Assembly: GCA_943789455.1 (NCBI GenBank)
Contig: CALSUE010000001.1
Coordinates: 623,001-687,000 of the forward strand
Direction of reading: 5' to 3'
Origin: an uncultured Flavobacteriaceae bacterium
GTDB lineage: Bacteria > Bacteroidota > Bacteroidia > Flavobacteriales > Flavobacteriaceae
DNA length: 64,000 nucleotides
Below are positions 1-64,000 of this stretch, piece after piece (position 1 is the first letter of the stretch; every line of letters begins with the position of its first letter). The translations under genes were made by a program, and so were the position numbers. The notes under the pieces were generated by a model. That model saw only the letters and a list, made by a program, of their open reading frames with translations, had not been told where the DNA came from and did not search any database.

Positions 1-294
1 AATTACGCTTACAGAGTTATTAAAGCAAAATGGATAGATTCTACAAATCAAGAATTTAAAGCAATTTTGAAGGTAAGTGGAGAAGACAACAAAGGAATTG
101 TAAATAATTTAACTAAAATTATCTCAAATACTATGGATGTATTTATCCATAGCATAAATATTGCTGGGAATGAGGGGGTTTTTGATGGAAAACTATCAAT
201 TAGTGTTAAAAATAGAACCCAGCTAAATAAATTGATAGAAAGTATAAAAAAGGTTGAAGGTGTAAAAAAAGTGCAACGTGTTAATACAATGTAA
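1..294 (+). CDS. RelA/SpoT family (p)ppGpp synthetase/hydrolase, C-terminal ACT domain only (5' end outside window)
   Basis: Open frame from base 1; ends ...ILKVSGEDNKGIVNNLTKIISNT...VEGVKKVQRVNTM, typical of the Rsh C-terminal ACT domain. Confidence 0.85.
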   Translation, partial: NYAYRVIKAKWIDSTNQEFKAILKVSGEDNKGIVNNLTKIISNTMDVFIHSINIAGNEGVFDGKLSISVKNRTQLNKLIESIKKVEGVKKVQRVNTM

Positions 295-336
295 ATAACC
301 TTCTGTAAAAACATTAATTTATAACAATAATAACAT

Positions 337-344
337 TAAATTTG
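337..344 (+). promoter_or_regulatory. Bacteroidetes sigmaA -7 element (TAAATTTG) for the Fur-family gene
   Basis: Matches TAnnTTTG, about 20 nt before the start codon. Confidence 0.5.
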
Positions 345-364
345 TTTACTTATAAAGTGATATT

Positions 365-814
365 ATGGTCTCAAAAAACAATCAAGAAGTTGTAAAAAGA
401 GTATTTACAACTTTTTTAGAAGAGAACAAGCACAGGAAAACTCCGGAGAGATATGCTATCCTACAAGAAATATATGATGTAGATGAACATTTTGATATTG
501 AATCTTTATATATCAATATGAAAAACAAAAATTACCGGGTAAGCAGAGCAACATTATACAATACAATAGATTTATTGCTTGATTGTGGTCTTGTCAGAAA
601 ACACCAATTTGATGGTCAGTCTATGGCTCGCTATGAAAAAAGTTATTTTGACAAACAACATGACCACGTAATACTTACCGATACTGGAGAAGTTAAAGAG
701 TTTTGTGATCCTAGAATTCAAGTTATTAAAAAAACAATTGAAGAAGTTTTTGATATAGATATTCATAATCATTCACTTTACTTTTACGGAACAAAAAAAC
801 AATCAAAAAACTAA
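365..814 (+). CDS. Fur family transcriptional regulator
   Basis: [27 protein letters not shown]...[19 protein letters not shown] is a Fur-type winged helix. Confidence 0.9.
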
Positions 815-833
815 TTTTTTAGAATTAAATTAC

Positions 834-2105
834 ATGGGGGTAGATTTATTACTTGGTCTTCAATGGGGAGATGAAGGGAAAGGAAAAATTGTAGATGTTC
901 TTACCAAGAACTATGACATTATAGCAAGATTTCAAGGAGGACCAAACGCAGGTCATACTCTTATCTTTGATGGACACAAGCATGTTTTACATACAATTCC
1001 CTCTGGAATTTTTCATGAAAGTGCTTTAAATGTTGTTGGAAATGGTGTTGTTATAGATCCTGTAATTTTCAAAAAAGAATTAGAAAATCTTGATAAACAT
1101 AACATTGATTATGAATCGAAATTACTTATTTCTAGAAAGGCACATTTAATATTACCAACTCATAGATTATTAGATGCTGCTTCAGAGACTTCAAAAGGTA
1201 AGGCTAAGATTGGTTCTACTCTCAAAGGTATTGGTCCAACATATATGGATAAAACTGGAAGAAATGGAATGAGAATTGGAGATTTAGAAATGGACAATTG
1301 GAAAGATAAATATCAAGCCTTGACCTCAAAGCATATCAAAATGTTGGATTTTTTCAATGTAGATATACAATACAATCTAAAAGAGCTAGAAGAGGAATTT
1401 TGCAAGGGTGTTGATAAATTAAGAAGATTACAATTTATTGATAGTGAAGAATTCTTAAACAATGCTGTCAAAGAAAAGAAAACAATACTCGCTGAGGGAG
1501 CCCAAGGTTCATTATTAGACATAGATTTTGGTACGTACCCGTTTGTTACCTCCTCAAATACTACCGCAGCTGGAGCTTGTACAGGTTTAGGTGTTGCACC
1601 AAATAGAATTGGTGAAGTGTTTGGTATTTTTAAAGCGTACACAACTCGAGTAGGTTCTGGTCCTTTTCCAACAGAATTATTTGATAAAGATGGGGCAAAA
1701 ATGGCAAAAGTAGGTCATGAATTTGGAGCAACAACAGGTAGACCAAGACGCTGTGGATGGTTAGACTTAGTAGCTTTAAAATATGCTGTTGATATCAATG
1801 GTGTTACTCAATTAATGATGATGAAAGGAGATGTTCTCTCAGGGTTTAAAACATTAAAAGTTTGTACATCCTACAACTATAAAGGAGAGGAAATTAGTCA
1901 TCTACCTTATAATATTGAACCAGAAAATGTATCTGTAAATTACACTGAATTTAAGGGTTGGGATGAAGATTTAACAAAGATGACTTCTGAAGATCAATTG
2001 CCTAAAAACTTACTAGACTATGTAGCTTTTGTAGAAAGAGAGACTGGTGTGCCTGTTAAAATTGTTTCTGTAGGCCCAGATAGAAAGCAAACTATTCTTC
2101 GGTAG
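834..2105 (+). CDS. purA: Adenylosuccinate synthase
   Basis: LLLGLQWGDEGKGKIVDVLT...GGPNAGHT...GTLKGIGPTY-like, VGSGPFPTE. Confidence 0.97.
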   Translation: MGVDLLLGLQWGDEGKGKIVDVLTKNYDIIARFQGGPNAGHTLIFDGHKHVLHTIPSGIFHESALNVVGNGVVIDPVIFKKELENLDKHNIDYESKLLISRKAHLILPTHRLLDAASETSKGKAKIGSTLKGIGPTYMDKTGRNGMRIGDLEMDNWKDKYQALTSKHIKMLDFFNVDIQYNLKELEEEFCKGVDKLRRLQFIDSEEFLNNAVKEKKTILAEGAQGSLLDIDFGTYPFVTSSNTTAAGACTGLGVAPNRIGEVFGIFKAYTTRVGSGPFPTELFDKDGAKMAKVGHEFGATTGRPRRCGWLDLVALKYAVDINGVTQLMMMKGDVLSGFKTLKVCTSYNYKGEEISHLPYNIEPENVSVNYTEFKGWDEDLTKMTSEDQLPKNLLDYVAFVERETGVPVKIVSVGPDRKQTILR

Positions 2106-2171
2106 TTTTATAGTATAATTAAGAGATTTAGGGTTGTCATTTCAGTATTTTAGCCAAAAGAAAGTAACAGT

Positions 2172-3746
2172 TTGAAAAATTTACTGATCATATTTTTTAT
2201 TTTAATTACATCTATAGGATTTTCTCAGGAAAAGAAAATTATATATGATGCTGATTTGCAGTTCGTTGATGAGGAAAAATATCCCGGAGCAACAGTACTT
2301 ATAGGAAATGTAAAAATGATTCACGCTGGTGCTATCTTAACCTCACAAAAAGCCTTTTATTATAAAAAAGAAAACTTTTTTAAAGCCATTGGTAATGTAA
2401 TAATCAATCAAGGAGATACAGTAAAACAATTTAGTAATTACGTAGATTACGATGCGAATTTTAAAAAATCTGTCTCTTGGGGTAATGTTGTTTTAAAAGA
2501 TCCAACCATGACGTTAACAACAGATACTCTCTATTTTAACAGAGCTAGTCAATTACTTTTTTATAAAGATCATGCAATTATTAAAGATGAAACTAATGTT
2601 CTAGAAAGTAAAAATGGTAACTACTATTTAAAACAAAAGAAATTTACTGCAACAACTAAAGTAACCGTTACCAATCCAGATAATGTTATAGCTTCAAATC
2701 ATTTAGACTATTATACCAACTCAGGACATGCTTTTTTGTATGGGCCATCTACCATAACTAATCAAAAAGATAATAATAAAATATATTCTGAAAGAGGTTT
2801 TTACAATACAAAAACGGATATATCGCATTTTGTAAAAAATGCTAAACTTTATTTAGATGATCGAACTATTGAAGGTGATAGTTTATTCTACGACAAAATT
2901 CGTGGCTTTGCCTCAGCTACAAATAATATTAAGGTTATCGATACTGCTGAAAATTTCATGGCTAGAGCAAACTATGCAGAATATTTTCAAAAAAAAGATT
3001 CAATTTATATGATCAAAAGAGCTGTAGCAATTTCTGTTGTAGAAAATGATTCAACTTTTATTCATGGTGATACTCTTTTAGTCACTGGCAAAAAAGAACA
3101 CAGAATTATTCGGTCATATAATAATGTGAAAATTTTTAAATTAGATCTTCAAGGTAAATGTGATTCTTTACATACCAATCAATCAACAGGTATTACAAAA
3201 ATGTATGTTAATCCGATATTATGGTCTGAAAAGAGTCAAATAACTGGAGATAGCATCAAATTATTAAGCAATACAAAAACTGAAAAATTAGATTCTTTAA
3301 AAATATTAGGAAACTCCTTCATAATTCAAAAAGATTCGATAGATCCAGAAAATTTCAACCAAATTAAAGGTAGGAACATGTATGGTAAATTTATTGACAA
3401 TCAACTTAAAACCCTTTTAGTTAAAGGAAATGGAGAAGCAATAAACTTCAACAGAAATGATGAAGGAGTTTTAGAAACCATTACTAAACAATATTGTAGT
3501 AATATCGAATTTGATTTACTAGATAGTGAAATCAATCAAATTAAATGTTTAAATATGTCAGATGGTAAAACCTATCCACCATCATTATATCCAGAAAATG
3601 ATAAGCGTTTAAAAGGTTTTATCTGGCGTGAATCCGAACAACCAAAAAGAAAAGAAGATATATTTTTAAAAAATAGTAAGATAAAAAAGAATAACAAAGA
3701 AGGTCAGTTATTTGGTTCAGGAGAAAATAGTTCTAGACAGAATTAA
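2172..3746 (+). CDS. OstA-like (LptA/OrgA-type) outer-membrane/LPS transport-related protein, TTG start
   Basis: Signal peptide followed by repeated OstA-type beta-strand segments (YDADLQFVDEEKYPGATVLIGNVKMIHAGAILTSQKAFYY). Confidence 0.75.
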   Translation: MKNLLIIFFILITSIGFSQEKKIIYDADLQFVDEEKYPGATVLIGNVKMIHAGAILTSQKAFYYKKENFFKAIGNVIINQGDTVKQFSNYVDYDANFKKSVSWGNVVLKDPTMTLTTDTLYFNRASQLLFYKDHAIIKDETNVLESKNGNYYLKQKKFTATTKVTVTNPDNVIASNHLDYYTNSGHAFLYGPSTITNQKDNNKIYSERGFYNTKTDISHFVKNAKLYLDDRTIEGDSLFYDKIRGFASATNNIKVIDTAENFMARANYAEYFQKKDSIYMIKRAVAISVVENDSTFIHGDTLLVTGKKEHRIIRSYNNVKIFKLDLQGKCDSLHTNQSTGITKMYVNPILWSEKSQITGDSIKLLSNTKTEKLDSLKILGNSFIIQKDSIDPENFNQIKGRNMYGKFIDNQLKTLLVKGNGEAINFNRNDEGVLETITKQYCSNIEFDLLDSEINQIKCLNMSDGKTYPPSLYPENDKRLKGFIWRESEQPKRKEDIFLKNSKIKKNNKEGQLFGSGENSSRQN

Positions 3747-3770
3747 TATAAATTGAATCCATAAATTCTA

Positions 3771-4952
3771 ATGGTGAAAAATGATTTCTTAACATATCAA
3801 GCACAAACAAGTCCATATCCTTTATCAATTGAGGTTAAAAAAGCTAAAGGATCCTATATATATGACAGCAATGGAAAAAAATACTTAGATTTTGTTGCTG
3901 GAGTTTCTGCAAATAGTTTAGGTCATAGACACCCTAAAGTAACTAGAGCAGTAAAAAAGCAATTGAATAAATATACTCATGTAATGGTGTATGGAGAATT
4001 TATTCAAGAACAACCGCTTAAGTTAAGTAAACTTTTAGCTTCCACCTTACCTAAAGCCTATAGTGTTTATCTAACAAACTCAGGAACAGAAGCTTGTGAA
4101 GGTGCATTAAAACTAGCAAAAAGACATACAAAACGATATGAAATTATTTCTGCACATGAGTCTTATCATGGAAACACACAAGGCTCTATGAGTGTTTCAG
4201 GAGCAGAAATTCAAAACAGGGCCTTTAGACCTTTAGTACCAGGCTCAAAATTTATTAACTATAACTCATTACAAGATTTAAGTAAAATCACACAAAATAC
4301 TGCGGCAGTTATTTTAGAGACTATTCAGGGAGGAGCTGGGTTTATTATTCCAAAAAATGATTATTTAAAAAAAATAAAAAAACGATGTGAAGAAGTAGGT
4401 GCATTATTAATTTTAGATGAAATACAAACTGGAATTGGACGAACAGGTAAATTTTGGGGTTTTGAACATTACGGAATTACTCCAGATATTATCATTACTG
4501 GAAAAGGTTTAGGTGGTGGAATGCCAATTGGTGCATTTATTGCTGAAAAAAATCTAATGGATTTATTAAAAGAAAATCCTACACTAGGTCATATAACTAC
4601 CTTTGGAGGACATCCTGTTATAGCTTCTGCTGGAGTTGCTACAGTTCAAACAATTTTAGATTCAACATTAATTAAAGAAACACTTGAAAAAGAAGCATTA
4701 ATTAGAAAGCTTTTAATACACCCAAAAATCAAAGAAATAAGAGGCAAAGGATTAATGCTTGCTGCCATTGTTGAGTCTAATGAAATGGCTTCTAAAATCA
4801 TTCATAAATGCTTAGATTACGGATTAATTTTATTTTTCCTCTTGTTCGAGGGAAAAGCGATTAGAATTACCCCACCACTTACGATATCAAAAAAAGAAAT
4901 TATAAAAGGTTGTGAAATTTTAAGAAAAGTTATCGATGAATTAGATGCATAA
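3771..4952 (+). CDS. Class III PLP-dependent aminotransferase family protein
   Basis: YLDFVAGVSANSLGHRHPKV, SGTEACEGALKLAKR, LILDEIQTGIGRTGKFWGFEH, GKGLGGGMPIGAF. Confidence 0.9.
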   Translation: MVKNDFLTYQAQTSPYPLSIEVKKAKGSYIYDSNGKKYLDFVAGVSANSLGHRHPKVTRAVKKQLNKYTHVMVYGEFIQEQPLKLSKLLASTLPKAYSVYLTNSGTEACEGALKLAKRHTKRYEIISAHESYHGNTQGSMSVSGAEIQNRAFRPLVPGSKFINYNSLQDLSKITQNTAAVILETIQGGAGFIIPKNDYLKKIKKRCEEVGALLILDEIQTGIGRTGKFWGFEHYGITPDIIITGKGLGGGMPIGAFIAEKNLMDLLKENPTLGHITTFGGHPVIASAGVATVQTILDSTLIKETLEKEALIRKLLIHPKIKEIRGKGLMLAAIVESNEMASKIIHKCLDYGLILFFLLFEGKAIRITPPLTISKKEIIKGCEILRKVIDELDA

Positions 4953-4971
4953 AGTCTAAAGACTATAAAAT

Positions 4972-5005
4972 AAAAAAACTCCTAATTAGATTAGGAGTTT
5001 TTTTT
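4972..5005. terminator. Bidirectional Rho-independent terminator between convergent aminotransferase and aconitase genes
   Basis: ACTCCTAA-TTAGA-TTAGGAGT stem-loop flanked by A-tract and T-tract. Confidence 0.85.
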
Positions 5006-5025
5006 GATTAAATCTTAACTATGAA

Positions 5026-7293
5026 TTATGCATTTTGCTTTTTAATTAAGTTTAAAGCAGAACCCTCATTATACCATTCAATCTGTCCTGAATTATAAGT
5101 GTGATTGGTTTTTATAAAATCAACGCTACCATCATCATGAATCACTTCAATAGTCAGTTGTTTTCCTGGAGAAAACTCATGTAAATCTGTAAAGTTGAAA
5201 GTATCGTTTTCTTGAATTAAATCATAATCTGATTCATTAGCAAAAGTTAAACCTAACATTCCTTGCTTCTTTAAATTTGTTTCATGAATTCTAGCAAAAG
5301 ATTTTACGATTACAGCTACAACACCTAAGTGACGAGGTTGCATAGCTGCGTGTTCTCTTGAAGAACCTTCACCATAATTGTGATCTCCGACAACTATAGA
5401 ATGAATCCCAGCTTTTTTATATGAACGTTGAACATCAGGAACACCTGCATATTCTCCTGTAAGTTGATTTTTCACAAAATTAGTTTTCTTTCCAAAAGCG
5501 TTTACAGCCCCGATAAGGGTATTGTTGGCAATATTATCTAAATGACCTCTGAAACGTAACCAAGGACCAGCCATTGATATGTGATCTGTTGTACATTTAC
5601 TAAAAGCTTTGATTAATAGTTTCGCTCCTTTAATTTCATTCCCTATAGGTTTGAATGGCGTTAACAACTGTAGTCGTTCAGATTCTTCATTAACTACAAC
5701 TTTAACATGCCCTCCATCTGCTTCAGGAGCTAAAAATCCATTATCCTTTACCTCAAAACCTTTTGGTGGCAATTCCCATCCTGTTGGCTCATCAAACATT
5801 ACCTTGTCTCCATTAGAATTTATGAGTGAATCCGTTAGTGGATTGAAATCTAATCTCCCAGCAATAGCAATTGCTGCTGTGATTTCCGGTGAGGCAACAA
5901 AAGCATGGGTATTAGGGTTTCCATCAGCTCTTTTTGCAAAGTTTCTATTGAAAGAGTGAATAATACTATTCTTGGGTGCATTTTTGGGATCGCTATACCT
6001 TGCCCACTGACCTATACAAGGTCCACAAGCATTGGTGAAAATTTTAGCATCTAATTTTTCAAAAATTGATAAAATACCATCTCGCTCTGCAGTATATCGA
6101 ACTTTTTCTGAACCTGGGTTGATACCTAAATCAGCTTTCATGGTTAACCCTTTATCTAAAGCTTGTTGGGCTATTGAAGATGCTCGAGATAAATCTTCGT
6201 AAGATGAGTTTGTACATGAACCTATTAAACCCCACTCCACTTGAAGTGGCCATTCGTTAGAGGTTGCTTTTGTATTCATATCCTTACCTATTTCTGTAGA
6301 TAAATCTGGAGTAAATGGACCATTTAATAAAGGTCCTAGTTCAGATAAATTAATTTCAATCACTTGATCAAAATATTGATCTGGATTTGAATATACTTCA
6401 GGATCTGCAGTAAGATAATGTTTAACTTTATTGGCTGCATCAGCAACATCTGATCTATCAGTAGCTCGAAGATATCGCTCCATAGATTCATCATATCCAA
6501 ATGTTGATGTTGTAGCTCCTATCTCTGCTCCCATATTACAAATTGTTCCTTTTCCGGTGCAAGACATTGCAGTAGCTCCAGGACCAAAATATTCTACAAT
6601 TGCACCAGTACCTCCTTTTACGGTTAAAATTTGTGCGACTTTTAAAATTACATCTTTTGGTGCTGTCCAACCAGATAATTTACCTGTTAATTTTACACCT
6701 ATTAACTTAGGAAATTTTAATTCCCAAGCCATACCAGCCATTACATCAACAGCATCTGCACCTCCTACTCCAATTGCAATCATACCTAAACCACCAGCAT
6801 TTACGGTATGAGAATCTGTACCGATCATCATTCCACCAGGGAATGCATAATTTTCAAGAACTACTTGATGAATAATTCCTGCACCAGGTTTCCAAAATCC
6901 TAAACCATATTTATTAGAGACTGACTCTAAAAAATTAAAAACTTCGCTACTTACGGTATTTGCGTGTTTTAAATCATTAGATGCACCATCTTTTGCTTGT
7001 ATTAAATGATCACAATGTGTAGTTGTAGGAACAGCCACCTTACTCTTACCAGCTTGCATAAATTGTAACAAAGCCATTTGAGCTGTAGCATCTTGTAATG
7101 CTATTCTGTCCGGAGCAAAATCTACATAATCTTTTCCTCTGACATATGCTTTATTTGATTTTCCATCCCATAAATGAGAATATAATATTTTCTCAGCAAG
7201 GGTTAAAGGTTTACCAGTAATTTCTCTAGCAGCATCAACACGTTCTTTAATGTTGCTGTAAACCCTTTCAATCATATTTATATCAAATGCCAT
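5026..7293 (-). CDS. Aconitate hydratase (mitochondrial/AcnA-type, 755 aa)
   Basis: [67 protein letters not shown]. Confidence 0.95.
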
Positions 7294-7325
7294 AAAAAGT
7301 ATTTTTTCTGTTTATTTAAGTATCG

Positions 7326-7333
7326 CAAAACTA
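7326..7333 (-). promoter_or_regulatory. Candidate -7 element (TAGTTTTG on minus strand) for aconitase
   Basis: CAAAACTA on plus strand = TAnnTTTG on minus, upstream of the start at 7293. Confidence 0.4.
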
Positions 7334-7469
7334 AGGATTTTGAATGATATTTAAAAAATAAACAACAAATAGGTTTGATTTAAAGAATAATAACGCAAAA
7401 AAGTGATATTACTAAGAATACCTTAAAAAAAACAAGCTTATAAAGGTTTATTTTATGAATACGATAAAA

Positions 7470-7805
7470 AAAGCAGACCAATAAGCCGGATTCTGTTCCC
7501 TTAATAGAGTCTTATCATTTATCTAGTTCTAAAATTACTCTTAGAATCGATCTGCCTACCCCTTAGAATCGGGCGAGTAACCCTCAAACTCTAATGTACA
7601 TGACATTGCACCGCACAGAGTTTACCTGGTTTCACTACAGCCGAACTGTACCTGCTTTCTGTTGCACTTGTCCTCAATTTACATTGGACGGATGTTATCC
7701 GCTGTGCTACTCTATGGTGTCCGGACTTTCCTCTTTTTAAAACTAATCTATCATACTATGTAAAAATAAATTAGGTTTTTAAAAGCGATAAGATAGGTCT
7801 GCTTT
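7470..7805 (-). ncRNA. rnpB: RNase P RNA (class A)
   Basis: Minus strand carries GAGGAAAGTCCGGACACCATAG and ACAGAATCCGGCTTATTGGTCTGCT; P1 ends AGCAGACC/GGTCTGCT are complementary; followed by T7. Confidence 0.95.
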
Positions 7806-7812
7806 ATGACTT

Positions 7813-7820
7813 CAAAAGTA
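7813..7820 (-). promoter_or_regulatory. -7 element (TACTTTTG on minus) for rnpB
   Basis: TAnnTTTG match placed so the expected start (~7806) coincides with the P1 5' end. Confidence 0.65.
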
Positions 7821-7837
7821 CAATCTTTATTTATAAT

Positions 7838-7866
7838 AAAAACCCACTCAAAAAAAAATGAGTGGG
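7838..7866 (-). terminator. Rho-independent terminator of the grpE-dnaJ unit
   Basis: CCCACTCA / TGAGTGGG 8-bp stem, A8 loop on plus strand, T-tract on minus strand, just after dnaJ stop. Confidence 0.8.
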
Positions 7867-7892
7867 AAAAAATTGCTATGAAAAAGATTTTT

Positions 7893-9026
7893 TTATGAAA
7901 ACATATCTTTTACTTTTTCAAAAAAAGATTTGTCAGATTTTTTTGGTGATGGAATGAAATTCTCATCGTTTTTCATTTTTTCAAAAAATTGACGTTGTTC
8001 TTTTGTTAATTCTTGTGGAGTCCAAACATTTATATGAATTAAAAAATCTCCTGTACCATATCGTTCAATGCTAGGAAGCCCTTTACCTTTAAGTCTTAAA
8101 ATTTTACCTGATTGTGCGCCAGACTCAATTTTAATCTTCACCTTTCCTGTAAGAGTTTGTACCTCTTTACTAACACCAAGCACAGCCTCAGATAAGTTTA
8201 TATATAAATCAAAATGTACATTTGTCCCTTCTCTTTTTAGAGTCTCGTGTTGAATTTCCTCTATCAACACTAATAAATCACCAGAAATTGAATTTTTACC
8301 AGGTGCTTCATTTCCTTTACCTCCAACTTTCAGTTGTACACCTTCAGTAACACCAGCAGGTATATTTATAGAAACTGTTTCTTCTTTTGCAATGAGTCCT
8401 TGAGCATCTGCACCATTAGGCTTGCTAGAAATAACTTCACCGCTTCCCTGACAGGTAGTACAAGTAGTAGCTGTTTGCATTCTTCCAAGGATCGTATTGG
8501 TTACTCGCATTTGTTGTCCAGTACCATTACAAGAAGGACATGTTTTGTAGGAAACTCCATCTGCTTGAATTTTTCTACGAACTTTAACTTTCTTTTCAAC
8601 CCCTTTAGCTATTTCTTCAAGCGTTAGTTTTACACGAATACGCATGTTAGATCCTTTCACTCTTGCTTGACGTTGACCTCCACCACCAAAGCCTCCGAAA
8701 CCACCACCAAAACCACTTCCACCAAAAATATCACCAAATTGGCTAAAAATATCATCCATATTCATACCTCCACCACCAAAGCCGCCACCTCCTTGGGCGC
8801 CTTCAAAGGCTGCATGACCATATTGATCATATCGTGCTTTTTTGTTTCCATCACTCAAAACTTCGTATGCTTCCGCTGCTTCTTTAAACTTTCCTTCAGC
8901 AGAAGTATCATTTGGGTTTTTATCAGGATGGTATTTAATAGCCATCTTACGATAAGCTTTTTTAATCTCAGCTGAACTGGCAGATTTGCTAATTCCTAGT
9001 GTATCGTAATAATCTTGTTTTGCCAT
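7893..9026 (-). CDS. dnaJ: Chaperone protein DnaJ (two CxxCxGxG zinc-finger repeats)
   Basis: MAKQDYYDTLGISKSASSAEIKKAYRKMAIKYHPDKNPND, G/F-rich region, CPSCNGTG and CTTCQGSG. Confidence 0.97.
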   Translation of the reverse strand: MAKQDYYDTLGISKSASSAEIKKAYRKMAIKYHPDKNPNDTSAEGKFKEAAEAYEVLSDGNKKARYDQYGHAAFEGAQGGGGFGGGGMNMDDIFSQFGDIFGGSGFGGGFGGFGGGGQRQARVKGSNMRIRVKLTLEEIAKGVEKKVKVRRKIQADGVSYKTCPSCNGTGQQMRVTNTILGRMQTATTCTTCQGSGEVISSKPNGADAQGLIAKEETVSINIPAGVTEGVQLKVGGKGNEAPGKNSISGDLLVLIEEIQHETLKREGTNVHFDLYINLSEAVLGVSKEVQTLTGKVKIKIESGAQSGKILRLKGKGLPSIERYGTGDFLIHINVWTPQELTKEQRQFFEKMKNDENFIPSPKKSDKSFFEKVKDMFS

Positions 9027-9096
9027 ATTATTTTTTATTTTTCCTAAAAGGAGAAGTGATCTATATTTATTTTAATCTGTTAGACAAATGAATAAT

Positions 9097-9633
9097 TTAT
9101 GATTGTCCAATAACTACTTTAGGGTAGCGTATGATTTTGTCTCCTAACTTATAACCTTTCTCAACAGCATCGATTACCTTACCTTTTAACTTATCTGATG
9201 GTGCAGGTATTTGTGTAATGGCTTCATGAATTTCGGCATCAAATACATCTCCTTTATTCACTTCAATTTCGGTTAATCCTTTTTGAGTAAGTGTATTTTT
9301 AAACTTATCATTAATTAATTGCATTCCTTTTAAAAGCTCTTTGTCTTTTACCTTCTTAATTTCAGTTAAACCTCTGTCAAAATCATCCATGATTGGCAGT
9401 AAAGATGTCATAAGCTCTTGACTGGCAGTCTTAAATAATTCTATTCTTTCTTTTGAAGTTCTTTTTTTATAATTCTCAAACTCAGCAAAAAGACGTAAAT
9501 ATTTATCTTTCTCTTGCTGAATAAGTTCCTCAGAAGTTGGCTTAACTTCATCAATATCTTGGTTTTCATTAACTTGAGGATTATTCTCTGAATCTTTTAT
9601 TTCTTCTTCTTGTTTGTTTTCTTTAGTACTCAT
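9097..9633 (-). CDS. grpE: Nucleotide exchange factor GrpE
   Basis: RLFAEFENYKKRTSKERIELFKTASQELMTSLLPIMDDFDRGL...GYKLGDKIIRYPKVVIGQS. Confidence 0.95.
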   Translation of the reverse strand: MSTKENKQEEEIKDSENNPQVNENQDIDEVKPTSEELIQQEKDKYLRLFAEFENYKKRTSKERIELFKTASQELMTSLLPIMDDFDRGLTEIKKVKDKELLKGMQLINDKFKNTLTQKGLTEIEVNKGDVFDAEIHEAITQIPAPSDKLKGKVIDAVEKGYKLGDKIIRYPKVVIGQS

Positions 9634-9665
9634 TTTATAAATTGTTAAAATGTTTACATTTTATA

Positions 9666-9682
9666 TTCAATAATTTTGCCAA
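9666..9682 (-). promoter_or_regulatory. Sigma54-like promoter motif TTGGCAAAATTATTGAA upstream of grpE
   Basis: Plus strand TTCAATAATTTTGCCAA; same GG-N10-G(A) spacing as motifs at 46635 and 56511; predicted start ~9655, ~22 nt before grpE. Confidence 0.55.
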
Positions 9683-9683
9683 T

Positions 9684-9712
9684 AAAAAAATAGTGTCAAA
9701 GTGACACTATTT
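9684..9712 (-). terminator. Rho-independent terminator downstream of murA
   Basis: ATAGTGTCA-AAG-TGACACTAT with T7 on minus strand. Confidence 0.8.
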
Positions 9713-9741
9713 AGGATGTAAGGTTAAAAGTTTAGTAAAAA

Positions 9742-11055
9742 TTAATCTTCTATTCTTTCTATTTTTGCTCCCAAAGATCGCAAACGATTTTCAATATCTT
9801 CATAGCCCCTATCGATCTGCTCAATATTATTTATAATACTTGTTCCTTTGGCTGATAATGCTGCAATTAATAAAGATATTCCAGCTCTAATATCTGGTGA
9901 GGTCATTTTTGTTGCTTTCAATTGCGATTGACGATTATGGCCTATAACAGTAGCTCTATGGGGATCACATAAAATAACTTTTGCTCCCATATCTATGAGT
10001 TTATCTACAAAGAATAAACGGCTTTCAAACATTTTTTGATGTATCAGAACTGTTCCTTTTGCCTGAGTAGCAATAACCAGAACAATACTTAATAAATCAG
10101 GTGTAAAGCCAGGCCAAGGAGCATCTGAAACAGTTAGAACGGAACCATCTATATAATTTTGAATCTCATAACTTTCTTGAGAAGGAATATAAATATCGTC
10201 TCCTTTTTTTTCTAATTGAATTCCTAATTTTTTAAAAACAGATGGAATCTGACCAAGATTTTCCCAACTAACATCTTTAATTGTAAGTTCAGATTGTGTC
10301 ATTGCTGCTACACCTATCCAACTTCCAATCTCGATCATATCTGGAAGAACTCTGTGCGTACAACCTTTTAAAGAATTCACTCCTTTAATAACTAACAAAT
10401 TAGAGCCAACACCACTAATATTAGCCCCCATACTATTCAACATTTTAGACAATTGCTGAATGTAGGGTTCACAAGCTGCATTATATATTTTGGTAGTTCC
10501 TTTAGCCAATACAGAAGCCATAATAATATTGGCAGTTCCAGTAACAGAGGCTTCGTCAAGTAACATTTCTGTACCCTTCAATCCTTCAGGAGCTTCTACT
10601 CCATAAAAATACTCTTCTTTATTGTATCTAAAGTTTGCTCCTAAACGAATAAAACCCTCAAAATGTGTATCTAATCTTCTTCTACCTATTTTGTCACCTC
10701 CAGGCCTAGGAATATAACCTTTACCAAAACGCGCCAATAATGGCCCAACTATCATAATAGATCCACGTAAAGAACTTCCATCTCGCTTAAAATCTTGAGA
10801 TTCTAAATACTCTAGATTTATGTTGTTTGCTTGAAAAGAATATGAGTTTTTTCCTAATTTATCGATATTGACTCCTAATTCTCCTAAAATAAAAATTAAT
10901 TTATTGATGTCTATGATATCAGGAATGTTATGAATAATTACTTTTTCTGGAGTTAATAAAACAGCACATAAAATTTGAAGTGCTTCATTTTTTGCCCCCT
11001 GTGGTGTAATGGTTCCATTTAATTTGTGTCCACCCTCTATCTTGAATGAAGCCAT
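9742..11055 (-). CDS. murA: UDP-N-acetylglucosamine 1-carboxyvinyltransferase
   Basis: FKIEGGHKLNGTITPQGAKNEALQILCAVLL, RPGGDKIGRRRLDTHFEGF, MLDEASVTGTANI. Confidence 0.95.
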   Translation of the reverse strand: MASFKIEGGHKLNGTITPQGAKNEALQILCAVLLTPEKVIIHNIPDIIDINKLIFILGELGVNIDKLGKNSYSFQANNINLEYLESQDFKRDGSSLRGSIMIVGPLLARFGKGYIPRPGGDKIGRRRLDTHFEGFIRLGANFRYNKEEYFYGVEAPEGLKGTEMLLDEASVTGTANIIMASVLAKGTTKIYNAACEPYIQQLSKMLNSMGANISGVGSNLLVIKGVNSLKGCTHRVLPDMIEIGSWIGVAAMTQSELTIKDVSWENLGQIPSVFKKLGIQLEKKGDDIYIPSQESYEIQNYIDGSVLTVSDAPWPGFTPDLLSIVLVIATQAKGTVLIHQKMFESRLFFVDKLIDMGAKVILCDPHRATVIGHNRQSQLKATKMTSPDIRAGISLLIAALSAKGTSIINNIEQIDRGYEDIENRLRSLGAKIERIED

Positions 11056-11056
11056 A

Positions 11057-11710
11057 TTATCTTTTTCTATTTTTGTGTTGGTAATTTTTACCTTTATTGT
11101 TCTTGTGATTAGAACTTCCTTGACCTTGAGAATTTCTTTTTCTAAGAAGATTTTTTATTTCAGACAATACTTCTTCAGTATTTCTAATATCAATTTTTCC
11201 ATCAGAAAGTTCATACAGGTGTGAAAATATTACGTCATCTTCAACAGTATCTTTGTTCCAATTTAAAAAACACTTCTTCATATGGTTGGCAATGGAAAAT
11301 ACTAATGCATCTTTCATTTCTCCATCATCCCAAGTTAATGCCAAATCAATCATAATTTGAATATTATTTCCATAAAATCGATATTTATTAGCAGATTTAG
11401 GGTAAGCTAATGGAGTTGGTTTCTCTTGAAGCTCCTCTTTTGAAGGTCTTGGATAAGGAGATTCTGCATCTAATTTAAAATCAGACATAATATAAAGTTG
11501 ATCCCAAAGCTTATGTTTGAAGTCAGGAACATCTCTTAAATGGGGTTGTAAATTTCCCATCACATCAATAATGGCCAGTGCCATAGTATTGCGTTCTTCT
11601 TTTGTTTCTAAGGCAATACAGTGATCCACTAATTTTTGAATGTGCCTTCCATATTCAGGAATAATTAAATGAGGTCTTTCTGCATTATATTCTAAATCGT
11701 ACTCTATCAT
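11057..11710 (-). CDS. DUF4290 domain-containing protein
   Basis: EYDLEYNAERPHLIIPEYGRHIQKLVDHCIALETKEERN; conserved Bacteroidetes family next to murA. Confidence 0.75.
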   Translation of the reverse strand: MIEYDLEYNAERPHLIIPEYGRHIQKLVDHCIALETKEERNTMALAIIDVMGNLQPHLRDVPDFKHKLWDQLYIMSDFKLDAESPYPRPSKEELQEKPTPLAYPKSANKYRFYGNNIQIMIDLALTWDDGEMKDALVFSIANHMKKCFLNWNKDTVEDDVIFSHLYELSDGKIDIRNTEEVLSEIKNLLRKRNSQGQGSSNHKNNKGKNYQHKNRKR

Positions 11711-11781
11711 ATCATTTGGTGTATTGTAATCTAACTTTTGTGCAAATTAAGTATTTATTTTTGGTTTGACTTAAAAAATCA

Positions 11782-14103
11782 TCAACCAATCACTTTCAAT
11801 TTTGCAAATTGAAGTAATAGTTTCTTTTTACCTACGGTACCAAACTGAATTTCAGCTTTTTTATTAGGACCTGCTCCCTCTAAATTTAAAACTTCTCCTC
11901 TGCCAAAACGATTGTGTTCAATGATATTTCCTACAACAATTTTATTATCAAATAAATTTGTTTTGGGTTGAGCATGTGCTACTTTTTTTAAATTTTTAGG
12001 TGGAGTAAAAACAACTTTGTTTTCTTGTTTTTTTTCAAATTTCTTTCTTTGAATAGGTTTTTGAAAACGAATTTTCTTTGGTGCATCTCCAAATATATCC
12101 TCATTTAAAAATCTATTTATTGCAGGTGCTATTTTTTTAGGTGTAATGTATTCAAGATATTGTTCATCAATTTCTTCTAAAAATCGACTGGGCTCACAAT
12201 CTATTAGCTTCCCCCATCGATATCTTGTTTTTGTGTAGGTTAAATACGCAACTTTTTCTGCTCTAGTTAGCGCTACATAAAATAGTCTTCGTTCTTCCTC
12301 TAATTCAGATCTAGTATTCATACTCATTGCAGAGGGAAATAGATTCTCCTCTAGACCTACTATGTATACATAAGGATATTCTAATCCTTTAGATTGATGA
12401 ATACTCATAAGAGAAACCTTAGGTTTGTCATCTTTTTTATCTGCATCTAAATCTGTAGCTAAGGCTACTTCTTCTAAAAACACAGGTAATGATGCATCTT
12501 CACCACTTTCAATTTTATCAGTTATAAAATCCTTAACTCCGTTTAATAATTCTTGAACATTTTCAACTTTACTAATCGCTTCTGGTGTTCCCTCCTTTTC
12601 TAAATCTTTAACAAGTTGTGTTTGTTTTACAACCTGTTCAGTAATTTCAAAAGCATTCAGTTTTTGTGCGTCTATCTGCAGGCGCAGTATCATATTTAAA
12701 AAATTCTGAAGTTTAGTTTTTGTGCCAGAATTTAATTTTAAATTAATTTTTTCTAAGTGTTTTAATACCTCAAAAATTGATTTTTTATAATGGTTTGCTG
12801 CAATAGTAAGCTTGTCTATGGTAGTTGCACCTATTCCTCTGGCTGGATAATTAATAACCCTTTTTAATGCCTCCTCATCATTAGGATTGATAATCATTCT
12901 TAAATAAGACAGTAAATCCTTTATTTCTTTTCTGCCATAAAAAGAAATTCCTCCATAAATTTTATATGCAATACTTTTTTTCCTCAATGCATCTTCAATG
13001 GCTCTAGATTGAGAGTTTGTTCTGTATAGTACTGCAAACTGATTATTATGCAGTTGTAAATTCATTTTGTAATCAAAAATAGACTGCGCCACAAAACGCC
13101 CTTCTTCACCATCTGAGATAGAACACATTACTTTAATTTGTTCTCCTTTGGCATTAGTTGTCCAAACTTCTTTATCTAATTTGGTTTTATTTTTTTCAAT
13201 AACAGAATTGGCTGCATTCACGATATTTTGAGTAGAACGATAATTCTGTTCTAACTTAAACATTTTAGTATCTGGATAGTCTTTCTGAAAACTCAATATA
13301 TTTTGAATGTTAGCACCTCTAAAACTATAAATACTCTGCGAATCGTCTCCAACTACACAAATGTTTTGAAAACGATCTGCCAATGCCTTTACAATAATGT
13401 ATTGCGAATGGTTGGTATCTTGATACTCATCTACCATGATGTAACGAAAACGATCTTGATATTTTGCCAATACTTCAGGAAAACGAGCTAATAACTCATT
13501 GGTTCTCAACAATAAATCATCAAAATCCATAGCTCCAGATTTGAAGCAGCGATCAACGTATTCTTGGTAGACATCCCCTACCTTTGGTCTGCTTGCCATT
13601 AAATCTGCTTCTTGTAGATCTGAATTATTGAAATAGGCTCTTACAGTAATCAAACTATTTTTAAAAGAAGAAATGCGATTTAGAATCTGTTTAGCTTTGT
13701 ACCTTTCTTTATCCAAGCCCATTTCTTTGATGATGGCTCCTATTAAACGAACAGAATCTTGAGTGTCATAAATAGTAAAATTAGAAGGGTACCCTAATTT
13801 ATCTGCTTCAGATCTTAAAATTCTTGCAAAAACAGAATGGAAAGTACCCATCCACAAGTTTTTAGATTCACTAGGACCAACAACAGCGGCAATACGCTCT
13901 TTCATTTCACGTGCAGCCTTATTCGTAAAAGTAAGCGATAAAATATTAAAAGCATCTACGCCTTGCTGCATTAAATGTGCTATTCTGTAGGTAAGCACGC
14001 GTGTTTTACCAGAACCTGCACCTGCTATGATAATCATAGGGCCGTTTTTCTGTAAAACTGCTTCTTTTTGAGCCGGATTTAAGGAATCTAAATAGTTTGC
14101 CAA
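11782..14103 (-). CDS. UvrD/PcrA-type ATP-dependent DNA helicase, TTG start
   Basis: LNPAQKEAVLQKNGPMIIIAGAGSGKTRVLTYRIAHLM, VDEYQDTNHSQY, VGDDSQSIYSFRGA, MSIHQSKGLEYPYVYIVGLEE. Confidence 0.95.
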   Translation of the reverse strand: MANYLDSLNPAQKEAVLQKNGPMIIIAGAGSGKTRVLTYRIAHLMQQGVDAFNILSLTFTNKAAREMKERIAAVVGPSESKNLWMGTFHSVFARILRSEADKLGYPSNFTIYDTQDSVRLIGAIIKEMGLDKERYKAKQILNRISSFKNSLITVRAYFNNSDLQEADLMASRPKVGDVYQEYVDRCFKSGAMDFDDLLLRTNELLARFPEVLAKYQDRFRYIMVDEYQDTNHSQYIIVKALADRFQNICVVGDDSQSIYSFRGANIQNILSFQKDYPDTKMFKLEQNYRSTQNIVNAANSVIEKNKTKLDKEVWTTNAKGEQIKVMCSISDGEEGRFVAQSIFDYKMNLQLHNNQFAVLYRTNSQSRAIEDALRKKSIAYKIYGGISFYGRKEIKDLLSYLRMIINPNDEEALKRVINYPARGIGATTIDKLTIAANHYKKSIFEVLKHLEKINLKLNSGTKTKLQNFLNMILRLQIDAQKLNAFEITEQVVKQTQLVKDLEKEGTPEAISKVENVQELLNGVKDFITDKIESGEDASLPVFLEEVALATDLDADKKDDKPKVSLMSIHQSKGLEYPYVYIVGLEENLFPSAMSMNTRSELEEERRLFYVALTRAEKVAYLTYTKTRYRWGKLIDCEPSRFLEEIDEQYLEYITPKKIAPAINRFLNEDIFGDAPKKIRFQKPIQRKKFEKKQENKVVFTPPKNLKKVAHAQPKTNLFDNKIVVGNIIEHNRFGRGEVLNLEGAGPNKKAEIQFGTVGKKKLLLQFAKLKVIG

Positions 14104-14122
14104 AGTAAGTATTAGTATTTAT

Positions 14123-14130
14123 CAAAAATA
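14123..14130 (-). promoter_or_regulatory. -7 element (TATTTTTG on minus) for the helicase gene
   Basis: TAnnTTTG match ~20 nt upstream of the TTG start. Confidence 0.5.
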
Positions 14131-14178
14131 CCATTCTAGCAGGAGTAAGACAAGAAAATTTGTTCACAATTTTTTTAG

Positions 14179-14186
14179 TATTTTTG
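14179..14186 (+). promoter_or_regulatory. -7 element (TATTTTTG) for the divergent gene at 14217
   Basis: TAnnTTTG match ~30 nt upstream of start. Confidence 0.5.
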
Positions 14187-14216
14187 AGTAAAATAAATCC
14201 CTAAAAATAAGCTACT

Positions 14217-14600
14217 ATGAAAATTTTATACAGTAAAAAAAGGCGTAAATATGATTTATTTTATACTATATTTTGTTTGCTAATTGGTATATTAAGTTTG
14301 TTTTTTAGCGAAACAAACCACATATTTATTTATTTGTATATGCCATTGGGATTGATTTCTCTATATCGTTATATTAAAGTTAAATACTATTTAATCATAG
14401 AAAAAGGTGTACTTAAACAAAATTATATTTTTGGAAAGAAAATGGATTTGTCTGAGATTAAATCTATTAAACATTTTGCTGGAGAATATATTTTAAGAAC
14501 CGATAAAAGAAAGATGAGGATTGACATTGGCTCGATTGAAAAAAGCTCACTTGCAGAATTAAGAGATGAGTTAAAAAAATTAGATGTAAAATGGGTTTAA
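14217..14600 (+). CDS. Small membrane protein with PH-like C-terminal domain, function unknown
   Basis: Two hydrophobic helices, then YYLIIEKGVLKQNYIFGKKMDLSEIKSIKHFAGEYILRTDKRKMRID. Confidence 0.5.
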   Translation: MKILYSKKRRKYDLFYTIFCLLIGILSLFFSETNHIFIYLYMPLGLISLYRYIKVKYYLIIEKGVLKQNYIFGKKMDLSEIKSIKHFAGEYILRTDKRKMRIDIGSIEKSSLAELRDELKKLDVKWV

Positions 14601-14668
14601 TAAAGGTTGATCAAAAATATTACTCCCCTTCTTTTTGCTTCCCAACTTAAATCTTCTATTTTTGGTTT

Positions 14669-15181
14669 ATGGAAGAAAGTATTTTACAAGGCATTGGATA
14701 TGCAATTCCTGCACTAGTTACAGGTGCGGTGGCCTATTTTGTAATGAGTGGCTTAAGAAACCAAGAAACTAATGAAAAGAAATTAGATCTTTTAGCACAA
14801 AAGAAAAAAGAATCATTGCCCATTCGTCTCCAAGCCTACGAACGCATATTGTTATTCTGTGAACGTATAAACCCTGTTAAAATGTTAGTTCGCATAAAGC
14901 CAATAGGAGATTCTTCTGAGGCATATTTACAATTATTGCTCGCTAGTATAGAACAAGAGTTCCAACACAATATGGTGCAACAATTGTATATTTCTGATGA
15001 CTGCTGGAATGTAGTTATTACCGCCAAAATAGCTGTAATAAACAACCTAAAAAAAGTTTTTAATGCTTCTGATTCTGCAACTGATTTTAGAGAAAAAGTA
15101 TTTTTAGAATATTCTACAAAAGCACCTGCTACAGATACTGCTGTTGCATTTTTAAAAAATGAAGTAAAAAAAATCATTTAA
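14669..15181 (+). CDS. DUF7935-like conserved flavobacterial membrane-anchored protein
   Basis: N-terminal TM helix, then KKESLPIRLQAYERILLFCERINP. Confidence 0.5.
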   Translation: MEESILQGIGYAIPALVTGAVAYFVMSGLRNQETNEKKLDLLAQKKKESLPIRLQAYERILLFCERINPVKMLVRIKPIGDSSEAYLQLLLASIEQEFQHNMVQQLYISDDCWNVVITAKIAVINNLKKVFNASDSATDFREKVFLEYSTKAPATDTAVAFLKNEVKKII

Positions 15182-15224
15182 CATCTTCATTTTGAAATTT
15201 ATATCCTCCATCAAGTATATTTAA

Positions 15225-16358
15225 ATGAAATCTTTACTTTATCATTTTTCTAGCATTATTCTCATTTTTATTCTGGTTGCTTCATGCAAAAAAGAAATTT
15301 CAAAAAAAATAACCAATACTGGTCTAATCCATGAAAGTACTATAAGATATGCAAAAGGATTTGATATTATAAGCACTAAAAATGAAAAAAAATTAATTAT
15401 TAAAAACCCGTATTCAAATACCTCAAGTAATTTTGAATACATTATTAAAAAAGGGATTAGTAAAAACTTAAATGTTATTAATACACCCATTAAAAAAATA
15501 GTAGTTACCTCTACAACGCATATTCCAATGCTAGAATTATTAGGTGAAGAGAAAGCCTTGGTTGGGTTTCAAAATACAGACTATATTTCTTCAACTAAAA
15601 CTCGAAATAGAATAGATGCTGGGTTTGTTAAGGAGTTAGGAAATGAAGCTGCATTAAACACCGAAAGTGTACTCGAATTAAAGCCAGACGCTGTTATTGG
15701 TTTTACTATGGATAATTATAATAAAACCTTTAATTTAATAGAAAAGCATGGAATTCCAGTACTTATAAATGGAGATTGGCGCGAAGAAACACCCCTTGGA
15801 AGAGCAGAATGGATTAAATTTTTTGGGGTCTTATTTAACAAAGAAAGGTTAGCTGATAGTATATTTAATGCTATTGAAGTAGATTATTTAGCAGCTAAAC
15901 GTATTGCAAAAGAAAACACAAAATTCCCTTCCATTCTTTCAGGAGCGATCATGAGAAATGATATTTGGAGCTTACCCGCGGGAGAAAGTTTTGTTTCTCA
16001 ATTTTTACTAGATGCCAATGTGAATTATCTTTGGAAAGACACTAAAGGGAAAGGAAGCTTACAGCTAAGCTTTGAAAGTGTACTAGATAAGGCTCAGCAT
16101 GCTGAGTATTGGATTGCTCCGGGTTATTTCTCTAGTAAAGCACAGTTACTTGAAAATAATTCTCATTACAAGAACTTCACTGCTTTTAAAAACAATAGTA
16201 TCTTCACGGCCTCTACTAAAAGAGGTGTAACAGGAGGAGTTGTGTATTATGAATTAGGACCAACTAGACCAGATTTAATTTTACAAGACATCATTAAAAT
16301 TACAAACCCTGAACTATTACCCAATTATGAATTGACATTTTTTGAGCAAATGAAATGA
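15225..16358 (+). CDS. ABC transporter substrate-binding lipoprotein (BtuF/FepB-like, iron/cobalamin class)
   Basis: Lipoprotein signal FILVASCKKE; KIVVTSTTHIPMLELLGEEKALVGFQ...LKPDAVIGF...HGIPVLINGDWREETPLGRAEWIKFFG. Confidence 0.85.
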   Translation: MKSLLYHFSSIILIFILVASCKKEISKKITNTGLIHESTIRYAKGFDIISTKNEKKLIIKNPYSNTSSNFEYIIKKGISKNLNVINTPIKKIVVTSTTHIPMLELLGEEKALVGFQNTDYISSTKTRNRIDAGFVKELGNEAALNTESVLELKPDAVIGFTMDNYNKTFNLIEKHGIPVLINGDWREETPLGRAEWIKFFGVLFNKERLADSIFNAIEVDYLAAKRIAKENTKFPSILSGAIMRNDIWSLPAGESFVSQFLLDANVNYLWKDTKGKGSLQLSFESVLDKAQHAEYWIAPGYFSSKAQLLENNSHYKNFTAFKNNSIFTASTKRGVTGGVVYYELGPTRPDLILQDIIKITNPELLPNYELTFFEQMK

Positions 16359-16364
16359 TAAATT

Positions 16365-16691
16365 TTATTCTTTTTTTTCTAGTGCTCTCTCTCTTAAATA
16401 CAAGTAAAACGGAAAAGAAAAAGCTACTGCAATTAAGAATGTAAGGGGGATAATAACCCACCAAGCCTTTACTTTTAATTTTCTTGCATCTGGAATAAAC
16501 CATACAAAAAACGTTAAAACAACTACAGTTAAATCTGCACCAAAAGATTTCCCTGCAAAATTAGATTGAGCCAACTCAAAGAAATGAACTAGGGAAGCCT
16601 CTTCATAAGTCATAAAATACTGAATATTGTAAAACCAGGTATAACTAATACCAATGATAGAAATGACAAGAAAGATGTATTTACGTTTCAT
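16365..16691 (-). CDS. DUF2834 domain-containing membrane protein
   Basis: SFGADLTVVVLTFFVWFIPDARKLKVKAWWVIIPLTFLIAVAFSFPFYLYLRER. Confidence 0.7.
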   Translation of the reverse strand: MKRKYIFLVISIIGISYTWFYNIQYFMTYEEASLVHFFELAQSNFAGKSFGADLTVVVLTFFVWFIPDARKLKVKAWWVIIPLTFLIAVAFSFPFYLYLRERALEKKE

Positions 16692-16720
16692 ATAGTTTAT
16701 AATTTACTTAAAAAAACTAA

Positions 16721-19390
16721 TTAAAATAGTGTGATTTGCCCATCATCTGAAGCGTTTTTTTCTTCATCTGTAGTGCCTTTATTTATTGTAGTTGATGGAT
16801 GTGTGTTTTCAGAAGTTGAAATTACCTCCTCTTCTACTACTTCTACTTCTTCAACCACCGGCTCTTCAGGTTCTTCAAAAGGTAAAGAAGCCAATAAATT
16901 TACTTGTTTTATTTTATCGGTAGTGAGTTGATTTCCTTGTGCTTTTATTCCTTTTACAGCAATAAACTCCTCAAAGTTTATTTCTTTTTTATCAAGTGAT
17001 CGCTTAGAAAAAATAACCTCAGCTACAGGTCTATAGTCAACAACAATAATTTCTAGTTGTGATTTTGAATGTTCAGATATAAAAACTTCCTCCTTTTCTT
17101 CAGTTTCAATTAAAAAACGCTTTACATAATAACGTTCTTTTTCACCATCATAATAAATAACTGATACTGGCTTTTTTGGTTTCCATTTTTCAAGAACAAT
17201 CATATCATCCTCAAAATGCATCTGTAAATCTGGTGTTACAGCTTTAATTTTTCCAGATTGAGTAGCTATTAATATCTTATCTTCAGCTCTAAACTCACCA
17301 AGAAGTTCTCCTCTAGCGTCTACATTAAGTCTTTGCACAGTATCATCAAACCATATCTTTCTTGGTTTTAATGTAGAAACTCCCGAAGATTTAAATTCAA
17401 CTTTTCTAATGGCAAATTTTGTAATAGTATTCCCTCTTACTCCTCTACCTTTTACAGCTAAGTCAGCAAAATCTATATCCCATTTTAATTTTTTTATGCT
17501 TCCAACAGCACGTAGCAAGACGGTAACAACTTCTGCCTCTCCGTTGGGATTTGCAGTAAAATAGTGAACCATTGTATTAGATTTCCCAGGAGTAAGATCA
17601 TAGTCTTTATCACGAGTTACTCCTGTCACAGAAAAACGTTTCATATAACTAGCTCCTCCTTTACCATCTCTGTACATCATGTTATAAACAGTTCGAGTAT
17701 CTTTCTTTTTAAATACTGCTAAATGAATAATATCTTTTCCTACAAAGGTTTTTGAGGCTACTTTAGTAACAATCATCTTTCCATCTTTCTTGAAAATGAT
17801 GATATCATCAATATCTGAACAATCAGTAACATACTCGTTTTTTCGCAGAGAAGTACCTACAAAACCTTCTTCTCTATTTACATAAAGCTTTGTATTTCTT
17901 ATAACAACTTTTGTGGCAACAATATCTTCAAAACTTCTTATTTCAGTTTTACGCCCTTTGTCTTTTCCATAGGTGGTTTTTAAACGTTTAAAGTAATCAA
18001 TTGCATAAACGATCAGGTTATTTAAGTATTCTTTTACTTGAGCTATTTTTTCTTCTAAGCCTTCTATAAACTGTTTAGCTTTATCAATATCAAATTTTGA
18101 GATTTTCTTGATTCTAATTTCAGTTAAACGAACAATATCCTCCTCAGTAATAGCTCGTTTTAAGTGTTTAACATGCGGTTTTAATCCTAAGTCTATTGCT
18201 TTAATAACACCTTGCCATGTTTCTTCATCTTCTATGTCTCGATAGATACGATTTTCTATAAAAATTCGTTCTAAAGATGCAAAATGCCATTGTTCCTCTA
18301 ATTCATGAAGTTGAATTTCCAACTCTCTTTTAAGTAAATATACCGTGTAATCAGTTGAACTTTTAAGCATTTCAGTGACCCCAATAAATTTGGGCTTATT
18401 GTCTTCAATAATACAACACAATGGAGAAATTGAATTTTCACAAGTGGTAAATGCATACAGTGCATCTATGGTTTTATCAGGAGATATATTTGCTGGTAAA
18501 TGAACTAATATTTCAACATTAGCAGCTGTATTATCCTCAATTTTCTTGATTTTAATTTTACCCTTGTCATTAGCCTTAATAATACTATCTATTAGCGATG
18601 ATGTTGTTGTTGCAAAAGGAATTTCTGTAATTACCAGCGTTTTTTTATCTAATTGTGAAATTTTAGCTCGTACGCGAACTTTCCCTCCTCGTTTACCATC
18701 ATTGTAATTAGAAAAATCAGCAATACCACCAGTCAGAAAATCTGGAAGAATTTTAAAACTTCTTCCCTTTAAATATTTTATTGAAGCCTCTATTAACTCT
18801 ATGAAATTGTGAGGTAATATTTTAGTAGATAATCCTACAGCTATACCTTCTGCTCCTTGAGCTAATAGCAAAGGAAACTTAACCGGCAGATTAACAGGTT
18901 CTTTTTTACGTCCGTCATAAGAGGCTTGCCATTCAGTAGTTTTTGGATTAAAAACTACATCTAAGGCAAATTTAGATAAACGAGCTTCTATGTAACGAGA
19001 GGCTGCAGCACGGTCTCCTGTGAGTATATTACCCCAGTTACCCTGCATATCAATTAACAATTCTTTTTGACCCATTTGCACCATTGCGTCTGCAATTGAA
19101 GCATCACCATGAGGGTGATATTGCATGGTATGACCTACTATGTTGGCAACTTTATTGTAGCGACCATCATCTAAATCTTTCATGGAATGCATGATTCTTC
19201 GTTGTACAGGCTTAAAACCATCATTAATTCCGGGAACTGCTCTTTCTAGTATTACATAGGAAGCATAATCCAAGAACCACTCCTTATACATCCCAGTAAC
19301 TCTTGTAATAGTTTCTGTAGATTCATTAGAATCGATTTGATTTTCTGCAGATTCTTTATCTTCTTCGTAGTCGTTAATTTCTTCACTCAT
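16721..19390 (-). CDS. parC: DNA topoisomerase IV subunit A
   Basis: YASYVILERAVPGINDGFKPVQRRIMHSM, HTMQYHPHGDASIADAMV, MQGNWGNILTGDRAAASRYIEARL; partner parE immediately upstream. Confidence 0.9.
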   Translation of the reverse strand: MSEEINDYEEDKESAENQIDSNESTETITRVTGMYKEWFLDYASYVILERAVPGINDGFKPVQRRIMHSMKDLDDGRYNKVANIVGHTMQYHPHGDASIADAMVQMGQKELLIDMQGNWGNILTGDRAAASRYIEARLSKFALDVVFNPKTTEWQASYDGRKKEPVNLPVKFPLLLAQGAEGIAVGLSTKILPHNFIELIEASIKYLKGRSFKILPDFLTGGIADFSNYNDGKRGGKVRVRAKISQLDKKTLVITEIPFATTTSSLIDSIIKANDKGKIKIKKIEDNTAANVEILVHLPANISPDKTIDALYAFTTCENSISPLCCIIEDNKPKFIGVTEMLKSSTDYTVYLLKRELEIQLHELEEQWHFASLERIFIENRIYRDIEDEETWQGVIKAIDLGLKPHVKHLKRAITEEDIVRLTEIRIKKISKFDIDKAKQFIEGLEEKIAQVKEYLNNLIVYAIDYFKRLKTTYGKDKGRKTEIRSFEDIVATKVVIRNTKLYVNREEGFVGTSLRKNEYVTDCSDIDDIIIFKKDGKMIVTKVASKTFVGKDIIHLAVFKKKDTRTVYNMMYRDGKGGASYMKRFSVTGVTRDKDYDLTPGKSNTMVHYFTANPNGEAEVVTVLLRAVGSIKKLKWDIDFADLAVKGRGVRGNTITKFAIRKVEFKSSGVSTLKPRKIWFDDTVQRLNVDARGELLGEFRAEDKILIATQSGKIKAVTPDLQMHFEDDMIVLEKWKPKKPVSVIYYDGEKERYYVKRFLIETEEKEEVFISEHSKSQLEIIVVDYRPVAEVIFSKRSLDKKEINFEEFIAVKGIKAQGNQLTTDKIKQVNLLASLPFEEPEEPVVEEVEVVEEEVISTSENTHPSTTINKGTTDEEKNASDDGQITLF

Positions 19391-19393
19391 CTT

Positions 19394-21250
19394 TTATACT
19401 TCCTCAACGATATCTAATTCAACTTTTAAATTTTCAATAATAAACTTCTGTCTATCTGGAGTGTTTTTTCCCATGTAGAACTGCAACATTTGATCTATAG
19501 ACATTTCTTTATCTAACATTACCGGATCTAATCGAATGTCATCACCTATAAAATGAACAAACTCATTAGGAGAAATTTCACCAAGGCCTTTAAATCTAGT
19601 AATTTCAGGTTTCCCTTTCAATTTTTTAATAGCATTTCGTTTTTCTTCCTCTGAATAACAATAATACGTTTGCTTTTTATTTCTCACTCTGAATAACGGC
19701 GTTTCTAAAATATACAAATGACCTTCCTTAATTAGCTCAGGAAAGAACTGTAAAAAGAAAGTGATCAAAAGCAATCTAATGTGCATTCCGTCTACATCGG
19801 CATCTGTAGCTATTACAATATTATTATATCGAAGATCCTCTAGTCCATCCTCAATATTTAATGCAGCTTGCAATAAATTAAACTCTTCATTTTCGTACAC
19901 AATTTTTTTAGACAGTCCGTAGGAATTTAATGGCTTCCCTTTTAAACTAAAGACTGCTTGAGTATTTACATTTCTAGATTTTGTAATAGACCCGGAAGCA
20001 GAATCTCCCTCAGTAATAAATAAAGTAGTTTCTAAATGTGCTTCCTTTTTAATATCGCCTAAATGTACCCTACAATCACGTAATTTCTTGTTGTGTAAAC
20101 TAGCTTTTTTTGCTCTATCTCTAGCTAATTTTCGAATACCTGAAAGCTCTTTTCGTTCTTTTTCAGCTTGTACTATTTTTTTCTGAATACTTTCTGAGAC
20201 AGCTGGGTTCTTGTGTAAATAATTATCTAACTGTGTTTTTAAAAAATCATTAATATAGGTTCTTACAGTTGGCAAACCACCTCCCATTTCAGTAGATCCT
20301 AATTTTGTTTTAGTCTGACTTTCAAAAACTGGTTCCATCACTTTAATAGCAATAGCCGAAATAATAGATTTTCTGATATCAGATGCTTCAAAGTTTTTAC
20401 CATAAAACTCTCTGACAGTTCTTACTAATGACTCTCTAAAAGCAGATTGATGAGTTCCTCCTTGTGTAGTGTGTTGTCCGTTAACAAATGAATGGTACTC
20501 TTCGGAGTATTGTGTTTTACTATGGGTTATAGCTACTTCAATGTCATTTCCCTTCAAATGAATGATTGGGTATAACATATCATCCTTATTATTATTATCC
20601 TCCAACAGATCTTTCAATCCGTTTTCTGAGAAGAATTTTTCGCCATTAAAAATAATCGTCAATCCTGGATTAAGATAAACGTAGTTTTTTAACATTTTAG
20701 CAACGTACTCGCTCCTAAATTTATACTTTTTAAAGATAACCTCATCTGGAATAAAAGAGACCTTAGTACCTTTTCTTCTGGAGGATTCCTCTAATAATTC
20801 TTTATTAATTAAATTACCTTGTTCAAATTCAGCTGAAGCTGATTTATTGTCTCTGTTGGATTCTACTCTAAAAAAAGAAGATAATGCATTGACTGCTTTG
20901 GTTCCAACTCCATTTAAACCCACAGATTTTTTGAACGCTTTAGAATCATACTTACCTCCAGTATTCATTTTAGAAACCACATCAACAACTTTACCCAATG
21001 GAATCCCTCGACCATAATCTCTAACTGAAACTTTACTCCCTTGAATAGAAATTTCAATAGTCTTACCAGCACCCATTACATATTCATCAATAGAGTTATC
21101 TAATACTTCTTTGACTAGTATATAAATTCCATCATCTGGAGAAGATCCATCACCTAATTTTCCAATATACATACCAGGTCTCATTCTAATATGTTCTTTC
21201 CAATCTAACGAGCGGATATTATCTTCTGTATACTTAGTCTGTTGAGTCAT
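19394..21250 (-). CDS. parE: DNA topoisomerase IV subunit B
   Basis: [81 protein letters not shown]. Confidence 0.92.
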
Positions 21251-21425
21251 AAATTCTTTCTACTGTTTTGTAGCCTTGCTAAAATAGGATTTCTCATCAA
21301 AAATTAAAATGGTCAAGTACATTAGTTATCAACAGATTTTTCACTGACAGAAACAGTAAATATTCTACAGAATAAAACAATATGTTGTATTTTTAAACAA
21401 ATACTTTTTAAAAAACTTATTGTTA

Positions 21426-21433
21426 TAATTTTG
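21426..21433 (+). promoter_or_regulatory. -7 element (TAATTTTG) for lysA
   Basis: TAnnTTTG match 17 nt upstream of the start codon. Confidence 0.55.
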
Positions 21434-21450
21434 ACTTTAAATTAGACCAA

Positions 21451-22656
21451 ATGAATAAAGAACATTTATTAGATTTAGCCAATAAATACGGTAGCCCTTT
21501 GTATGTGTATGACACTGACATTATAGCCTCTCAATACAAAAGAATTACAGATGCTTTTGAAAAAGTAGAAAAGTTACAATTAAATTATGCAGTAAAAGCA
21601 TTGTCAAATGTAAATATATTGCGTTTTTTCAAAAATCTTGGAGCAGGTCTAGATACTGTGTCTATTCAAGAAGTAAGCTTGGCTTTATCTGTGGGTGTAG
21701 CTCCTGAAAAAATTATTTATACCCCCAATGGTGTTTCGTTGGAAGAGATAGAGAATGTTGCAAAAAAAGGAGTTCAAATTAATATAGATAATCTTTCAAT
21801 TTTAGAATTATTTGGTCAAAAACACCCTGAAATACCAGTTTGTATTAGAATTAATCCTCATATTATGGCAGGTGGAAATAGTAAAATATCTGTTGGACAT
21901 ATAGATTCAAAATTTGGAATTTCTGTTCACCAAGTGCCACATATCAAAAGAGTTGTTGAAAATACGGGGATGCATATAAATGGAATTCATATGCACACTG
22001 GGTCAGATATCCTAGATATTGACACCTTTTTACGAGCTACAGAAATTTTATTTGATGTGGCTGAAAAATTTAAAACTATTGATTTTATTGATTTCGGCAG
22101 TGGTTTTAAAGTACCTTACAAAGAAGGAGATATTTCTACTGATATTGAGCAACTAGGCCTTCAACTTACAGAGAGGTTTAATGCATTCTGTAAAGATTTT
22201 GGTAAAAAAATTACCTTAATGTTTGAGCCAGGAAAGTTTTTAGTTTCTAAAGCTGGATACTTTCTCGCCAAAGTAAATGTTGTAAAACAAACTACTTCTA
22301 CTGTTTTTGCGGGTATAGACAGTGGATTTAATCATTTAATAAGACCTATGATGTATAATTCTTATCATCATATTACAAATATCTCTAACCCTAATGGAAG
22401 GGATAGATATTATTCTGTGGTTGGATATATATGTGAAACAGACACCTTTGGCTCTAACCGAAGGATAAGCGAAATTTCGGAAAGTAATATTTTATGTTTT
22501 GAAAATGCTGGTGCCTATTGTTTTTCTATGGCATCAAATTACAATTCAAGATACAGACCCGCAGAAGTAATGCTCTATAATAATGAGGATTATTTAATTA
22601 GAGAAAGGGAAACTTTTGAAGATCTTATAAAAAATCAAAAAATTATTGAATTTTAG
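21451..22656 (+). CDS. lysA: Diaminopimelate decarboxylase
   Basis: YGSPLYVYDTDIIASQYKRI, LNYAVKALSNVNIL, HMHTGSDILD, FEPGKFLV, GAYCFSMASNYNSRYRPAEVML. Confidence 0.93.
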   Translation: MNKEHLLDLANKYGSPLYVYDTDIIASQYKRITDAFEKVEKLQLNYAVKALSNVNILRFFKNLGAGLDTVSIQEVSLALSVGVAPEKIIYTPNGVSLEEIENVAKKGVQINIDNLSILELFGQKHPEIPVCIRINPHIMAGGNSKISVGHIDSKFGISVHQVPHIKRVVENTGMHINGIHMHTGSDILDIDTFLRATEILFDVAEKFKTIDFIDFGSGFKVPYKEGDISTDIEQLGLQLTERFNAFCKDFGKKITLMFEPGKFLVSKAGYFLAKVNVVKQTTSTVFAGIDSGFNHLIRPMMYNSYHHITNISNPNGRDRYYSVVGYICETDTFGSNRRISEISESNILCFENAGAYCFSMASNYNSRYRPAEVMLYNNEDYLIRERETFEDLIKNQKIIEF

Positions 22657-22675
22657 ACACTAATCTTATTACTTT

Positions 22676-22683
22676 TATTTTTG
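22676..22683 (+). promoter_or_regulatory. Candidate -7 element (TATTTTTG) near the GNAT gene
   Basis: TAnnTTTG match, but close to the start at 22695. Confidence 0.35.
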
Positions 22684-22694
22684 TAAATAAATTT

Positions 22695-23207
22695 ATGAGA
22701 TTACAACTTTCTACGAATTACAACATCCACAATATCCTGCAAATTATTAATGATGCAAAACTATATCTAAAATCAAAAGAAATAGATCAATGGCAGCATG
22801 GGTATCCAAATAAATCACAAATAGAAAAAGATATTGCTAATAACGAAAGTTATGTGCTTATTAATGACGCAAATCAGGTAATCGCTACATCTATGTTTAG
22901 TATCCGTCCTGAGCCAACTTATAAAGTTATTGATGGAGAATGGAAAATTAAAGAGTCTGAAAAGTATGGCGTAATACATAGATTAGCCATACATAAAAAT
23001 CACAGAAAAAAAGGGATAGCATCACATATATTCAATGAGTTTCATCAACTATTAAACAAACAACAGATTAGAAGTTTAAAAATAGACACCCATGAAGACA
23101 ATCATGAAATGCAATACTTAGTGAAAAAATTAGGTTATGTATATTGCGGTATTATCTTCACTGAATACAATGCAAAAAGATTTGCATTTGAAAAAGTGAT
23201 TTTTTAA
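22695..23207 (+). CDS. GNAT family N-acetyltransferase
   Basis: GVIHRLAIHKNHRKKGIASHIFNEFHQLL...LKIDTHEDNHEMQYLVKKLGYVYCGII. Confidence 0.85.
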   Translation: MRLQLSTNYNIHNILQIINDAKLYLKSKEIDQWQHGYPNKSQIEKDIANNESYVLINDANQVIATSMFSIRPEPTYKVIDGEWKIKESEKYGVIHRLAIHKNHRKKGIASHIFNEFHQLLNKQQIRSLKIDTHEDNHEMQYLVKKLGYVYCGIIFTEYNAKRFAFEKVIF

Positions 23208-23251
23208 ATTATTTTGACTGTATAATTAATCAAAATTTATTAATTCCATAA

Positions 23252-25543
23252 ATGAAGGTTTGTATTGCTGAAAAACCTAGTGTAGCCAGAGAAATTGCTA
23301 CAATATTGGGAGCTAACTCAAAAAGAGATGGGTATTATGAGGGAAACGGCTATGCTGTTACCTATACCTTTGGACATCTGTGCACTTTATTAGAACCCAA
23401 AGATTACAAACCGCATTGGAAAAGCTGGGATTTAAATAATTTACCCATGTTGCCAGAACGTTTTACTACAAAAGTCACTAATGATTCTGGAATAAAAAAA
23501 CAATTCAGCATTATAAAGTCTTTGTTTGAAAATGCAACCGTTGTTATTAATTGTGGGGATGCAGGAACAGAAGGAGAACTCATTCAACGATGGGTAATTA
23601 ACCAATGTGGCTATAAAGGGAAGGTAAAACGATTATGGATTTCATCGCTTACTCAGGAGGCCATAAACGAAGGTTTTAAAAATTTGAAACCCTCAGAGCA
23701 CTATGATAACTTATACTATGCTGGTTTTTCAAGGGCAATTGGAGATTGGCTTTTAGGATTAAATGCTACACGTTTATATACCGTAAAATATGGGGGGTAT
23801 AAACAAGTTTTATCCGTAGGAAGGGTTCAAACACCTACCCTAGCCATGTTGGTAAACCGTTTTAAAGAAATTAATAATTTTAAGCCTCAACCCTATTGGG
23901 AACTTCAAACTAGCTATAGAAATACACTTTTTAATTACGAAGATGGACGTTTTCTTAAAAAAGAAGAAGGACAAGTTTTAGCAGATAAAGTAAAAAAATC
24001 TGATTTTGAAATTGTTTCAGTTACCAAAAAGAAAGGAAAAGAATACGCACCAAAATTATTTGATTTAACTGGTCTACAAGTGTATTGCAATAATAAGTTT
24101 GGGTTTTCTGCAGATGAAACTTTAAAAATAGTTCAAAAATTATACGAAATGAAAGTAGTTACCTACCCTAGAGTTGATACTACTTTTTTACCTAATGATA
24201 TATATCCTAAGATCTCTGGAATACTATCTAAGCTCACAAATTACAGTCAACTTACAAAAGAACTTTTGGAATCTAAAATAAAGAAATCTAAACGTGTTTT
24301 TGATGATAAAAAAGTCACTGATCACCACGCCATCATTCCTACAGGAATTCAAGGGAATTTACACTACAATCAACAACAAGTATATGATATCATAACTCGA
24401 AGATTTATTGGAGTATTTTACCCAGATTCAGAGGTTTCTAATACAGCTGTACTAGCTAAAGCAGCTGAAGTTCCCTTTAAAACAAGTGGAAAGGAAATCT
24501 TAACTAAAGGGTGGCGAATTGTTTTTGAGAAAGAGGAGAGTACTATAAAAAAAGAACTAAATCAACAATCAATATTACCCACATTTGTAAAGGGTGAAAA
24601 GGGTGTTCACGAACCTTCATTTATAGAAAAAGAAACAAAACCACCTAGAAATTTTAGCGAAGCAAGTTTATTAAGAGCTATGGAAACCGCAGGAAAACAA
24701 GTAGATGACGATGAAATGCGAGAATTAATGAAAGAAAACGGTATTGGAAGACCTTCTACTAGAGCAAGTATTATAGAAACGTTGTTTAGAAGAAAATATA
24801 TTGAACGAAAGAAGAAACTTGTACTACCTACACAAACAGGAATTGATTTAATTGATATAATTGACAATGAGTTGTTAAAATCTGCTGAATTAACAGGACG
24901 TTGGGAAAAGCGATTAAAAGAAATTGAACGTGGTGAATTTAATGCTGGAACTTTCATCAATAACATGAAAAAAATGGTTGATGAGTTGGTCTATGAAGTT
25001 CGTTCAAGTAAAAGTAGCGCAAGAATTTCTCATACTCAATCCAATAAAAAACCTTTACAACAAAAAGTAGTTTCCAAAAAACTAATTGCAGGTAAAAAAT
25101 GTCCAAAATGCAATGCAGGACAATTATTAAAAGGTTCAAAAGCTTATGGGTGTTCTAATTACAATAATTCTTGTGACTTTGTAATGCCTTTTCAATTTTT
25201 AGGTAAAAAGATTTCAGAAAATCAACTCCTTAGGTTGTTAACTAAAAAATCAACTACCAATTTAAAAGGATTTAAAACTGAACTTGGAAAAGTTGAAGGA
25301 ATAATTCGTTTTGATGAAGCCTTTAAATATAAACTGGAACCTAAGAAAATTAAGTTACCTCCATCCTCAATCATTTCTTGTCCAAAATGTAAAAAAGGAA
25401 CTGTACTAAGAGGTAAAAACGCATACGGTTGTTCTCATTATAAAGAAGGCTGTAATTTTGTTTTTACTTTTGAAAAAGTAAAAGAAATTGCCAATGGTAA
25501 ACCACTGACAAAAGAACTTGTTTTAGAAATTATTTCAAGTTAA
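23252..25543 (+). CDS. topB: DNA topoisomerase III with two C-terminal zinc ribbons
   Basis: [83 protein letters not shown] / [21 protein letters not shown]. Confidence 0.93.
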
Positions 25544-25761
25544 TCTATCATTGTTTTTAAATATAGTTTTTCAACTTTAGCTCTGGCCCAAGGAGTCGTT
25601 CTCAAGAACTTTAAACTAGATTTATAAGTAGGATTGTTCTTGAAAGCATTTATATTTAAAATATCACCCAATTCTTCCCATCCATACTCTAAATATAATT
25701 GCTCTAACATGGTGGCCAATTTTATTCCATGAAGTGGATTGTTTGGTTGTTCTTTACTCAT
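25540..25761 (-). CDS. VF530 family (DUF2132) small DNA-binding protein
   Basis: [62 protein letters not shown]. Confidence 0.85.
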
Positions 25762-25889
25762 TAGTGTAAAAATTATAAGTGATAAAAATTAAGTGATCTA
25801 CAAAATTAAAACTCCTAAAAGTTATTTTAGCTTAAAGCAAAACTATTCATTTTTAATTAACTTAGCGCAGTATATTATACACAATATTT

Positions 25890-27527
25890 ATGAGAAGATG
25901 TATCGCCCTACTATTAATTTTTGTAACTTTTAGTAATGGTTTAGCTCAACAATCTAATTTTTCTAAACAAGACACATTAAGAGGTAGTATTACTCCTGAG
26001 AGAATTTGGTGGGATTTACTTCACTATAATTTAGACTTTAAAGTATCTCCTTCCTCAAAAAGTATTGAAGGGAGTAATCTTATTCGCTATGAAGTTTTAA
26101 GTCAAAATCAGCTCATGCAGATTGATTTACAACCCCCCATGGAAATTACAGCTGTATTAGAAAATAACAAAGAATTAAACTATAAACGAGATGGCAATGT
26201 TTATTATATTCAGTTAAAAAAAAATCAACAAATTGGAACAATAAATGAAATTATAATTCATTTTAAAGGTGCTCCAAAAATTAGTAATAATCCTCCATGG
26301 GATGATGGTTTTACTTGGGAAAAAGATAACAATGGAACTGATTTTATAGCTACTTCTTGTCAAGGAGGTGGCTCTAGTATTTGGTGGCCATCTAAGGACC
26401 ACATGTATGATGAACCAGACCAAGGTATTGAGTTAAGTATTACTGCTCCAAAACATCTAATAAGTGTTGCAAATGGGAGACTCATTCAAACCAAAGAAAG
26501 CTCCAATAAAACCAACACATCTACTTGGAAAGTAGTTCATCCAATTAATAATTATGGGGTCAATATAAATATTGGTGATTATGTTCACTTTACAGAAAAG
26601 TACAAAGGGAAAAAAGGCGTGTTAGATTGTGATTATTATGTCTTATCCTATAATTTAGAAAAGGCAAAAAAACAATTCAAGGAAGTTTCTAGAACTTTAG
26701 AAGCATTTGAGCATTGGTTTGGCCCCTATCCTTTTTATGAGGATAGTTATAAATTGGTAGAAGTACCATATTTGGGCATGGAACATCAAAGCTCTGTAAC
26801 CTATGGTAACGGATATCAAAATGGCTACAAAGGAATCGATTTAAGTGGAACGGGTTGGGGCCTAAAGTTTGATTTTATTATCGTTCATGAAAGTGGTCAT
26901 GAATGGTTTGCAAATAACATTACCAATATAGATATAGCAGATATGTGGATTCATGAAAGCTTTACTGCCTATTCAGAAAATTTATTTTTAGACTATCATT
27001 TTGGAACAGAAGCCAGTAATGCCTATGTAACGGGTACTCGAAAAAAAATATTAAATGATAAACCGATTATTGGAAATTACGATGTAAACAACAGCGGATC
27101 CAGCGACATGTATTATAAAGGTGCTAATATGTTGCATACACTTCGTCAAATTATAGATAATGACGAAAAATGGCGTTCAATATTAGTAGGACTAAATAAA
27201 GATTTTTATCACCAAACGGTGACTACAAAACAGATCGAAAACTACATAGACAAGTTTTTTAAAATTGATTTGAAACCCTTTTTTGATCAATATTTAAGAA
27301 CTATCAAGATCCCTACTTTAGAATATAAATTAGAACATAATAACGTATTCTACAGATGGTCTAATATTGTAGATGGCTTTTCAATTCCTGTAAAATTATT
27401 AATTAATTCCAATTCAGAATGGATAAAGCCAACTAGTCGTTGGAAAAAGCTTTCATCAGATATAAATATCACTAGTTTTTCAGTAGATAACAACTTTTAT
27501 ATTGAAGTAGAAAACAAGTCACATTAA
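25890..27527 (+). CDS. M1 family zinc metallopeptidase (aminopeptidase), secreted
   Basis: Signal peptide; VEVPYLGMEHQSSVTYGNGY; HESGHEWFANNI..HESFTAYSENLF = HExxH-x18-E. Confidence 0.92.
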   Translation: MRRCIALLLIFVTFSNGLAQQSNFSKQDTLRGSITPERIWWDLLHYNLDFKVSPSSKSIEGSNLIRYEVLSQNQLMQIDLQPPMEITAVLENNKELNYKRDGNVYYIQLKKNQQIGTINEIIIHFKGAPKISNNPPWDDGFTWEKDNNGTDFIATSCQGGGSSIWWPSKDHMYDEPDQGIELSITAPKHLISVANGRLIQTKESSNKTNTSTWKVVHPINNYGVNINIGDYVHFTEKYKGKKGVLDCDYYVLSYNLEKAKKQFKEVSRTLEAFEHWFGPYPFYEDSYKLVEVPYLGMEHQSSVTYGNGYQNGYKGIDLSGTGWGLKFDFIIVHESGHEWFANNITNIDIADMWIHESFTAYSENLFLDYHFGTEASNAYVTGTRKKILNDKPIIGNYDVNNSGSSDMYYKGANMLHTLRQIIDNDEKWRSILVGLNKDFYHQTVTTKQIENYIDKFFKIDLKPFFDQYLRTIKIPTLEYKLEHNNVFYRWSNIVDGFSIPVKLLINSNSEWIKPTSRWKKLSSDINITSFSVDNNFYIEVENKSH

Positions 27528-27583
27528 ATCTTTTTAATTGAATATTAATTAATAATTTTACAGCACTAAAAAATTTTAAATTA

Positions 27584-28669
27584 ATGAAAAATACAGCATT
27601 AACACATATTCACGAATCCTTAGGGGCTAAAATGGTTCCATTTGCAGGATACAATATGCCTGTTCAATATGAGGGAGTAACAGCAGAACATTTAACTGTT
27701 AGAAACGCTGTTGGTGTTTTTGATGTAAGTCATATGGGTGAGTTTTTAGTAGAGGGATCAAAAGCGCTAACTTTACTTCAAAAAGTGACCTCTAATGATG
27801 TGTCAAAATTAGCAATTGGTGATGCTCAGTATTCTTGTTTTCCAAATGATGAAGGTGGAATAGTTGATGACTTAATTTGTTATAGATTAAAAGAGTTCAC
27901 CTATCTTCTTGTTGTAAATGCGTCTAATATTGAAAAAGATTGGAACTGGATTGAAAAACACAACAAAGCAATTGGTGCAGAATTAAAAAATATTTCTGAT
28001 GAGTATTCATTATTAGCTATTCAAGGACCCAAAGCTCTAGAAGCTATGCAGTCTTTAACCTCAGTTAATTTGTCTGAAATTCCATTTTATAAATTTAAAA
28101 TAGGTGATTTTGCAGGTATTGAACAGGTTATTATTTCTGCAACTGGCTACACAGGTTCGGGTGGGTTTGAAATTTATGTAAAGAATGATCAAATAGAACA
28201 GTTGTGGAAACGAGTTTTTGAGGCTGGTGCTTCTTATGGAATTAAGCCAATAGGTCTGGCTGCCAGAGACACACTTCGATTAGAAATGGGGTATTGCTTA
28301 TACGGGAATGACATTAATGATACTACATCTCCTCTAGAAGCAGGATTAGGTTGGATTACCAAATTCAACAAAGAATTTGTAAATTCAGATCATTTAAAAG
28401 CCCAAAAAGAAACTGGTATTACTAAAAAATTAGTTGCCTTTGAACTTACTGAAAGAGGTATTCCAAGGCATAACTATACTATTGTAGACGGGGAGGGAAA
28501 ACAAATTGGTGTGGTTACTTCTGGCACTATGAGTCCTTCTTTAAGTAAGGGAATTGGAATGGGGTATGTACCTAAAGAAATTTCAAAACCAGGAACTAAA
28601 ATTTTTATTCAAGTTCGAAAAAAACAAATCCCTGCAACAATTGTAAAATTACCTTTTTATAAAGGCTAG
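27584..28669 (+). CDS. gcvT: Aminomethyltransferase (glycine cleavage T protein)
   Basis: [54 protein letters not shown]. Confidence 0.95.
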
Positions 28670-28790
28670 TTGATAAAATGTTTATCTAATTGGAATACAA
28701 TAATTGACTTATTTAGTCAATACTTGTAACAAAAACAAGAAATGACTACCTATAACTGATAGGTTAATTTTAATTAAAATATAAGAGTGA

Positions 28791-29471
28791 ATGAAAACTT
28801 TTCTTTATATCACATGTCTTTGTTTTTTTATTTCTTGCAGCAACTCCAAAAACACTCAAGAATTTATAAATACTTCTGAAGGAAAATATCTGTTTAATTC
28901 AAATGAAACAATAGATGTTTTTTTTATAGATGATATTTTAAAAATAACCTGGAGAGGGAAGAATTTAAAACCAATAAAGGTTAATGATAGTTCATTTTAT
29001 GTTAAAGAAATGAATGAGAAGATAATTTTTATTTCAAAACCTGAAATGCATATAGAGTTAGCAGCAAAAAGAGAACATAAAGGAGATAAATTTTATTTCA
29101 AAAAACTAGCTCAAGATGAAAAAACAGCTTTAGAATATTTTAAAAATAAAGAATACACAAACGCTCTAAATGCATACATTAAGATTCAACAAAATGACTC
29201 GTTAGATCCTGTTATTGATTTATATAGATTGAATAGAATGGGATACAAGTATATGAGGGCAAATAAAATTGCAGAAGCTAAGGAGTTGTTTTTAATTAAT
29301 ATTGCTCTGTACCCTAACAAATCATTAGTTTATGATAGCTTAGGTGATGCTTTTAAAAAAGAAAAAGATACCGTTAAAGCTATTGAATATTATAATAAGT
29401 CTTTAGCAATTAATCCAGAAAACAGGAATTCATTAACTAATTTAAAAAAACTAAAGAGAATTCAAAAATAG
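28791..29471 (+). CDS. Tetratricopeptide-repeat lipoprotein
   Basis: Lipobox FFISCSNSKN; two TPR units near C-terminus (SLGDAFKKEKDTVKAIEYYNKSLAINPEN). Confidence 0.7.
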   Translation: MKTFLYITCLCFFISCSNSKNTQEFINTSEGKYLFNSNETIDVFFIDDILKITWRGKNLKPIKVNDSSFYVKEMNEKIIFISKPEMHIELAAKREHKGDKFYFKKLAQDEKTALEYFKNKEYTNALNAYIKIQQNDSLDPVIDLYRLNRMGYKYMRANKIAEAKELFLINIALYPNKSLVYDSLGDAFKKEKDTVKAIEYYNKSLAINPENRNSLTNLKKLKRIQK

Positions 29472-29560
29472 AAATTTCAAAATCATATTTACCGATAATT
29501 TAATCCTGTGATATTAGCTAAAAAAATCACTACCTTTATTTTAAATTATATTATCACAAT

Positions 29561-30028
29561 ATGAAAACAGCTCAAGAATGGTTTGATGAGTATGCTGTAA
29601 GCCATCAAAATTCAACAAATCAACTTATTCATTACTTATGTGTACCCGCTATTTTTTTTAGTGTAATTGGACTTTTAATGAGTATTCCGTCAACTTTTCT
29701 CGAAAATATATTTGAATTATACAACCCCTTACTAGAAAACTGGGCAACAGTTACATCTATTTTTATTTTATTATTTTACTTGCGTCTTGGATTTTGGTAT
29801 TTTATTCAAATGCTATTCTTTATTTGTTTAGCAATTTTTGGTAACTTTTGGCTGAGTTCAACTGTAAACTTACTCTATGGCTCTTTAATCATATTTATTG
29901 TTGCATGGATAGGACAATTTTATGGACACCATGTAGAAGGGAAAAAACCTTCTTTTGCAAAGGATCTACAATTTCTTTTAATTGGACCACTCTGGGTTGT
30001 CAAGAAAATATCAATCAAAAGTAAATAA
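29561..30028 (+). CDS. Mpo1-like / DUF962 membrane protein
   Basis: WFDEYAVSHQNSTNQLIHYLCVPAIFFSVIGLL...AWIGQFYGHHVEGKKPSFAKDLQFLLIGPLWVV. Confidence 0.85.
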   Translation: MKTAQEWFDEYAVSHQNSTNQLIHYLCVPAIFFSVIGLLMSIPSTFLENIFELYNPLLENWATVTSIFILLFYLRLGFWYFIQMLFFICLAIFGNFWLSSTVNLLYGSLIIFIVAWIGQFYGHHVEGKKPSFAKDLQFLLIGPLWVVKKISIKSK

Positions 30029-30366
30029 TGAAAGAAGAAATATCATTTGAAGACTTTATAAAAGTTGATATCAGAATAGGAACTATTATAGAGGTTAAAG
30101 AATTTCCAAAAGCAAAAAAACCGGCTTACCAAATATTGATTGATTTTGGCAGTATTGGTGTGAAAAAATCTAGTGCTCAAATTACAGACTTGTATTCCAA
30201 GGAAGAATTACTTCATAAACAAGTTAGTGCTATAGTTAATTTTAAACCTAGGCAAATTGCAAATTTTTTGAGTGAATGTTTAATTTTAGGTGTTTACAAC
30301 AACGATGGCAATGTTGTGCTTCTTAAAACATCACAACCAATTAAAAATGGAGAACAGATTCGTTAA
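30028..30366 (+). CDS. tRNA-binding (CsaA-like) protein
   Basis: ISFEDFIKVDIRIGTIIEVKEFPKAKKPAYQILIDFG...SAQITDLYSKEELLHKQVSAIVNFKPRQIANFLSECLILG; start overlaps previous stop by 1 nt. Confidence 0.88.
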   Translation: MKEEISFEDFIKVDIRIGTIIEVKEFPKAKKPAYQILIDFGSIGVKKSSAQITDLYSKEELLHKQVSAIVNFKPRQIANFLSECLILGVYNNDGNVVLLKTSQPIKNGEQIR

Positions 30367-30376
30367 GATTAGCTAT

Positions 30377-30535
30377 CTAATTTTTCGGGTTATTTAATAT
30401 TACAAGTGCTCCTATTACTCCTGGAATCCAACCACATAGCGTTAGTAAAAATATAATAATAAAAGACCCACATCCCTTATCAATAATGGACAGAGGCGGA
30501 AAAAGTATAGCTAGTAATACACGAAAAAAACCCAT
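30377..30535 (-). CDS. YqaE/Pmp3 family (UPF0057) small membrane protein, 52 aa (absent from supplied ORF track)
   Basis: Own translation of minus strand: MGFFRVLLAILFPPLSIIDKGCGSFIIIFLLTLCGWIPGVIGALVILNNPKN*; characteristic LAILFPPL...CG..f.i...LT.lGWiPG.ihA pattern. Confidence 0.88.
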   Translation of the reverse strand: MGFFRVLLAILFPPLSIIDKGCGSFIIIFLLTLCGWIPGVIGALVILNNPKN

Positions 30536-30589
30536 AAAATATTATAATTGATGTATATAAGACATCTCGTTCAATGTATTGTTACAAAA

Positions 30590-30641
30590 AGTTTAAAATA
30601 AAAACAAGTCGTGAAATTTGATATTTAAAAAATCACGACTT
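30590..30641 (-). terminator. Terminator downstream of the M14 peptidase gene (minus strand)
   Basis: AAGTCGTGA (30606-30614) / TCACGACTT (30633-30641), 18-nt loop, then GTTTTTATTTT on the minus strand. Confidence 0.6.
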
Positions 30642-30658
30642 TAAAGTTTTTAGATTAT

Positions 30659-33166
30659 TTACATTTTATCTCCAAAGAAGATTGCATTCATTAGTAATTT
30701 ATTAGTACCATACCAAAAAGCTCTAAAATTTGTATTATCAGTAAACACAATAACTCTACCCATTCCCATTTTTTGAACTTTAAAAGGAACTGTATTTTTT
30801 ATAACTTTTGAGTTTTCCTTAGAGATGTAACCACTTAATAACGGATTATTTGAATACTGTATGGGATTATTATAACTCTTTTTATCTGCCTTCATAAAGA
30901 GAGTAGTATTTCTGAAAAGTGCTATTTTATCATTCTTATATCCAAAATTAATAGGATGAGAACGATCTATATTGGCCTCAAAAATAGCCCCCCCAATAAC
31001 TTGAGCTCCTCTTTTCAAAGATTTTGCTTCAAAAGAAACATCCTTAATGGTTTCAAAATTTGCACTTTCAAACTCAATATTTATAAATTTGTTTGTGTTT
31101 AACCATTTGGCTGCGCTTCTATATCCAATTAAGGTACCTCCATCACTAACCCATTTTTTTAACTTTTCAATAGATTTTTTATCTAAACCTCGACTATTAG
31201 GTGCAATTAAAACAGAGTACTTACTTATGTCTATACGATTGAAATAAATCATGTCTAATTTTGTAACATGCATATCATAGCGTTGATCAAATAAATGCCA
31301 GATTTCACCAGGATCACTTACATTTATTCCATTACCAACTAACATTGCTACCTTAGGTAATTTAATATTCCTGAAATTATTACTCCCTAAATCTATACCA
31401 TCATTTAAACCTGTAGTAACTCCATTAATTTTTAAATGACTCTCAACAGCTACTTTGTTTAAGAAGTCAAATAATTCTTGTCTATTTAATTTTTGATTTT
31501 GTACAGGAATATGAACGGTTCCATAATCATAATAAACTCCTCCATTTATGAAGTTTTTCATTGAAACTTTTGCACGTAACCCTTTTTTAAGAATGGCATT
31601 TAATGCTTTAGGAGTATAGTATTCATTCCATGGCATTAGATATCCAACAGAACTATTTTTAGTAACAAATCCCTCTTTAATACTTAAGTTTTCAATTTTT
31701 GGACCTGCATTACTTAAAGAAATATTTTCTGAATAATCTACACCAAAAGAATGATTGAATGTCCAAGCAGATACATCATAAAACAAACTGTCTTTAAAAC
31801 TTTTTCTAACATCAAACATTGCTTTAACCAAACGTTGATTTTTTTGATTCATCGGAACTACATAACTATATCCCTTTTTAAACTGTTTACCGTTGGCTGT
31901 AATGTCTGACTTTAATTCGTGAAGTGTAATTTGATGTCTATTTAGTACTTCTGCTAAATGATAACTTTTAGCAGCATCTTTATGATCACCAAATACAATT
32001 GCCTTTGCCTTTGAAGATTCATTTCTTGCTTTTCTATAAAAATCTTGTTGATATTTTAAAATTTTAACACGCATTTCTTTAGCAGCTTCAAGGGTAGACA
32101 TAGCTGCAGTATACTGATTTCTAATTGTAAAAGGAAAGGTTAATAAACCATTAGAGGTTTCTTGAGCATGACCTCTTGAACTTCCTTGTTCAAACAAAAT
32201 CCCTATACCTCCATTAATATCCGGAAATGTAGATCCTTTACCATAGTAAAAATCATCAAAACTTTCTTCCGAATAATATTGAGATCCTATTTTATCCAAT
32301 GCTTTTGCATGATAGTTACCAATTTCTCTAGTTAAATCTTGATTTAATTGTGGTGTTAATGGGTGTGTTCTACTCGGAATACCTGGTTGAAAGAAGAAGG
32401 TTGAATTAGAACCCATTTCATGATGATCTGTTAAAATATTCGGTAACCATTTATGAAATGATGCAATTCTTGCTCTCGATTCAGGTAATTGTACCGGTAA
32501 CCAATCTCTATTCATATCAAACCAATAATGATTTGTTCTACCTTTTGGCCAAACCTCAAAATACTCTCGATCATTTGGGTCTGGGTTTATGTTTTTACTT
32601 TTATTCGTATTTGCCCAATAAGCAAAACGTTGAAGACCATCGGGGTTTAAAGACGGGTCAAATAAGATTACTGTATTTTTTAATAAACTCTCTGTATCCG
32701 GGCTTAAAGAGGCTGCTAAATAATAAGCTGCTGCTAGGGAGGCGTTAGAACCACTTGGCTCATTTCCATGAATTGAGAAACCTTGATAAACAATAATAGG
32801 ATCATTAGATACATCTACATCAGAATCATCTGTAGCCGCAATATGTCTTTCTCTTATCTCATCAATACGTGAATGATTATTTGGAGAAGTGATAGTAAGT
32901 AATAACAAGGGCCTTCCTTCGTATGTTTTTCCTCTATTCTCAATAGAGATTCGATCTGATGAGTTAGCTAATGCTTTCATATACGCTGCAAGCTTGTCAT
33001 GAGTAACGTGCCACTCACCTACTTCATGACCAATAATATCCTTTGGAGTAGGGATCTTATCATTGTAATTTTGACCAGATGGTATGTAATAATTTAGGTT
33101 TATTTCTTGGGAGTTTATTGAAAAAGAAACTGTTAAAAATAAAAAGGTAAGAACTATATTTTTCAT
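30659..33166 (-). CDS. M14 family zinc carboxypeptidase, secreted, with C-terminal GATase1-like region
   Basis: Signal peptide; YQGFSIHGNEPSGSNASLAAAYYL, LFDPSLNPDGLQRFAYWANTN, DMNRDWLPVQLPESRA, LTDHHEMGSNSTFFF. Confidence 0.9.
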   Translation of the reverse strand: MKNIVLTFLFLTVSFSINSQEINLNYYIPSGQNYNDKIPTPKDIIGHEVGEWHVTHDKLAAYMKALANSSDRISIENRGKTYEGRPLLLLTITSPNNHSRIDEIRERHIAATDDSDVDVSNDPIIVYQGFSIHGNEPSGSNASLAAAYYLAASLSPDTESLLKNTVILFDPSLNPDGLQRFAYWANTNKSKNINPDPNDREYFEVWPKGRTNHYWFDMNRDWLPVQLPESRARIASFHKWLPNILTDHHEMGSNSTFFFQPGIPSRTHPLTPQLNQDLTREIGNYHAKALDKIGSQYYSEESFDDFYYGKGSTFPDINGGIGILFEQGSSRGHAQETSNGLLTFPFTIRNQYTAAMSTLEAAKEMRVKILKYQQDFYRKARNESSKAKAIVFGDHKDAAKSYHLAEVLNRHQITLHELKSDITANGKQFKKGYSYVVPMNQKNQRLVKAMFDVRKSFKDSLFYDVSAWTFNHSFGVDYSENISLSNAGPKIENLSIKEGFVTKNSSVGYLMPWNEYYTPKALNAILKKGLRAKVSMKNFINGGVYYDYGTVHIPVQNQKLNRQELFDFLNKVAVESHLKINGVTTGLNDGIDLGSNNFRNIKLPKVAMLVGNGINVSDPGEIWHLFDQRYDMHVTKLDMIYFNRIDISKYSVLIAPNSRGLDKKSIEKLKKWVSDGGTLIGYRSAAKWLNTNKFINIEFESANFETIKDVSFEAKSLKRGAQVIGGAIFEANIDRSHPINFGYKNDKIALFRNTTLFMKADKKSYNNPIQYSNNPLLSGYISKENSKVIKNTVPFKVQKMGMGRVIVFTDNTNFRAFWYGTNKLLMNAIFFGDKM

Positions 33167-33188
33167 TCGTATTTAGATTTGATTTTAA

Positions 33189-33196
33189 CAAAGATA
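33189..33196 (-). promoter_or_regulatory. -7 element (TATCTTTG on minus) for the M14 peptidase gene
   Basis: TAnnTTTG match ~23 nt upstream of start. Confidence 0.45.
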
Positions 33197-33234
33197 TTAA
33201 AAACAAATCTTACTTTTTTTTAGAACAAAACTCT

Positions 33235-33242
33235 TATTTTTG
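33235..33242 (+). promoter_or_regulatory. -7 element (TATTTTTG) for the FAD/Fe-S oxidoreductase transcript
   Basis: TAnnTTTG match; implies a leader of about 115 nt. Confidence 0.45.
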
Positions 33243-33279
33243 ATTAAAAATTATATACCATCTAATAATAAGTTATTCT

Positions 33280-33360
33280 TTGAGTAACTTTCATGAATTG
33301 GTAGATAAAAATAAAGAGGGTATTTCTGAACTATTTTCAGACAATCAATATATTCAATAA
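33280..33360 (+). CDS. Possible 26-aa leader ORF (TTG start) preceding the oxidoreductase
   Basis: MSNFHELVDKNKEGISELFSDNQYIQ*, stop abuts the next ORF; short and unverified. Confidence 0.25.
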   Translation: MSNFHELVDKNKEGISELFSDNQYIQ

Positions 33361-36264
33361 TTGGAAATGATGGAAGAGAGTAAATTGCAAGAAATTAGAA
33401 AAAAATTATCTGGATCACTTGAATATGATGATCTACACAAGGCTCTTTATGCTACAGATGCATCTGTATACAGAAAGATACCTTTAGCAGTAGCCTATCC
33501 AAAAGACCACAATGACCTTCAAGTTTTAATAGAATTTGCAAAATCTAATGGGGTTACCTTGATACCAAGAACAGCAGGAACCTCTTTAGCTGGACAATGT
33601 GTTGGTGAAGGAATCATTGTTGATGTTTCTAAACATTTTACAAGTATTTTAGCTTTTGATGAACTCAATAAAACGATTACTGTAGAGCCAGGAGTAGTAA
33701 GAGATGAACTAAATTTATTTTTAAAACCATTTGGACTCTTTTTTGGCCCTAATACATCCACATCTAATCGTTGTATGATTGGAGGTATGGTTGGAAATAA
33801 CTCATCTGGAAGTACATCTATTAAATATGGAGTAACAAGAGATAAAGTTCTTCAAATTGATGGAATATTAAGTGATGGATCTAAAGCCACATTTAAAGAG
33901 ATATCCTCCAGAGAATTTAAACAAAAAACCCAAATCAAATCTTTAGAAGGTAGTATTTATGCTTCTATATATAACGAACTTTCGCAAAAACAAGTTCAAC
34001 AAGAAATTAAAAACCAATTTCCAAAACCAAGTATTCATAGAAGAAATACAGGTTATGCTGTAGATGAATTACTTGACTCTGATTTGTTTGGTGGTAAAAA
34101 TGACATTATAAACTTAGCTAAACTTTTATCTGGTAGTGAAGGTACATTAGTTTTTTCTACAGCTATCACTTTACAATTAGATGCTGTACAACCTAAAGAA
34201 AGTATAATTGTTGCCTCACATTTTAATAGTATTAACGAAAGTCTTAAAGCAACAGTTTTAGCTATGAATCACGAGTTATATGCTTGTGAATTAATGGATA
34301 AAGTAATCTTAGATTGTACTAAAAACAATCGTGAGCAAGCCAAAAATCGTTTCTTTATTAGTGGAGATCCTGAGGCTATTTTAATGTTTGAAGTTTCTGG
34401 CAACTCTACTGAAACTGCTCATAAAAAAGCAGACAAATTAATTGAAGATTTGAAAGAACATAATTTTGGTTATCATCATCCTAAAATATTGGGAGATGAT
34501 ATCAAACGCATGTTTGACCTGCGTAAAGCTGGTTTAGGATTATTAGGAAATATTATTGGTGATAAAAAAGCTGTAGCATGTATAGAAGATACTGCAGTTG
34601 ATTTAAATGATCTTCCAACATACATTGAAGAATTCACCAAAATAATGGATAAATATCAGCAAAAAGCGGTGTATTACGCTCATGCTGGTGCTGGTGAATT
34701 ACATTTACGTCCAATTTTAAATTTAAAGAAATCTGAGGATGTTTCTTTGTTTAGAAAAATTACTACGGAAACAGCGCTATTGGTAAAAAAATACGGAGGT
34801 TCTTTTAGTGGTGAACACGGAGATGGTATTGTACGTGCAGAATTTATACCTCTGATGATTGGAAATGATAATTATGAATTATTAAGACGTATTAAAAAAG
34901 TATTTGATCCAAATAATATTTTTAACCAAGGAAAAATTACGGATGCTTTTCCAATGGATAAAAGCCTTCGATATGAAATTGATAGAATTGAGCCTGAAAT
35001 TAAAACAATTCAAGATTTTTCAGACAATCAAGGGATTTTAAAATTAGCAGAAAAATGTAATGGGTCTGGAGACTGCAGGAAGCCTGCCTCAGCTGGTGGG
35101 GCTATGTGCCCTAGTTACAGAGCTACAAAAGATGAAAAAGATTCAACCCGTGCAAGAGCGAATACACTTCGTGAATTTTTAACCAATTCTAAACAGGTAA
35201 ACAAATTCAATCATCAAGAGCTTAAAGATGTTTTCGATCTCTGTTTGAGTTGTAAAGCTTGTGCTTCAGAATGTCCAAGTAACGTAGATGTAGCAGCACT
35301 AAAAAGTGAATTTCTTTATCAATATCAGGAAAAAAATGGGTACTCTTTCAGAAATACTATGTTTGCAAATAATGTTAAATATAATAAGATAGGAAGTCTT
35401 GTTCCTAGTCTTACCAATTTGGTCTTAAACACTTATTTAACGAAGTTTATAATGGGTATTTCACTTAAGCGAAGTGTTCCAAAATTGACACCTAAAACAT
35501 TAAAATCTTGGTATAAAAAGCAAATACATTCAAGCAGTCAGAAAATCGTTTATGTTTTTTGTGATGAATTCACTAATTTCTATGATACTGAAATAGGTAA
35601 AGACACCATCACTGTTTTAAAAAAACTTGGTTATAATCCTACCTTTATTAAGCATGAAGAAAGCGGAAGAAGTTTTATCTCAAAAGGTTTTTTAAAGGAA
35701 GCTAAAGCTATAGCAAATAAAAATGTTTCTATTTTTAAAGAATTAATTTCTAAAGAAACTCCTCTTATTGGTATAGAACCTTCAGCTATTTTGACTTTTA
35801 GAGATGAATATATACGATTGGCTGATGACAAGAATTCTGCCACCATTATCTCCAACAATACGTTTACTATAGAAGAATTTCTCCAGAAAGAATTTGATAA
35901 GGGGAACATAAGAAGTAATCAATTTTCTTCAAAAGAAAAGCTGTTGAAAATTCATGGTCACTGCCATCAAAAAGCATTGTCTAGCACTCATGCTACTTTT
36001 TCAATTTTAAATATTCCTCAAAACTACAAGCCTACAATTATGAACACAGGTTGTTGTGGTATGGCTGGATCTTTTGGTTATGAAAAAGAACACTATAGAG
36101 TTAGTATGCAGGTAGGTGAAGATACGTTATTCCCTAAGATAAGAAATATTTCAAATGATATAGAAATTGTTGCATCAGGTACTAGTTGCCGTCATCAAAT
36201 ATATGATGGCACAAAACGAAAAGCCAAACACCCAATCACTATCCTGTGCGAGGCGCTTGTGTAA
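33361..36264 (+). CDS. FAD-binding oxidase fused to 4Fe-4S/CCG-domain protein (D-lactate/glycolate oxidase type); true start probably ATG 33367 or 33370
   Basis: LIPRTAGTSLAGQCVGEGIIVDVSKH, GGMVGNNSSGSTSIKYG, SGEHGDGIVRAEF, CNGSGDCRK, CLSCKACASECPSNVDVAALK, CCGMAGSFGYE. Confidence 0.92.
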   Translation: MEMMEESKLQEIRKKLSGSLEYDDLHKALYATDASVYRKIPLAVAYPKDHNDLQVLIEFAKSNGVTLIPRTAGTSLAGQCVGEGIIVDVSKHFTSILAFDELNKTITVEPGVVRDELNLFLKPFGLFFGPNTSTSNRCMIGGMVGNNSSGSTSIKYGVTRDKVLQIDGILSDGSKATFKEISSREFKQKTQIKSLEGSIYASIYNELSQKQVQQEIKNQFPKPSIHRRNTGYAVDELLDSDLFGGKNDIINLAKLLSGSEGTLVFSTAITLQLDAVQPKESIIVASHFNSINESLKATVLAMNHELYACELMDKVILDCTKNNREQAKNRFFISGDPEAILMFEVSGNSTETAHKKADKLIEDLKEHNFGYHHPKILGDDIKRMFDLRKAGLGLLGNIIGDKKAVACIEDTAVDLNDLPTYIEEFTKIMDKYQQKAVYYAHAGAGELHLRPILNLKKSEDVSLFRKITTETALLVKKYGGSFSGEHGDGIVRAEFIPLMIGNDNYELLRRIKKVFDPNNIFNQGKITDAFPMDKSLRYEIDRIEPEIKTIQDFSDNQGILKLAEKCNGSGDCRKPASAGGAMCPSYRATKDEKDSTRARANTLREFLTNSKQVNKFNHQELKDVFDLCLSCKACASECPSNVDVAALKSEFLYQYQEKNGYSFRNTMFANNVKYNKIGSLVPSLTNLVLNTYLTKFIMGISLKRSVPKLTPKTLKSWYKKQIHSSSQKIVYVFCDEFTNFYDTEIGKDTITVLKKLGYNPTFIKHEESGRSFISKGFLKEAKAIANKNVSIFKELISKETPLIGIEPSAILTFRDEYIRLADDKNSATIISNNTFTIEEFLQKEFDKGNIRSNQFSSKEKLLKIHGHCHQKALSSTHATFSILNIPQNYKPTIMNTGCCGMAGSFGYEKEHYRVSMQVGEDTLFPKIRNISNDIEIVASGTSCRHQIYDGTKRKAKHPITILCEALV

Positions 36265-36284
36265 AATGCAATAACTTTTGATTA

Positions 36285-36776
36285 TTAATTAAGTTGAGCT
36301 AAAAGTTTGATTTTATTCAATTCTATTTTTAATCCATCAACAAAAGCAATATACTCACTTTTTCTTGTCTCTTCAAATAATACCCTGTTGGAAATAATTT
36401 GTTTTTTTATACTCATTTGAGAATCATTTAATAAACTCTCATCAATAAAGTGGATAGAAAATAGATATAATTCAATAATAATAGGTAGAGCTTTTATACC
36501 TTTAGCTGTAGCGATATAACGGGTACTTTTTTTTGTACCTGTAGGATCTAGTTTCTCAATAAAACCATTCACTTGTAAAGATTTTAGCCTATTGGCAAGT
36601 ATGTTACTAGCTATTTTTTCTTTAGATTCTCTAAGTTCTTTGAATCTGGTTTTTTTGTGCAAGATTAAGTCTCTCATTATTAACAATGACCATTTATCTC
36701 CTAACTGTTGAATGGAGTAAGCGATAGCACACGTTGGTTTCGGGGTAATTTTCACGTTTATAATTTTTAATTTCAT
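36285..36776 (-). CDS. HxlR family helix-turn-helix transcriptional regulator
   Basis: CAIAYSIQQLGDKWSLLIMRDLILHKKTRFKELRESKEKIASNILANRLKSLQVNGFIEKL. Confidence 0.88.
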   Translation of the reverse strand: MKLKIINVKITPKPTCAIAYSIQQLGDKWSLLIMRDLILHKKTRFKELRESKEKIASNILANRLKSLQVNGFIEKLDPTGTKKSTRYIATAKGIKALPIIIELYLFSIHFIDESLLNDSQMSIKKQIISNRVLFEETRKSEYIAFVDGLKIELNKIKLLAQLN

Positions 36777-36912
36777 AATAAAACTACAAAAAATACACCC
36801 ACAAACAAAAAAATTAATGAATTTTTAACAATAAAAACAACTCCATAACCTCAGTATTAACATATGTTAAGCTAAGATTTAAACCATAAAAAGTTACAAT
36901 ATGATTTTTTAA

Positions 36913-39567
36913 TTATTTTAGTCTATCTAGACTAGTCAATATTGTATTAATCTTAGCTAATGTGTCAGATTCTTTCTTTCGCTCCAAAACTATAACCTTT
37001 TCAGGAGCATTTTGAACAAAACGTTCATTCAATAATTTTTTCTGAATACCTGTAAGAAAACCTCTTGCTCTTTTTAGTTCTGACTCTAGTTTTAAAATTT
37101 CAGCATCTACATCAATATTCTCCTCAGAAATAGGCACAAAATATTCATTGGATTTAACCCTAAAGGAAGCTCCATCAACTTTTTCTGAAACTTCTTCTAT
37201 AACTGATGTATTCGTTAATTTTTGTATGAGTGCATGAAACTGATTATTATTAATTTCCCTATTTATTACATATAATTTAATGGGATCTCTAAAAGGGATA
37301 TTCTTATCTTTTCTTATGGTCCTTATTCCAGAAATAATAGCTGAAGCCATATCAAATTTTAATATGACTTCATTATCATAGTCTTTTTGAATTGGATAAT
37401 TGGCTATAATTAAAGCCTCATCAGGTGTTCTTCGTGCAATATGATGCCATATCTCCTCTGTTAAAAAAGGCATAAACGGATGTAATACCTTTAAATTATT
37501 TTCTAAAATTTTAACTATTTCATTAAATGTAGTTGCATCAATTGGTTGTTGATATGCGGGTTTTACAATTTCCAATAACCAAGAAGAAAAGTCATCAGTA
37601 ATTAATTTATAAATAATCATTAAAGCATCTGATAATCGATACTTAGAAAAGTGGTCTTCTATCTCTGCTAAAGCTTTTTGAAATTTAGCATTATACCAAG
37701 TTAATCCAATACTTGCTGTTTGAGGCTGAGGTATAGTTTTATCGATCTCCCAACCTTTAATAAGACGAAACGCATTCCAAATTTTATTAGCAAACTGTTT
37801 TCCTTGTTGACATAGTTCTTCATCAAACATTAAATCGTTTCCTGCTGCAGAACTCAACAACAATCCTACTCTAACTCCATCAGCTCCATAAGTTTCAATA
37901 AGTTTTAATGCATCTGGAGAATTCCCTAAAGATTTAGACATTTTACGACGTTGTTTATCACGAACTAAGCCTGTTAAATAAACATTCTGAAATGGTTTTT
38001 CACTTTTGTATTCATATCCTGCAATAATCATTCTGGCTACCCAGAAAAATAAAATATCTGGCCCAGTTACCAAATCATTTGTTGGATAATAATATTTTAT
38101 TTCTTTATTTTCTGGATTTCTTATACCATCAAAAACCGATATTGGCCAAAGCCAAGACGAGAACCAAGTGTCTAATGCATCCTCATCTTGTCGTAAGTCA
38201 TTAATTGAGAAAGATTCCTTAAGATCATGAGTAGAATCCGATAGTTTTTTCTTTGCAATTTGAAAGGCTTCTTCTTTAGTTTCTGCAACTACAAAATCAT
38301 TTTTGCCATTTCCGTAAAAATAAGCTGGAATTTGTTGACCCCACCACAATTGTCTTGAAATATTCCAGTCGCGAATATTTTCCATCCAATGTCTGTAGGT
38401 ATTTTCAAATTTTTTAGGATAGAGATTTATGGCAGGATCATCACCTAAAACAGCTTCAATTGCTGGTTTTACTAGATCTTCCATTCTCAAGAACCACTGA
38501 TCGGACAATCTTGGTTCTATAACAGCTTTAGTTCTTTCAGAGGTCCCAACTTTATTAGTGTGTACTTCTATTTTGACTAAAAACCCTTTTTCCTCTAATT
38601 CCTTAGTTACTTCTTTACGAACAACAAATCTGTCTTTTCCTTCATAATGCAAACCAAATGAATTTAAAGAAGCATCTTCATTAAAGATATCTATTACTTC
38701 TAATGCATGTTTATCACCTAAAATCTTATCATTTTCATCGTGGGCTGGTGTAACTTTTAAACAACCTGTTCCAAACTCTATATCAACGTATTCATCTTCA
38801 ATAATAGGAATAATACGATTACAAATAGGAACTATAGCTTTTTTACCTTTAAGATGTTTAAAACGAGTATCCGTTGGGTTAATACAAATTGCTGAATCAC
38901 CAAAAATGGTTTCAGGGCGTGTTGTGGCGATAGTTAAAAACTCATCACTCCCTTCAATTTTATATTTTATATAATATAAGTTGCCCTGTTTTTCTTCATA
39001 GATCACCTCTTCATCAGATAAGGTTGTTTTGGCTTCTGGATCCCAATTCACCATCCTAAAACCTCTATAAATTAGCCCTTTATTGAATAAATCAACAAAA
39101 ACTTTTATTACAGAATCAGACATTTCAGGATCCATTGTAAAAGCTGTTCTTTCCCAATCACATGAGGCACCCAGTTTCTTAAGCTGATCTAAAATAATAC
39201 CACCATATTCAGACTTCCATTCCCAAGCATGTGCTAAAAACTCCTCACGAGTAAGATCATTTTTATCAATTCCTTGTTCTTTTAATTTAGCGACAACCTT
39301 GGCTTCAGTGGCAATAGAGGCATGATCTGTTCCAGGAACCCAACAAGCATTTTTACCAGACAAACGAGCATGTCTTATGAGTACATCCTGAATGGTGTTA
39401 TTCAGCATATGTCCCATATGCAATACTCCTGTTACGTTAGGTGGAGGAATTACAATGGTATAAGGCTCTCTATCGTCTACTTCAGAATGAAAATAATTGT
39501 GTTTCATCCAATAGTCATACCATTTACTTTCTACTAAACTTGCATCATATTTTGATGGAATACTCAT
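36913..39567 (-). CDS. valS: Valine--tRNA ligase (start set at MSIPSKYDASL; ORF track start 39606 overlaps the promoter)
   Basis: IVIPPPNVTGVLHMGHMLNNTIQDVLIRH, WVPGTDHASIATEAKV, KMSKSLGNSPDALKLIE. Confidence 0.95.
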   Translation of the reverse strand: MSIPSKYDASLVESKWYDYWMKHNYFHSEVDDREPYTIVIPPPNVTGVLHMGHMLNNTIQDVLIRHARLSGKNACWVPGTDHASIATEAKVVAKLKEQGIDKNDLTREEFLAHAWEWKSEYGGIILDQLKKLGASCDWERTAFTMDPEMSDSVIKVFVDLFNKGLIYRGFRMVNWDPEAKTTLSDEEVIYEEKQGNLYYIKYKIEGSDEFLTIATTRPETIFGDSAICINPTDTRFKHLKGKKAIVPICNRIIPIIEDEYVDIEFGTGCLKVTPAHDENDKILGDKHALEVIDIFNEDASLNSFGLHYEGKDRFVVRKEVTKELEEKGFLVKIEVHTNKVGTSERTKAVIEPRLSDQWFLRMEDLVKPAIEAVLGDDPAINLYPKKFENTYRHWMENIRDWNISRQLWWGQQIPAYFYGNGKNDFVVAETKEEAFQIAKKKLSDSTHDLKESFSINDLRQDEDALDTWFSSWLWPISVFDGIRNPENKEIKYYYPTNDLVTGPDILFFWVARMIIAGYEYKSEKPFQNVYLTGLVRDKQRRKMSKSLGNSPDALKLIETYGADGVRVGLLLSSAAGNDLMFDEELCQQGKQFANKIWNAFRLIKGWEIDKTIPQPQTASIGLTWYNAKFQKALAEIEDHFSKYRLSDALMIIYKLITDDFSSWLLEIVKPAYQQPIDATTFNEIVKILENNLKVLHPFMPFLTEEIWHHIARRTPDEALIIANYPIQKDYDNEVILKFDMASAIISGIRTIRKDKNIPFRDPIKLYVINREINNNQFHALIQKLTNTSVIEEVSEKVDGASFRVKSNEYFVPISEENIDVDAEILKLESELKRARGFLTGIQKKLLNERFVQNAPEKVIVLERKKESDTLAKINTILTSLDRLK

Positions 39568-39595
39568 ACTTATTATACTTTTTGCCTTAAGTGTG

Positions 39596-39603
39596 CAAAA
39601 GTA
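39596..39603 (-). promoter_or_regulatory. -7 element (TACTTTTG on minus) for valS
   Basis: CAAAAGTA on plus strand, ~30 nt upstream of ATG 39567. Confidence 0.65.
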
Positions 39604-39646
39604 CAATTATCTGTAGTAATTAAAAGTCTGTTGAATTATTTTTGAT

Positions 39647-39654
39647 TAAATTTG
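39647..39654 (+). promoter_or_regulatory. -7 element (TAAATTTG) for the DUF1573 gene
   Basis: TAnnTTTG match ~28 nt upstream of start. Confidence 0.55.
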
Positions 39655-39682
39655 TTTTGATATTTTTAAAACCTTAATTTTT

Positions 39683-40108
39683 ATGAAAAAGTTTTTTACG
39701 TTTCTTATAATATTATCTGCTACTATTTCCATTGCTCAAGAAGCCGAGGACTTAAAACCAGAATTTAAATTTAAAACTGAGACTATTAATTACGGTAAAA
39801 TAATATCAGGAGCTGATGGTGTAAGAGTGTTTGAATTTACAAACGTAGGAAAATCACCTTTAATTATTTCAAGGGTCCAAGCTTCTTGTGGTTGTACAGT
39901 ACCAAAAAAACCAAATTATCCAATAATGCCAGGCGAGGAAGGGAAAATTGAAGTTGCTTATGATACTAAAAGACTTGGGGGGTTCTCTAAAGCCATCACT
40001 ATTTTCTCAAATGCAAAAAATGAACGTAAAATGGTAAAAATTAAAGGCTATATTGAAAAAACAGTATCATTCGAAAAGAAAAAGAATTTACTATCTGTAG
40101 ATAATTAA
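39683..40108 (+). CDS. DUF1573 domain-containing secreted protein
   Basis: Signal peptide; FKTETINYGKIISGADGVRVFEFTNVGKSPLIISRVQASCGCTVPKKPNYPIMPGEEGKIEVAYDTKRLGGFSK. Confidence 0.9.
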   Translation: MKKFFTFLIILSATISIAQEAEDLKPEFKFKTETINYGKIISGADGVRVFEFTNVGKSPLIISRVQASCGCTVPKKPNYPIMPGEEGKIEVAYDTKRLGGFSKAITIFSNAKNERKMVKIKGYIEKTVSFEKKKNLLSVDN

Positions 40109-40134
40109 AAAACTATAAACTACATAATAATTAA

Positions 40135-41325
40135 ATGCCTTTAATATCAAAAAAAGGAGAACTGATGCCTCAGTCTCCCATAAGAAAATTAGTTCCTTTT
40201 GCAGAAGCTGCTAAAAAAAACGGAATAAAAGTATACCACTTAAATATTGGTCAACCAGACATAAAAACACCTAAAGTTGCTTTAGATGCTGTTAAAAATA
40301 ACAGTATTGAGGTACTTTCATATGCAAGATCTGAGGGATCCGAAATCTATAGAGAAAAGTTAACTCATTATTACAAAAAAAATAATATTAATATAACTCC
40401 TCAAGATATTATTGCCACTACTGGTGGATCTGAGGCGCTATTATTTACTATGGGTAGCATAACTGATCCAGGTGATGAAATTATTATCCCAGAACCATTT
40501 TATGCAAATTATAATGGATTTTCTACTGCATCTGGTGTTACAGTTGTTCCTGTGATTTCAAAAATTGAAAATAATTTTGCACTTCCCAATATTGATGATT
40601 TTGAAAAATTAATAACTAAAAAAACCAAAGCAATTTTAATTTGTAACCCCGGTAACCCAACCGGGTATCTTTACAGTAAGGAAGAAATTCTGAAATTAAA
40701 ACACCTCGTATTAAAACACGATTTATTCTTAATTGCAGATGAGGTCTACAGAGAGTTTGCTTATGATAATAACACCCATCATTCTGTAATGTCTGAAACT
40801 GGTCTAGAGCAGCACGCAATTATGATTGATTCTGTCTCAAAACGATATAGTATGTGTGGTGCAAGAATTGGCTGTATTGTCTCAAAAAACAAAAGGTTTA
40901 TGGATACAGCTATTAAATTTGCTCAAGCTAGATTAAGTCCACCAACTTATGCTTTATTAGCTAGTGAGGCAGCCTTAGACACTCCACAAATTTATTTTGA
41001 TGAGGTTATCGAAGAATATGTTGCGAGAAGAGATACGCTAATAACTGAATTAAAAAAAATTGAGGGTGTAAAAGTTGCTAATCCTAAAGGTGCTTTTTAT
41101 TGTGTAGCAGAGTTACCTGTGACTGATACAGATCATTTTGCACGCTGGATTTTAGAAGAATTTCATCACAACAATGAAACTGTTATGGTAGCTCCAGCTA
41201 GTGGTTTTTATTCTAGTGAAGGTGAGGGTAAAAATCAAGTTCGTATGGCCTATGTCTTAAATAAAGAAGATTTAGTTAGATGTGTTGAGATTTTAAAAAT
41301 AGCTTTAGCTTCCTATAAAAAATAA
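40135..41325 (+). CDS. Class I/II PLP-dependent aminotransferase
   Basis: YHLNIGQPDIKTPKVAL, CNPGNPTGYLYSKEEI, LIADEVYREFAYD, DSVSKRYSMCGARIGC. Confidence 0.92.
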   Translation: MPLISKKGELMPQSPIRKLVPFAEAAKKNGIKVYHLNIGQPDIKTPKVALDAVKNNSIEVLSYARSEGSEIYREKLTHYYKKNNINITPQDIIATTGGSEALLFTMGSITDPGDEIIIPEPFYANYNGFSTASGVTVVPVISKIENNFALPNIDDFEKLITKKTKAILICNPGNPTGYLYSKEEILKLKHLVLKHDLFLIADEVYREFAYDNNTHHSVMSETGLEQHAIMIDSVSKRYSMCGARIGCIVSKNKRFMDTAIKFAQARLSPPTYALLASEAALDTPQIYFDEVIEEYVARRDTLITELKKIEGVKVANPKGAFYCVAELPVTDTDHFARWILEEFHHNNETVMVAPASGFYSSEGEGKNQVRMAYVLNKEDLVRCVEILKIALASYKK

Positions 41326-41331
41326 AAAATG

Positions 41332-41339
41332 TAAGTTTG
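41332..41339 (+). promoter_or_regulatory. -7 element (TAAGTTTG) upstream of murB
   Basis: TAnnTTTG match. Confidence 0.45.
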
Positions 41340-41399
41340 ATTAGATAAACACAACATTTTATTATTAATAAATTTCATACTATCAAATAAAAAATAGAC

Positions 41400-42431
41400 T
41401 TGAATATTCAACAAAACATTTCTCTTAAATCCTATAATACTTTCGGTATAGATGTAACGGCAAGTAGATTTGTTTCTGTTGATAATTTTATTAAACTACA
41501 AAAAATTTTAACACAAGAAAAGGATGTTTTTTTACTAAGTGGTGGTAGCAATATGTTACTTACTAAAAATATAGACAAGCTTGTTATACATATTAATATC
41601 AAGGGTATTTCCGTATATTATGAAAATGAAAGTGAGGTAGAACTGACAGTTAATGCAGGTGAGGATTGGCATGAATTTGTTATGTGGTGTATTTCTCAAA
41701 ATTATGGTGGTATTGAAAATCTTTCTTTAATTCCTGGAAATGTAGGAACATCACCAATTCAAAATATTGGAGCATATGGTGTAGAGGTAAAAGATGTAAT
41801 TACTAAAGTTGAGGGGATAGATTTAAACAGTGCAAAAAAAGTTGAATTTTATAACAAAGAATGTAATTTTGGATATCGTAATTCTATTTTTAAAAATGAA
41901 TTAAAAGAAAAAATTGTTATTACCTCAGTTCGTTTTAAACTCACAAAAATAAATCATCATTTAAACACCAATTACGGTGCTATTGAAAAAGAATTAGCAA
42001 TTAGAAAAATTAGTAATCCAACTATAAAAGACATATCTGATATTGTTATTAATATTAGACAGGCTAAATTACCTGATCCAAAAAAAATAGGAAATAGTGG
42101 TAGCTTTTTTAAAAACCCTATTGTAAGCTTAAAACAATTTAAAAAACTACAAGAAAAGTATCCAAATATTCCATTTTATAAAATACCATCTTCAAAAAAA
42201 GAGGATACTTCTTATAATTATAAAATTCCAGCAGGTTGGTTAATAGAAATAGCCGGGTTTAAAGGGAAAAGGTATGGAGATTGTGGAATTCATGACAATC
42301 AAGCTCTGGTCTTAGTAAATTTCGATAAAGCTAGTGGAACTGACATATATACGCTTGCTAAAAAAATTCAAGAAACCATTTTATCTATTTTCGAAATTAC
42401 CTTAGACATCGAAGTAAATATTATTGAATAA
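41400..42431 (+). CDS. murB: UDP-N-acetylmuramate dehydrogenase, TTG start
   Basis: LKSYNTFGIDVTASRFV, LLSGGSNMLL, GIENLSLIPGNVGTSPIQNIGAYGVEVKD, NSGSFFKNPIV, AGWLIEIAGFKGKRYGDCGIHDNQALVLVN. Confidence 0.95.
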   Translation: MNIQQNISLKSYNTFGIDVTASRFVSVDNFIKLQKILTQEKDVFLLSGGSNMLLTKNIDKLVIHINIKGISVYYENESEVELTVNAGEDWHEFVMWCISQNYGGIENLSLIPGNVGTSPIQNIGAYGVEVKDVITKVEGIDLNSAKKVEFYNKECNFGYRNSIFKNELKEKIVITSVRFKLTKINHHLNTNYGAIEKELAIRKISNPTIKDISDIVINIRQAKLPDPKKIGNSGSFFKNPIVSLKQFKKLQEKYPNIPFYKIPSSKKEDTSYNYKIPAGWLIEIAGFKGKRYGDCGIHDNQALVLVNFDKASGTDIYTLAKKIQETILSIFEITLDIEVNIIE

Positions 42432-42521
42432 ATTATTTATTGATAAAAATACTTGCCTTTTTATTTTTAGAACACAAACAATAACACCGATTAATTACGT
42501 TAATGTCTTAGGAGAATTATT

Positions 42522-42529
42522 TATCTTTG
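42522..42529 (+). promoter_or_regulatory. -7 element (TATCTTTG) for the small membrane protein / GT2 / sigma operon
   Basis: TAnnTTTG match 20 nt upstream of ATG 42550. Confidence 0.55.
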
Positions 42530-42549
42530 TACGACCTAAAAATCATTTA

Positions 42550-42753
42550 ATGAAACTTATCTTAATAACCATTGGTCTACTTGCTATTGGTGTAGCAGGA
42601 ATAGCCATAAAAATATGGGCAAAAAAAGATGGTGAATTTGCCGGAACCTGTGCTAGTCAAAATCCTATGCTAAATAAAACTGGTGAAGCCTGTGGTTTTT
42701 GTGGAAAAACTTCAGATCAATTTGAAGATTGCACAGAACCAACACATAATTAA
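42550..42753 (+). CDS. 67-aa membrane-anchored cysteine-rich protein (ORF track start 42424 rejected)
   Basis: MKLILITIGLLAIGVAGIAIKIWAKKDGEFAGTCASQNPMLNKTGEACGFCGKTSDQFEDCTEPTHN; start follows promoter. Confidence 0.75.
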   Translation: MKLILITIGLLAIGVAGIAIKIWAKKDGEFAGTCASQNPMLNKTGEACGFCGKTSDQFEDCTEPTHN

Positions 42754-42759
42754 ATTTCA

Positions 42760-43866
42760 ATGGTCATTACTGTTTTATTCTACACTTTTGTAGTTACCGC
42801 AGTAGTTCAACTATGTTACTACATCTCGTTTACATCATTATTATTTCATAAAACTTCAACCAAATCTTTTGATGAATTTATTCCCGTATCTGTTATAGTG
42901 TATGCTAAAAATAATGCTCAGCATCTAACTAGACTTATTCCATTACTCCAAGAACAAGAGTATAAAAACTATGAATTGATCTTTATTAATAATGCATCAA
43001 ATGATGAAACATTAGCGGTAATGAAAAAATTTCAAGACAATGATTCAAGAATAAAAATTGTTAACGTTAAAAATAATGAAGCTTTTTGGGGAAATAGAAA
43101 GTATGCGTTAACACTAGGGATAAAGTCTGCAAAACATGAACAATTACTTTTTATAGATGCTGACTGTTTGCCTAGTTCAAAAAAATGGATTAAAGAGATG
43201 ACTGTTCATTTTTCTGAATCAAAATCTATTGTACTAGGTTATGGAGCATATCAATCGAAAAGAAACTCTTTTTTAAATATTTTAATTCGATTTGACAAAT
43301 TACTATCTACTATCCAATCTTTTTCTTACACAAAACTTGGGTCATCTTATGTGGCTGATGGAAAAAATTTAGCCTACAAAAAAAGTGAGTTTTATAGCGT
43401 TAATGGATTTATAAATCATATGAAAATAGATTCTGGGCATCATGATCTTTTTATTAGAGATGCATCTACCTCATCAAATACCACTATAGTTGTAAGCCCA
43501 AATAGCTTTATAATTTATGAAGCTCCACACACTCTAAAAAAATGGTTTACACAAAAAATAAATCAACTAAATACATTCTCACATTATAATTTTAGACATA
43601 AATTCTTTTTAGGATTATTTAGTAGCTCTAAACTACTTTTTATATGCTTGATTCCTTTTTTACTTTATTATAAAGCAGACTACTACACATTAGGTATTAT
43701 TTTAAGCTATTTAATTTTCACCTCCATAATCATTGGTCTTTCTGCAAAAAAATTACAAAAAAAAAGTATTCTATATTTTTCAACATTTATAGAAGTATTT
43801 TTAGTTCTATTTCAATTTGTTATATTTATAACTTACTCCATTTCAAAACAGACGCATTGGAAATAA
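42760..43866 (+). CDS. Glycosyltransferase family 2 membrane protein
   Basis: VIVYAKNNAQHLTRLIPLLQEQEYKNYELIFINNASNDETLAVM...LLFIDADCLPSSKKWIKEM. Confidence 0.88.
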   Translation: MVITVLFYTFVVTAVVQLCYYISFTSLLFHKTSTKSFDEFIPVSVIVYAKNNAQHLTRLIPLLQEQEYKNYELIFINNASNDETLAVMKKFQDNDSRIKIVNVKNNEAFWGNRKYALTLGIKSAKHEQLLFIDADCLPSSKKWIKEMTVHFSESKSIVLGYGAYQSKRNSFLNILIRFDKLLSTIQSFSYTKLGSSYVADGKNLAYKKSEFYSVNGFINHMKIDSGHHDLFIRDASTSSNTTIVVSPNSFIIYEAPHTLKKWFTQKINQLNTFSHYNFRHKFFLGLFSSSKLLFICLIPFLLYYKADYYTLGIILSYLIFTSIIIGLSAKKLQKKSILYFSTFIEVFLVLFQFVIFITYSISKQTHWK

Positions 43867-44420
43867 CTAGAGAAAATTTGGCTAATCACATTCAGAAAGC
43901 AAAACAAGGAGACCAAAGTTCTTTTAACTTTTTATTACATCACTTTTGGTCAGACATTTATAACTATCAATTAAAAAGAACTCAAAATGAAAATGATGCA
44001 GAAGATATTACCATTCAATCGTTTTCAAAAGCATTTGATAAGATTCATAGTTTTGACAACAAATATCAATTCAAAACTTGGTTAACTACAATTTCTAAAA
44101 ATATACATATTGATTTGATTAGAAAAAATAAAAAATCTATCAATACCACTACAAGTGAAGATCAAGAGGCTGAAGCGTATAAAATTGTTGATAATAATCC
44201 AACTCCTGAAGACAATCTTATTACTGAACAAAACTTAGCAAAGCTTCTTGAAGACATTAAACAACTCAAACCTAAATATCAAGAAGTTATTCATCTACGT
44301 TTTTTTAAAGAATTAACCTACAAGGAAATTTCTCAACATTTAGATGAACCTATGAGTAATATCAAAGTAAAATTGTTACGTGCTAAAAAAATATTAGCAG
44401 AGATTATAAATAAATCCTAA
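43857..44420 (+). CDS. Sigma-70 family (ECF-type) RNA polymerase sigma factor, TTG start
   Basis: NEDAEDITIQSFSKAFDKIHSFDNKYQFKTWLTTISKNIHIDLIRKNKK...LKPKYQEVIHLRFFKELTYKEISQHLDEPMSNIKVKLLRAKK (region 2 and region 4). Confidence 0.9.
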   Translation: MEITRENLANHIQKAKQGDQSSFNFLLHHFWSDIYNYQLKRTQNENDAEDITIQSFSKAFDKIHSFDNKYQFKTWLTTISKNIHIDLIRKNKKSINTTTSEDQEAEAYKIVDNNPTPEDNLITEQNLAKLLEDIKQLKPKYQEVIHLRFFKELTYKEISQHLDEPMSNIKVKLLRAKKILAEIINKS

Positions 44421-45649
44421 TGAAAAAAATCCTAAAATCTTTAGGTCCTGGGTTACTTTTTGCAGGTGCAGCAGTTGGTGTATCTCACCTTGTTCAATCT
44501 ACAAGAGCAGGTGCTGATTTTGGATTTGGACTTTTATGGGTATTATTCTTAGCTGCTATTTTCAAGTATCCATTTTTTCAATTTGGTCCAAGATATGCTG
44601 CTGCAACTGGAGAAACTCTACTTGAAGGTTACCATAAATTAGGGAAAGGGATATTAGCAATTAGCTATATTATTAGTTTTTTTACGATGTTTATTATTCA
44701 AGCTGCAATTACAGTGGTTACAGCTGGGTTAGCAACTAATATTTTTGGAAGTTTTGATATTCTTACTTGGTCTGCAATCATAACCATTATTAGTATTTTG
44801 ATATTATTAGTTGGAAAATACAAATTACTTGATGGTTTTATGAAATATGTAATTTTATTACTAACAATTTGTACATTAATAGCAGTAACTGTGGCCCTGT
44901 TTAAAAATGATCATACTTTCAGTTATCACCAAATTATTCCAAATGGAGCTGTTGAAATTACTTTTTTAATAGCTTTTTTAGGGTGGATGCCAACTTCCTT
45001 AGATATTTCTATATGGCAATCTATATGGTCTATTGAAAAAGAAAAAATTTCTCATCAAAAAATAACACCTAAACAAGCTATATTCGATTTTAATATTGGG
45101 TATATAGGAACTATACTGTTGGCAGTTTGTTTTATAATTCTTGGAGCCTTGGTTATGAATAATACAGGTCAGAGCTTTTCAAGTAAAGGAAGTGTTTTTG
45201 CTGGTCAACTAATAGAATTATATACTCAAAACTTGGGTGATTTAACCTATGTTTTTATAGCTGTAGCAGCCTTAACTACAATGTTTAGTACCACAATTAC
45301 AGCTTTAGATGCGTCTCCAAGATCTATGACAATAGCAAATAAATTATTGTTCAACACCAAACTAAAGTTAAACTACTGGTTTTGGATCATATTTCTTGGT
45401 ATAGGAACCTATATAATCTTGAAATATTTTAGTGATAATATGGGGCTATTAGTTAAAATAGGTACTGTACTTTCTTTTTTAACAGCTCCATTTTATGCTG
45501 TTTTAAACTATATATTAATTACTGGAAAACATACACCAAAAGAACACCAACCTTCGATATATTTAAAAGTTTTAAGTATTTGTGGAATTATATTTTTAAT
45601 AGTTTTTAGTGCTTGGTATCTGTTGAGTTTATTTAAGTTTTCTTTGTAA
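44420..45649 (+). CDS. Nramp family divalent metal transporter
   Basis: SLGPGLLFAGAAVGVSHLVQSTRAGADFGFGLLWVLFLAAIFKYPFFQFGPRYAAATGETLLEGY; about 11 TM segments. Confidence 0.85.
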   Translation: MKKILKSLGPGLLFAGAAVGVSHLVQSTRAGADFGFGLLWVLFLAAIFKYPFFQFGPRYAAATGETLLEGYHKLGKGILAISYIISFFTMFIIQAAITVVTAGLATNIFGSFDILTWSAIITIISILILLVGKYKLLDGFMKYVILLLTICTLIAVTVALFKNDHTFSYHQIIPNGAVEITFLIAFLGWMPTSLDISIWQSIWSIEKEKISHQKITPKQAIFDFNIGYIGTILLAVCFIILGALVMNNTGQSFSSKGSVFAGQLIELYTQNLGDLTYVFIAVAALTTMFSTTITALDASPRSMTIANKLLFNTKLKLNYWFWIIFLGIGTYIILKYFSDNMGLLVKIGTVLSFLTAPFYAVLNYILITGKHTPKEHQPSIYLKVLSICGIIFLIVFSAWYLLSLFKFSL

Positions 45650-45654
45650 CTTTG
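45647..45654 (+). promoter_or_regulatory. -7 element (TAACTTTG) for lipA, containing the Nramp stop codon
   Basis: TAnnTTTG match, TTG at 45623-45625 about 21 nt upstream, ATG at 45674. Confidence 0.55.
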
Positions 45655-45673
45655 CAAAATAAATTATTAATTA

Positions 45674-46543
45674 ATGGCAAACGATACTGCTGTACTTCCT
45701 AAAAGAGTTAAAAAACCTGATTGGCTTCGTGTAAAGCTTCCTGTAGGAAAAAAGTACACAGAACTTAGAGGATTGGTAGATAAGTATAAATTAAATACTA
45801 TTTGTACCAGTGGTAGTTGCCCTAATATGGGTGAATGTTGGGGAGAAGGTACTGCTACCTTTATGATTTTAGGTAATATCTGTACCAGATCATGTGGTTT
45901 TTGCGGTGTGAAGACTGGAAGACCCGAAACGGTTGAATGGGATGAACCCGAAAAAGTAGCTAGGTCAATTAAAATTATGGGCATAAAGCACGCCGTAATT
46001 ACCTCTGTTGATAGAGATGATTTGAAAGATGGTGGGTCTATTATTTGGGCTGAGACTGTTGATGCCATCAGAAGAGCAAATCCAAACACTACTTTAGAAA
46101 CTTTAATTCCAGATTTTCAAGGAAAAACAAATCAAATAGATCGTATTATTGATGTCCATCCAGAAGTGGTTTCTCACAATATGGAAACTGTCAGAAGATT
46201 AACTCGAGAAGTACGAATTCAGGCTAAATACGATAGAAGTCTTGGCGTACTTCAGTACCTCAAAGAGAAAGGTATGAGAACTAAAACCGGCTTAATGTTA
46301 GGTCTTGGTGAAACTGAAGAGGAAGTAATTCAAACCATGAAAGATTTACAAGGAGTAGGACTAGATGTTTTAACTATTGGTCAATATTTACAACCTACAA
46401 AAAAACACTTACCTGTAAAGGAATTTATAACACCAGATCAATTTAAGAAATACGAAACTTTAGGACTAGAAATGGGTTTTATGTATGTTGAAAGTGGTGC
46501 CTTAGTTCGTTCATCTTATAAAGCACACAAGCACGCAATATAA
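45674..46543 (+). CDS. lipA: Lipoyl synthase
   Basis: [41 protein letters not shown], radical [23 protein letters not shown]. Confidence 0.97.
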
Positions 46544-46634
46544 ACTATAAGTCAACTTAATTTTAAAATAATTTATTGTTTTGAGATATAACTTGATATT
46601 ACATAAATTTTAAAAATTAAAAAAATAATGTCTT

Positions 46635-46651
46635 TTGGCATAATAGTTGAA
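46635..46651 (+). promoter_or_regulatory. Sigma54-like promoter motif TTGGCATAATAGTTGAA in the lipA/dipeptidase intergenic region
   Basis: GG-N10-G(A) spacing; same motif at 9666 (minus) and 56511. Confidence 0.5.
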
Positions 46652-46657
46652 TTGAAG

Positions 46658-46691
46658 TTTTTATAAATCTTGATTATTTGATTTATAAAAA
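46658..46691. repeat. Perfect 12-bp inverted repeat, 10-nt loop
   Basis: TTTTTATAAATC / GATTTATAAAAA. Confidence 0.85.
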
Positions 46692-46742
46692 GTAATTTGA
46701 TTAGTTTTAGTAAAAAAAACCATCTTTAAGGGATGGTTTTTT
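46662..46742 (+). ncRNA. Candidate small RNA (about 80 nt), promoter-hairpin-terminator unit
   Basis: Start predicted from the sigma54-like motif; ends at an intrinsic terminator; no ORF. Confidence 0.35.
46714..46742. terminator. Bidirectional intrinsic terminator
   Basis: AAAAAACCATC-TTTAAGG-GATGGTTTTTT. Confidence 0.85.
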
Positions 46743-46767
46743 GTTTACATTCAATAATCTAACTATT

Positions 46768-48078
46768 TTATACCTTATTTGGGCCTTGTAATTTCTTAGC
46801 AATAGCTTCTACATCATCTAAAACTCGAAGTAAATTACCGCTCCATAATTGTGAAATTTCGTTTTCTGTATAGCCTCTTTTTAACAACTCTGCAGTAACA
46901 TTAAGTGTTTCAGATGCATCACTCCATCCATAAATTCCACCCCCACCGTCAAAATCTGAACTAATACCAACATGATCTAAACCTATTTTTTCTACTAAAT
47001 AGTCAATATGATCAACATAATCTGAAACATCAACTGGTTTTGGGTCAGTTATAGTCATTAATGATGATGCCTCTTTTGATATAGTTTTATATTTCCCTAG
47101 ATAACTTTTACGTTCAAAGGCTTCTAATTTTCTAATTTCACCTCTAGAGATTATATTGAATTCTCTTTCTTTAGCTAAAGATTTAATTATTTTAGATACA
47201 GCAGCTGTATATGCTTCATGTTTTTCCATGTTAACATAAGAACTAAAGGCTACTGCTTGAACTACTCCTCCATTAGATTTGATCAATTCTAACTGCTCAT
47301 CATCTAGGTTTCTGCTGTGATTACACAAAGCTCTAGCGGAGGAATGCGAGGCAATTATAGGAGCCTTAGATAGACTTATCATATCTTTAATAGATTGTTT
47401 TGATGGATGAGAAACATCGATCATCATACCCCATTTATTCATTTCCTCTATCACTAATTTACCTAAATCACTTACTCCGTTATCTACCCACAAGCTATCC
47501 AATTCTCCTGTGTTGGAGTCACAAAATTGGCTATGGCCATTATGCGATAATGACATATATCTTGCCCCTCTGTCATAAAATTCTTTAACTCTAGAAATGT
47601 CTAAACCAAGAGGATATGCGTTTTCTACACCAATCATAGCAACTTTCTTACCAGAACGATGCAATTCTCTCGCTTCAGTAGAATTTACAGCAAGACCTAT
47701 TTTATCCGGCGCTATTTCTTCTGTTAGTCTATGAATCGCTTCAAATTTACTTATTGCATTGCGATATGCACTTTTGTATCCTTCAGCTGTTAACTGTCCT
47801 TGACTTGTATAAACAATGAACCAAGCAACATCTAACCCCCCTGCTTCCATTGTAGGAAGATTGACTTGATTTCCTAAATCTTCAGTATAATTGTTATCAC
47901 TAGTAAAGTTAGCCACATTAATGTCTACATGAGTATCTAAAACCAATACTCGATCATGAATTTCCTGAGCTCTCTCCAAAATTTCATCAGAATAGTTCAT
48001 AAAATTATTTTTTTGGTCCTGTTTATTATAACAAGCTGTTATCAACAATGTGAAAACTATGAATTTAAAAAATTTCAT
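46768..48078 (-). CDS. Membrane dipeptidase (M19 family), lipoprotein
   Basis: Lipobox LLITACYNK; VLDTHVDINVANF, YMSLSHNGHSQFCDS, MIDVSHPSKQSIKDMISLSKAPIIASHSSARALCNHSRNLDDEQL, DHVGISSDFDGGGG. Confidence 0.93.
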   Translation of the reverse strand: MKFFKFIVFTLLITACYNKQDQKNNFMNYSDEILERAQEIHDRVLVLDTHVDINVANFTSDNNYTEDLGNQVNLPTMEAGGLDVAWFIVYTSQGQLTAEGYKSAYRNAISKFEAIHRLTEEIAPDKIGLAVNSTEARELHRSGKKVAMIGVENAYPLGLDISRVKEFYDRGARYMSLSHNGHSQFCDSNTGELDSLWVDNGVSDLGKLVIEEMNKWGMMIDVSHPSKQSIKDMISLSKAPIIASHSSARALCNHSRNLDDEQLELIKSNGGVVQAVAFSSYVNMEKHEAYTAAVSKIIKSLAKEREFNIISRGEIRKLEAFERKSYLGKYKTISKEASSLMTITDPKPVDVSDYVDHIDYLVEKIGLDHVGISSDFDGGGGIYGWSDASETLNVTAELLKRGYTENEISQLWSGNLLRVLDDVEAIAKKLQGPNKV

Positions 48079-48147
48079 GGTTTTTTTTTTAAATATTGTA
48101 TCAATATAGTCATTTGAGATTATTCTTTATTTAGATTTTTAGACTTT

Positions 48148-49155
48148 TTAGATAAATCCTTGTTTACGCATCCAATCATCATTAAACATTTTACCAACAT
48201 ACCTACTACCATGATCATGAAATAAAACAACAACAACGTCATCTTTTGTGAAATGTTCTTTTAATTGTAAAAGACCTTTAATAGCAGCTCCTGCAGAGTT
48301 ACCTAAAAACATTCCTTCTTCTTTAGCAAGCCTTTGAGTATAAATAGCGGCATCTTTATCGGTTACTTTAGTAAAACCATCTATTAATGAAAAATTCACA
48401 TTTAGCGGCAAAATATCTTCTCCAATACCTTCAGTAATATATGGGTAAATCTCATTATCATCAAATATACCAGTTTCATGATATTTTTTAAAAACAGAGC
48501 CATAAGTATCAATACCCCATATTTTAATTGCAGGATTCATCATTTTCAAATAGCTTCCGACACCTGAAATAGTTCCACCTGTACCTACTCCAACAACAAA
48601 ATGTGTTACTTTACCATTTGTTTGCTTCCAAATTTCTGGACCTGTACTTTTAAAATGTGCTTTGCAATTGCTTGGGTTATCATATTGATTCACATACCAA
48701 GAATTAGGGGTTTCTTTTCCCAATCTTTTGGATACCGAATAATAGGATCTTGGGTCTTCTGGCTCAACATCAGTTGGACATACAACTACCTCTGCTCCTA
48801 CTGCTCGAAGAATATCAACTTTTTCTTTGGATTGTTTGTCAGCCATAACAAAAATACATTTATATCCTTTTATTACTGCTGCTAGTGCTAGTCCCATACC
48901 TGTATTTCCAGAAGTACCTTCAATAATAGTTCCTCCAGGCTTCAAACGTCCGTCAGCTTCGGCATCTTCAATCATTTGCAATGCCATTCTATCTTTTACT
49001 GAGTTTCCAGGATTAAAAGTTTCATATTTGGAAAGAACCAAACATGGTAAATCTTTCGTCAAATGATTAATCTTTACTAAAGGTGTATTCCCAATAGTTT
49101 CTAATATATTATTAGCGTATTGCATTATGTTCTTTATTATCCCGTAAAGGAACAA
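48148..49155 (-). CDS. Cysteine synthase / cystathionine beta-synthase-like PLP enzyme (probable start at MQYANNILETIGNTPLV, ~49125)
   Basis: ILETIGNTPLVKINHL, FNPGNSVKDRMALQMIEDAE, EGTSGNTGMGLALAA, VGVGTGGTISGVG. Confidence 0.9.
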   Translation of the reverse strand: MFLYGIIKNIMQYANNILETIGNTPLVKINHLTKDLPCLVLSKYETFNPGNSVKDRMALQMIEDAEADGRLKPGGTIIEGTSGNTGMGLALAAVIKGYKCIFVMADKQSKEKVDILRAVGAEVVVCPTDVEPEDPRSYYSVSKRLGKETPNSWYVNQYDNPSNCKAHFKSTGPEIWKQTNGKVTHFVVGVGTGGTISGVGSYLKMMNPAIKIWGIDTYGSVFKKYHETGIFDDNEIYPYITEGIGEDILPLNVNFSLIDGFTKVTDKDAAIYTQRLAKEEGMFLGNSAGAAIKGLLQLKEHFTKDDVVVVLFHDHGSRYVGKMFNDDWMRKQGFI

Positions 49156-49205
49156 AATATTTCAGAAATAACCTTCAAGCGAATGGTGTTTTCCTATGAA
49201 ACTAA

Positions 49206-50441
49206 TCAAACAAATTTGATAGATTTTGAAGGCTGAATCTTTGTGATAATAATTGATGGAATAATTAGCATTAAAAAGCATAAGGCTAAGGTACCTATGT
49301 TTAATAAACTTAAAGATAAAAAATCAATGCTTACAGGAACTTCTGAAACATAATACGTAGCAGGATCAAGTGAAATAAACCCACCATATTTTTGTAAAAA
49401 TAGTAGTATCAGTCCAATTAAATTACCCCAAAATAATCCGACAAAAATTAAATAAGATGCATTGTACAAAAAGATTTTTCGTATGCTCCAATTAGAGCTT
49501 CCCATGGCCTTCAATATACCAACCATTGGAATTCGCTCTAGAATTAAAACTAACAATGCAGTAATCATATTTATACCAGCTATCAGAATCATAATGATAA
49601 TAATAAACCATGTATTGTTATCAAAAAGCTCAATCCACTCAAATAATCCAGGATAATTTGAAGCTATTGAAGTTGCATCTAATGTTGCATCAATTTCATT
49701 ATAAACTTCAATACTTTTTTGCTGTAAATCATCAAAATTTTCTAAAATAACTTCAAAACCACCTACCTCATTTTCATTCCATCGATTTAAACGCTGAATC
49801 TGCCTTATGTCTCCAATCATCATATTTTTATCAAACTCAAGAAATCCGGTATTATAGATACCAGTAATAACTAACTTTCTATTTGATGGTAATTTAGAGA
49901 CCTTACTCTTAAAAAAGGTAACATTAATAGTGTCATTTAACTTCAATTTCAATCTATCGACAATAGTTTTAGACAGTAGAATATCTCTAGTTCTTTCTTG
50001 ATTAAAATTTGGAGTTTTTCCTGCTATTAAATATTCATTAAAAAATGTCCAATCATAATCTGTAGAAACACCTTTGAAAACAACACCTTCAAAATCGGTT
50101 TTTGTTCTAATTAATCCAACTTGATTGGCATAAATTTGAATATTCTTAATTCCTTTAATAGTTGAGAACTTAGGATAAAAATTCTGATTTTTATCAATAG
50201 GCATAACAGAAATATCAGAATTATTGGCATCATATTTTGTAATTTGTATGTGGCCCTTAAAGCCAGATACTTTACTCCTAATTTTTTCACGTAAACCATC
50301 ACCTGTAGCAATGGCAATTAACATAATAACCACTCCTAATGAAATTGCTGCAATGGCAATTTTTATTATTGGAGACGAAATACTACTTTTATACTCTTTG
50401 CTAGAGATAATTCGTTTCGCTACAAATAATTCGTAATTCAA
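49206..50441 (-). CDS. ABC transporter permease, LolC/LolE (FtsX-like) family; TTG start proposed instead of ORF track start 50495
   Basis: NYELFVAKRIISSKEYKSSISSPIIKIAIAAISLGVVIMLIAIATGDGLREKIRSKVSGFKGHIQI; FtsX-type C-terminus. Confidence 0.85.
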   Translation of the reverse strand: MNYELFVAKRIISSKEYKSSISSPIIKIAIAAISLGVVIMLIAIATGDGLREKIRSKVSGFKGHIQITKYDANNSDISVMPIDKNQNFYPKFSTIKGIKNIQIYANQVGLIRTKTDFEGVVFKGVSTDYDWTFFNEYLIAGKTPNFNQERTRDILLSKTIVDRLKLKLNDTINVTFFKSKVSKLPSNRKLVITGIYNTGFLEFDKNMMIGDIRQIQRLNRWNENEVGGFEVILENFDDLQQKSIEVYNEIDATLDATSIASNYPGLFEWIELFDNNTWFIIIIMILIAGINMITALLVLILERIPMVGILKAMGSSNWSIRKIFLYNASYLIFVGLFWGNLIGLILLFLQKYGGFISLDPATYYVSEVPVSIDFLSLSLLNIGTLALCFLMLIIPSIIITKIQPSKSIKFV

Positions 50442-50445
50442 TGCT

Positions 50446-51636
50446 ATGATTTTAACTGCACGTAAAAGTACATATTTATTTATTCTTTTATTCATTAGTA
50501 CTGTAATCGTTTCCTTTGCGCAAGAATCTAAACCTTCATCTAAAATTTACACTGGCGCAGATCAAACCCAATTATATCTCTCGAAATTAAAAGGAAAAAA
50601 AATTGCAATTGTTGCAAACCAAACATCTGTTATTTATAATAAAAACAACTATACTCATATAATAGATAGCTTGGTTTCTTTAAAAATAGATATTCATAAG
50701 GTGTTTGCTCCTGAACATGGTTTTAGAGGTGATGCAGATGCTGGAGAATCTATTGCAGATGGAATTGATAAGAAAACAGAAATCCCAATTATTTCTCTTT
50801 ATGGTAAAAATAAAAAACCTACAAAGGAACAATTAAAAGATATAGATCTTATGGTTTTTGATATTCAAGATGTTGGTGTTAGATTTTACACCTATATTTC
50901 TTCGCTACACTATGTTATGGAAGCCTGCGCAGAAGAAAAAATTCCTGTATTATTATTAGACAGACCAAATCCAAACGGACATTATATAGATGGTCCAGTT
51001 TTAGAAGCTGCTCATAAAAGTTTCGTTGGAATGCATCCTGTCCCTGTAGTTTATGGTATGACAATTGGAGAATATGGACTCATGATTAATGGTGAGAAAT
51101 GGTTGAAGAATGGCATTCAAACAAACTTGACTGTAATACCATTAAAAAACTATTCACATTCATCAAACTATAATTTACGCATAAAACCTTCACCTAATTT
51201 ACCTAATGATACAGCTATTAATTTATATCCAAGTTTATGTTTTTTTGAGGGTACAAACGTAAGTGCTGGAAGAGGAACTGCTAAGCAATTTCAAATTTAT
51301 GGCTCCCCCTTTTTAAATACAAAAAGTAAATTTACGTTTACTCCCAACCCTAATAAAGGGTCAAAATCTCCAAAACATGCCTATACAATATGTTATGGGG
51401 AAGACTTAACGGAGACTAAAAAATTAGCCAGTCTTGATTTATCTTGGCTCATAAAAGCAAAACAACAAAATCGTACTAAAAATTTCTTTAATTCTTTTTT
51501 TACCAAGTTAGCTGGTACAGAAAAACTTCAAAATCAAATTGAAGAAAAAATTACAGAGAAATTAATCAGAGCTTCTTGGGAAGAAGACATAAAAACATTT
51601 AGGAACATCAGAAAGTCCTATTTACTTTACAAATAA
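50446..51636 (+). CDS. DUF1343 / NamZ-type exo-beta-N-acetylmuramidase family, secreted
   Basis: Signal peptide; TGADQTQLYLSKLKGKKIAIVANQTSVI, VFAPEHGFRGDADAGESI, MVFDIQDVGVRFYTYISSLHYVMEAC, LLDRPNPNGHYIDGPVLE. Confidence 0.9.
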   Translation: MILTARKSTYLFILLFISTVIVSFAQESKPSSKIYTGADQTQLYLSKLKGKKIAIVANQTSVIYNKNNYTHIIDSLVSLKIDIHKVFAPEHGFRGDADAGESIADGIDKKTEIPIISLYGKNKKPTKEQLKDIDLMVFDIQDVGVRFYTYISSLHYVMEACAEEKIPVLLLDRPNPNGHYIDGPVLEAAHKSFVGMHPVPVVYGMTIGEYGLMINGEKWLKNGIQTNLTVIPLKNYSHSSNYNLRIKPSPNLPNDTAINLYPSLCFFEGTNVSAGRGTAKQFQIYGSPFLNTKSKFTFTPNPNKGSKSPKHAYTICYGEDLTETKKLASLDLSWLIKAKQQNRTKNFFNSFFTKLAGTEKLQNQIEEKITEKLIRASWEEDIKTFRNIRKSYLLYK

Positions 51637-51643
51637 TATACTT

Positions 51644-52483
51644 TTACAATTCTTCTGAATTTGTAGGCTTTTTATATTTTTGAAATGGTTGTTTTAATAA
51701 TTCTTTTAGAGAAGAATTTATTTTTTCATCAGGAAAAGTATCGACACCATAAACAATTTTATCTCTATCTAAATATTTATAAGTTCCTAATAAACGATCC
51801 CAAATTGAAAATATATTTCCGTAGTTAGAATCTGTGTAAGGTAATAAGTTATGGTGGTGAACTTTGTGCATGTCTGGTGAAACGATAAAATAACTCAATA
51901 ATTTATCAAGAGATCTTGACATTTTTATATTAGCATGTGTAAACTGAGTAAAAACTAAAGACAATGATTGATAAATCATAACAATAGCAATAGGAGCTCC
52001 TACAATTAATACTCCAAACAACGTAAATGCAAAACGTATAATACTCTCCAAAGGGTGGTGTCTATTTGCAGTAGTGGTGTCTACTTTATGATCTGAGTGA
52101 TGAACTAAATGCACCATCCAAAGAGGTTTAATTTTATGTTCAGTAAAATGTGCTAAATAGGCGCCAAAGAAATCTAAAAATAGTACCCCTAAAAATACAT
52201 AAAGCCACAAAGGAATTTCAATGGGTAACCAATTAATAATACCAAAATTATTTGCTTGAACCCAATCAGCAGTGCCAAGTAGTAAAAATGCTAGAGTAAA
52301 ATTTATGATAATGGTTGTTAACGTAAAAAAGAAATTTGGAATGGCATGTTTCCATTTCGTGTAATTAAAATTAAATAAAGGTAAAGCTCCTTCTAGAAGC
52401 CAAAAAAAAGTAATTCCCCCTACGAGTATAATACTTCTATGTGTGGATGGTATAGTTTCAAAATAATTAAAAATAGTTTCCAA
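51644..52483 (-). CDS. Sterol desaturase / fatty acid hydroxylase family protein
   Basis: Histidine clusters HFTEHKIKPLWMVHLVHHSD, HHPLE, HKVHHHNLLPYTDSNYGNIFSIWDRLLGTY. Confidence 0.92.
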   Translation of the reverse strand: METIFNYFETIPSTHRSIILVGGITFFWLLEGALPLFNFNYTKWKHAIPNFFFTLTTIIINFTLAFLLLGTADWVQANNFGIINWLPIEIPLWLYVFLGVLFLDFFGAYLAHFTEHKIKPLWMVHLVHHSDHKVDTTTANRHHPLESIIRFAFTLFGVLIVGAPIAIVMIYQSLSLVFTQFTHANIKMSRSLDKLLSYFIVSPDMHKVHHHNLLPYTDSNYGNIFSIWDRLLGTYKYLDRDKIVYGVDTFPDEKINSSLKELLKQPFQKYKKPTNSEEL

Positions 52484-52520
52484 AATAAATGTAATTTTCT
52501 CTAAAAATACAGAAAGTTTT

Positions 52521-53084
52521 TTAACTTCTTTTTACTTTTTTATTGTAATGTAAAGGTATTCGTTTTTTTAAGTTTTCAATAATGGAATGAGTGGCTGGGC
52601 ATACTTCAGTATTTGCAAGTGTTAGCTCTGTAATCTGAATAAACTTTTTTCTATTGGTATGTGGGTATTCAGAACAAGCCTTTGGTCTAACATTATAGAT
52701 AAAACAAGAATTGTCAGTAGCATCAAAAAAAGAACAAGGCGCTGTTTTTAATACCATAAAATCATCTTGATCTCTTTCTAAATATTGTTCTATGAAATTG
52801 CGTTCTTTCATATTTAGATGCTTAGATATACGCTGAATGTCTTTTTCTATAAATATAGGACTGGTTGTTTTACAACAATTCCCACAAGTCAAACAATCTG
52901 TTTTTTTAAACTCATTATCGTGCAATTCTTTCATTACAACATCTAAATTCTTAGGTGTTCTCTTCTTCAGCATTTTAAAATACTTTTGAGTCTCAGGAAA
53001 GGTTTCCTTTGATAATTTCGGTAATTGTTCTAAACGTTTTTCCATGCCAATAAAGTTATTTTTTAATCTAACTACAGCAAACAC
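52521..53084 (-). CDS. YkgJ family cysteine cluster protein (probable start MEKRLEQLPKL, ~53045)
   Basis: CLTCGNCCKTTSPIFIEKDIQRI...APCSFFDATDNSCFIYNVRPKACSEYPH. Confidence 0.88.
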   Translation of the reverse strand: MFAVVRLKNNFIGMEKRLEQLPKLSKETFPETQKYFKMLKKRTPKNLDVVMKELHDNEFKKTDCLTCGNCCKTTSPIFIEKDIQRISKHLNMKERNFIEQYLERDQDDFMVLKTAPCSFFDATDNSCFIYNVRPKACSEYPHTNRKKFIQITELTLANTEVCPATHSIIENLKKRIPLHYNKKVKRS

Positions 53085-53129
53085 AAATGTCTACTAGGAT
53101 TAGTATCGTATAGTAATGCTAAAGCAATA

Positions 53130-53137
53130 CAAAAGTA
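53130..53137 (-). promoter_or_regulatory. Candidate -7 element (TACTTTTG on minus) for the YkgJ-family gene
   Basis: TAnnTTTG match in the divergent intergenic region. Confidence 0.45.
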
Positions 53138-53185
53138 CCAATAAAATCTGCGTAAACATCTAACAAAAAAACAAAATAAAATATG

Positions 53186-53193
53186 TAATTTTG
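53186..53193 (+). promoter_or_regulatory. -7 element (TAATTTTG) for argS
   Basis: TAnnTTTG match 22 nt upstream of ATG 53215. Confidence 0.6.
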
Positions 53194-53214
53194 TACTTCA
53201 ATTTATCATACTCA

Positions 53215-54993
53215 ATGAATATTCAAACCCTTTTAGAAGCTAAAGTAAAAGAAGGTTTTTTAGCACTTTTTGAAACCACATTACCTACGGTTGAATTTCA
53301 AGCAACACGTAAAGATTTTGAGGGTGATATTACCATTGTTGTATTTCCTATGCTACGATATAAAAAAGGGAATCCTGCACAAATTGGAGAAAGTTTAGGG
53401 GGGTATTTAGTTGAAAACGTAAAAGAAGTTATTGCATGTAATGTTGTAAAAGGTTTTTTAAACTTAGTTATTGATGATAGCGTATATCTTCAATCTTTTA
53501 ATGCAATATATACACAAGGTAACTTTGGGCTTTCGTCCAAGTCAAAAGATGTAGTAATGGTAGAATACTCTTCTCCAAACACAAATAAACCACTTCATTT
53601 AGGGCATGTTAGAAATAATTTACTAGGATATTCAGTAGCAGAAATTTTAAAAGCTTCAGGACATAAAGTTTACAAAACACAAATCATTAATGATCGTGGT
53701 ATTCATATTTGTAAGTCCATGTTGGCTTGGAAGAAATATGGAAACTCAGAAACCCCTGACTCAACAGGGATGAAAGGTGATAGCTTTGTTGGAAAATATT
53801 ATGTAAAATTTAATGATGCCTACAAGAAAGAAGTTAGTACTCTAATTGCTAATGGAAGCTCTGAAGAAGCGGCAAAAAAACAAGCTCCTATTCTTATGGA
53901 GGCCCAAGAAATGTTATTAAAATGGGAAGCTGGAGAGGTTGAGACTGTAGCGCTATGGAAAATGATGAATAGTTGGGTATATGAAGGGTTTAAAATTACT
54001 TACAAAAATTTAGGAGTAGATTTTGATACATTATATTACGAAAGCAATACTTATTTATTAGGAAAAGATGTTATTGAAGGCGGAATTACCCGAGGTGTAT
54101 TCTTTAAAAAAGAAGACGGATCTGTATGGTGTGATTTGACAGATGAAGGGCTAGATGAAAAACTAGTATTGCGTTCAGACGGAACAGCCGTTTATATGAC
54201 TCAAGATATTGGTACAGCCATTCAGCGTGTAAAAGATCATTCAGACATTAATGGAATGGTATATACCGTTGGAAATGAACAAGACTATCATTTTAAAGTT
54301 TTGTTTTTAATATTAAAAAAATTAGATTTTTCATGGGCAGCACAATTATATCATTTAAGTTATGGTATGGTAGATTTACCATCAGGGAAAATGAAATCTA
54401 GGGAAGGAACTGTAGTTGATGCAGATGAGTTGATGTTAGAGATGACCGATACTGCAAAAAATATTTCTCAGGAATTAGGAAAATTAGATGGTTATTCTGA
54501 GGAAGAAAAATCTGATTTATATCGCATCATTGGTTTAGGTGCATTAAAATATTTCATTTTAAAAGTTGATCCAAAAAAGAGGATTTTATTTGATCCTAAA
54601 GCCTCTGTAGATTTTCAAGGCAACACAGGTCCATTTATACAATATACCTATGCAAGAATACAATCAATATTAAGAAAAGCCAAATTCGATTTTAGTTTAG
54701 AAGTAAAATCAATTAGCACTTCTTTACATAGTAAAGAAAAAGAATTAATCAAACAGTTAGAATTGTATCCAGATATAATTCAACAGGCTGCAAAAAATTA
54801 CTCTCCTGCACTAATTGCCAATTATACCTATGATCTAGTGAAAGAGTTCAATTCTTTTTATCAAAACGTATCTATTTTGGGAGAAACTAACGAATCGAAA
54901 AAAATTATAAGAGTTCAATTGGCTAATAAAGTAGCCTATGTCATAAAATCTGCATTTAGTTTATTAGGAATTCAAGTTCCAAATAGAATGTAA
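53215..54993 (+). CDS. argS: Arginine--tRNA ligase (start set at MNIQTLLEAKV)
   Basis: EYSSPNTNKPLHLGHVRNNLLGYSVAEILKASGHKVYKTQIINDRGIHICKSMLAW. Confidence 0.95.
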   Translation: MNIQTLLEAKVKEGFLALFETTLPTVEFQATRKDFEGDITIVVFPMLRYKKGNPAQIGESLGGYLVENVKEVIACNVVKGFLNLVIDDSVYLQSFNAIYTQGNFGLSSKSKDVVMVEYSSPNTNKPLHLGHVRNNLLGYSVAEILKASGHKVYKTQIINDRGIHICKSMLAWKKYGNSETPDSTGMKGDSFVGKYYVKFNDAYKKEVSTLIANGSSEEAAKKQAPILMEAQEMLLKWEAGEVETVALWKMMNSWVYEGFKITYKNLGVDFDTLYYESNTYLLGKDVIEGGITRGVFFKKEDGSVWCDLTDEGLDEKLVLRSDGTAVYMTQDIGTAIQRVKDHSDINGMVYTVGNEQDYHFKVLFLILKKLDFSWAAQLYHLSYGMVDLPSGKMKSREGTVVDADELMLEMTDTAKNISQELGKLDGYSEEEKSDLYRIIGLGALKYFILKVDPKKRILFDPKASVDFQGNTGPFIQYTYARIQSILRKAKFDFSLEVKSISTSLHSKEKELIKQLELYPDIIQQAAKNYSPALIANYTYDLVKEFNSFYQNVSILGETNESKKIIRVQLANKVAYVIKSAFSLLGIQVPNRM

Positions 54994-54995
54994 AA

Positions 54996-55085
54996 ATGAT
55001 GAAAGCAGAGTTAAAAACACCTAGTAAAAATTACAAAAGTGATGAAGACTTTGCTCAATCAAGAAATAAAAACAAAAGATTATGA
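54996..55085 (+). CDS. Possible 29-aa micro-ORF between argS and lpdA
   Basis: MMKAELKTPSKNYKSDEDFAQSRNKNKRL*; 2 nt after argS stop, stop overlaps lpdA start (ATGA). Confidence 0.35.
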   Translation: MMKAELKTPSKNYKSDEDFAQSRNKNKRL

Positions 55086-56470
55086 AATACGATATTATCA
55101 TTGTTGGTAGTGGTCCTGGAGGATATGTTACCGCCATTAGAGCCTCTCAATTAGGTTTTAAAACAGCTGTAGTAGAAAAAGAAAGTTTGGGTGGTGTTTG
55201 TTTGAATTGGGGTTGTATTCCTACAAAAGCATTATTAAAAAGTGCTCAAGTTTATGAATACCTAAAACATGTAGATCAATACGGCTTAAAAGCCGAGTCT
55301 ATTGATAAAGATTTTGAAGCCGTTATAAAAAGAAGTCGTGGTGTTGCAGAAGGAATGAGCAAAGGAGTTCAATTTCTAATGAAAAAGAATAAAATTGATG
55401 TTATAGAAGGTTTTGGAAAAGTTAAAGCTGGTAAAAAAATCGATGTAACTTCTAAAGATGGAAAACTCACTGAGTATAGCGCAAGTCATATTATTATTGC
55501 AACTGGAGCTCGATCTAGAGAATTACCAAATTTACCACAAGATGGAAAAAAAGTAATTGGTTACAGACAAGCAATGACTTTACCCTCTCAACCAAAATCT
55601 ATGATAGTAGTTGGTTCTGGAGCCATTGGGGTTGAATTTGCTTCATTTTATAATTCTATGGGTACAGAGGTAACAATCGTAGAATTTCAACCAACAATAG
55701 TACCCGTTGAAGATAAAGATATTTCAAAACAATTTGAACGATCCTTGAAAAAGGCTGGAATTAAAATTATGACAAACTCTTCTGTAGAAACTGTAGATAC
55801 GTCTGGTGCTGGTGTTAAAGCTACAGTAAAAACTAAAAAAGGAGAACAAAATTTAGAAGCAGATATTTTATTATCTGCAGTAGGAATTAAAACTAATATT
55901 GAAAATATTGGATTAGAAGATGTTGGAATTATAACAGATAGAGATAAAATTTTAGTCAATGATTGGTATCAGACTAATATACCCGGCTATTACGCAATTG
56001 GAGATGTAACTCCTGGACCTGCTTTAGCTCACGTTGCTTCAGCTGAGGGAATAACTTGTGTTGAAAAAATTGCTGGATTACATAGCGAAGTAATAGACTA
56101 CGGAAACATACCTGGTTGTACGTATGCTAGCCCAGAAATTGCTTCTGTAGGTCTAACAGAAGAACAAGCAAAAGAACAAGGATATGAATTAAAAGTTGGA
56201 AAATTCCCTTTCTCTGCGTCTGGAAAAGCAACCGCTGCTGGAACAACTGATGGTTTTGTCAAGGTGATTTTTGATGCAAAATATGGAGAATGGTTAGGTT
56301 GCCATATGATAGGTGCTGGTGTAACAGACATGATTGCAGAGGCAGTATTGGGAAGAAAACTTGAAACTACTGGACATGAAGTTTTAAAAACAATTCACCC
56401 ACATCCTACAATGAGTGAGGCAGTTATGGAAGCCGTAGCTGATGCTTATGACGAAGTCATTCATTTATAA
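55082..56470 (+). CDS. lpdA: Dihydrolipoyl dehydrogenase
   Basis: IIVGSGPGGYVTAIRASQLG, KESLGGVCLNWGCIPTKALLKSAQ, YAIGDVTPGPALAHVASAEGI, TIHPHPTMSEAVMEA. Confidence 0.96.
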   Translation: MKYDIIIVGSGPGGYVTAIRASQLGFKTAVVEKESLGGVCLNWGCIPTKALLKSAQVYEYLKHVDQYGLKAESIDKDFEAVIKRSRGVAEGMSKGVQFLMKKNKIDVIEGFGKVKAGKKIDVTSKDGKLTEYSASHIIIATGARSRELPNLPQDGKKVIGYRQAMTLPSQPKSMIVVGSGAIGVEFASFYNSMGTEVTIVEFQPTIVPVEDKDISKQFERSLKKAGIKIMTNSSVETVDTSGAGVKATVKTKKGEQNLEADILLSAVGIKTNIENIGLEDVGIITDRDKILVNDWYQTNIPGYYAIGDVTPGPALAHVASAEGITCVEKIAGLHSEVIDYGNIPGCTYASPEIASVGLTEEQAKEQGYELKVGKFPFSASGKATAAGTTDGFVKVIFDAKYGEWLGCHMIGAGVTDMIAEAVLGRKLETTGHEVLKTIHPHPTMSEAVMEAVADAYDEVIHL

Positions 56471-56477
56471 TAAAAAT

Positions 56478-56507
56478 AAAAAACCGAAGAAATATCTTCG
56501 GTTTTTT
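56478..56507 (+). terminator. Intrinsic terminator of lpdA
   Basis: AAAAAACCGAAGA-AATA-TCTTCGGTTTTTT. Confidence 0.88.
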
Positions 56508-56510
56508 ATT

Positions 56511-56527
56511 TTGGCATAGTTATTGAA
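56511..56527 (+). promoter_or_regulatory. Sigma54-like promoter motif TTGGCATAGTTATTGAA directly after the lpdA terminator
   Basis: Same spacing as motifs at 9666 (minus) and 46635. Confidence 0.5.
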
Positions 56528-56537
56528 ATATAATAGA

Positions 56538-56645
56538 TGTTATAAGTTTATGTTATTAATGTTTGTTTAAAACATTTTTGGGATTTATTGTAATGAGAAA
56601 GAATGAATTACCCCCTAAACCAAAGTTGATAGCTTTGGTTTTTGT
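56538..56645 (+). ncRNA. Candidate small RNA (about 110 nt)
   Basis: Motif-predicted start, hairpin AATGTTT-GTTTA-AAACATT (56558-56576), intrinsic terminator at 56617-56645. Confidence 0.35.
56617..56645 (+). terminator. Intrinsic terminator or attenuator
   Basis: AAACCAAAG-TTGATAG-CTTTGGTTTTTGTATTT. Confidence 0.65.
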
Positions 56646-56673
56646 ATTTAAGTTTTTATTTAATTAAATATCC

Positions 56674-56681
56674 TAAATTTG
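56674..56681 (+). promoter_or_regulatory. -7 element (TAAATTTG) for the membrane protein gene at 56713
   Basis: TAnnTTTG match ~32 nt upstream of start. Confidence 0.5.
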
Positions 56682-56712
56682 CTTCATCTTCAACTCCATC
56701 GATATTTATATT

Positions 56713-57321
56713 TTGATGATTCAAATAACAAATTATAAAGGATTTCTTAAAGAGATTCTAAAAGCCATTATTAAACTTTGTATTGCTGGGTTTCTTATCG
56801 GATTCTTAAAATCTAATGATGCTATAATAGCTATTATTTTACTTTTAAAAATTCTTCATGTTATTTATAAAAATATAATCATTGCTCAAACTAAAAACTG
56901 GATATTACTCATTGGAATGATACTAACTGGTTTTGGGGGATTACTTGGTGAAAACTGGGGTGTTCATAATAATTATTGGGAATATCATGAGGTTTCTAGA
57001 GAGCTTCCTCTATGGCTACCTTTTGCCTGGATGCTGGCTTTTTATTTTCTGTATAGCATAGAATCTAGAATGATTGAATTTTTAAAAAACAAAACCATGA
57101 GCAATAAGCTTATTATTGCATTTTGGTTGTCATTGTTTGTTCCTGCTTTTGGTGAAGTAATTACTATAAATTTAGGGGTATGGACTTATTATTGGCCCTA
57201 TCAACTATTTGGTGTTCCTCTCTATGCATTTATTTGCTTGGTTTTTGTTCACATGCTGGTATACGGAATATTATCTTTTGTATGTAAAAAATGGAAAATT
57301 AAGGACAATGTTTTTATATAG
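56713..57321 (+). CDS. Polytopic membrane protein of unknown function, possibly distantly like CruF/carotenoid-biosynthesis membrane proteins
   Basis: About 6 hydrophobic helices; GENWGVHNNYWEY and GEVITINLGVWTYYWPY motifs. Confidence 0.5.
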   Translation: MMIQITNYKGFLKEILKAIIKLCIAGFLIGFLKSNDAIIAIILLLKILHVIYKNIIIAQTKNWILLIGMILTGFGGLLGENWGVHNNYWEYHEVSRELPLWLPFAWMLAFYFLYSIESRMIEFLKNKTMSNKLIIAFWLSLFVPAFGEVITINLGVWTYYWPYQLFGVPLYAFICLVFVHMLVYGILSFVCKKWKIKDNVFI

Positions 57322-57414
57322 ATAAAAAAATCGACAGCTGATCAATTCAAGAGTCATAATAAAACTATAGAAACTGATAGAAGCTAAAAGATTCTCAAAT
57401 AAAAATACTTAAAT

Positions 57415-58281
57415 CTAAAACTGCCAAGCAACAATTCTAGTGATTTTATTGCCTTGATGCATGGGTATTATTTTCATTGTTTTCACCTTTAGTTTCTCTC
57501 CGGATTTTTGCAGACTTTCAATGGTTTCTTTTTTAGATACTAAACTGGTAAACCAAACACTAGTATCTTTATACAAAGAACTTTGGTATAAGTAATTATG
57601 TAAAAAAGCTTTCTCACCTCCTGGATACCACAATTCATTATTATTTCCTGCAAAATTACGAACCGCACTATTTCCTAGATTTCTGGATTTTCTTGCATTA
57701 GCTCCTTTAGCTTCCTGTTCTGATTTGTAAAAAGGTGGATTACAAACTACTGCTGAAAAAGAATCTCCTTTTTCAATAATTCCTTTTAAGATATTAGCCT
57801 CATTAAACTGTTGCCTTAGTAAAATCTTAGCATCAAGGTTGTTGTCAGATATGATATCTTGTGCTGTATCTAAAGAATCTAATTCTATATCTGTTGCAAC
57901 AAAATCCCAGTCATACTCCTTAACTCCTAGTAATGGATAAATACAACTTGCACCAGTTCCAATATCCAGAATAGTAATCTTTTCGGTACAATTAGAATCC
58001 GATAATAAATCTGATATATAATGCATATAGTCAACACGTCCAGGAATTGGTGGACATAAATTTTCATCAGGGAAAATCCATTTTTTGACTCCATAATGAA
58101 CTTCTAATAAAGTACTATTTAATTCTTTTACTGCTTTTGGATCAGAAAAATCTATAGTAAGGGTTCCATGGTTGTTTTTTGTAACAAAAGAAGCTAAGTT
58201 TTTATTGTGTTTGGTTAAAACATCAAAGTTATAACCATTTTTGTGCTTATTTCTAGGATGCAATCCCGGCTTTAAGTTCAT
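57415..58281 (-). CDS. rlmF: 23S rRNA (adenine(1618)-N(6))-methyltransferase
   Basis: GLHPRNKHKNGYNFDVLTKHNKNLASFVTKNNHGTLTIDFSDPKAVKELN, PGRVDYMHYISDLL, VVCNPPFYKSEQEA. Confidence 0.93.
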   Translation of the reverse strand: MNLKPGLHPRNKHKNGYNFDVLTKHNKNLASFVTKNNHGTLTIDFSDPKAVKELNSTLLEVHYGVKKWIFPDENLCPPIPGRVDYMHYISDLLSDSNCTEKITILDIGTGASCIYPLLGVKEYDWDFVATDIELDSLDTAQDIISDNNLDAKILLRQQFNEANILKGIIEKGDSFSAVVCNPPFYKSEQEAKGANARKSRNLGNSAVRNFAGNNNELWYPGGEKAFLHNYLYQSSLYKDTSVWFTSLVSKKETIESLQKSGEKLKVKTMKIIPMHQGNKITRIVAWQF

Positions 58282-59886
58282 TTAGAGTTCTAAGATAGTA
58301 AATGCTTGTTCTAGTGGTTTTAATGATTCTTTTAGTGCGATAATTAGGTTTTGCCCGTGTATTAAATAATACTCAGAAAAATTTCGCTGACGTTCTTCTA
58401 AGCTTTTGTTGGGTAATAATTGATCTTGTAATGCGATAATTCTATGAATTCTATCAACTTGTTTTCTTTTTTCTGCGCGCAACAATCTTTTTTCTAAATT
58501 CTCTAAGCCTTTTAGTTGTTTTCTTTGCTGAGCATCTACTGCACCAATAAAAGAAACATCTGTTTCATTAGCAATTCTTCTTAGTGCTAAAAATTGTTGG
58601 GTTAACAATTCTGTAGCATCTGCAAAACTAAATTGAATATCTGAGTTTTCTTGAACTTTTTTAGCAAGTAAAAGATGTTGTTTCATAAACATTTCTTCAA
58701 AAGAAATATCTAAATTATGTAATTTTTTAACCTGTTTTTTGGAAACAATCTGGACTGAATTTCTCAACAATAATATTGGAAAAGGAATCTGTACAGTATT
58801 AAAGTATGCTTTTAATTGCAACCAATAAGCAAGTTCACCACCACCACCAATATAACATAGATTCGGTAAAATCACCTCTTGATATAGAGGCCTCATAATT
58901 ACATTTGGACTAAATCTATCACTGTGGTTTTCTAGCTCTTTAAGTATTTCAGCTTCAGAAAAAACAAGGTCTGTATTATGAATTGTATACTGTCCTTGGT
59001 TTTCTATAATTCGCTCTCGAGAGTTTTCAGTTAAATAAAATAAATTAATTTCTCTAGGGTTTACCTGTACTTTATATTCCTTTTCTAAATTTGTTGTGGT
59101 ATTAGAAACTGAACTCCAAGAGGTTTTATGAAGCAATTCGTCCTTCATAACTGGAGCAAAAATATTTTTTAACCGTTGGTCATCGGCATCTAAAATAACC
59201 AAACCATACATTTTAAATAACTCATTGGCAATATATCTAGTAGCCTCAGCAAGAGAGGTTTGAGATACATATGCTTTTTCAAAAAGTTCTGATAGATATA
59301 CTGCATTTTTAGAATCTCCCAATTGTTTTGAAAAACTAGTAAAAACTTTTTGCATACCTTCTAATGAAAACCTACCTACGGCTCCACCATCTGGTCTATC
59401 CCAAGTTACTTTTTTACCTTTAAATTTAAAATAATTAATTTCTTCAAAATCGTGATCTTCTGAAGCCATCCAATACACAGGAACAAAACGTTGCAAAGGA
59501 AATTGCTCTGCTAAAGTTTCAGATAAATTAATGGTAGAAATTATTTTGTATAAGAAATACAATGGCCCTGTAAACAAGTTTAATTGATGACCTGTTGTAA
59601 TAGTAAAAGTATCTTTATTTTCAAGCGATTTTATGTTTTCTAGGGTGGCTTCAGAAGCAGTTATATTCCTATACTGATCTTGTAAAACACATACTAACTC
59701 TTTTCTAGTTTTAAGCGAAAAGTTTTCCCCTTTCTCTTGAATTTGAGAAGCAAAACCTTTCAAATTTGGAAAATTATTATAGTAGGGCTGAATCGATTCT
59801 TTCTGATCTAAATAATCAGACATTATCTTGGAAAAGAACCCTGTTGTTTGAAATGGTATATGAGTAAACTTCATAAAATCATACAA
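58282..59886 (-). CDS. bshC: Bacillithiol biosynthesis cysteine-adding enzyme
   Basis: TITTGHQLNLFTGPLYFLYKIISTINLSETL, VPVYWMASEDHDFEEINYF, LCYIGGGGELAYWLQLK. Confidence 0.93.
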   Translation of the reverse strand: MYDFMKFTHIPFQTTGFFSKIMSDYLDQKESIQPYYNNFPNLKGFASQIQEKGENFSLKTRKELVCVLQDQYRNITASEATLENIKSLENKDTFTITTGHQLNLFTGPLYFLYKIISTINLSETLAEQFPLQRFVPVYWMASEDHDFEEINYFKFKGKKVTWDRPDGGAVGRFSLEGMQKVFTSFSKQLGDSKNAVYLSELFEKAYVSQTSLAEATRYIANELFKMYGLVILDADDQRLKNIFAPVMKDELLHKTSWSSVSNTTTNLEKEYKVQVNPREINLFYLTENSRERIIENQGQYTIHNTDLVFSEAEILKELENHSDRFSPNVIMRPLYQEVILPNLCYIGGGGELAYWLQLKAYFNTVQIPFPILLLRNSVQIVSKKQVKKLHNLDISFEEMFMKQHLLLAKKVQENSDIQFSFADATELLTQQFLALRRIANETDVSFIGAVDAQQRKQLKGLENLEKRLLRAEKRKQVDRIHRIIALQDQLLPNKSLEERQRNFSEYYLIHGQNLIIALKESLKPLEQAFTILEL

Positions 59887-60002
59887 TAACGCTTATAATA
59901 AGAATTTAATTACTAATGTGTTTAGTATTTACACGCAAATAGAATTTGTCAAAAATACTAAATTTGTGGTAAGCAATTAATGAATGAATAATCTAAGAAT
60001 AA

Positions 60003-61286
60003 TTATCGATTTAAAAATATTTTTAACTCTTGATAATTAGCAATGCTAGTAGCCACTTTTTCTTTACTCATAACTTGCTTAATTTGAGACGGTATCGCTA
60101 CATCAACTTTAAGAGTTTCTTCTACAACCTCTAAAAACTTAACCGGATGTGCAGTTTCTAAAAAAACACCAAACTCGTTAGTTTTTAAACCGTATTTTTT
60201 TAAACCTAAATAACCAATGGCACCGTGTGGTTCTGAGATGTAATTAAATTTATCATGTATACGCTTCATCATTATTTTAGTTTCATCATCTGAAAAACTA
60301 TACGAAGAAAAAGATTTTTTTAAGCTGGATAAGTTTTTATTAAATAATTCTTGAATTCTAATAAAGTTACTTGGATTACCAACATCCATAGCATTAGAAA
60401 TAGTAGCTTTAGATGGTTTCGGGTCATAAACCCCATTAATTAGATATTTAGGAACTGTATCATTAATATTTGTTGAAGCTATAAAATGCTTGATGGGTAA
60501 TCCTAATTTTTGAGCTAATAAACCAGCACAAATATTTCCAAAATTTCCACTAGGAACTGAGAATATAATATCTTTATATTTTTTACTAACTTGTTTATAA
60601 GCAAAGAAAAAATAAAACATTTGAGGCAACCATCTGGCCACATTTATAGAATTTGCTGATGTTAAATTTCTAGAGATATTTTTATCTAAAAAAGCCGATT
60701 TTACCATTTCTTGACAATCATCAAATACTCCGTCTACTTCAAGAGCAGTAATATTATTCCCTAAAGTAGTTAATTGTTTTTCTTGAATTTCACTCACCTT
60801 CCCTTTTGGGTATAAAATCACTACTTGAACACCTTTTGCATTCAAAAACCCACTAGCAACTGCACCTCCAGTATCTCCTGAAGTAGCAACCAAAACTGTA
60901 ATATCTTCAGTTTTGTTTTGATTGAAATATTCTAAGCATTGAGACATAAATCTTGCACCTACATCCTTAAAAGCCATCGTTGGGCCATGAAATAATTCTA
61001 AAGAACCAATATTTTCATCTAAATTAACAACAGGAAAATCAAAAGAAATAGTTTTTTTGATAATCTCTTTAAGGATAGTAGTTGGAATTTCATCTCCAAT
61101 AAATTGTTTGATTACTTCATATGCAATTTCTTCATTAGAATAGTCACTAATATTATTTATAAAGTCTTTAGAAATTGGAGTGATTTCTTCAGGGAAATAC
61201 AAGCCCCTATCTGGTGCGATTCCGTTTTGAACTGCTCTTTTAAAAGAGGTTAAAGGTGATGAATTATTTAGACTATAGTATCTCAT
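60003..61286 (-). CDS. thrC: Threonine synthase
   Basis: MRYYSLNNSSPLTSFKRAVQNGIAPDRGLYFPEEI, LFHGPTMAFKDVGARFMSQ, VATSGDTGGAVASGF. Confidence 0.95.
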   Translation of the reverse strand: MRYYSLNNSSPLTSFKRAVQNGIAPDRGLYFPEEITPISKDFINNISDYSNEEIAYEVIKQFIGDEIPTTILKEIIKKTISFDFPVVNLDENIGSLELFHGPTMAFKDVGARFMSQCLEYFNQNKTEDITVLVATSGDTGGAVASGFLNAKGVQVVILYPKGKVSEIQEKQLTTLGNNITALEVDGVFDDCQEMVKSAFLDKNISRNLTSANSINVARWLPQMFYFFFAYKQVSKKYKDIIFSVPSGNFGNICAGLLAQKLGLPIKHFIASTNINDTVPKYLINGVYDPKPSKATISNAMDVGNPSNFIRIQELFNKNLSSLKKSFSSYSFSDDETKIMMKRIHDKFNYISEPHGAIGYLGLKKYGLKTNEFGVFLETAHPVKFLEVVEETLKVDVAIPSQIKQVMSKEKVATSIANYQELKIFLNR

Positions 61287-61292
61287 ACTTTT

Positions 61293-62213
61293 TTATAAAA
61301 TTTTAATTCCTTGTTGATTAATTTTTGAAACATGAATATCATAATCTATATCTGTGTTGTTGTATATTTCTGCCATTGTTTCACCAACAAGCCTAGCAGT
61401 TTCCTCACCTTTACACAGTGCAAAAATAGAAGGCCCTGAACCAGAGATACCAGCACCTAAGGCACCTGCTTGAATAACCGCTTTTTTAACTTTATTAAAT
61501 TCTGGAATTAAAACCAATCGGTTGGGTTCTATAATTTCATCATGTAAAGATCTTCCTATCAAATCATAATCATTAGTGTATAACCCACTAATTAAACCCC
61601 CAAAGTTACCCATTTGAATAACCATTTTTTTTAATGCTACTTGATTTTTTAAAACAGCCCTTGAATCTGATGTTTTCACTTCTATTTGAGGATGAATAAT
61701 AGACGCATATAAATCATCAGGAGAATTAATTTTTAAAACATCTAATGGTTGATAACTCCTAACTAGGGTGAAGCCTCCAAGAATTACAGGTGATACATTA
61801 TCTGCATGTTCAGTTCCACTAGCTAGTTTTTCTCCTTGCATTGCAAAATAAATTAACTCTTGTTTAGAAAATGGTTTTCCTAATAATTCATTGATTGCAA
61901 AAACAGCACCTGCTGCACTAGCAGCACTACTCCCTATTCCACTACCTGGTTTTATTTTTTTATATATTTCTATTTCGTAACCAACAGAGGCATCTACTTG
62001 TTCAAGTAATGCTAAGCCTGCTACACCAGCAACATTTCTATGTGTTTCTAGCGGCAAATTTTGACCTGTTACTTTTGTTATTTTTATTCCTTTTTCAGGC
62101 ACCTCTCTAACAATCATTTCATCTCCAACAGTATCCAAACAAAGACCTAGAATATCAAAACCACAAGAAATATTGGCAACTGTTGCAGGTGTAAATATTT
62201 TAATTTCTTTCAT
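61293..62213 (-). CDS. thrB: Homoserine kinase
   Basis: IFTPATVANISCGFDILGLCLD, KIKPGSGIGSSAASAAGAVFAINELL, AGALGAGISGSGPSIFALC. Confidence 0.95.
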   Translation of the reverse strand: MKEIKIFTPATVANISCGFDILGLCLDTVGDEMIVREVPEKGIKITKVTGQNLPLETHRNVAGVAGLALLEQVDASVGYEIEIYKKIKPGSGIGSSAASAAGAVFAINELLGKPFSKQELIYFAMQGEKLASGTEHADNVSPVILGGFTLVRSYQPLDVLKINSPDDLYASIIHPQIEVKTSDSRAVLKNQVALKKMVIQMGNFGGLISGLYTNDYDLIGRSLHDEIIEPNRLVLIPEFNKVKKAVIQAGALGAGISGSGPSIFALCKGEETARLVGETMAEIYNNTDIDYDIHVSKINQQGIKIL

Positions 62214-62243
62214 CTTATTATTTTCTAATTCGTATCCTATAAT

Positions 62244-63998
62244 CTATAGGTTTCCTGTTCTAATAACATCTGCAAATATTCCAGAAGCTGTAACCTCTGC
62301 TCCAGCACCAGCTCCTTTAATGATTAAAGGTTGCTCAGAATATCTATCTGTATAAAACAATACAATATTATCACTTCCTTCTAAATGATAAAAGGAATGA
62401 GAGGAGTTTATTTGTTCCAAACCAACCCTAGCTTTACCATCTTTAAACTCAGCTACATATTTTAAACGACAGTTCTTCGCTTTTGAATCCAAAAATAACT
62501 GTTGAAATTGAGATTCATCTTTCTCTAGTGACGAATAAAAATCAGTATTATTTTTTGCATCAAGACTTTCTTTTGATAAAAATGAATTGTTTTCTATGTC
62601 TTCTAATTCTAAATCAAAACCACTTTCTCTGGCTAAAATTAAAATTTTTCTAGCCACATCAATACCGCTAAGATCTATTTTTGGGTCTGGTTCGGTATAG
62701 CCTTCAATAGCAGCCTGTTTTACTACTGAAGAAAAAGTTGTTGATGCATCAAATTTATTGAATACAAAATTTAGGCTCCCAGAGAGTACTGCTTGAATTT
62801 TATGGACTCTATCTCCTGAGGCTATTAAGTTCTTTAGCGTATCAATAATAGGTAATCCAGCTCCAACATTAGTTTCATAAAGAAAAGAAACATTAGATTT
62901 TCGAGAAACATTTTTTAAAATATTGTAGTTTTTAGAACTAGAAGCACAGGCAATTTTGTTGCAAGTTACCACTGCAATATTTTGACGTAAATAGGCTTCA
63001 TACATCTCAGAAATATTTTGATTGGCAGTAATATCTATGAAGATACTATTTCTGAGGTTTAGTTGAGAAACTCTAGAAAAATAAGTGTCAATTCCTGCCT
63101 TTTCTCCATTTTTTAAAAGTTCTTTCCAATTGGATAAATCTATACCATTGTTGTCAAAAAACATTTGTCTAGAATTAGAAACCCCTATCACTCTAATTTT
63201 TAACTTTAAATTTTCTTTAATATATTTATTTTGTTGATTGATCTGAGCTAAAAATTTCTCTCCTACGTTACCTACTCCAGTTACAAAAAGATTTAATTCT
63301 TTAATTCTTTCCTCAAAGAAGCGTTCATGCAAAGTGTTTAATGCTTTTTTTGCTTCTATCTTATCAATCACAGCAGAAATATTTTTTTCTGATGCACCTT
63401 GAGCTATTGCACGAATATTTATGTTGTTCTTTCCTAGAGCACTAAACATTTTACCACTTAATCCTTGATAATTTCTCATATTATCTCCAACTAAGGCAAT
63501 GATACATAACTGTTTTTCAATTTTAACAGGTTTTACCTTTTGCAATTGAATTTCATATTCAAATACCTCATCAATAATCGTTTTTGCTTTTGAGGCATCA
63601 TCGTCAGAAATTGCAAGACAAATAGATAATTCTGAGGAGGCCTGAGTAATTAAAATAATATTTATTTGATGTAAATAAAGTACTTCAAATAAACGTTTAG
63701 AAAAACCAGGAACACCAACCATACCATTTCCTTCAAGAGTTACTAGAGAGATATCTTCGATGTAACTAATCCCTTTTACTGGCTTATTAATACTCGTTTC
63801 TTTAGTAATTAAAGTTCCTGAGTCTTCTGGTTGAAATGTGTTTTTTATAACTATTGGAATCTCTTTCCTTAAAACTGGTTGAATTGTAGGTGGATAAATT
63901 ACTTTTGCTCCAAAATGAGACAATTCCATAGCCTCATGGTAAGATATGTGATCAATAACAGATGCTTGTTTTACAATAGATGGATTGGCTGTAAACAT
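62244..63998 (-). CDS. thrA: Bifunctional aspartokinase / homoserine dehydrogenase I, N-terminus beyond window edge
   Basis: SYHEAMELSHFGAKVIYPPTIQPVLRKEIPI (aspartokinase), ACT domains, LNLFVTGVGNVGEKFLAQI, VLSGSLNFVFNKFD, GYTEPDPKIDLSGIDVARKILILARESG (HSD). Confidence 0.95.
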   Translation of the reverse strand: MFTANPSIVKQASVIDHISYHEAMELSHFGAKVIYPPTIQPVLRKEIPIVIKNTFQPEDSGTLITKETSINKPVKGISYIEDISLVTLEGNGMVGVPGFSKRLFEVLYLHQINIILITQASSELSICLAISDDDASKAKTIIDEVFEYEIQLQKVKPVKIEKQLCIIALVGDNMRNYQGLSGKMFSALGKNNINIRAIAQGASEKNISAVIDKIEAKKALNTLHERFFEERIKELNLFVTGVGNVGEKFLAQINQQNKYIKENLKLKIRVIGVSNSRQMFFDNNGIDLSNWKELLKNGEKAGIDTYFSRVSQLNLRNSIFIDITANQNISEMYEAYLRQNIAVVTCNKIACASSSKNYNILKNVSRKSNVSFLYETNVGAGLPIIDTLKNLIASGDRVHKIQAVLSGSLNFVFNKFDASTTFSSVVKQAAIEGYTEPDPKIDLSGIDVARKILILARESGFDLELEDIENNSFLSKESLDAKNNTDFYSSLEKDESQFQQLFLDSKAKNCRLKYVAEFKDGKARVGLEQINSSHSFYHLEGSDNIVLFYTDRYSEQPLIIKGAGAGAEVTASGIFADVIRTGNL

Positions 63999-64000
63999 AC

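Follow-up and report, generated by a model that had tools for sequence, protein, structure and literature searches.

GlmY, Qrr and CrcZ are proteobacterial small RNAs (sRNAs) transcribed with sigma-54. To our knowledge, Bacteroidota have yielded few small RNAs so far. GlmY has been described as a sigma-54 sRNA (PMC7073468). In the literature searched, only one sigma-54-driven sRNA candidate of Bacteroidota was found, Rfp36, and a search for sRNAs of Tenacibaculum, whose members are common both on fish and in the sea, found none. According to the available text of PMC9723704, the start of Rfp36, a putative sRNA of Flavobacterium psychrophilum, has been mapped downstream of a sigma-54 (SM4) promoter, and Rfp18 of the same species is a conserved structured sRNA shown to affect protease mRNAs.

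The locus described here, positions 56511-56645 of the window (the whole stretch of 64,000 nucleotides that was analysed), is very probably a stand-alone sigma-54 sRNA gene of a genus-wide family, with a product that most likely acts as a regulator in trans. It resembles GlmY, Qrr and CrcZ in the use of an alternative, activator-dependent sigma factor and in its intrinsic terminator, but it comes from another phylum and the sRNA has no Rfam match, 6S and GlmY included. With Rfp36 it has in common the flavobacterial origin, the −24/−12 promoter and a regulon containing lon, grpE, dnaK, gliding and envelope genes. Rfp36 was compared by its description in the available text, and homology appears unlikely at the sensitivity of our final model, R3, which has no convincing match outside the genus in 400 genomes. 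Rfp18 is likewise a conserved structured flavobacterial sRNA; unlike the present RNA, it is absent among the sigma-54 promoters in the available text of PMC9723704, the comparison again being one of descriptions.

Organization of the locus

The unit and its neighbours consist of the following features.

55082-56470, plus strand: lpdA, dihydrolipoyl dehydrogenase (Pfam), upstream neighbour
56478-56507, plus strand: lpdA terminator hairpin, separate from the sRNA unit
56511-56527, plus strand: sigma-54 (RpoN) −24/−12 promoter TTGGCATAGTTATTGAA, with GG at 56513-56514 and TTG at 56523-56525
56538-56645, plus strand: predicted sRNA of ~108 nt, its start from the −24/−12 rule and its end at the T tail of the terminator
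56539-56545, plus strand: 5′ strand of helix P1, GUUAUAA, at the predicted start (minimum-energy fold)
56558-56576, plus strand: apical hairpin P2, AATGTTTGTTTAAAACATT, a 7-bp stem of AAUGUUU and AAACAUU around GUUUA
56578-56596, plus strand: conserved core UUGGGAUUUAUUGUAAUGA, comprising the GGGA internal loop and the P1 3′ strand
56588-56594, plus strand: P1 3′ strand UUGUAAU, inside the core
56597-56616, plus strand: linker GAAAGAATGAATTACCCCCT, candidate pairing (seed) region
56617-56645, plus strand: intrinsic terminator with an 11-bp stem and a 3-nt loop, then a T tail
56674-56681, plus strand: TAAATTTG, sigma-A type −7 box of the downstream gene
56716-57321, plus strand: downstream membrane-protein gene, conserved

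The first-pass annotation, which did not name sigma-54, had placed TTGGCATAGTTATTGAA, the hairpin at 56558-56576, TAAATTTG at 56674 and a 24-codon open reading frame at 56593-56667, and all four match the sequence exactly. The terminator that it gave at 56617-56645 also stands; its stem, put at 9 bp there, has 11 pairs in our scan, G-C in three cases, within the hairpin AAACCAAAGTTGATAGCTTTGGTTT (56617-56641, an exact match at the locus), after which the T tail follows. It had further assigned the downstream gene an element of its own behind the terminator, and TAAATTTG is indeed a box of the sigma-A type. For the start of this gene, ATG 56716 is a better choice than TTG 56713; the ATG and the following codons are conserved in two homologues (L028 and L030), and the encoded membrane protein has no Pfam match.

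Sigma-54 promoter and its regulon context

From its sequence, TTGGCATAGTTATTGAA is a sigma-54 −24/−12 promoter, from which transcription is predicted to start at 56538/56539 by the −24/−12 rule. It is read in this way because the genome has RpoN and enhancer-binding activators and carries the same motif before lon and grpE-dnaJ. The rpoN gene is accompanied by two strong matches to sigma-54 activators, further weak matches resembling other AAA proteins. GG at −24 and TTG at −12 are present at the fixed spacing; the −12 element of the window copy is TTGAA, with A in place of the canonical C, that of L030 is TTGGT, and the canonical TTGCA is found in L133 and L142. No sigma-A box of the form TAnnTTTG lies within 56500-56629.

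Genome-wide, TTGGYAYN5TTGMW occurs 22 times, versus five occurrences of the reversed control pattern, an excess over chance. The five sites matching TTGGCATAN4TTGA are all intergenic and belong to the lpdA-linked unit, a unit at 46635, lon (L116), a lipoprotein gene and a locus designated L129. A near match, TTGGCAAAATTATTGAA, is located directly upstream of grpE-dnaJ (window 9666-9682, minus strand; grpE at 9097-9633, minus strand) and serves as a useful positive control for the motif. In F. psychrophilum, both lon and grpE-dnaJ have sigma-54 (SM4) promoters with mapped starts, and the sigma-54 regulon also covers other chaperone genes, dnaK, gliding operons and envelope genes, according to the portion of PMC9723704 that is available. 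At L129 (G000:C8:79386), no open reading frame of at least 80 aa was called within 500 bases downstream of the sigma-54-type site, and a short frame starting MNELTKKHETAKQNSIDFMRTGQ is found there.

Conservation of the unit downstream of lpdA

Homologous intergenic regions with covariation had been proposed as a check on the unit. Five further genomes carry it between lpdA and the same membrane-protein gene (G007/L028, G114/L030, G080/L133, G162/L142 and G160/L143), and covariation is found in helix P1, as described below. Invariant columns were counted in a six-way alignment (A12) of the window copy and these five homologues. The promoter is the most conserved segment, with 12/14 invariant columns in the −24/−12 element; TGGCATnGTTnTTG is invariant and the TGGCAT-N5-TTG spacing is fixed in all six. 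The terminator (19/27) and the core region 56578-56616 (19/39) follow, then the 5′ half of the RNA (11/39) and the spacer (1/13). Outside the unit, 7/40 columns of the upstream gap and 14/70 of the downstream gap are invariant. Within the linker GAAAGAATGAATTACCCCCT, ACCCC(C)UAA is conserved in the lpdA-linked group. The 24-codon frame is not conserved, since only two codons are left in L030 and the ATG is missing from L133. The unit thus has its own promoter, its own terminator and no conserved open reading frame, as a stand-alone sRNA gene should. The view of the first-pass annotation that about 110 nt here form an independent unit is borne out by the conserved sigma-54 promoter and terminator, by relatives at loci other than lpdA, and by L142 and L143, in which the lpdA terminator hairpin is absent but the sigma-54 motif and the RNA are retained.

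A wider family in Tenacibaculum

Relatives beyond the lpdA-linked group were sought with two models built without the promoter, R1 and R2, the latter consisting of the 3′ core and the terminator. Both recovered the core UUGGGAUUUAUUGUAAUGA, and R2 drew in further loci at E 1e-5 to 1e-3. A distinct R2 set (L144, L145, L146, L150-L152, L154, L164 and L167, together with the slightly weaker L168 and L194) carries YGGYAYN5TTG at a matching distance from the RNA. Many other R2 matches, at E 1e-4 to 1e-2, were dropped on inspection as they contained only AAACCGAAG-type terminators. A plain DNA search across relatives likewise returned mostly terminator look-alikes and one true homologue.

Going by gene identities read from the sequences, most of the other loci converge on the 3′ end of an ABC-F (ettA-like) gene; among the neighbours of the rest are a LytTR regulator and a gene for a secreted thioredoxin-like protein. 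The lpdA-linked and ettA-linked groups are tied by moderate R2 scores (1e-5 to 1e-3) and a common layout; L144 (G098) is also downstream of lpdA and thereby links the two. The family architecture comprises the sigma-54 promoter, P1, the apical hairpin, GGGA, UUGU, an A-rich single-stranded linker and the terminator. The linker differs between the groups, CCCC being present only in the lpdA-linked one.

The final model, R3, combines promoter and core without the terminator (17 sequences, 5 pairs). It matches 48/168 Tenacibaculum genomes, usually once per genome, and among the species sampled from the genus at least one in four carries the family; the window copy scores only E 9.4e-4 with this model, which was trained on 17 members. 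Matches in T. lutimaris DSM 16505 and Tenacibaculum sp. MAR_2009_124 have positions identical to those in G142 and G059, respectively. In a family-level sample of 400 Flavobacteriaceae genomes, three from Tenacibaculum and ~397 from other genera, R3 found the source genome itself (G000) and one genome of another genus (G242). The G242 match (L239) looks false: a coding gene follows the sigma-54-like site there, and the locus is not a relative.

Rfam yielded nothing credible for the sRNA unit at gathering and relaxed thresholds, and no family for 11 related loci. The sole gathering-level match in the window is a class A RNase P RNA at 7466-7805 (minus strand). The family looks like a new regulatory RNA family absent from Rfam. 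Comparison between genomes shows the promoter, the unit boundaries, the family and the common fold, and on this basis we regard the locus as a real, ordinary-looking, undescribed sRNA gene of the sigma-54 regulon. One genome also carries a tandem second copy, L262 (G148:C1:464438-464539), ~760 bases before the main copy and without the −24 GG, which we regard as a decayed or differently driven paralogue.

Fold of the RNA

Folded separately, most members adopt a common plan. The 5′ strand of P1 is UUAACA, UAACAA or GUUAUAA, and its partner after GGGA is UGUUAA, UUGUUA or UUGUAAU. For most members, these independent folds have P1 beginning at the predicted start or only a few bases away from it. 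This placement relative to the sigma-54 start is kept despite very different intervening sequence, which argues that the start is right. P1 strands bind their own partners better than those of other species (mean −4.85 versus −4.15 kcal/mol, permutation p 0.015, 22 clusters), and none of 300 shuffles was as good as own-partner binding. The structure is therefore backed by covariation in P1, with a weak signal in single folds: taken one by one, most members have a 5′ fold that surpasses its shuffles by a modest margin only. Terminator-free folds of the 22 clusters have a mean z of −0.66 (Stouffer z −3.1), the terminator-free part of the window copy reaching −3.0. The fold of 56538-56650, with the 5′-hairpin part and the terminator, has a z of −2.6, its stability coming mostly from the terminator. 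The sequence of P2 varies freely among members, and L133 has a different stem, CAAAAUAC/GUAUUUUG. An alternative consensus fold, AUAAGUUUC/GGGAUUUAU, derived from three sequences, was set aside, since P1 has the support of L133 and of the wider family.

Proposed function and alternative readings

From this organization we infer transcription, its start site, the type of activator and a mode of action. Sigma-54 RNA polymerase, after opening by one or other of the two enhancer-binding activators, would initiate at 56538/56539 and stop at the terminator near 56645, producing an RNA of ~108 nt that is conditional through its activator-dependent promoter. The 5′ end would fold back into the P1 closing helix, the P2 hairpin and the GGGA internal loop, leaving the conserved single-stranded linker, which ends in ACCCCCUAA, exposed before the terminator stem; the fold would shield the 5′ end and the terminator the 3′ end. 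Most likely the RNA regulates mRNAs post-transcriptionally, acting in trans with the linker as its base-pairing segment. The RNA would belong to the flavobacterial sigma-54 response, which involves protein quality control, the envelope and gliding, and would add a non-coding arm to this stress and gliding regulon. The family has a defined promoter, fold and pair of ends as well as six tight homologues, and so offers a concrete RNA for knock-out.

The complement of the linker seed, TTAGGGGG, occurs at 33 sites in the genome; one of the 30 examined is 33 nt before a start codon, which is about the chance level. This single candidate target, L299 (G000:C3:164808), has TTTAGGGGGT 33 nt upstream of a 491-codon gene for a secreted protein; 10 bases of this site are complementary to ACCCCCUAAA in the sRNA.

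Since the seed search revealed no clear mRNA partner, and the conserved GGGA internal loop and the A-rich linker are possible protein sites, the RNA might instead act by binding a protein, by titration or as a decoy in the manner of GlmY. We consider this unlikely, though worth keeping in mind: there is no known protein partner for the sRNA, and the linker sequence is not common to both groups, CCCC being restricted to the lpdA-linked one.

Members outside the lpdA-linked group (L144-L267) have an ATG at +16 to +23 that opens a frame of 9-20 codons, in one case 30 codons, with peptides mostly of the form M(K/R)NYLL... and also MQLSIT.... The position of this micro-ORF is kept, and its changes are mostly non-synonymous. 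With its ATG at ~+20 and its stop near GGGA, it could mark a dual-purpose family, in which translation would open the P1/P2 fold and control RNA activity, the peptide itself being irrelevant; the lpdA-linked group, the window copy included, would have lost the frame and kept the RNA. We rate this as rather improbable.

Another reading takes the region as a leader or attenuator of the membrane-protein gene at 56716, at which sigma-54 transcripts would stop or read through. The same gene does follow in each of the six lpdA-linked genomes, and wherever its start is clear it begins within ~75-80 bases of the terminator, but it has its own TAAATTTG box and no alternative anti-terminator fold was seen. 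The leader reading is quite improbable because most of the other members examined point into the 3′ end of the convergent ABC-F (ettA-like) gene, where there is nothing to attenuate.

Still less probable is a short-peptide mRNA. The micro-ORFs invite such a reading, but their substitutions are mostly non-synonymous (54 versus nine codons), with the second position most changed. In three other members an ATG is missing at this position, and the window copy offers only MLLMFV in place of such a frame, its 24-codon frame not being conserved. A peptide gene is thus unlikely in the window.

Finally, an lpdA 3′ UTR processing product, which the first-pass annotation had raised against its own reading and which would fit the constant adjacency to lpdA in the lpdA-linked clade, is barely credible because the unit outlives loss of the lpdA terminator and also occurs elsewhere, away from lpdA; the lpdA terminator precedes the unit, and the high conservation of the promoter also argues against it.

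A second candidate downstream of lipA

The predicted stand-alone sRNA gene downstream of lpdA has a candidate counterpart elsewhere in the window:

46634-46745, plus strand: second sigma-54-type sRNA candidate, downstream of lipA

The two units had been described as having the same layout, and the comparison bears this out: the six genomes with the lpdA-linked unit also conserve TTGGCATAATAGTTGAA, which is at 46635 in the window. The promoter TGGCAYARTASTTGAA, the 3′ block TTATTTGATTTWTAAAA...ATTAGTTTTA and the terminator are all kept in these genomes. The lipA-linked and lpdA-linked RNAs have the promoter type in common, and their sequences are unrelated.
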